Virus record (IMG/VR): IMGVR_UViG_3300030105_003647
Location: 5,566 to 26,687 of that record
Direction: 5' to 3' (one strand)
DNA length: 21,122 nucleotides
Source of the DNA: a virus
The position numbers were made by a program, and so were the translations under genes. Of this stretch, positions 1-21,122 are shown piece by piece. Position 1 is the first letter of the stretch. Every line of letters starts with the position of its first letter. The notes beneath the pieces are model-generated. The model saw only the letters and a program-made list of their open reading frames with translations. It was not told the origin of the DNA and ran no database searches.

Positions 1-41
1 CTTGCAACACCTACGGCTATTGATATAGTTACTGGATCCAT
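1..41 (-). CDS. Start of a structural-region protein (partial, runs off window)
   Basis: On the minus strand an ATG at 41-39 opens a frame reading MDPVTISIAVGVA before the window ends. It starts 19 bases after the portal stop, in the same direction. A short MDPVTI start followed by a small, apolar Ala/Gly/Val segment is something I remember from proteins encoded next to portal genes in marine podovirus-like phages; their function is unknown to me. No strong ribosome-binding site is visible. Only 13 codons are present, so the call rests on the start sequence and position. Confidence 0.5.
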   Translation of the reverse strand, partial: MDPVTISIAVGVA

Positions 42-60
42 ATCCAGATTATATCACACC

Positions 61-2481
61 TTATTTAGGTTTGTTAGTCCTTGCGTTATTTGCAGCCTTT
101 GAAGCAGCAGCTGTATTGATACGATATATATTCACATCGTTTCTATCGTCAGCAATACCTTCTTGTAACTGTTGTCTTTGTTGAGCCAACTCGTAAGCCT
201 GTTGTAGTTTAGCTTGATTGATTTGAAAATCCATCTGATCATTAGTTGTTTTACGTTCTAATTCAGCTGTATCATTCTCTAGCTCTTTCTTTCTAATCTC
301 AACCAAAGGATCTTCTGGTTGTGGAGGCTGAAGGGATGGTATTATCTCATTTAATATCTCACCAACTTGCTGTGCAATAGCTGCATCAACGGCTGCTGGA
401 TCCATTTGAGGAACAGGTTGCCCTGACATCTGTGCCGCTTCCATTGATTTTTGAAAAAACGTAGTTACTTGATCACGAGCCATCATACCCACATGTTCTT
501 GCACATGTGCCTGTAACATAATGTACCCTTGTGGGTTTGCTTGTGCAGCAGGAGTGGCTAAGAAAGTAATGTGTGCTCTAACATGAGCTTCATGATCCTG
601 TTGTTGAAACACTTGTAGTGGCATGTTCTTCATACCGTTACCGTTCTCGGTCGCTGGATCAATTGGCTGTGGTTGTTGCTTTTGTGGTAAAAGAGCATCA
701 ATATTCTTTATATCCAACGCATCATACATCCTTCTATACGCTTCATGGATGTTATGAATCTCTGGTGCTGCTTGTGCAAGCTGTAATTGCGTTTGTGCAA
801 GCGATAATCGTTGTGCCATAGAGAAAATATTGGGGTCGGATACCGGAAGTATGTCCACACGACCATCAAAATCGGCTTGCATGGTCTCTGGTGGCACATT
901 TCCAACAAAATAAGGGTATGGAACTGGGTTCTCACTAAAAATCTCCGCTAACATACGGAATTCCTGCTTTTGAGCGTAATGTAAACGCTTATGTATAGCA
1001 GAAATAATCTTAGAACCTTGTTCAATCAGTGCAACAGTCGTTCCAACCGGTGCATTTGAGTTCATATCGGCTATTTTTGCATCTGCAACCTGTGCAAAAC
1101 GTCTACCAGAATCAACAACCACACCTAAAAGCTGTGCTAATGTAGCTGATGGCTCTTTGTATGGGAGGGGTATAATAGAATTCTTGAGGTCTCCACCCGG
1201 TACATCGATATCCCTAAACTCACCAGGATTAAGAGGCTCATCATCATTACGAATGCGAACACCACGAGCCTTAAAACCAGCCGGAAGATTAGAGAGCGTA
1301 CCCGCATCAATCAACTGCCTTAGTATAGAAGTCGCTGCACGGGATAAACCCCCGATGGTGTGTAACAATCCAAAACCATAGAAACCAAACCCTGGTAAAA
1401 ATTTGAAATGCGTAAAATACTGTCTCTTTCTTCTTAATGGGTCTTCTTCTCTAAAGTTTCTAGAAATAGATAACACTTTTCCAGAACTCTGATCAAGGGT
1501 GACAATATAAGGCAACATAATACCCGAAGGATTCCCCTCCATATCCGTGTCTTCAAAACCTTCCAGATCCAAATCCATATGGCATTCCAATAAGGTATAA
1601 GAGTCATCAGAATAGTTTGGACGTAATCCCAACAGCTCATCAGCACGTTCTTGGATAGCTCCATCGTCTTGACCATCATCCGATTCAGATAATTCAACAT
1701 CTCTATACACTCCTGCTACTTGTAGTTTACGAATGTCATTATACGACATTCTAACCACATGTGTCACCCTCTCTGCTGTTCTTAAATCAGAAGCCGAGTA
1801 GGGAACCACCATATCTTCGGCAGGTACAAATTTAGAAACTGCCCTTTGCTTAGTCTCGTCAAAGTATACTTTTTTAAAGGTGGAACCAGTTAAGGGTAAA
1901 TAAAATAACATTTGATCAGTGTCAGGATCATACTCTTCCATGATCTCTGTAATTTGGTAATTCATAAAATCTTCAACACGCTGGGCTTGTGCTTCAGTTT
2001 CCTTGGTCGGTGTTCCAAGAACCTGGGCTTTTACAGGTCCACCACTTGGTAACATTTCCTTATATGATTGTGATTGAAATTGTGTGACCGCTTCAGATAG
2101 TAAGGGGTGCGTTACACCACTGGCCCCCAAAAAAGGTTCACTTCGATCCTCATAGTTTATTCCTAGTAACCCTAGACCCTTGGCAATGGCTTCTTCCCAA
2201 TCTTCTCTTGATTCCAAATCCTCACGGAACTTGGCTCTAATGTCTGATGAAAGATCTCCCAGAACTGAATCGTCAAGAACCTCTGAAAGATTGGCTGCAT
2301 GATCATATTCTTCTGCTTCAACTTCAACATCTTCTCCATCAGATAACTCAATGCCTTCTGGTAATAATTCTTGAGTGTCTTCTAATTCAATATCAAGACT
2401 ATCTTCTTCAGGCATCATTTGACCACCCGCCCCCATTGAGCCTTCTACCATACCTGCTATTTGTCTAGGTTCTATCGCCAT
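61..2481 (-). CDS. Phage portal protein
   Basis: An 806-residue protein of portal size and style. The portal forms the dodecameric ring at one capsid vertex through which DNA is pumped by the terminase. The N-terminus (about residues 1-75) is very acidic. The central part has the mixed alpha/beta character and the S-N-(x)n-P-V-G-T-T-x-x-L-I-E-x-G pattern (around residues 470-490) seen in marine phage portals. Residues about 700-780 are rich in Gln, Glu and Lys, with a likely coiled coil, as in C-terminal barrel or crown regions of long portals. The start is well fixed: an AAGGA box lies 7 bases upstream and the ATG overlaps the stop of the 34-residue gene before it as TAATG, implying coupled translation. 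TerL lies two genes upstream, the normal neighbourhood. Identity is from overall pattern and context, not from a catalytic motif. Confidence 0.85.
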   Translation of the reverse strand: MAIEPRQIAGMVEGSMGAGGQMMPEEDSLDIELEDTQELLPEGIELSDGEDVEVEAEEYDHAANLSEVLDDSVLGDLSSDIRAKFREDLESREDWEEAIAKGLGLLGINYEDRSEPFLGASGVTHPLLSEAVTQFQSQSYKEMLPSGGPVKAQVLGTPTKETEAQAQRVEDFMNYQITEIMEEYDPDTDQMLFYLPLTGSTFKKVYFDETKQRAVSKFVPAEDMVVPYSASDLRTAERVTHVVRMSYNDIRKLQVAGVYRDVELSESDDGQDDGAIQERADELLGLRPNYSDDSYTLLECHMDLDLEGFEDTDMEGNPSGIMLPYIVTLDQSSGKVLSISRNFREEDPLRRKRQYFTHFKFLPGFGFYGFGLLHTIGGLSRAATSILRQLIDAGTLSNLPAGFKARGVRIRNDDEPLNPGEFRDIDVPGGDLKNSIIPLPYKEPSATLAQLLGVVVDSGRRFAQVADAKIADMNSNAPVGTTVALIEQGSKIISAIHKRLHYAQKQEFRMLAEIFSENPVPYPYFVGNVPPETMQADFDGRVDILPVSDPNIFSMAQRLSLAQTQLQLAQAAPEIHNIHEAYRRMYDALDIKNIDALLPQKQQPQPIDPATENGNGMKNMPLQVFQQQDHEAHVRAHITFLATPAAQANPQGYIMLQAHVQEHVGMMARDQVTTFFQKSMEAAQMSGQPVPQMDPAAVDAAIAQQVGEILNEIIPSLQPPQPEDPLVEIRKKELENDTAELERKTTNDQMDFQINQAKLQQAYELAQQRQQLQEGIADDRNDVNIYRINTAAASKAANNARTNKPK

Positions 2482-2585
2482 TATGTAATCCTTGTTTTTT
2501 TACTTTTTGTAGGAAGCATACGATCCGAAAATCGATTGGTAACGCTTTTACCCTTAATTTTTTTTATGGGTTTTTTCTTAGCCAT
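2481..2585 (-). CDS. 34-residue basic microprotein between the Lys-rich protein and portal
   Basis: A complete 34-codon frame, starting MAKKKPIKKIKGKSV and ending KKTRIT. Both ends are TAATG overlaps: its ATG shares a base with the stop of the upstream gene, and its stop TAA shares a base with the portal ATG. This double coupling within one operon argues that it is translated, although it has no strong ribosome-binding site of its own. The protein is very basic (about a third Lys/Arg), with no membrane segment. Its function is unknown; a DNA-binding or capsid-internal role is only a guess from charge and position. Confidence 0.6.
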   Translation of the reverse strand: MAKKKPIKKIKGKSVTNRFSDRMLPTKSKKTRIT

Positions 2586-3256
2586 TATTTTTTTCTTTTA
2601 ATAACTTCAGTTTTAAACTCTACCTTTGAATCTTTTCCTCTTTTACCATCATCTTTACGAAGTCCAGATCCCTCTCTCATATAAAGTTTTTTTGAAGTTT
2701 TTAAGTTTTTTGGTCTACTCTTTGGAATAGGAGGTCTACTCTTTGGAACAGGGACAGATACTTTTTTATCTACTTTTTTATCTTTTGGTTTGTTACCCCC
2801 CACTAAAGTTAATGCCAAGGCACCTGTTCCAGTTTTCACGGTACCCCTAATTCCTTTGCCTATACTAGTGGATCTATTGCTAATACCCGACAACCCCGGT
2901 TTATTAGTTTTTTTATCTTTTGTTAATCTATATTCTTTACCTCTTTTTGGCTGAAGCCTTGCTTTCTTCACAGTAGATATAGCTATATCTTTTGTTGTTT
3001 TACCTGTTTTTTTAAGTAGCTCTTTAGCTGTTTTTATTACTTTAGGAAGAATTTTTGAACCAGCTTTAATAGCTACTCCTCCAACAGGAAGAAGCGTACT
3101 TCCGGCAGTAACAACATCACTTGCTTTAATTCTTCTTGGGTTTTTTCTATTTTTTTCTTCTATAGCTTGGTTTACATCGGTTTTGGTACCACCTAAACCT
3201 TTTGTTTCATTTTGTTTTTTAACAGCTGCTTTAAATTTTTTGTCTTTTTCGCTCAT
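2585..3256 (-). CDS. Lys-rich basic protein between TerL and portal (unknown function)
   Basis: A 223-residue, extremely Lys-rich protein. The N-terminus is charged; residues about 46-67 (VVTAGSTLLPVGGVAIKAGS) and 142-154 are the only apolar stretches, each short and Gly-rich, so they are weak membrane candidates. Residues 171-183 contain a repeated proline motif, PKSRPP followed by IPKSRPK. The composition resembles DNA-associated or internal virion proteins of phages, but I recognise no family. The start is supported by AGGAGA 6 bases upstream, which overlaps the end of TerL. Its stop overlaps the next gene as TAATG. It lies in the TerL-to-portal operon, so a structural or packaging role is likely by context only. 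Confidence 0.65.
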   Translation of the reverse strand: MSEKDKKFKAAVKKQNETKGLGGTKTDVNQAIEEKNRKNPRRIKASDVVTAGSTLLPVGGVAIKAGSKILPKVIKTAKELLKKTGKTTKDIAISTVKKARLQPKRGKEYRLTKDKKTNKPGLSGISNRSTSIGKGIRGTVKTGTGALALTLVGGNKPKDKKVDKKVSVPVPKSRPPIPKSRPKNLKTSKKLYMREGSGLRKDDGKRGKDSKVEFKTEVIKRKK

Positions 3257-3265
3257 TTTATTCTC

Positions 3266-4795
3266 CTAGTAGTATTCTCTTGCCCTACGAGGATACCAAT
3301 CTTCTGGAATTTCCTCACCTTTTAAATCTATAAACCCACCTTGCCTAAAACGCATAACTGCCATTGTCATACTATCACAATAGTCATCATGATCGCCAAA
3401 AGGAAAAGATGCAACTTCTTCTATAACATCTTCTGCAAATTTTTCTCCTTCAGGATACCATACTTTTCCCGACTCGAAAATAGGGGACACCATATGCATC
3501 CTCATTGTCTTATCTATACCACCTCCACCCTTTCGTCTACCAGGACTAAACGTAGTAACGGGTAGATTTATTTTTCTGAGTTCATCAGCAAGTGGTTGTC
3601 CAGAAGCTTTCGCCTCAATTAAAATCATATCGGGTTCCCAGTATTCATTTTGCTCCACAGCGATTTCTTTTAGCTCTGGAAAATTCCAACGACCCTTTGT
3701 AGCGTTTAACATTATTATATGCTGGTCGCCATCTTCTCTTGGCTCAAATACACCCCACGTTGTTATAGCGGAATAATCAGCCGATTCTTTTTTACTGTAA
3801 GCCGTATCATAAGATTGTATTATATAGTCCAATCTCGGAATTTTTTCATGCTCCCACGTTTGCCACCAGTCCCTCTTTATCATCGCAACAGCTTCTGACG
3901 TAGGATTTTGTTGCCACTGTGCATTCCACTTGACCGGGGACAGTGATGCCTTGACCTTTAATAATTCGTCCACGTCCCAAAACTCGGGCCATAAAGCTTT
4001 ATCATTTGGAAGTATCGCTGGAAATTCAATTACCTCCCATTGATCTGCCATACTGTCCATTGCCATATTTTGAACTAGGCGACCCGTCAAATCTTTTTTA
4101 GACCATCTCGTCTGCACAATTATTATGGTACCCCCCGGTTGTAATCTCTGGCGGGGGCCAGAAGTGTACCACTCATATGTGTTATCATAAGCAACCGTGG
4201 ACAATGCATCTTGTTCCGAGTGCGGATCATCGATGATCAACAAATCGGCACCACGACCAGTCATTGCAGCACCCACCCCGGCTGCAAAATATTCCCCACC
4301 AGCACTAGTCTCCCAACGACCTGCAGCTTGGCTATCCGGTTTCAAGTCCGTTTTGGGGAAGATCTCAGCATATATGGGATCGGCAATGAGATCTCGGACC
4401 TTCCTACCAAATCTTACAGCAAGTTCCGTGTTCATGGTAGCCTGTATTATTTTTAATTTTGGATTACGTCCCAGGAACCATGAAGGCATTAAATAGGAAG
4501 CTAATTCTGATTTTGAATGTCTGGGGGGCATGTTGATTATCAAACGCTTCAAGTTACCCGAAGCAATGTCCTCGAGCTTTTCAGCAATGACCCTATGATG
4601 GGTACCCTCTATAAATCCATCATACACATGCTTGGCGTAGTCTAGGAATTTAGATTGGGCTGACTCACGGGTTTCAAGTTTCCTCTGCTGTTGCTCTAGT
4701 AACAGGACTTCTTGTAACACCTCTTTGGGCAAAGCTTCATAATTCATTCCGGAATGATAATACATTTGAATGAAAAAATCAATGCTACAACTCAT
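3266..4795 (-). CDS. terL: Terminase large subunit (TerL)
   Basis: The packaging motor: an N-terminal ATPase that drives DNA into the capsid and a C-terminal RNase H-like nuclease that cuts concatemers. Numbered from the first ATG (509 residues), a Walker A-like MPPRHSKS is at 89-96 and Walker B LLIIDD at 185-190. The nuclease acidic residues fit D330 in SYDTAY, E394 in LIEAKASG and the DDYCDS cluster at 470-475. The length is typical for the family. Start choice: the ATG at 4795 has GGAAGA 7 bases upstream and a stronger GGAGGAGG further up. An internal ATG at 4747 (MNYEALPKEVLQ) gives the start I would expect from homologs but has almost no ribosome-binding site. The missing partner TerS lies about 4.5 kb away, beyond an inserted plus-strand cassette, which is unusual. 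Confidence 0.95.
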   Translation of the reverse strand: MSCSIDFFIQMYYHSGMNYEALPKEVLQEVLLLEQQQRKLETRESAQSKFLDYAKHVYDGFIEGTHHRVIAEKLEDIASGNLKRLIINMPPRHSKSELASYLMPSWFLGRNPKLKIIQATMNTELAVRFGRKVRDLIADPIYAEIFPKTDLKPDSQAAGRWETSAGGEYFAAGVGAAMTGRGADLLIIDDPHSEQDALSTVAYDNTYEWYTSGPRQRLQPGGTIIIVQTRWSKKDLTGRLVQNMAMDSMADQWEVIEFPAILPNDKALWPEFWDVDELLKVKASLSPVKWNAQWQQNPTSEAVAMIKRDWWQTWEHEKIPRLDYIIQSYDTAYSKKESADYSAITTWGVFEPREDGDQHIIMLNATKGRWNFPELKEIAVEQNEYWEPDMILIEAKASGQPLADELRKINLPVTTFSPGRRKGGGGIDKTMRMHMVSPIFESGKVWYPEGEKFAEDVIEEVASFPFGDHDDYCDSMTMAVMRFRQGGFIDLKGEEIPEDWYPRRAREYY

Positions 4796-4911
4796 CCCTA
4801 TTCTTCCGGGCCTCCTCCGTCAATTATTGGGGGTGGGGGGTCAAAAGAAAATGAAACCTATTTTTGGAATTCTATCAGTTACCCCTTTTCCCTTAACCAA
4901 GGGCTTTTTGT

Positions 4912-5340
4912 TCATGGCTCAAGCTTCATTGATGCAATGACAATTTTTCTTGCTTGTTCAATGCAATCTTTTAATGGTGCGATTATCAATGGTTCGGGTT
5001 TTGGGGTGCTTGTTGCTTGGCTCATGGCTATTAAATAAGCATCAAACAAAACTAGATCATTGGTCAAGGGTGCATTTTGCAGGATAAAAGAAACACCATT
5101 AAATCTATTATAGTTTATATGCCAAGCAATTTGCGACTTCTCAAGCTTAAATGATATATTATCTTTTATTGTCTTATTTCTTTTTATACTTGTTTTAAGC
5201 TCAATTAATAACGGGATAGTTTTATATAATAAATACAAATCTGGAAAACCAGAAAAGTTTAAACCATTCTCAATATTTTGAACAAAGCAATCTTTTGGCA
5301 AGTTTTGCTTTATGTATTTAGAAAAGTTTTTTTCTAACAT
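4912..5340 (-). CDS. Small PD-(D/E)xK nuclease (VRR-NUC / resolvase-like)
   Basis: A 142-residue protein with the signature of the PD-(D/E)xK nuclease fold: GFPD at 31-34, IELK at 46-49 and a Q-x-x-W element (SQIAWH) at 69-74. This spacing is seen in VRR-NUC and Holliday-junction-resolvase-like phage nucleases, which cleave branched or damaged DNA. The C-terminal 40 residues (after about 105) fall outside the core. It is the first gene of the minus-strand block, about 115 bases before TerL, so a packaging or concatemer-resolution role is plausible. Only a weak GGA ribosome-binding site lies 10 bases before the ATG. The promoter is probably in the adjacent direct repeats. The fold call is good; the exact substrate is not known. 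Confidence 0.75.
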   Translation of the reverse strand: MLEKNFSKYIKQNLPKDCFVQNIENGLNFSGFPDLYLLYKTIPLLIELKTSIKRNKTIKDNISFKLEKSQIAWHINYNRFNGVSFILQNAPLTNDLVLFDAYLIAMSQATSTPKPEPLIIAPLKDCIEQARKIVIASMKLEP

Positions 5341-5345
5341 TTAAA

Positions 5346-5470
5346 TTAATTCCAAGAAAAATGCCCCGTCAATTTTATTATATATAGAAGATAGTTTAAT
5401 AAATAAAGTTTAATTTAATTCCAAGAAAAATGCCCTGCCAATCTTACTATATATAGAAGATAAATTAATA
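5346..5470. repeat. Two imperfect 56-bp direct repeats in a divergent intergenic region
   Basis: Copy 1 is 5346-5401 and copy 2 is 5415-5470, with a period of 69 bases. I count 50 of 56 identical positions; four of the six differences are T/C. They fill the space between the minus-strand nuclease start (5340) and the plus-strand gene at 5486. Each copy contains, read on the minus strand, a -35-like hexamer (TTGACG at 5372-5367 and TTGGCA at 5441-5436). Copy 2 has TTAAAT 17 bases further on, giving a candidate promoter toward TerL. Each copy also has an AT-rich TATATATAGAAGATA block. They are best read as duplicated promoter/operator sites; a replication or packaging site is an alternative. 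Confidence 0.8.
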
Positions 5471-5485
5471 GAGGAAATAAACAAA

Positions 5486-5671
5486 ATGCTTAGATGTACA
5501 AAATGTAAAGAATTAACACTAGAAGAAGAATTATATTATAATAATGAAATTGAAAAGTTTCCTTTTCAATTCGATCAAGTTCAATTTGAATTTAATAACG
5601 ATTTCGAGTTTTTATGTGTCGAATGCTACGAAGAAGAAATTAGAAGTGATTATTCAAAAAACATTGAATAA
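5486..5671 (+). CDS. Small zinc-ribbon-like protein
   Basis: A 61-residue acidic protein with two Cys pairs, CTKC (C4, C7) and CVEC (C44, C47), the arrangement of a small zinc ribbon or treble-clef knuckle. The middle is rich in Glu, Phe and Asn. A GAGG box lies 11 bases upstream of the ATG. It is the first plus-strand gene of the AT-rich cassette, directly downstream of the 56-bp repeats. Its function is unknown; small phage zinc ribbons often bind host proteins or nucleic acid. Confidence 0.65.
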   Translation: MLRCTKCKELTLEEELYYNNEIEKFPFQFDQVQFEFNNDFEFLCVECYEEEIRSDYSKNIE

Positions 5672-5784
5672 AAGCTATAGTACAAGCCAAAAACGTCAAA
5701 ACAAAGTTTTATGATAGATCATAGCTTAAATTGTTAATCTCTTCATATAGGGCTTTATGGGCTTTTATAAGTAGTATTAATTAT

Positions 5785-5800
5785 TATGGGAAATTATAAG
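5785..5800 (+). promoter_or_regulatory. TATGGGA box upstream of the ArdC-like gene (candidate promoter element)
   Basis: TATGGGAAATTATA at 5785-5798 is identical over 14 bases to 7326-7339. TATGGGA also occurs at 8802 and 10022, each upstream of a plus-strand gene and followed by a TATA-type hexamer (here TATAAG, 5795-5800). It lies in the 210-base gene-free stretch 5672-5881, which otherwise shows only AT-rich sequence and a weak 7-bp inverted match (5672-5678 with 5721-5727). Confidence 0.35.
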
Positions 5801-5881
5801 ATTAAATTAGGTGATATAAGAAAAGCATGATATCAATAGTTAACTTTTTAAGAAATAAAAAAATTTAGGGGAATAATACTA

Positions 5882-6814
5882 ATGACTTATAAAAAATATA
5901 ACGTAACTAAAAAAGATCATTACCAAGAAATTACAAATGCTTTTATTGAATTGTTAGAAACTGAAAAAGGAAATTTTATTAAAACGTGGCAAGCTAACAG
6001 TTTAAACGGGCATTATAACTATATTACTAAAAAGGAATATAGAGGAACCAATGTTTTTTCAACGGCTATGAGTACCTTTAAAAACGGCTTTAAATCTAAT
6101 GAATGGGCAACTTTTAAACAATGGCAATCTAAAGGTTTTAAAGTTGATAAAGGTTCAAAAGCAACTTATATAATATTCTTTAGTAAAGTTGAAATAGAAG
6201 ATAAAAAAGAAAAAGATAAAAAGTTTATTCCAATTCTTAAAGGTTATCCAATTTTTAATGCAGATCAAACCAATTATAAAGGTACTGAAGAATATTTAAA
6301 TAACGTGGGGCAACTTGTAAAAGATTTAGAATTTAACGAATTCTCAAATATAAGAATAGATCATTTAATTGATCATACAAAAGTAACTATTAAACATGGT
6401 GGAAATTCGGCTTTTTATAGTACTAATTTAGATTTTATTCAAATGCCTAATAAATCAAGCTTTAAAGAGATAGAAAATATTTCTAAAGAAGTGGGTTATT
6501 ATTCAACTCTATTACATGAGTTAAGCCATTGGTCGGGTAATGAAAAAAGATTAGATAGAAAAATTCAAAATAAATTCGGTTCTAATGCATATGCTTTTGA
6601 GGAACTAGTCGCAGAAATATCAAGTGGCTTTTTATGTACTATATTAGAACTTGTTAAACTTCCCACCCCAAACCATGCAAAATATATTAATAATTGGTTG
6701 GAGGTTTTAAAGAGTGATAAAAAAGCAATAGTAAAAGCTTTTTCTTTAGCTCAAAAAGCAAGTGATTTTATTTTAGATCATGAAGAAATAAGAGGTATAA
6801 AAGAAGTAGCTTAA
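5882..6814 (+). CDS. ArdC-like antirestriction protein (ssDNA-binding + zinc metallopeptidase)
   Basis: A 310-residue protein with the ArdC architecture. The N-terminal part (about 10-130) matches the ssDNA-binding domain, with the conserved run TWQANS...NGHYNYITKKEYRGTNVFST and later WATFKQWQSKGFKVDKGSKAT. The C-terminal half is a zincin-like peptidase with HELSHWSG at 212-219 (HExxH zinc-binding helix) and a downstream YAFEELVAEISSGF (237-250) supplying the third ligand. ArdC proteins on plasmids protect incoming DNA against type I restriction and bind single-stranded DNA; a similar anti-defence role on DNA entry is inferred here. It follows the TATGGGA box and has an AGGGGAAT ribosome-binding site. 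It sits in the AT-rich cassette between the two terminase genes, looking like an accessory acquisition. Confidence 0.88.
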   Translation: MTYKKYNVTKKDHYQEITNAFIELLETEKGNFIKTWQANSLNGHYNYITKKEYRGTNVFSTAMSTFKNGFKSNEWATFKQWQSKGFKVDKGSKATYIIFFSKVEIEDKKEKDKKFIPILKGYPIFNADQTNYKGTEEYLNNVGQLVKDLEFNEFSNIRIDHLIDHTKVTIKHGGNSAFYSTNLDFIQMPNKSSFKEIENISKEVGYYSTLLHELSHWSGNEKRLDRKIQNKFGSNAYAFEELVAEISSGFLCTILELVKLPTPNHAKYINNWLEVLKSDKKAIVKAFSLAQKASDFILDHEEIRGIKEVA

Positions 6815-6827
6815 TTTAATACCCCTT

Positions 6828-6852
6828 TTAAGCCCCTATAATGGGGGCTTAA
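6828..6852 (+). promoter_or_regulatory. 9-bp hairpin TTAAGCCCC / GGGGCTTAA
   Basis: A perfect 9-bp stem (6828-6836 with 6844-6852) and a 7-base loop, 59 bases before the next gene. A second GGGGGCTTT at 6854-6862 can compete for the same CCCC arm. No T-tract follows on either strand, so it is not a classical terminator. GGGGCTTAA is also the core of the ribosome-binding sites at 8410 and 8635, so the CCCC arm could base-pair with them. Confidence 0.6.
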
Positions 6853-6910
6853 TGGGGGCTTTAAAAAAGCTCATAAGAAACTATAACAATTTTAATTAAG
6901 GGGTAACACA

Positions 6911-7114
6911 ATGTTAAAATTTTTAATATTATATTCAAAAGGTTTAATCATCTTAGGATATACAATTGCAGGGCTTTTTATAATTGACCTTGCAGAAACT
7001 AAAATAATTGATATGGATTTTATTGATTGGCTTATTTGCTCTATTGGTTCAATATTTATCTTTTTTTCTATATTTTTATTATATGTTTTTAGTTCGATTA
7101 AAAGGGGGGTTTAA
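6911..7114 (+). CDS. Small membrane protein with two transmembrane segments
   Basis: A 67-residue protein with two hydrophobic stretches long enough to span a membrane: about 4-26 (FLILYSKGLIILGYTIAGLF) and about 40-62. A short acidic loop (DLAETKIIDMDFID) lies between them, and the end is basic (SSIKRGV). AAGGGG is placed 8-9 bases before the ATG. Its last codons are also the G-rich ribosome-binding site of the following gene (AAAAGGGGGGTTTAAAATG). No family recognised. Holin-like small membrane proteins have this shape, but nothing else supports that here. Confidence 0.6.
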   Translation: MLKFLILYSKGLIILGYTIAGLFIIDLAETKIIDMDFIDWLICSIGSIFIFFSIFLLYVFSSIKRGV

Positions 7115-7115
7115 A

Positions 7116-7322
7116 ATGCAAGTATTAAGATTAGATGAGCAATTAAAAAAATCTAAAGAGAAAAATCAAGAAATAAAATATAAATTTGATGATGCAATAG
7201 AAATAATAAAAGATTTTTATATGTTTATGTATGAAGACGAAAACCATTATTTTTTTAAACATCAATTAACAAAAGAATATATAAAAATTCAAAAAGATAT
7301 CGGAAGTAATTTATTTGTTTGA
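7116..7322 (+). CDS. Small charged protein, unknown function
   Basis: A 68-residue protein starting MQVLRLDEQL. A Lys/Glu-rich helix with coiled-coil character (about 5-32) is followed by an aromatic, acidic stretch (DFYMFMYEDENHYFF, 33-47). I use the ATG at 7116 rather than upstream in-frame codons, because the G6 ribosome-binding site at the previous gene's stop lies just before it. It begins 1 base after that stop, so translation is likely coupled. No family recognised. Confidence 0.6.
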   Translation: MQVLRLDEQLKKSKEKNQEIKYKFDDAIEIIKDFYMFMYEDENHYFFKHQLTKEYIKIQKDIGSNLFV

Positions 7323-7346
7323 GTATATGGGAAATTATATTATACT
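7319..7346 (+). promoter_or_regulatory. Candidate sigma70-type promoter with TATGGGA spacer
   Basis: TTGAGT (7319-7324), a 16-base spacer and TATACT (7341-7346). These are 4/6 and 5/6 matches to consensus. The spacer holds TATGGGAAATTATA (7326-7339), the same box as at 5785. It would transcribe the gene at 7425 with a leader containing the hairpin at 7363-7388. Confidence 0.45.
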
Positions 7347-7362
7347 TTGTTTAATACTCTTT

Positions 7363-7388
7363 TTTAAGCCCTTTAATTGGGGCTTAAA
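7363..7388 (+). promoter_or_regulatory. 9-bp hairpin TTTAAGCCC / GGGCTTAAA
   Basis: A perfect 9-bp stem (7363-7371 with 7380-7388) and an 8-base loop, in the leader of the gene at 7425. It is the same stem sequence as the hairpin at 6828-6852 with a different loop, so the structure rather than the loop seems conserved. No T-tract follows it, arguing against an intrinsic terminator. Confidence 0.6.
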
Positions 7389-7424
7389 TGAAAGTACTAA
7401 ATAAGACAACTAAAGGGGGTTAAT

Positions 7425-8126
7425 ATGTTAATAGAAAAACTAAATTATCATGAAAGTAATTTAAATGGGAAATTATACAAATTTAAAGCAATTGGAACAA
7501 ATACAACTAAAAATAAGTTTTGTCATGATCGATATATAATAGCATTAGAAAAAAATAGAATTGCTCAAATGATTGTCGATATATGTGGGGTTTGTTATTC
7601 TCAAAAAACTTTAAAAGGGTTTAGAAAAAATAATCAAAAAGCATTAGACAAAAATGAAATATTTGCAGAAAAGTTATTAAGTGAAACTGATTTAAAACAA
7701 ATATTTATAATCCAATCGTTTTATAGATTTGATCATCACGGGGAATTACTAACTGAAAAATGCAATGATAAAGGGGAAGTAATAAAAATATTTCCTAAAT
7801 TTAACATGATAGAGAATTTTTGTAGAATTGCAGAATATAACCCTCATTGTAGTTTCGCTTTATGGACAAAAAGAAAAGATATAATTTCTAAGTTTTTTAA
7901 GAATAGAGTTAAACCAAAAAATTTTATTATTGTTTATTCTAGTTTAACTGTAGATAAGGTTATTTATAAAGTACCTAAATATTTTGATAAGGTATTTAAT
8001 AACGTGAATAAAGACTATTTAAAAGAAGAACAAAATTGCACGGGTCAAAAATGTATTGAGTGTTTAAGATGCTATAAACATTCTAATAAGCAAGAAGATA
8101 ATATAATAATAGAAAAAGTGAAATAA
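7425..8126 (+). CDS. Cys-rich Gp88-like phage protein (possible Fe-S protein)
   Basis: A 233-residue protein whose layout matches, from memory, the phage Gp88-type family: an N-terminal Cys pair (CGVC, C54 and C57, plus C33), then FYRFDHHGEL (99-108) corresponding to the family's R-x-H-x-x-G-D/E element, then NPHCSFALWTKR (139-150) corresponding to 'P...F..YTK'. The C-terminal cluster C205-x4-C210-x2-C213-x2-C216 (CTGQKCIECLRC) would suit an iron-sulfur cluster or zinc. The biochemical activity of the family is, to my knowledge, not established. AAAGGGGG precedes the ATG. It lies in the AT-rich cassette, behind its own candidate promoter and hairpin leader. Family assignment is moderately sure; metal binding is inference. 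Confidence 0.6.
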   Translation: MLIEKLNYHESNLNGKLYKFKAIGTNTTKNKFCHDRYIIALEKNRIAQMIVDICGVCYSQKTLKGFRKNNQKALDKNEIFAEKLLSETDLKQIFIIQSFYRFDHHGELLTEKCNDKGEVIKIFPKFNMIENFCRIAEYNPHCSFALWTKRKDIISKFFKNRVKPKNFIIVYSSLTVDKVIYKVPKYFDKVFNNVNKDYLKEEQNCTGQKCIECLRCYKHSNKQEDNIIIEKVK

Positions 8127-8138
8127 AGGGGGCTAAAA

Positions 8139-8420
8139 ATGATTAAGAATTATTTAATTAATAAAGTTAAAAAAGAATATGCATTTATTAAAATGGATTG
8201 CTTAGAACAATTTATAAATGAAATTGATTTAAAACATTTTTCAATAATGGAATTACTAACAATCTATAATAAATTACATGGGGAACAAAGTTTAGATAAA
8301 TTAAATAAAACTTTTGGAAAATTAAAAATTCCGAATGAATTATTTGATTTTAAGACTGAATATAAAAAAGAATTTAAACTAACTACAAAAGAAGTAAAAG
8401 AAATTGTTAAGGGGGCTTAA
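8139..8420 (+). CDS. Small helical protein, unknown function
   Basis: A 93-residue, Lys-rich, apparently all-helical protein (start MIKNYLINKVKKEY, end EIVKGA). AAAGGGGGCTAAAAATG is the start region: a G5 ribosome-binding site 7 bases upstream. Its own last codons (AAG GGG GCT TAA) form the ribosome-binding site of the next gene. No family recognised. Confidence 0.6.
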   Translation: MIKNYLINKVKKEYAFIKMDCLEQFINEIDLKHFSIMELLTIYNKLHGEQSLDKLNKTFGKLKIPNELFDFKTEYKKEFKLTTKEVKEIVKGA

Positions 8421-8424
8421 AACA

Positions 8425-8643
8425 ATGAAAATAGATTTATACAAAGAACAATCAATATTTAACCATATTGATTTAAAAATGTTAAAAATAGCTTTAGAAA
8501 ATTCTATAATGGCACAAAGAGAAAAACTTTTTTTTAATGTTTATTATGAAAACACACTTTTAGAAAAGCTAAATAATTTTGAAGCATTTAAAGAAGCTGA
8601 AAAGCAAATTGACGAAGACCCATTTATTATTAAGGGGGCTTAA
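8425..8643 (+). CDS. Small protein, unknown function
   Basis: A 72-residue protein starting MKIDLYKEQSIF and ending DPFIIKGA. The ATG at 8425 is chosen because AAGGGGGCTTAAAAC lies directly upstream; in-frame codons further up would sit inside that site. Like the gene before it, it ends in Lys-Gly-Ala because its stop region carries the AAGGGGGCTTAA start box for the gene after it. Helical and charged, with no motif seen. Confidence 0.6.
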   Translation: MKIDLYKEQSIFNHIDLKMLKIALENSIMAQREKLFFNVYYENTLLEKLNNFEAFKEAEKQIDEDPFIIKGA

Positions 8644-8644
8644 A

Positions 8645-8782
8645 ATGACTAAAAAACAAATAGCAGAATGTATTATAATATTTTTATTAGGTTTATTTTT
8701 TACAATTGGTTTTATTAATCCAGTATCTAAAAAATATACATTTTGGAATTTAATTTATATTACAAAAGATATTTATAAATAA
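8645..8782 (+). CDS. 45-residue single-pass membrane protein
   Basis: A short protein with one clear hydrophobic segment (residues 9-24, CIIIFLLGLFFTIGFI) after a short basic N-terminus (MTKKQIAE), then an aromatic tail. The ATG at 8645 follows the AAGGGGGCTTAAA box by the usual spacing and starts 1 base after the previous stop. Small phage membrane proteins of this type can be holins, superinfection-exclusion proteins or host modulators; nothing here decides among them. Confidence 0.55.
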   Translation: MTKKQIAECIIIFLLGLFFTIGFINPVSKKYTFWNLIYITKDIYK

Positions 8783-8801
8783 TATTTTATTTTCTTTTAC
8801 T

Positions 8802-8825
8802 TATGGGATTTTCTGTTAATATAAA
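8802..8825 (+). promoter_or_regulatory. TATGGGA box with downstream TATAAA
   Basis: TATGGGA at 8802-8808 and TATAAA at 8820-8825 lie in the 68-base gap before the gene at 8851. No good -35 hexamer is visible, so it is listed because the TATGGGA box recurs before four plus-strand genes. Confidence 0.3.
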
Positions 8826-8850
8826 TTAAATAAATAAAAAGGGGTTTTAA

Positions 8851-8997
8851 ATGATACCGATTAAAAAACAAAAAAATGGCTTTTATAGTTTTGGTAAATA
8901 TAAAGATTTAACACATTCCGAAGCTACCGAAAAAGCCCGAAAATACCGAATAGTTGCTAAACAAGTAAGACCGAATGAAACAGTTAGAACTTATTAA
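8851..8997 (+). CDS. 48-residue basic protein, unknown function
   Basis: A complete short frame (MIPIKKQKNGFYSFGKYKDL ... NETVRTY) with AAAAGGGG 7 bases upstream of the ATG. It is basic and has no Cys or membrane segment. The layout (short beta-like FYSFGKY then a helix THSEATEKARKYRIVAK) suggests a small folded domain, but I recognise no family. It lies at the 3' end of the AT-rich cassette. Confidence 0.55.
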   Translation: MIPIKKQKNGFYSFGKYKDLTHSEATEKARKYRIVAKQVRPNETVRTY

Positions 8998-9014
8998 TTT
9001 AGGAGAATAAAGTA

Positions 9015-9215
9015 ATGATAAAATTATCAGATAAGTTTCAAGAAGTTGAAATATTTATTGGAGAAAATCTATCTAAGAAATCTAATACAGAAATATTAAA
9101 GCAAATAGAAAAAAAGTTTAAGTTTAATATTTTTGTAGATCATGCAAAAGATTTGCTTGAAGAATTTAAAGAAGATATCCGATTAGACCGAAACTCATTA
9201 TATAAGGTTGACTAG
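9015..9215 (+). CDS. 66-residue charged protein, unknown function
   Basis: Starts MIKLSDKFQEVEIFIGEN, with GGAGAATAAAGTA immediately upstream as a good ribosome-binding site. Predominantly helical and highly charged (two Lys/Glu-rich stretches), with no motif seen. It is the last plus-strand gene of the cassette and ends 44 bases from the convergent TerS stop. No terminator-like hairpin is visible between the two. Confidence 0.55.
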   Translation: MIKLSDKFQEVEIFIGENLSKKSNTEILKQIEKKFKFNIFVDHAKDLLEEFKEDIRLDRNSLYKVD

Positions 9216-9259
9216 ATCAGATGATTAATGTTAAATCAATAATGCAGGATATGGCTAAT

Positions 9260-9781
9260 TCAGGAGCTTATATTTTTGCCCAAGTCGGAAATGATATTTT
9301 CCTCCCCCTTATCATTTCCGACAACTTTATAGTCGCCATCAATAAAAGCAGATGGATGTTTTTTCCGAATCTCCGAAAGTCTAGCTATTATTTCTTCTCG
9401 GCTAAGACTATCAAGTTGATGAATTACTGTGTTTTGCCTATTGTCAGTTGTAAGACCACCCAAAGCACTTCTTATTTTTTCCGAATTAATCGCAGAGCTA
9501 AATTGTCCCACTTCTTCAGCACCCCGACTCAAATCCGAAAGTCTTTTAAGTTGCCCCATAAGAGTGACACCATATTTCTTTTCTCTAATTTCACGGAGTT
9601 CTTTAAGATGTTCAGTAACAAGAGGGAAATCTCGACCATTAAGAAGAAGACTAGCATGTTTATTTGCTTGCCCATGAGAATAGCCCGATTGTCTCGCACA
9701 TTCCGAATTGGAATAAATTCCCTCCATAATGAGTTCACAAAACTTCTTTTGTCTATTTGTCAGAAACTTTTCTTTTGGCAT
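9260..9781 (-). CDS. terS: Terminase small subunit (TerS)
   Basis: A 173-residue DNA-recognition subunit of the packaging machine; TerS binds the pac or cos site and hands DNA to TerL. The N-terminus has the family pattern LTNRQKKFCELIMEG..SNSECARQSGYSHGQANKHASLLL (7-46), a helix-turn-helix, then PLVTEHLKELREIREKKYGVT (53-73) and a helical oligomerisation region. The start MPKEKF is sensible, but there is no ribosome-binding site. A good promoter (TTGAAA-17-TATAGT, 9819-9791) ends only 9 bases before the ATG, so the message may have almost no leader. It stands alone on the minus strand, 4.5 kb from TerL and next to a symmetric repeat region that could be its binding site. Confidence 0.9.
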   Translation of the reverse strand: MPKEKFLTNRQKKFCELIMEGIYSNSECARQSGYSHGQANKHASLLLNGRDFPLVTEHLKELREIREKKYGVTLMGQLKRLSDLSRGAEEVGQFSSAINSEKIRSALGGLTTDNRQNTVIHQLDSLSREEIIARLSEIRKKHPSAFIDGDYKVVGNDKGEENIISDLGKNISS

Positions 9782-9790
9782 AATAAGTTT

Positions 9791-9819
9791 ACTATAGTGT
9801 TTCTACCATATTATTTCAA
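9791..9819 (-). promoter_or_regulatory. Candidate promoter for TerS
   Basis: On the minus strand: TTGAAA (9819-9814), a 17-base spacer and TATAGT (9796-9791), each 5/6 to sigma70 consensus. The expected start point falls within a few bases of the TerS ATG (9781), predicting a leaderless or nearly leaderless transcript, consistent with the missing ribosome-binding site. Confidence 0.55.
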
Positions 9820-9858
9820 CTTAAAAACAAAAAGAAATGGCTTTGAACAGACTCGTAA

Positions 9859-9947
9859 GTGTAGAAAGTGTACCATAAGTGTAGAAAACAACTCTATACC
9901 TCATAAGGGTTTAAACCCCTTTTCTACACTTTCTACACTTTCTACAC
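9859..9947. repeat. Inverted array of GTGTAGAAA 9-mers around a GGGTTTAAACCC palindrome
   Basis: GTGTAGAAA occurs at 9859-9867 (followed by a partial GTGTA) and 9879-9887. Its reverse complement TTTCTACAC occurs three times without spacing at 9921-9929, 9930-9938 and 9939-9947. Between the two groups is a perfect 12-bp palindrome, GGGTTTAAACCC (9907-9918). A sixth near-match (TTTCTACCA) is at 9800-9808. Such iteron-like arrays serve as replication-initiator, repressor or TerS binding sites; which one applies cannot be read from sequence. Confidence 0.85.
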
Positions 9948-9970
9948 CTATATTTGAAAAAAAAATAATT

Positions 9971-9999
9971 TTAAAAAAATATGGTGGGAACACTATAGT
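9971..9999 (+). promoter_or_regulatory. Candidate upstream promoter of the plus-strand operon
   Basis: TTAAAA (9971-9976, 4/6), a 17-base spacer and TATAGT (9994-9999, 5/6), lying in the right arm of the 29-bp inverted repeat. It mirrors the TerS promoter. It would add to the stronger promoter at 10013-10040. Confidence 0.35.
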
Positions 10000-10012
10000 A
10001 AAATCTTTTTTG

Positions 10013-10040
10013 TTGACAATGTATGGGATTAAATTATAAA
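10013..10040 (+). promoter_or_regulatory. Candidate main promoter of the plus-strand early operon
   Basis: A perfect -35 TTGACA (10013-10018), a 16-base spacer and TATAAA (10035-10040). TATGGGA (10022-10028) lies in the spacer, as in the candidate at 7319. A strong AGGGAGG ribosome-binding site (10051-10057) and the ATG at 10066 follow. Confidence 0.6.
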
Positions 10041-10065
10041 TAATAGGACAAGGGAGGATAATTGT

Positions 10066-10248
10066 ATGAAACAGAAAGAACTACCAATGTACCATGAACC
10101 ATGTTTCGAGGACATTATAACAAAGAGAACCATTCAATGTTTAAATGAGGGTTATTTCACTAATTGGAATAGTGCTTATTTAGCAATGACTGAATTCTTA
10201 CAATTTGAAATAAAAACTGAAAGAGAGAAAAAAAATGCAGAACTTTGA
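10066..10248 (+). CDS. First gene of the early operon, 60 residues, unknown function
   Basis: Starts MKQKELPMYHEPCFEDIITK behind AGGGAGG. Mostly helical with a charged C-terminus (KTEREKKNAEL). It overlaps the next gene by 14 bases, which holds that gene's ribosome-binding site. No family recognised. As the first gene after the strongest promoter seen in the window, it is probably among the first proteins made in infection. Confidence 0.6.
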   Translation: MKQKELPMYHEPCFEDIITKRTIQCLNEGYFTNWNSAYLAMTEFLQFEIKTEREKKNAEL

Positions 10249-10495
10249 AAATCCAATAGACGAGTTAAGAGAAAACTTAATCAAAGCTTTCAAGCCATTT
10301 GAAAATTATAGAAAGAAAATGGAAGAGCATTATGAAGAGTTTGGAAGAGCATCTGAAAGACCCCCTTTTGGCGAAGCAGTTTTAGAGATTGAGGGTTTAG
10401 TAAACGAAGAAGTCTCAAAGTTGGTTAAGAATAAAGAGCTTGAGTTAGCTCATAAATTAAGAATGTGTATGAAGACTTTGAAAGTTGGTTATTAA
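10235..10495 (+). CDS. Helical protein of 86 residues, unknown function
   Basis: Starts MQNFENPIDELRENLIKAF within the end of the previous gene, with GAAAGAGAG as ribosome-binding site. Almost entirely charged helix, with a short RPPFGEAVLEIEGL turn near the middle. No motif recognised. Confidence 0.6.
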   Translation: MQNFENPIDELRENLIKAFKPFENYRKKMEEHYEEFGRASERPPFGEAVLEIEGLVNEEVSKLVKNKELELAHKLRMCMKTLKVGY

Positions 10496-10496
10496 T

Positions 10497-10877
10497 ATGG
10501 ATGCTTTATGTAAATTGCATAATATTTATGTTCAATGGGGGTATGCCAATGGCATATCTCCTTTACCTAGTGCTGACGATTTGAGATTTGATTACATTAG
10601 TGAGAAGAGAAACAAAGGTCACAAGACTAGATTAACTTCCGATCAATTTGGTTGGTTACTTAGATTCGGTAGAATTTGGGATATTGCTGAAGATCATGAA
10701 ACTGATAAAGGAAGAACGGATGAAGAAAACATTAGAGATTTATGGGATGATTATCTTATTACAGATAAGAGATCATTCAATGAATATTTTTCTGAAGAAC
10801 ACGGAATTACTTGTGAAGATTCTATTACGTTTAATCAAATGAAAAATTTATGTGAAAAACTTATTGGAGAAAAATAA
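10497..10877 (+). CDS. Hypothetical phage protein of 126 residues
   Basis: Starts MDALCKLHNIYVQWGYANG. A TTG four codons upstream (10485) could also serve, but the ATG at 10497 is preferred. Ribosome-binding sequence is weak for both, and coupling to the previous stop (10495) is likely. Trp- and Asp-rich, with a repeated D-x-(W/R)-D flavour (LWDDYLITDKRSFNEYF). No catalytic motif was seen and no family recognised. It ends as a TAATG overlap with the next gene. Confidence 0.6.
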   Translation: MDALCKLHNIYVQWGYANGISPLPSADDLRFDYISEKRNKGHKTRLTSDQFGWLLRFGRIWDIAEDHETDKGRTDEENIRDLWDDYLITDKRSFNEYFSEEHGITCEDSITFNQMKNLCEKLIGEK

Positions 10878-11404
10878 TGAATATAACATTAAAAGAACTA
10901 CATAATGTAATCGATCATTTAAAACAAAATGATGAGTGGAAAAGTGATATGCAATCAGAATCAGAATATCATGGTGTTCTTATGGGTTTAAATATGATTG
11001 TTTCCCACTTTGATAAATTAAAAGTAATGCAAATATTGTATCAGCAGACATTTAAAGTTGATGTAGCAGACACATATAATCAAGAGCATCACAAGTGGGA
11101 AGAGAATTATTACACTAATCCCAAGGTCACACATCCGAGTATCAAGATTGATGTACCAATACCCAAAGAATGGGTTTCATCATCTTACTCGAATGATCTT
11201 TGTCCAAGTTTTACACATAAAGTCTATCAGATTTTTGTAATGGATGAGCAAACAAGAATAGATGAAGAGTCTTCACATAAATATTCAGTCATGCTCCAAG
11301 ATGACTATGGTGGAGGTTATGATTCATTAATAACGAGTAATGATTGGTTTGAAGTAATTGAATTTGTAAATAACAATGGGGAGAAAACTAATGCAGATAA
11401 CTAA
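10877..11404 (+). CDS. Hypothetical phage protein of 175 residues
   Basis: Starts MNITLKELHNVIDHLK at a TAATG overlap with the previous stop. The N-terminal third is helical. The C-terminal part (about 110-170) reads like a small beta-rich domain (THKVYQIFVMDEQ...YSVMLQDDYGGGYDSLITSNDWFEVIEFV). No family recognised. Its end contains the GGGGAG ribosome-binding site of the next gene, which overlaps it by 14 bases. Confidence 0.65.
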   Translation: MNITLKELHNVIDHLKQNDEWKSDMQSESEYHGVLMGLNMIVSHFDKLKVMQILYQQTFKVDVADTYNQEHHKWEENYYTNPKVTHPSIKIDVPIPKEWVSSSYSNDLCPSFTHKVYQIFVMDEQTRIDEESSHKYSVMLQDDYGGGYDSLITSNDWFEVIEFVNNNGEKTNADN

Positions 11405-11912
11405 AATAGAACTAAAGAATATTTCACACTATGCAAGAGGTTCAGAAGAAACACCTTGCTATAATGCAACAGTCTTTATCAATGGCAGGAAAGCTATTGA
11501 GGTTTCAAATGACGGAAGAGGTGGTATGGATTTTCAACATCAATATTCAAACAAAGATAAAGCTATTGTTCGACAAGTCAATGAGTGGTGTATCAAAACT
11601 TTTGGCACACGAGAAATAGACTACACTAGTGACGGAGAAAAAGCCTCATTTACAGTTGATCAAGACTTAGAAGATTTTTGTCATAAGAAATTATATGAAT
11701 GGCTTGATGCTAAAGAGTTGAAGAAAGATTTAAACAAAAAGTTTTTGTTTCTTGATGATAAGGAATCAAAAGAACTTAGGGCATATAAAAAAGTTAAAGG
11801 AGAAGATGAAGAACTTTTTCAAAGCTTTTTTAGAGGTAAGCATCAAAAAGGAGTTTTATTAAATAACTTACCTTTTGATGATGCCCTGCAAATATTTAAG
11901 GAGTGTGCATAA
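11391..11912 (+). CDS. Conserved-type hypothetical phage protein (SNDGRGG motif)
   Basis: A 173-residue protein with start MQITKIELKNISHYARG. The ATG at 11391 is chosen because GGGGAG lies 7 bases upstream, whereas the in-frame ATG at 11376 has nothing. The segment ATVFINGRKAIEVSNDGRGGMDFQ (about 26-49) matches a pattern I remember from a widespread but uncharacterised phage family (short beta-strand, 'INGKK', 'SNDGxGG'). The rest is charged and helical. No enzymatic residues can be named. It overlaps the next start as TAATG. Confidence 0.65.
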   Translation: MQITKIELKNISHYARGSEETPCYNATVFINGRKAIEVSNDGRGGMDFQHQYSNKDKAIVRQVNEWCIKTFGTREIDYTSDGEKASFTVDQDLEDFCHKKLYEWLDAKELKKDLNKKFLFLDDKESKELRAYKKVKGEDEELFQSFFRGKHQKGVLLNNLPFDDALQIFKECA

Positions 11913-12142
11913 TGATTAAAATTGATAATTGTGTAGTTGTATCAAGAGGAGATGAGAATATTGGTACATTTAAATACATGGATAAATATGATGATGGCGA
12001 TGATGCTCTATATTTCTTTGATAGTTTTTCTAAAGAATGGGAAGCATACGATTATAGCTTTAACCTTTTAACTAAAAAAGAATTGAAACAACTTATAATT
12101 AAGTCAGTTACTTATGTTGAGGAGAAGTTAAATGAAAACTAA
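11912..12142 (+). CDS. Small acidic protein of 76 residues, unknown function
   Basis: Starts MIKIDNCVVVSRGDENIGTF at a TAATG overlap. AAGGAG lies 8 bases upstream, which selects the ATG at 11912 over an in-frame GTG at 11903. Acidic middle (KYDDGDDALYFFDSFSKEWEAYD). No motif recognised. The next gene overlaps its last 11 bases. Confidence 0.6.
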   Translation: MIKIDNCVVVSRGDENIGTFKYMDKYDDGDDALYFFDSFSKEWEAYDYSFNLLTKKELKQLIIKSVTYVEEKLNEN

Positions 12143-12347
12143 AATACCAACAGATGCTTTTGTAGCATTGACAGATGATATAGCTGATTGGTTAATGCTC
12201 GTAAGTCTAGGCGACAAGCAATATAAGAGTTTGGTTGTTTATTCAAATGGAGGGGATAGCTTTAATGATGAGGGCTTAGATATGTATATCGAATGGAACA
12301 ATCAAGTCGAAGAAATGTTATCAACTTATTTTAAAATGGAGGATTGA
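12132..12347 (+). CDS. Small acidic protein of 71 residues, unknown function
   Basis: Starts MKTKIPTDAFVALTDDIADW, with GAGGAGAAG upstream inside the preceding gene. Acidic, with mixed strand and helix. No family recognised. Its last codons contain the GGAGG box used by the next gene. Confidence 0.6.
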   Translation: MKTKIPTDAFVALTDDIADWLMLVSLGDKQYKSLVVYSNGGDSFNDEGLDMYIEWNNQVEEMLSTYFKMED

Positions 12348-12349
12348 TT

Positions 12350-12541
12350 ATGGATTTAATAAAACTAAATGAGGCAATAAAAGAAAAAGGTGTTCTGAAA
12401 GCATTTAAAGATGGTGTAGCAGATGGGTTGCTTTATGGAGTAAGAGATGCCAAGCAACAAGCTGATTATTATTACAAGCAGGGTTATGAGTTTGGTCAAA
12501 CAATTAGTGAACGGCAAAGAGAAAGATTGGAGGAAGTGTAG
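12350..12541 (+). CDS. Small helical protein of 63 residues, unknown function
   Basis: Starts MDLIKLNEAIKEKG. The ATG at 12350 is spaced 7-8 bases from GGAGGATTG; an upstream in-frame TTG (12344) overlaps that box and is rejected. Ala/Gly-rich helix in the centre (FKDGVADGLLYGVRDAKQQA), ending ISERQRERLEEV. No family recognised. The next gene starts directly after its TAG. Confidence 0.55.
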   Translation: MDLIKLNEAIKEKGVLKAFKDGVADGLLYGVRDAKQQADYYYKQGYEFGQTISERQRERLEEV

Positions 12542-12694
12542 ATGAAATTTGAACATGAAGAGTTATTTCTTTTAGAAGAGGTTATTGATTATCACTCGGA
12601 CATTATTTTGAATGACGAAGATGATCATGGAGTAATTCAAGTTAAGAGATTACATGAACTATTAAAATTAATGAGGGAGAAGAAAAATGGGTAG
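12542..12694 (+). CDS. 50-residue acidic helical protein
   Basis: A complete short frame (MKFEHEELFLLEEVIDYHSD ... LMREKKNG) starting 0 bases after the previous stop, with GGAGGAAG just upstream. It overlaps the following gene by 8 bases (ATGGGTAG). It is packed between two genes without gap, which supports translation. No motif seen. Confidence 0.55.
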   Translation: MKFEHEELFLLEEVIDYHSDIILNDEDDHGVIQVKRLHELLKLMREKKNG

Positions 12695-13058
12695 ATATTA
12701 TCATGGAGATATAGACGGAAAGTTTATGGTTGGACGACAGAGTTCAGATGATGCCGATTTCTTTGGAGTGGAGGGAGACGTAAGATTCTTAAATTATTCT
12801 TATCAAGAAGAAGATTTACCTAAAGTCGAAAAGGGTATCGAAGAATGTGAGAATGTTTTAGGGAAACATCTAGAACCTATTAATAAGTTTTTCAAAGATA
12901 ATGAAACATTTGATGCAGAGGAATTAGCTAAGCATTTAAATGTTACTGAAGAAAATGCAAATTTTAATTTAGAATGGTATGCAAGACTTGAACTCGGCAA
13001 AGAGATTAGAGATTGCATAAAAGAAAATGATGAATGTAATTTTGAGGCAGAGTTATAA
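12687..13058 (+). CDS. Conserved-type phage protein (MGRYYHGDIDGKF start)
   Basis: A 123-residue acidic protein. The start MGRYYHGDIDGKFMVGRQSSDDADFFG matches a short family I remember from aquatic phages and some prophages; the function is unknown. The C-terminal half is helical (VEKGIEECENVLGKHLE, then AEELAKHLNVTEENANFNLEWYARLELGKEIRDCI). GAGGGAGAAG lies upstream in the previous gene. It ends as a TAATG overlap with a zinc-ribbon microprotein. Confidence 0.65.
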   Translation: MGRYYHGDIDGKFMVGRQSSDDADFFGVEGDVRFLNYSYQEEDLPKVEKGIEECENVLGKHLEPINKFFKDNETFDAEELAKHLNVTEENANFNLEWYARLELGKEIRDCIKENDECNFEAEL

Positions 13059-13177
13059 TGGGCGAGTATGAGTGTTGGGATTGTAATGAGAAATTCCATT
13101 TAGAAGAGCCACCATATGATGGCAGAGAAATATGTGACAAATGCAGGGAGGAATATAAAAATGAAAGCAATTCATAA
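13058..13177 (+). CDS. 39-residue zinc-ribbon microprotein
   Basis: A complete frame from a TAATG overlap. The two Cys pairs are CWDC (C6, C9) and CDKC (C26, C29), separated by 16 residues with HLEEPPYDG in the loop: a minimal zinc ribbon. It overlaps the next gene by 17 bases. Function unknown; such modules usually bind nucleic acid or a partner protein. Confidence 0.6.
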   Translation: MGEYECWDCNEKFHLEEPPYDGREICDKCREEYKNESNS

Positions 13178-13301
13178 AGCTAAACAACGATCAAATCAAC
13201 ATAAACGTAAATACGGAAACTCTAAAAAAGGTAATGGTTTTAGATTTTTCGGATGCAGAAAACAAGGATTTAAATCTGTTAAAGGTGGAGCCAGATTATG
13301 A
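13161..13301 (+). CDS. 46-residue very basic protein
   Basis: Starts MKAIHKAKQRSNQHKRKYGN, with GGGAGGAATATAA upstream; the longer in-frame form has no ribosome-binding site. About 40% Lys/Arg/His, Gly-rich near the end, one Cys. Nucleic-acid binding is likely from charge only. Its TGA overlaps the methyltransferase start as ATGA. Confidence 0.55.
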   Translation: MKAIHKAKQRSNQHKRKYGNSKKGNGFRFFGCRKQGFKSVKGGARL

Positions 13302-14323
13302 ACCGAGATCATATAGACCTTTGTTCGGGGATCGGTGGCTTTGCTTTAGGATTCTCGTGGAGTGATTTAGACACCACCCCAAAACTATTCTGTGACACCG
13401 ATCCTTGGTGTAGAAAAGTATTAGCCAAGAACTTCCCGAATGTACCGATAGCAAATGATGTTAAGGAGATTGCAAATGAGCCAAGACGATTTATTCAAAG
13501 AAAACCATTCATCCTCACGGGGGGCTATCCTTGTCAACCTTACTCGGTTGCAGGAAAAAGAGATAAAGAAGACCCTCGTGTCATCTTTCCGTTCATCCAT
13601 AGAATTGTTGAACAAGTCCGACCCTCTTGGTGCGTTTTCGAGAATGTATATGGACACTTCTCAATGGGACTTGACGAGGTTCTCGTTCAAATGGAAACCA
13701 TTAATTACGCAACACGGACGTTTATCGTTCCGTCTAGTTCAGTCGGAGCTTTACACAAAAGGGACAGACTCTGGATCGTCTGCAAAGACTTGGGCGACCC
13801 CCAACACGATGGATCATCTTCCACCGAGATCGGAGGAGGCAACGAGGAAACTTCAGAACGGACACAGAAAAGGACGGAAACGTCCGAGCAATCTGAGGGA
13901 GCAAGTCGATCCCGACACAGTCAAACTATATCCGACACCGAGAGCCTCGGATGTGGAGGGGGGAATGGCGAGCAACGTGGAACTGAACAACGGAAGATTC
14001 TCGAGGACGAACAAGGACGGAGTTCGTTGGGGAGTGAAGTTGAGGGATGCAGTCAATCACATGGAAACATTCCCGACACCAAGAGCGAGCGAATACAAAG
14101 ACTGTGGAGCAGTTGGGAGCAAGAGTCAGATTCACATGGAGAAGAGATCATATCTTTGTGCGAAAGTGAAAGATCCCCAAAAGCCATCTGGAAAATTGAA
14201 CCCCGAGTGGACAGAGTGGTTGATGGGTTATCCAAAAGGGTGGACAGAATTAAAGGATTAGGCAATGCAATAGTGCCTCAAAATGCTATGATGATAGCTA
14301 ATGCAATATATAGGAGTTTGTAA
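13298..14323 (+). CDS. DNA (cytosine-5) methyltransferase
   Basis: A 341-residue C5 methyltransferase, which would transfer a methyl group from S-adenosylmethionine to cytosine, probably shielding phage DNA from restriction. Motifs in order: I, DLCSGIGGFALG (7-18); the acidic residue of motif II, CDTD (32-35); IV, GGYPCQPYSVAGK with catalytic C79; VI, ENV (115-117); VIII, HKRDRLWIV (153-161); X, GLGNAIVP (320-327). Residues about 168-300, the target-recognition region, are unusually hydrophilic and low in apolar residues. By hand count, 13801-13920 is 54% G+C against about 32% at 14281-14340. That is also the part overlapped by a long +1-frame ORF. GGAG lies 8 bases before the ATG. The site recognised cannot be predicted. 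Confidence 0.92.
   Translation: MNRDHIDLCSGIGGFALGFSWSDLDTTPKLFCDTDPWCRKVLAKNFPNVPIANDVKEIANEPRRFIQRKPFILTGGYPCQPYSVAGKRDKEDPRVIFPFIHRIVEQVRPSWCVFENVYGHFSMGLDEVLVQMETINYATRTFIVPSSSVGALHKRDRLWIVCKDLGDPQHDGSSSTEIGGGNEETSERTQKRTETSEQSEGASRSRHSQTISDTESLGCGGGNGEQRGTEQRKILEDEQGRSSLGSEVEGCSQSHGNIPDTKSERIQRLWSSWEQESDSHGEEIISLCESERSPKAIWKIEPRVDRVVDGLSKRVDRIKGLGNAIVPQNAMMIANAIYRSL
13476..14261 (+). CDS. Overlapping +1-frame ORF inside the methyltransferase gene (TP-repeat, LNPEW protein)
   Basis: A 261-codon ORF in the +1 frame of the methyltransferase, wholly inside it. The ATG at 13476 (MSQDDLFKEN) has AAGGAG at 13463-13468, an ideal 7-base spacing, although that region already codes for the enzyme. 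The product has three (W/Y/F)-x-TP motifs: WATPNTMD (113-120 counted from an in-frame ATG at 13455), YPTPRASD and FPTPRASE. It ends in KLNPEWTEWLMGYPKGWTELKD. I remember these motifs as a recurrent protein family of phage methyltransferase loci. The stop falls within the codons for methyltransferase motif X. It could be a second gene, or an alternative C-terminus reached by frameshifting. Translation is unproven. Confidence 0.5.
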   Translation: MSQDDLFKENHSSSRGAILVNLTRLQEKEIKKTLVSSFRSSIELLNKSDPLGAFSRMYMDTSQWDLTRFSFKWKPLITQHGRLSFRLVQSELYTKGTDSGSSAKTWATPNTMDHLPPRSEEATRKLQNGHRKGRKRPSNLREQVDPDTVKLYPTPRASDVEGGMASNVELNNGRFSRTNKDGVRWGVKLRDAVNHMETFPTPRASEYKDCGAVGSKSQIHMEKRSYLCAKVKDPQKPSGKLNPEWTEWLMGYPKGWTELKD

Positions 14324-14553
14324 TGGAAGCAAAGAACAGAGTATATAGACATTATGTGGAAGAACACAAAGTTGATTTATTAGGTATTGATGAATTAGGA
14401 ATCAATATGATTGAGTGTGCTTTATCGGATTTATTAATTAGATTTCATGAATCCATGAAAGAACTTAAACCAATAGATATAGATGGTACAAAAATCAACT
14501 ATGATAAAATTAATGAGATGTTAAACATAATTAAAGAAAGACGACTAGAATAA
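14323..14553 (+). CDS. Small helical protein of 76 residues, unknown function
   Basis: Starts MEAKNRVYRHYVEEHKVDLL at a TAATG overlap with the methyltransferase stop, so co-translated with it. Mixed helices, with a short DIDGTKINYDKI stretch. No family recognised. Confidence 0.6.
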   Translation: MEAKNRVYRHYVEEHKVDLLGIDELGINMIECALSDLLIRFHESMKELKPIDIDGTKINYDKINEMLNIIKERRLE

Positions 14554-14567
14554 TAAAGGAGAAAACT

Positions 14568-14762
14568 ATGGAAGAACCGATAAACGTGCAAGAAACTCAA
14601 TTAGAACATGAACCTATAATTAAGGAAGAGATTAGTTGGAAAACGGCAGTTTCAAAAGTTGAAGTTGTTCTTAATGATGTCTGTAGAGAATATGAAAAGG
14701 ATGGTCATCCATACTATGGAGTTACTTTAATGAAACATTGGCGAAGAATACTAAAGGGTTAA
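14568..14762 (+). CDS. Small acidic protein of 64 residues, unknown function
   Basis: Starts MEEPINVQETQLEHEP behind AAAGGAGAAAACT. Acidic N-terminus, then a basic amphipathic end (YGVTLMKHWRRILKG). The next gene starts 2 bases after its stop and uses its last codons (AAAGGG) as ribosome-binding site. No family recognised. Confidence 0.6.
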   Translation: MEEPINVQETQLEHEPIIKEEISWKTAVSKVEVVLNDVCREYEKDGHPYYGVTLMKHWRRILKG

Positions 14763-14764
14763 CT

Positions 14765-15193
14765 ATGATTAGAATAAAAAGAACAAGAGAACAAATAGAG
14801 GCAAGTGTAAAAGATAGGTCTTGTTGTTATGTATGTGGGAAAAAACTTAGAACAGTTAGTGTATTAAGAACTTCTGATAAGGCTTGCTCTTTATGTAGAG
14901 GACAAGGTAAATCTGAGAAAGCAGGTATAGCAAAAGATCACAAAGACCTAAAGGCTAAAAACATTGCAGCATCTGAAGATGAGATGTCATTTGAGGATGA
15001 TCCGAGGGCTTTAAAGGAGCAAGACGATCAACGATATATTTCTAAACCGACAGAACAAATATCTTATGGTACATCTGCATTAGTTGATTTAATGTCGCCA
15101 AGCACTTACTATTCTAAGCTTTATGGATCGGCAAGGGAGGGAACTCGATATTCATATAGAAAAGGAAAACAAAAAGGAGGTAACAATGTTTGA
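14765..15193 (+). CDS. Zinc-finger-containing protein of 142 residues
   Basis: Starts MIRIKRTREQIEAS. The ATG at 14765 is preferred because AAAGGG precedes it; an upstream TTG is rejected. The Cys pairs CYVC (C21, C24; C20 is adjacent) and CSLC (C41, C44) form a likely zinc knuckle resembling the small Cys4 heads of DksA-like or HNH-associated proteins. No HNH residues follow. The rest is charged, with a Ser/Tyr-rich basic tail (YYSKLYGSAREGTRYSYRKGKQKGG). A DNA- or RNA-binding role is inferred. Confidence 0.6.
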   Translation: MIRIKRTREQIEASVKDRSCCYVCGKKLRTVSVLRTSDKACSLCRGQGKSEKAGIAKDHKDLKAKNIAASEDEMSFEDDPRALKEQDDQRYISKPTEQISYGTSALVDLMSPSTYYSKLYGSAREGTRYSYRKGKQKGGNNV

Positions 15194-15377
15194 AGCAATA
15201 ATTGTTATCTGTTGGGTTGAATTAGGCAAATCAGTTTGTGAAGAAAACCGACCGAAAGAATATTACACTTCTAGTTCTTGTTGGGATAATTATAGTCATC
15301 AACGAAGAACATTAAAAAACAAATACAAGATAGAAAAGAAAAGCAATGTTGTGTCATACGGAGGGTGCTTTAAATAG
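15186..15377 (+). CDS. 63-residue Cys-containing protein with apolar N-terminus
   Basis: Starts MFEAIIVICWVELGKSVCEE, with a near-perfect AAAGGAGGT ribosome-binding site that fixes the ATG at 15186. It overlaps the previous gene by 8 bases. The apolar start is short (about 9 residues) and is at best a weak signal peptide. Four Cys in total (C9, C18, C33, C61) and a basic middle. Unknown function; a secreted or periplasmic protein is possible but weakly supported. Confidence 0.55.
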   Translation: MFEAIIVICWVELGKSVCEENRPKEYYTSSSCWDNYSHQRRTLKNKYKIEKKSNVVSYGGCFK

Positions 15378-15403
15378 CATTAATTTTAACCAGGAGAAAA
15401 AAA

Positions 15404-15763
15404 ATGAAATCAAGTACAAAAAAACAAGTAAAGAAAGCAATCCTAAGTTCAAGAATTTCAGATGCACCTAGAATTAAGGAATTCCATGCTATGCATCCAT
15501 CCATGTATGCAAATTGTGATTCTTATTATATTGAAACTTATATTAATATTAAAAGAGTTGTTAAAATAAGTGCCACTAGTGAGGAAAGAGCAGGTCAAAG
15601 AGCTTTGACTAAAGAAGAAGATTCTAATAGGTGGACTAATGCAGGGTATGAATTCGTTGATTCCGATTTTAATATTGTAGAAGAAAAAGATTATACATTA
15701 CATAGAAGAAGAACAGACGATCGTAATACTAACTGTAAAAAGATAAATATAATACTAGATTGA
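15404..15763 (+). CDS. Hypothetical protein of 119 residues
   Basis: Starts MKSSTKKQVKKAIL behind AGGAGAAAAAAA. Basic N-terminus, then YYIETYINIKRVVKISATSEERAGQRALTKEED and TNAGYEFVDSDFNIVEEKDYTLHRRR, suggesting an alpha/beta domain. No family recognised. Confidence 0.6.
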   Translation: MKSSTKKQVKKAILSSRISDAPRIKEFHAMHPSMYANCDSYYIETYINIKRVVKISATSEERAGQRALTKEEDSNRWTNAGYEFVDSDFNIVEEKDYTLHRRRTDDRNTNCKKINIILD

Positions 15764-15773
15764 GTAGGAGCTT

Positions 15774-15956
15774 ATGAAAATTATAGACAAACTTATAAAA
15801 CACTACGAGCAAGAAGCAATTGATTTTGCATTAGGAGGTTCTGATGAAGAAGCAGAAAAAGCAAAAAGAATAGCTTCCAAATATACCGAAATGAAATACA
15901 ATGGGCATACACACTCATTAAGAATGGAGATAAAAGACAAATGGGAAAAGAAGTAG
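15774..15956 (+). CDS. Small helical protein of 60 residues
   Basis: Starts MKIIDKLIKHYEQEAIDFAL behind TAGGAGCTT. Two charged helices with a GGSDEEAEKAK link. It overlaps the next gene by 16 bases. No family recognised. Confidence 0.55.
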   Translation: MKIIDKLIKHYEQEAIDFALGGSDEEAEKAKRIASKYTEMKYNGHTHSLRMEIKDKWEKK

Positions 15957-16108
15957 ACTATGAATGGCAGAAAGAAACGGACGATAGCATCGCTAGATGT
16001 CCCCGATGCCAAGGAGTATTGTCCACAATAAACATACATGGACATGAACAATGTGTCCTTTGTCATAGTATAGTGGATGACTGTTGCCAAGGAGAACAAT
16101 TAAAATGA
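15941..16108 (+). CDS. 55-residue zinc-ribbon microprotein
   Basis: A complete short frame (start MGKEVDYEWQKETDD) inside the end of the previous gene, with AATGGAGATAAA upstream. Cys pairs CPRC (C20, C23) and CVLC (C38, C41), with HGHEQ before the second pair and an extra CC at 48-49: a classic short zinc ribbon. Its TGA overlaps the next start as ATGA, which supports translation. Function unknown. Confidence 0.6.
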   Translation: MGKEVDYEWQKETDDSIARCPRCQGVLSTINIHGHEQCVLCHSIVDDCCQGEQLK

Positions 16109-16344
16109 ATGACAATGTAATAAAATTTCCTTATAAAGTAAAGAAGACCGAACAACCCGTTAAAGTTGTCTGTGAACTTGCTGCGGATTCTTTTGTAGAA
16201 CTTGTTTTGATTGGAACGACTAAAGATGGTCAAATTCAAATGATAACAACTTTGAAAGATAGTGCCGTTGTTTTATGGGGCTTAGAAAATGCAAAGCTTG
16301 CTCTTATGCAAGGATTAGAGGAGGAGGACGAACACTATGAGTAA
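16105..16344 (+). CDS. Small protein of 79 residues with DNVIKFP start
   Basis: Starts MNDNVIKFPYKVKKTEQPVK. The ATG at 16105 has AAGGAG upstream and overlaps the previous stop. The region CELAADSFVELVLIGTTKDGQIQMITTLKDSAVVLWGLENAKLALMQ reads as two short strands and a helix. The N-terminal DN(V/I)IKFP recurs in the next gene (DNIIKFP), so the two starts may be related by duplication or a common interaction motif. No function known to me. Confidence 0.6.
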   Translation: MNDNVIKFPYKVKKTEQPVKVVCELAADSFVELVLIGTTKDGQIQMITTLKDSAVVLWGLENAKLALMQGLEEEDEHYE

Positions 16345-16519
16345 AAATAATGAAAAAGAAAACATACACCTTGTCGGTGGAGATAACATCATCAAGTTTC
16401 CCAAACCACCCCCACTTAGCCGTAGCCGTAGCAAAAAAGATGTGGAATTTGGGTTGGGACTCACAATCCATTTCGAGCCAGATTGGGACACCGATAAAGA
16501 AGATTCTACAGATAGCTAG
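16337..16519 (+). CDS. 60-codon ORF with DNIIKFP motif, likely 5' part of a frameshifted gene
   Basis: Starts MSKNNEKENIHLVGGDNIIKF behind GAGGAGGACG, a good ribosome-binding site inside the previous gene. DNIIKFP (16-22) matches the DNVIKFP of the gene upstream. After KFPKPPP the reading becomes low-quality (SRSRSKKDVEFGLG) and stops at 16519. The +1 frame over the same stretch reads as a better helical domain that continues to 16742. The shift would lie around TTTCCCAAACCACCCCCAC (16397-16415). A real frameshift, a sequence error or two overlapping genes are all possible. Confidence 0.5.
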   Translation: MSKNNEKENIHLVGGDNIIKFPKPPPLSRSRSKKDVEFGLGLTIHFEPDWDTDKEDSTDS

Positions 16520-16742
16520 ACTTGAAGAATGGAAGAGAGAGAAACGAAATTCTCTTGATGGTTGTGGTAATTATTGGGGACCTTTCTTGACTACGGAAGA
16601 ATCTTTAGAATTACCCGAATCTGATTTTACGAACACCGATCATCCTGAAGCCGTAAAACCAGAACCACGATATAGAAAGAAATATGTAGAACTTAAATCA
16701 GCAAATTCTACATTAGCCTGGATAGAGGAATCGTATAAGTAA
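16350..16742 (+). CDS. +1-frame ORF with possible helix-turn-helix, likely continuation of the gene at 16337
   Basis: Open from an ATG at 16350 that lacks a ribosome-binding site. The first 25 codons (KKKTYTLSVEITSSSFPNHP) overlap the DNIIKFP coding region and look non-native. From about codon 24 it reads LAVAVAKKMWNLGWDSQSISSQIGTPIKKILQIARLEEW, a plausible helix-turn-helix. Then come GCGNYWGPFLTTEESLELPESD and a basic tail ending 14 bases before the helicase gene. The native protein is probably the start at 16337 joined by +1 shifting to this frame, about 135 residues. A DNA-binding regulator is inferred only from the helix pattern. Confidence 0.55.
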   Translation: MKKKTYTLSVEITSSSFPNHPHLAVAVAKKMWNLGWDSQSISSQIGTPIKKILQIARLEEWKREKRNSLDGCGNYWGPFLTTEESLELPESDFTNTDHPEAVKPEPRYRKKYVELKSANSTLAWIEESYK

Positions 16743-16755
16743 AGGGGAAGAGGAA

Positions 16756-18195
16756 ATGAATTTTAAATATAAAACAAAGCCTTATGCTCATCAAGAGGAG
16801 GCTTTGAAAAGAAGCTACGATAAAAAAAATTATGCTTATTTCATGGAAATGGGTTGTGGTAAGTCAAAAGTATTATTAGATAATATCACTTGGTTGTATG
16901 AAAATAAAAAAATAGATACTGCTATAATTGTAGCACCGAAAGGTGTTTACATGAATTGGAAAAATTCAGAGATACCGACTCATCTACACGATGATGTAAA
17001 TCCAAATATGTATATATGGAGAGCTTCGGCAAACAAAAAGCAAAAAACCGAATTAGTAGAAGGTGTAAAGAAAAGAGATAACTTTAGAATATTATTAATA
17101 AATATAGAATCTTTTGCTACGGCAAAAGCAGTAAAGTATTTAGAGTCTTTTATACATAGAAGTAACTTCCTTTTAGCAATAGATGAATCAACAACTATTA
17201 AAAACCCGAAAGCTAAAAGAACTAAAGCCTTAATGAAGTTTGGTCAAAATGCTATATATAAAAGAATACTTACCGGATCGCCCGTTACAAAATCTCCCCT
17301 GGACTTATATTCTCAATGCTCTTTTCTAAGTTTCTCTTTATTGGGCTTTGACAACTATTGGGCTTTTCAAGCAAGATATGCAATTATTAAACAACAAAGA
17401 ATGGGAGCTCATACTTTTCAACAAGTGGTGGGTTTTAAAAATTTAGAAGAGTTAACCGAAAAGCTACAACTATTTTCTTATAGGGTTACAAAAAAAGAAG
17501 CCCTGGATTTACCTCCGAAAATATATACCACTAGAGATGTTGAGCTAACATCCGATCAGCACCGACATTATGAAAGCATGAAAAATAGTGCCGTTGCTTT
17601 TTTAGAAAATGGTGGTTTGGTTAGTGCTCCCGAAGTCATGACTCGTTTACTTAGACTACAACAATTATTGTGTGGTTATTTAGTTACCGATGACGGAGAG
17701 TTAGTTGAAATAGCTAATAATAGAATAAGCACAATGATGGAAATCATAGAAGAGATGGAAGGTAAGATTATTATTTGGTCTAGGTTTAGACATGACATAA
17801 AGAAGATTAAAAAAGAATTAAGTAAAACCTATGGATCGGGCACCACAGTTACCTATTATGGAGACACTTCACAAAAGGATAGAGAAGATGCGATCTTTAG
17901 ATTTCAAAATGATACAACAACTAGATTCTTTGTAGGCAATCCACAAGTTGGTGGAATGGGCATAACATTACATGCTGCCACAAACATGATTTACTATGCG
18001 AATGATTTTAATTTAGAAACTAGAATACAGTCCGAAGATAGGGCTCATAGAATGGGGCAACATAAATCTGTTTTGTATGTTGACTTAATATCGCCAAAAA
18101 CAGTTGATGTTCACATTGTAAAAACATTACTTCAAAAAGAAAAGTTAGCAGGAAAGACACTAGGAGAAGAAGTAAAAGAGTGGTTAAAAATTTAA
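16756..18195 (+). CDS. SF2 (SNF2-like) DNA helicase/translocase
   Basis: A 479-residue helicase of compact SNF2-like type. Motifs: Q-like YAHQEEAL (10-17); I, MEMGCGKSK with GCGKS at 33-37; Ia, IIVAPKGVYMNW (57-68); II, AIDEST (141-146, DEST in place of DEAH); III, LTGSP (172-176); V, VGGMGITLHAA; VI, QSEDRAHRMGQ. Both RecA-like domains are complete. Such proteins translocate on duplex DNA using ATP; in phages they act in replication, recombination or replisome clearing. GGGGAAGAGG lies before the ATG. It opens the DNA-metabolism block and is followed 18 bases later by a PD-(D/E)xK nuclease, so the pair may act together on branched DNA. Confidence 0.92.
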   Translation: MNFKYKTKPYAHQEEALKRSYDKKNYAYFMEMGCGKSKVLLDNITWLYENKKIDTAIIVAPKGVYMNWKNSEIPTHLHDDVNPNMYIWRASANKKQKTELVEGVKKRDNFRILLINIESFATAKAVKYLESFIHRSNFLLAIDESTTIKNPKAKRTKALMKFGQNAIYKRILTGSPVTKSPLDLYSQCSFLSFSLLGFDNYWAFQARYAIIKQQRMGAHTFQQVVGFKNLEELTEKLQLFSYRVTKKEALDLPPKIYTTRDVELTSDQHRHYESMKNSAVAFLENGGLVSAPEVMTRLLRLQQLLCGYLVTDDGELVEIANNRISTMMEIIEEMEGKIIIWSRFRHDIKKIKKELSKTYGSGTTVTYYGDTSQKDREDAIFRFQNDTTTRFFVGNPQVGGMGITLHAATNMIYYANDFNLETRIQSEDRAHRMGQHKSVLYVDLISPKTVDVHIVKTLLQKEKLAGKTLGEEVKEWLKI

Positions 18196-18212
18196 CAATA
18201 AGGGGGATAATA

Positions 18213-18671
18213 ATGGCAGACGGAATGAAAATGATAGGACACACGGGAGAATCTTTTACTGTGTTTATTCTAGCAGAAATATTAGGAATACATGGATATA
18301 GTGTTAAACACGATGGAGTTGATGTTGTATCAATCGGAGGCGAGGGATTGCCTATTGCACAAAGAATAGAAGTTAAGTCTTCAAAAGATTTAGCGGAGCC
18401 TAAAAAATTCTTATTTAGTTATAGCTGTGCAAGAGGTAAAAAACCAAAAAGATGTTATAGGAAAGGGGACTGCGACATAATTGCTTTTGTCTCACTTTTG
18501 GACAAATCCATTATATTTAAAGCAGTAGAAGACATACCAATGGTAACTAAAAAAATACATCAAAGAGATTTTAAAACAGAAGGAATAACTGAAAAAACAT
18601 GGAAAGAAGCTTTACGCAAAAGCTATAAAACAACACAACTTTTGTTGAATGATTTTTTTGATAATGAATAA
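18213..18671 (+). CDS. PD-(D/E)xK nuclease, Holliday-junction-resolvase-like
   Basis: A 152-residue protein with the resolvase-type layout: an N-terminal helix with TGESFTVFILAEILGIHGYSV (E13), then GVDVVSI (D37) and RIEVKSS (E53, K55). This is the E...D...ExK set of PD-(D/E)xK nucleases such as archaeal Hjc and several restriction enzymes. A basic, Cys-containing loop (CARGKKPKRCYRKGDC) follows. The start MADGMK is fixed by AAGGGGG 7 bases upstream. A longer form beginning inside the helicase gene is rejected. The context between helicase and replication genes suggests resolution of replication or recombination intermediates. Fold confidence is good; the specific substrate is inferred. Confidence 0.78.
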   Translation: MADGMKMIGHTGESFTVFILAEILGIHGYSVKHDGVDVVSIGGEGLPIAQRIEVKSSKDLAEPKKFLFSYSCARGKKPKRCYRKGDCDIIAFVSLLDKSIIFKAVEDIPMVTKKIHQRDFKTEGITEKTWKEALRKSYKTTQLLLNDFFDNE

Positions 18672-18679
18672 AAAACTAA

Positions 18680-18708
18680 TTGACCATATACTAAATTATA
18701 GGTAATTT
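18680..18708 (+). promoter_or_regulatory. Weak candidate promoter before the 85-residue gene
   Basis: TTGACC (18680-18685, 5/6), a 17-base spacer and TAATTT (18703-18708, 3/6), in the 58-base gap 18672-18729. It is listed because this is one of the few real gaps in the plus-strand block. The -10 match is poor. Confidence 0.3.
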
Positions 18709-18729
18709 AACATAGAAAAGGAGAATAAA

Positions 18730-18987
18730 ATGGGAAACAATGTCAAAGCATTTTTAATAAAAAATGTGCAAGAAGAAGCAGAAGCGATCAAATTTCAGTA
18801 TAAGGGATTTATTATTACTTTAAACCAGGATGAAGAGAAAGGTGGAGATCTTAACATTTATGTTGACGAGTACATCCCTAAGTCCAAGGATTATAGTCAG
18901 GCTCAGATTGCTTCATTTACAGTAGGTAATCATCTAGGTAGATCTGATTGGGAAGACACTTGGTTTATAAATGAGGAAGGAGAATAA
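18730..18987 (+). CDS. Hypothetical acidic protein of 85 residues
   Basis: Starts MGNNVKAFLIKNVQEEAEAI behind AAAAGGAGAATAAA. Reads as a small alpha/beta domain (IKFQYKGFIITLNQD, GGDLNIYVDEYIPKS, IASFTVGNHLG) with an acidic end (WFINEEGE). No family recognised. Its end carries the GGAAGGAG box of the next gene. Confidence 0.6.
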   Translation: MGNNVKAFLIKNVQEEAEAIKFQYKGFIITLNQDEEKGGDLNIYVDEYIPKSKDYSQAQIASFTVGNHLGRSDWEDTWFINEEGE

Positions 18988-18988
18988 A

Positions 18989-19180
18989 ATGGATCCAGAT
19001 AGATGGAAATCGGTAGCAATTCCTATGAAGACTTGGAAATTGTTAAAAGAAATGGCAGAAAAAAATGATAGATCTATAGGTGGAGAAATATCCCACCTAA
19101 CTAAGCAACAATATGCATTCTTTTCAGCAAATGCTAATAATTACAAAGAAAAGATTGACAACGAAGAAGCTAGGGTTTAA
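18989..19180 (+). CDS. Ribbon-helix-helix (CopG/Arc-like) protein
   Basis: A 63-residue protein; the ATG at 18989 is chosen because GGAAGGAG precedes it. The pattern fits a ribbon-helix-helix DNA-binding domain: a short strand WKSVAIP (6-12), helix 1 KTWKLLKEMAEKND (14-27), a turn with RSIGG, and helix 2 GEISHLTKQQYAF (32-44). Dimers of this fold usually bind inverted or direct repeats as repressors. No toxin-like neighbour is seen, so an antitoxin role is unlikely. A likely target is one of this phage's own repeat regions (5346-5470 or 9788-10002), which is inference. Confidence 0.65.
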   Translation: MDPDRWKSVAIPMKTWKLLKEMAEKNDRSIGGEISHLTKQQYAFFSANANNYKEKIDNEEARV

Positions 19181-19233
19181 GACTCTAGTTCCAATACCGA
19201 AGGGTATAAACTTTAACGAAGAAGGAGATAACG

Positions 19234-19803
19234 ATGAGTGATGTATTTTCACTGTTTGAAGAAGATGTAGCCAACCCGGATGCATTTAGTAAAGTTAGCG
19301 AGGAAGGTACTTCCAAGCTTTCACAACTTATTCGGCAATCTATTGATCTTAATAAGCAAGTCAAGGATGCCGAACAATACCTCAAAGACTTACAATATAA
19401 AAAAAGAACTATTGATGAGGAAGACATTCCATCATTAATGGAGGAAATTGGTGTTGAAAGTCTTACTGTTGATGGTAACAAAGTCACTATCGATAAATAT
19501 GTATCAGCTCGTATACCTGAAGATAGAAAGAGTGAAGCCTATGGTTTTATTCGGTCTATTGGCGAGGGCGATATTATAAAGAACGAAGTTGTTGTCGGTT
19601 TTAGTATGGGACAAGACAATGTAGCAGGAGCCGTGGTTGATGATTTACGCAAGCAAGGATTAGACCCTGCCCAAAAAACCCATATACATCCAATGACGTT
19701 AAGAACTTGGGCAAAGAATCGAATAGATAATAGTCAAGAAATTGATTTTGATTTATTCGGTATATATGTAGGCAATCGTGCAAAAATAAAAGGAGCAAAA
19801 TAA
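19234..19803 (+). CDS. Conserved-type phage protein with N-terminal coiled coil (unknown function)
   Basis: A 189-residue protein behind GAAGGAGATAAC. Residues about 27-60 (SKLSQLIRQSIDLNKQVKDAEQYLKDLQYKKRTID) form a coiled coil. The rest reads VESLTVDGNKVTIDKYVSARIPED...A..FIRSIGEGDIIKNEVVVGFSMGQ...HPMTLRTWAKNRI...DLFGIYVGNRAKIK. I recognise this as a frequent uncharacterised phage family found next to replication genes. It ends in a TAATG overlap with the SSB-like gene, so the two are made together and may interact. Confidence 0.65.
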   Translation: MSDVFSLFEEDVANPDAFSKVSEEGTSKLSQLIRQSIDLNKQVKDAEQYLKDLQYKKRTIDEEDIPSLMEEIGVESLTVDGNKVTIDKYVSARIPEDRKSEAYGFIRSIGEGDIIKNEVVVGFSMGQDNVAGAVVDDLRKQGLDPAQKTHIHPMTLRTWAKNRIDNSQEIDFDLFGIYVGNRAKIKGAK

Positions 19804-20594
19804 TGACTAATACAGTCGCAGAAAAGAAGACTACCGAAGTAGCAGTTTCAAATCTTTCATCATTACTTGAGGAAGAGGCAGGGGCAGGACTAGAAAACTT
19901 TACAACTGAAGATATGCAGATACCCTTTATAAGGATATTGCAAGCATTGTCTCCTCAGTTAAATAAGCAGGACTCTATGTATATAAAGGGAGCTGAACAA
20001 GGAGATGTCTTTAATACAGTTTCTCAAAGTGTGTATAAATCCGATCAAGGTGTTATCGTTGTACCTTGTTTCTTTGAGAAAAAGTTCTTAGAGTTTGGTC
20101 TTCGTTCATCTGGTGGTGGTTTTATAAGAGAACTAGCCTCCGATGATAAAGATATAGGTCTTACAACTCGTGAAGGTGCGGCAGAAATGTTGCCATCTGG
20201 TAATGAGTTAGTTAGAACTCATCAACATGTTGTTATGGCTATGGATCCCGAAACTAGACAAGGTATCCCTGCTATACTTGATATGAAGAAAACTCAGTTA
20301 AAAGTATCTCGTAGATGGAATACTGTAAAGAATGGTATTCGTTTACCTTCGGGAAAACCTATGCCTTTATATGGTACTGCATGGAATGTCCAAACGATTG
20401 CAGAAAGCAACGATCAAGGTAGTTGGTATAACTACAAGATCGAAAGGATAACTGAGGTATCAAAAGAAATAGAAACTATGATGCTAGAAGCTAGAACTAT
20501 GTATCAAAGTTTTAGAAAAGGCGATATTAAAACTGCATCTGCACCTGCTGAAGAAATGCAAAGTGCAAATAAGTCTGACGAAATACCGTTTTAA
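19803..20594 (+). CDS. Putative phage single-stranded DNA-binding protein
   Basis: A 263-residue protein with an acidic/polar, disordered C-terminus ending KSDEIPF, very like the DDIPF tip by which bacterial SSB recruits partner enzymes. The body has a Gly-rich, Arg/Lys-containing beta region (LEFGLRSSGGGFIRELASDD, TQLKVSRRWNTVKNGIRLPSG, YGTAWNVQTIAESNDQGSWYNYKIERITEVS) compatible with an OB-type ssDNA-binding core. I remember similar proteins annotated as phage SSB or hypothetical. It is coupled by TAATG to the coiled-coil gene and followed by a strong terminator, then primase. The function is inferred from tail and context, not a diagnostic motif. Confidence 0.6.
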   Translation: MTNTVAEKKTTEVAVSNLSSLLEEEAGAGLENFTTEDMQIPFIRILQALSPQLNKQDSMYIKGAEQGDVFNTVSQSVYKSDQGVIVVPCFFEKKFLEFGLRSSGGGFIRELASDDKDIGLTTREGAAEMLPSGNELVRTHQHVVMAMDPETRQGIPAILDMKKTQLKVSRRWNTVKNGIRLPSGKPMPLYGTAWNVQTIAESNDQGSWYNYKIERITEVSKEIETMMLEARTMYQSFRKGDIKTASAPAEEMQSANKSDEIPF

Positions 20595-20603
20595 TTTAAA
20601 TAA

Positions 20604-20640
20604 AGCCGTGACTACATCCTCCAAGTCACGGCTCTTTTTT
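20604..20640 (+). terminator. Strong intrinsic terminator after the SSB-like gene
   Basis: A perfect 10-bp stem, AGCCGTGACT (20604-20613) and AGTCACGGCT (20624-20633), with a 10-base loop, then C and six T (20635-20640). It starts 9 bases after the SSB-like stop and ends 14 bases before the primase start. It would end, or by partial read-through reduce, transcription into the primase. Confidence 0.9.
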
Positions 20641-20654
20641 GTGTGGAGTGAAGA

Positions 20655-21122
20655 GTGAATTTATCAGAAGAATTATTAGAAGCCTTTAAAGGTTTCAGTG
20701 GTGCTCATGGGCAAACGGATGTTTCTCAAGAACGTACCGCAGGAAAACAAAAAGCAAAATCATTTATAGTAAGAAACCCTCTTACATTACAATTGATGGA
20801 AGGTCACATTAGTGGCAAAAAGGGCATCGGTGCTATACCTATTAATGAAGAAAATAAGTGTAGATTTGGTGCTTTAGATATTGATGAATATCCATTAGAT
20901 CACAATAAATTAATAGATAAGCTAGAGGAATTAAAAGTTCCTTGTATCGTGTGCCGTAGTAAATCGGGTGGGGCACATATATTTTTCTTTTTTAAGGAGT
21001 GGATGAATGCAAGCGATTTTAGGGACAAAGCTGCGGAGATTTCTTCGGCACTTGGGCATGGTCGGTGCGAGATATTCCCAAAGCAAGAACAGATTCTTGT
21101 CGAAAGGGGGGATGTTGGTAAC
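20655..21122 (+). CDS. Archaeo-eukaryotic-type primase (AEP), truncated by window end
   Basis: A GTG start (20655) with GGAG 6 bases upstream; 156 codons are visible and no stop is reached. Primase motifs: an acidic pair in FGALDIDEYP (D75, D77), then CRSKSGGAHIFFF (100-112) with the S-x-x-x-H nucleotide-binding element, then EIFPKQ (139-144). This set resembles the AEP domain of TOTE-type conflict systems and related phage primase-polymerases, which make primers or extend DNA. The partner helicase domain, if present, lies beyond the window. It follows the terminator, so its expression may depend on read-through. Confidence 0.8.
   Translation, partial: MNLSEELLEAFKGFSGAHGQTDVSQERTAGKQKAKSFIVRNPLTLQLMEGHISGKKGIGAIPINEENKCRFGALDIDEYPLDHNKLIDKLEELKVPCIVCRSKSGGAHIFFFFKEWMNASDFRDKAAEISSALGHGRCEIFPKQEQILVERGDVGN

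Follow-up and report, generated by a model that had tools for sequence, protein, structure and literature searches.

M.EcoHK31I, which recognises YGGCCR, is a C5-cytosine DNA methyltransferase made of two polypeptides, both of which are needed in vitro, and its beta chain is encoded within the gene for alpha in another reading frame; M.EaeI is of the same two-polypeptide kind. The multispecific enzymes of Bacillus subtilis phages are single-chain, single-frame proteins, in which several consecutive target-recognition domains (TRDs) of ~40 residues each lie between motifs VIII and IX. Multispecific C5 methyltransferases from these phages (SPR, phi3T and SPbeta type) were reportedly described by Behrens et al. 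in 1987 (cited in PMC4081073). M.AquI and M.EcoHK31I are both two-polypeptide C5 methyltransferases: The two chains of M.AquI are split in the variable region, and in M.EcoHK31I the large subunit carries motifs I–VIII and X as well as the predicted TRD, with the small subunit carrying motif IX only (PMC3404938). Totally overlapping C5 genes have also been described in the 5093 group of Streptococcus thermophilus phages, with MM1 and Tn5252 being cited (PMC5601072).

Here, we analyze a marine phage locus in which two nested genes very probably encode a two-subunit C5-cytosine DNA methyltransferase, with alpha as the catalytic chain and beta providing target recognition and motif IX.

Structure of the Locus

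The window, by which we mean the whole 21,122-nucleotide stretch of marine phage DNA that was analyzed, lies in a 26.7-kb virus record. On its plus strand, an open reading frame at 13298–14323 (frame 0, ATG at 13298) encodes a C5-cytosine methyltransferase chain of 341 residues, alpha, which is made up of a large domain with motifs I–VIII, an overprinted linker and motif X. Conserved columns of the sequence place motifs I–VIII (DLCSGIGG, PCQ, ENV, RDRLW) at 13316–13780, with GGYPCQP starting at 13520, ENV at 13631 and HKRDRLW at 13745. The low-complexity linker (residues 170–312; 13805–14233) shares its DNA with the modules and motif IX of beta, and the motif X core (GLGNAIVPQNA; 14255–14287), which begins with GLGNAIVP at 14255, is placed by both the sequence and the predicted structure.

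Beta (13476–14261, plus strand, stop included; 261 residues) is encoded in the +1 frame, as it is in nearly all relatives. This frame is open from an ATG at 13455, and its stop codon (14259–14261) falls inside the alpha codons for LGNAIVP of motif X. The Shine-Dalgarno sequence AAGGAG (13463–13468) lies inside the alpha Lys-Glu codons, with a spacing of 7 nt to the ATG at 13476. The first 40 codons form a leader (13476–13595) that is weakly constrained as judged by the alpha third-position rate and has low pLDDT; the rest of the N-terminal part (WKPLITQHGRLSFRL; 13596–13780) lies on the alpha motifs up to VIII and is constrained in both frames. Three modules follow, assigned by module clustering and each opening with a [WYF]xTP motif: module 1 (WATPNTMD..., type M1) at 13791–13928, with WATP at 13791; module 2 (YPTPRASD..., type M4) at 13929–14069, with YPTP at 13929; and module 3 (FPTPRASEYKD..., type M5) at 14070–14186, with FPTP at 14070. 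Beta then ends with motif IX (GKLNPEWTEWLMGYPKGWTELKD; 14187–14258), within which LNPEWTEWLMGYP begins at 14196 in the +1 frame; conserved columns support its placement, and alpha reads this DNA as the stretch that precedes motif X. The two chains overprint each other: The catalytic motifs of alpha share their DNA with the N-terminal part of beta, and the modules of beta share theirs with the linker of alpha.

The G+C content is 54% at 13800–13999, compared with about 29–35% in the flanks. A first-pass annotation of the window had reported PCQ, ENV and GNAIVP in the frame from 13298, a +1 frame open from before 13476 to 14261 with AAGGAG seven nucleotides ahead of an ATG, three (W/Y/F)xTP motifs, a stop within the codons of motif X, and an overlap of 54% G+C, far above its surroundings; every one of these features was recovered at the positions given above.

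Some 7 kb upstream, the gene at 5882–6814, which lies on the strand of the methyltransferase, matches phrog_7245, "anti-restriction protein" (E 6e-72), which is compatible with, and no proof of, a methyltransferase role against host restriction.

Motif Distribution and Predicted Structures

Alpha matches PF00145 in Pfam (E 3e-29) and phrog_363 in PHROG (E 3e-55). It carries motifs I, IV (PCQ), VI (ENV), VIII (RDRLW) and X (LGNAIVP), which, together with the class fold seen in the predicted structure, place it in the PF00145 class, and it is without motif IX; alpha alone does not provide the motif IX and the TRD that members of the class usually have between motifs VIII and X of one chain. Beta gave no useful match in Pfam, NCBIfam or PDB sequence searches, and in PHROG it matches phrog_1008, "DNA methyltransferase" (E 3e-24), in agreement with the methyltransferase sequence previously recognized in the +1 frame from the letters alone. 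When aligned by eye, the stretch LNPEWTEWLMGYPKGW of beta corresponds to the canonical motif IX (cf. LTPRECWRLQGFPDW of the single-chain enzyme of Streptococcus phage 11865), and the profile built on this part of beta also matches the single-chain protein of phage DLane at the position of motif IX. The full C5 motif set is that of the pair of chains, not of alpha alone.

AlphaFold (AF2) modeled residues 1–169 of alpha as the large domain and residues 314–340 as the motif X helix, mostly with confidence, with residues 170–312 disordered at a pLDDT of about 28–37. In a fold search, the alpha model was matched to M.HhaI with a Z of 23.6 over 194 residues. The predicted structure of alpha accordingly combines a large domain resembling that of M.HhaI with the motif X helix, the overlapped stretch being disordered. 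Beta alone was modeled poorly (pLDDT 59, pTM 0.27, residues 1–23 with a pLDDT under 50), an outcome to be expected if beta needs alpha in order to fold, and a fold search with this low-confidence model yielded no informative match, all Z being 4.2 or less.

Distribution of the Nested Arrangement

More than 200 loci were collected by scanning IMG/VR, GTDB genomes and phage records, with some contigs fetched twice. It should be noted that beta was the query in several of these scans and that the sample is biased towards loci containing it; the informative counts are therefore those of distinct loci that were not picked for openness. In 215 of the 229 loci with a motif IX match, this motif lies in the +1 frame relative to motifs I–VIII and motif X is again in frame 0; most of the remaining loci are truncated at contig ends. 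Among the distinct loci having motifs VIII, IX and X, counted without selecting for an open alpha, alpha is open in 152/157 and beta in 153/157. Three loci (L060–L062) misled this count through a second copy of motif IX, as seen on examining L060. Two rumen relatives (L132 and L134) are frame-broken, which counts against the two-subunit reading; these breaks could reflect assembly error or slippage (phase variation). The break in L134 is at about 2980–3000, near a repeat coding for RERERERE.

Depositors annotated these loci variously with alpha only, with beta only or with both open reading frames, and in some Paenibacillus phages both are annotated as methyltransferases. In Klebsiella phage PIN1 (L239), only beta is annotated and the open alpha frame is not; in the Salmonella plasmid CP022659 (L238), only alpha is annotated and the open beta frame is not. 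One relative (L107, 447–1580) has alpha motifs I–III unlike those of the other members and the usual sequence from motif IV onward; its alpha is probably a recombinant.

Selection on Both Reading Frames

Pairwise differences among 14 close homologues, given for codon positions 1/2/3 of alpha, are 0.12/0.05/0.28 upstream of beta, 0.24/0.06/0.03 across the modules and 0.08/0.05/0.36 downstream of beta. In finer figures for the window's clade, the third position goes from 0.281 to 0.031 in the modules and then to 0.357, with the first position at 0.237 in the modules. Because the first position of an alpha codon is the third of a beta codon, the modules are seen to evolve as coding sequence of beta. 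Three further groups of homologues, with 35 loci of the module order M1-M2-M3 among them, have the same codon-position profile. Along the N-terminal part of beta the picture is graded: Over its first 40 codons the alpha third-position value is 0.26, near the 0.28 found upstream, so that there is almost no constraint from beta, a point against the two-subunit reading, and over the next 60 codons it is 0.11, with constraint in both frames.

A further trace of the double use is the near-absence of T at the third position of beta codons before AA, AG or GA (4/5,935, compared with 3,441/11,478 elsewhere), which is required for the alpha frame to stay open. The overlap has a G+C content of 0.52 compared with 0.40 in the flanks and is the richer part in 126/129 relatives. 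A horizontally acquired, G+C-rich insert was considered as the sole cause of the 54% in the window and rejected, given that the overlap is richer in 126/129 relatives from many backgrounds; a high G+C content characterizes the dual-coded stretch across the family, in keeping with the avoidance of T before AA/AG/GA. When alpha was recoded synonymously with the codon usage of the neighboring genes, the 269-codon open run of the +1 frame was reached in none of 20,000 recodings (maximum 179), and with the gene's own or a flat codon usage it was reached in 1–4 of 20,000. Taken together, the sequence data indicate that both frames are conserved and under selection.

The start of beta shows a signal of its own. 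Of 132 distinct loci, 117 have ATG and 13 have GTG as the start codon; a Shine-Dalgarno-like sequence precedes it in 123. Wherever the Lys-Glu pair is present at this site, the Lys codon of alpha is AAG (104/104, compared with 173/431 elsewhere; p 2e-35, ignoring the kinship of the sequences), and most loci have an in-frame stop one or four codons upstream of the start. The site of initiation, comprising Shine-Dalgarno sequence and start codon, is under selection as judged by these codon choices, and this, combined with the upstream stop, makes internal initiation the likely route to beta. There is no need to assume a frameshift from alpha, the product of which would be a chain without motif X. 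The first-pass annotation had named synonymous-site constraint, and +1 homologues with a conserved start and ribosome-binding site, as tests of its proposal of a dual-coded region; the drop of the alpha third position from 0.28 to 0.03 in the modules answers to the former, and the 117/132 ATG codons and 123/132 Shine-Dalgarno-like sequences to the latter.

Putative Recognition Modules

Modules were cut at [WYF]xTP and clustered by average linkage, single linkage having chained most of them into one group; boundaries and clusters depend on this simple cut rule and on the threshold. So defined, 124 distinct betas comprise 386 modules, which fall into 79 clusters and 55 orders. The number of modules per beta ranges from one to five, the beta of the window having three, and the median length is 43 residues. 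One module type can be found at different positions and with different neighbors, and modules more than 65% identical occur on alpha domains less than 45% identical; M5, shared by the window's clade and another locus (L109), is one such case. M7 is found at 64% identity in both Klebsiella phage PIN1 and a Salmonella plasmid, the alpha domain of the latter being 34% identical to that of a marine relative. The order of modules is fixed within some groups, as M1-M4-M5 in the window's clade and M1-M2-M3 in 35 relatives.

Judged by these sequences, beta is an array of shuffled modules, and from this modularity we infer that each module is a working TRD with its own target. Literature searches, which mostly covered papers outside subscription journals, turned up no description of such an array or of how widespread the family is.

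Related Loci with Other Arrangements

A single-chain counterpart is found in Mycobacterium phage DLane, where gp65 (L241, 1261–2808) contains motifs I–VIII, four [L]PTP modules, motif IX and motif X in one open reading frame. Module profile matches to this protein were obtained at 6e-5, 4e-4 and 4e-3, and the motif IX match at 1.2e-4; as the modules lie between motifs VIII and X, they occupy the canonical position of the TRD. Two further PTP modules are encoded just upstream, in the +1 frame. In phage Scottish, a close relative of DLane, the protein is split in two genes. Mycobacterium phages Lucyedi (gp88/gp87, L240) and Vagabond (gp6/gp5, L236) likewise have two open reading frames with the same module type, in the M.AquI-like order of motifs I–VIII followed by PTP modules, motif IX and motif X in the +1 frame.

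Further arrangements are seen in other loci. Gordonia phage Neville gp75 (L234, 1486–2349) has motifs I–VIII, IX and X all in frame 0, and its +1 frame contains a PTP module and a good match to the N-terminal part of beta (E 1e-15) and ends before motif IX. Streptococcus phages 11865 (L232) and P0091 (L237) encode in frame 0 a complete single-chain C5 enzyme, motif IX included, overlapped across the catalytic motifs by an open +1 frame of 139–142 residues, which in 11865 has a weak match to the N-terminal part of beta (E 0.004). [WYF]xTP modules are absent from the +1 frame of both, and this frame may be a relic, or its openness may simply follow from the conservation of alpha.

A Two-Subunit Model and Its Alternatives

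In the arrangement we propose, ribosomes would translate alpha from 13298, and a second initiation at the internal Shine-Dalgarno sequence and ATG (13463–13476) would give beta, read in the +1 frame of that mRNA. Alpha would fold as the large domain, with AdoMet binding, the catalytic Cys of PCQ, ENV and the motif X helix; the part of alpha that connects motif VIII to motif X would be a disordered linker, for which the main need is to stay open so that motif X is reached. Beta would consist of a row of target-recognition modules of ~40 residues followed by motif IX, corresponding to the small domain of an ordinary C5 enzyme, and the two chains would assemble into one enzyme whose target sequences are set by the beta modules. 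Phages could then change specificity through the exchange of modules readable in both frames, and the purpose would be self-methylation against host restriction. The motif split and the module shuffling are shown by the sequences, as are the conservation and selection of both frames and the selection of the start site; we infer the translation of beta, the assembly of the subunits, one target per module and the anti-restriction role. That such loci form a class of phage methyltransferases with their specificity in a dual-coded shuffled array, each exchange of a module, be it from phage to phage or from one position to another, leaving both frames open and rewriting the targets of beta and the linker of alpha together, seems to us the better bet, held with some reserve.

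Within a two-subunit enzyme, the array could instead be one recognition surface with a single specificity, or the additional modules could be inactive relics. The fixed orders M1-M4-M5 in the window's clade and M1-M2-M3 in 35 relatives would suit this, as would the presence of a single module in some relatives, but the number of modules varies from one to five with order and neighbors free, and all modules are strongly constrained, as fits independent units like those of the multispecific B. subtilis phage enzymes; we regard this version as possible and rather unlikely. A programmed +1 frameshift, giving a fusion of the N-terminal part of alpha to the C-terminal part of beta instead of or besides free beta, would unite motifs I–VIII, the modules and motif IX in one chain, as in DLane. 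Such a fusion would be without motif X, yet alpha keeps motif X in frame 0 across more than 140 linker codons, and beta has its own selected Shine-Dalgarno sequence and start, with an in-frame stop upstream in most relatives, which leaves a frameshift improbable.

The view that beta is a protein in its own right with another role, such as regulation or anti-restriction, overprinted on a complete methyltransferase could draw on the lack of a Pfam or PDB relative in our searches and on the Streptococcus phages, in which a small +1 open reading frame overlaps a complete C5 enzyme. We consider it very improbable, as the alpha of the window is without motif IX and, in the model, without a folded TRD, the motif IX of beta aligns with that of a single-chain relative, and phrog_1008 is labeled DNA methyltransferase. 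Hardly credible at all is an untranslated +1 frame kept open by chance or by the composition of alpha: Alpha is G+C rich with few +1 stops, and 1–4 of 20,000 recodings with its own usage had a run as long, but the collapse of the third position in the overlap, its recovery after beta, the repetition of this pattern in three more groups and the 153/157 open beta frames all speak against it, and a chance open frame was rejected on the recoding and substitution patterns.

Returning to the first-pass annotation, its idea of a conserved dual-coded target-recognition region with two products is supported by the homologues, the codon-position rates, the start site and the single-chain relative. The two forms it had envisaged for the second product fare less well: A frameshifted enzyme of different specificity is disfavored by the start of beta and the in-frame stop upstream, and an unrelated second protein by the presence in beta of the motif IX absent from alpha. 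Added here are the naturally split enzyme of the M.EcoHK31I kind and the role of the [WYF]xTP motifs as marks of shuffled modules.

The two-subunit reading would make a single enzyme, with a specificity code that can be read, out of a pair of often misannotated open reading frames. Should every module have a single target, linking modules to motifs in a few methylomes would make phage methylation predictable from metagenomes. The family is also a strong natural example of extensive overlap on one strand with selection in both frames, seen in more than 100 distinct relatives.

Comparison with Known Systems

M.EcoHK31I, by its described motif layout, resembles the present locus in having motifs I–VIII and X on alpha and motif IX on beta, and in having the gene for the small subunit nested in another frame. 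It differs in that its predicted TRD is placed in the large subunit, which counts against the two-subunit reading here, whereas the constrained recognition region of the present family lies in beta and comprises one to five modules; this suggests that the place of the M.EcoHK31I recognition domain should be re-examined. In M.AquI, motif X is on the small subunit, whereas here it is on alpha, and beta lies wholly within alpha. The S. thermophilus 5093-group phages share with our locus two C5-related open reading frames on the same DNA in different frames; among the overlapping streptococcal loci, P0091 and 11865 differ in that their frame 0 is a complete enzyme with motif IX. The multispecific B. 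subtilis phage enzymes likewise have consecutive putative TRD modules before motif IX, and in phages, but on a single polypeptide, whereas here the array is on a separate subunit encoded in the +1 frame; they are the nearest precedent for the array. What goes beyond the known overlapping and split C5 enzymes is a beta that constitutes a shuffled, dual-coded and widespread putative recognition array.
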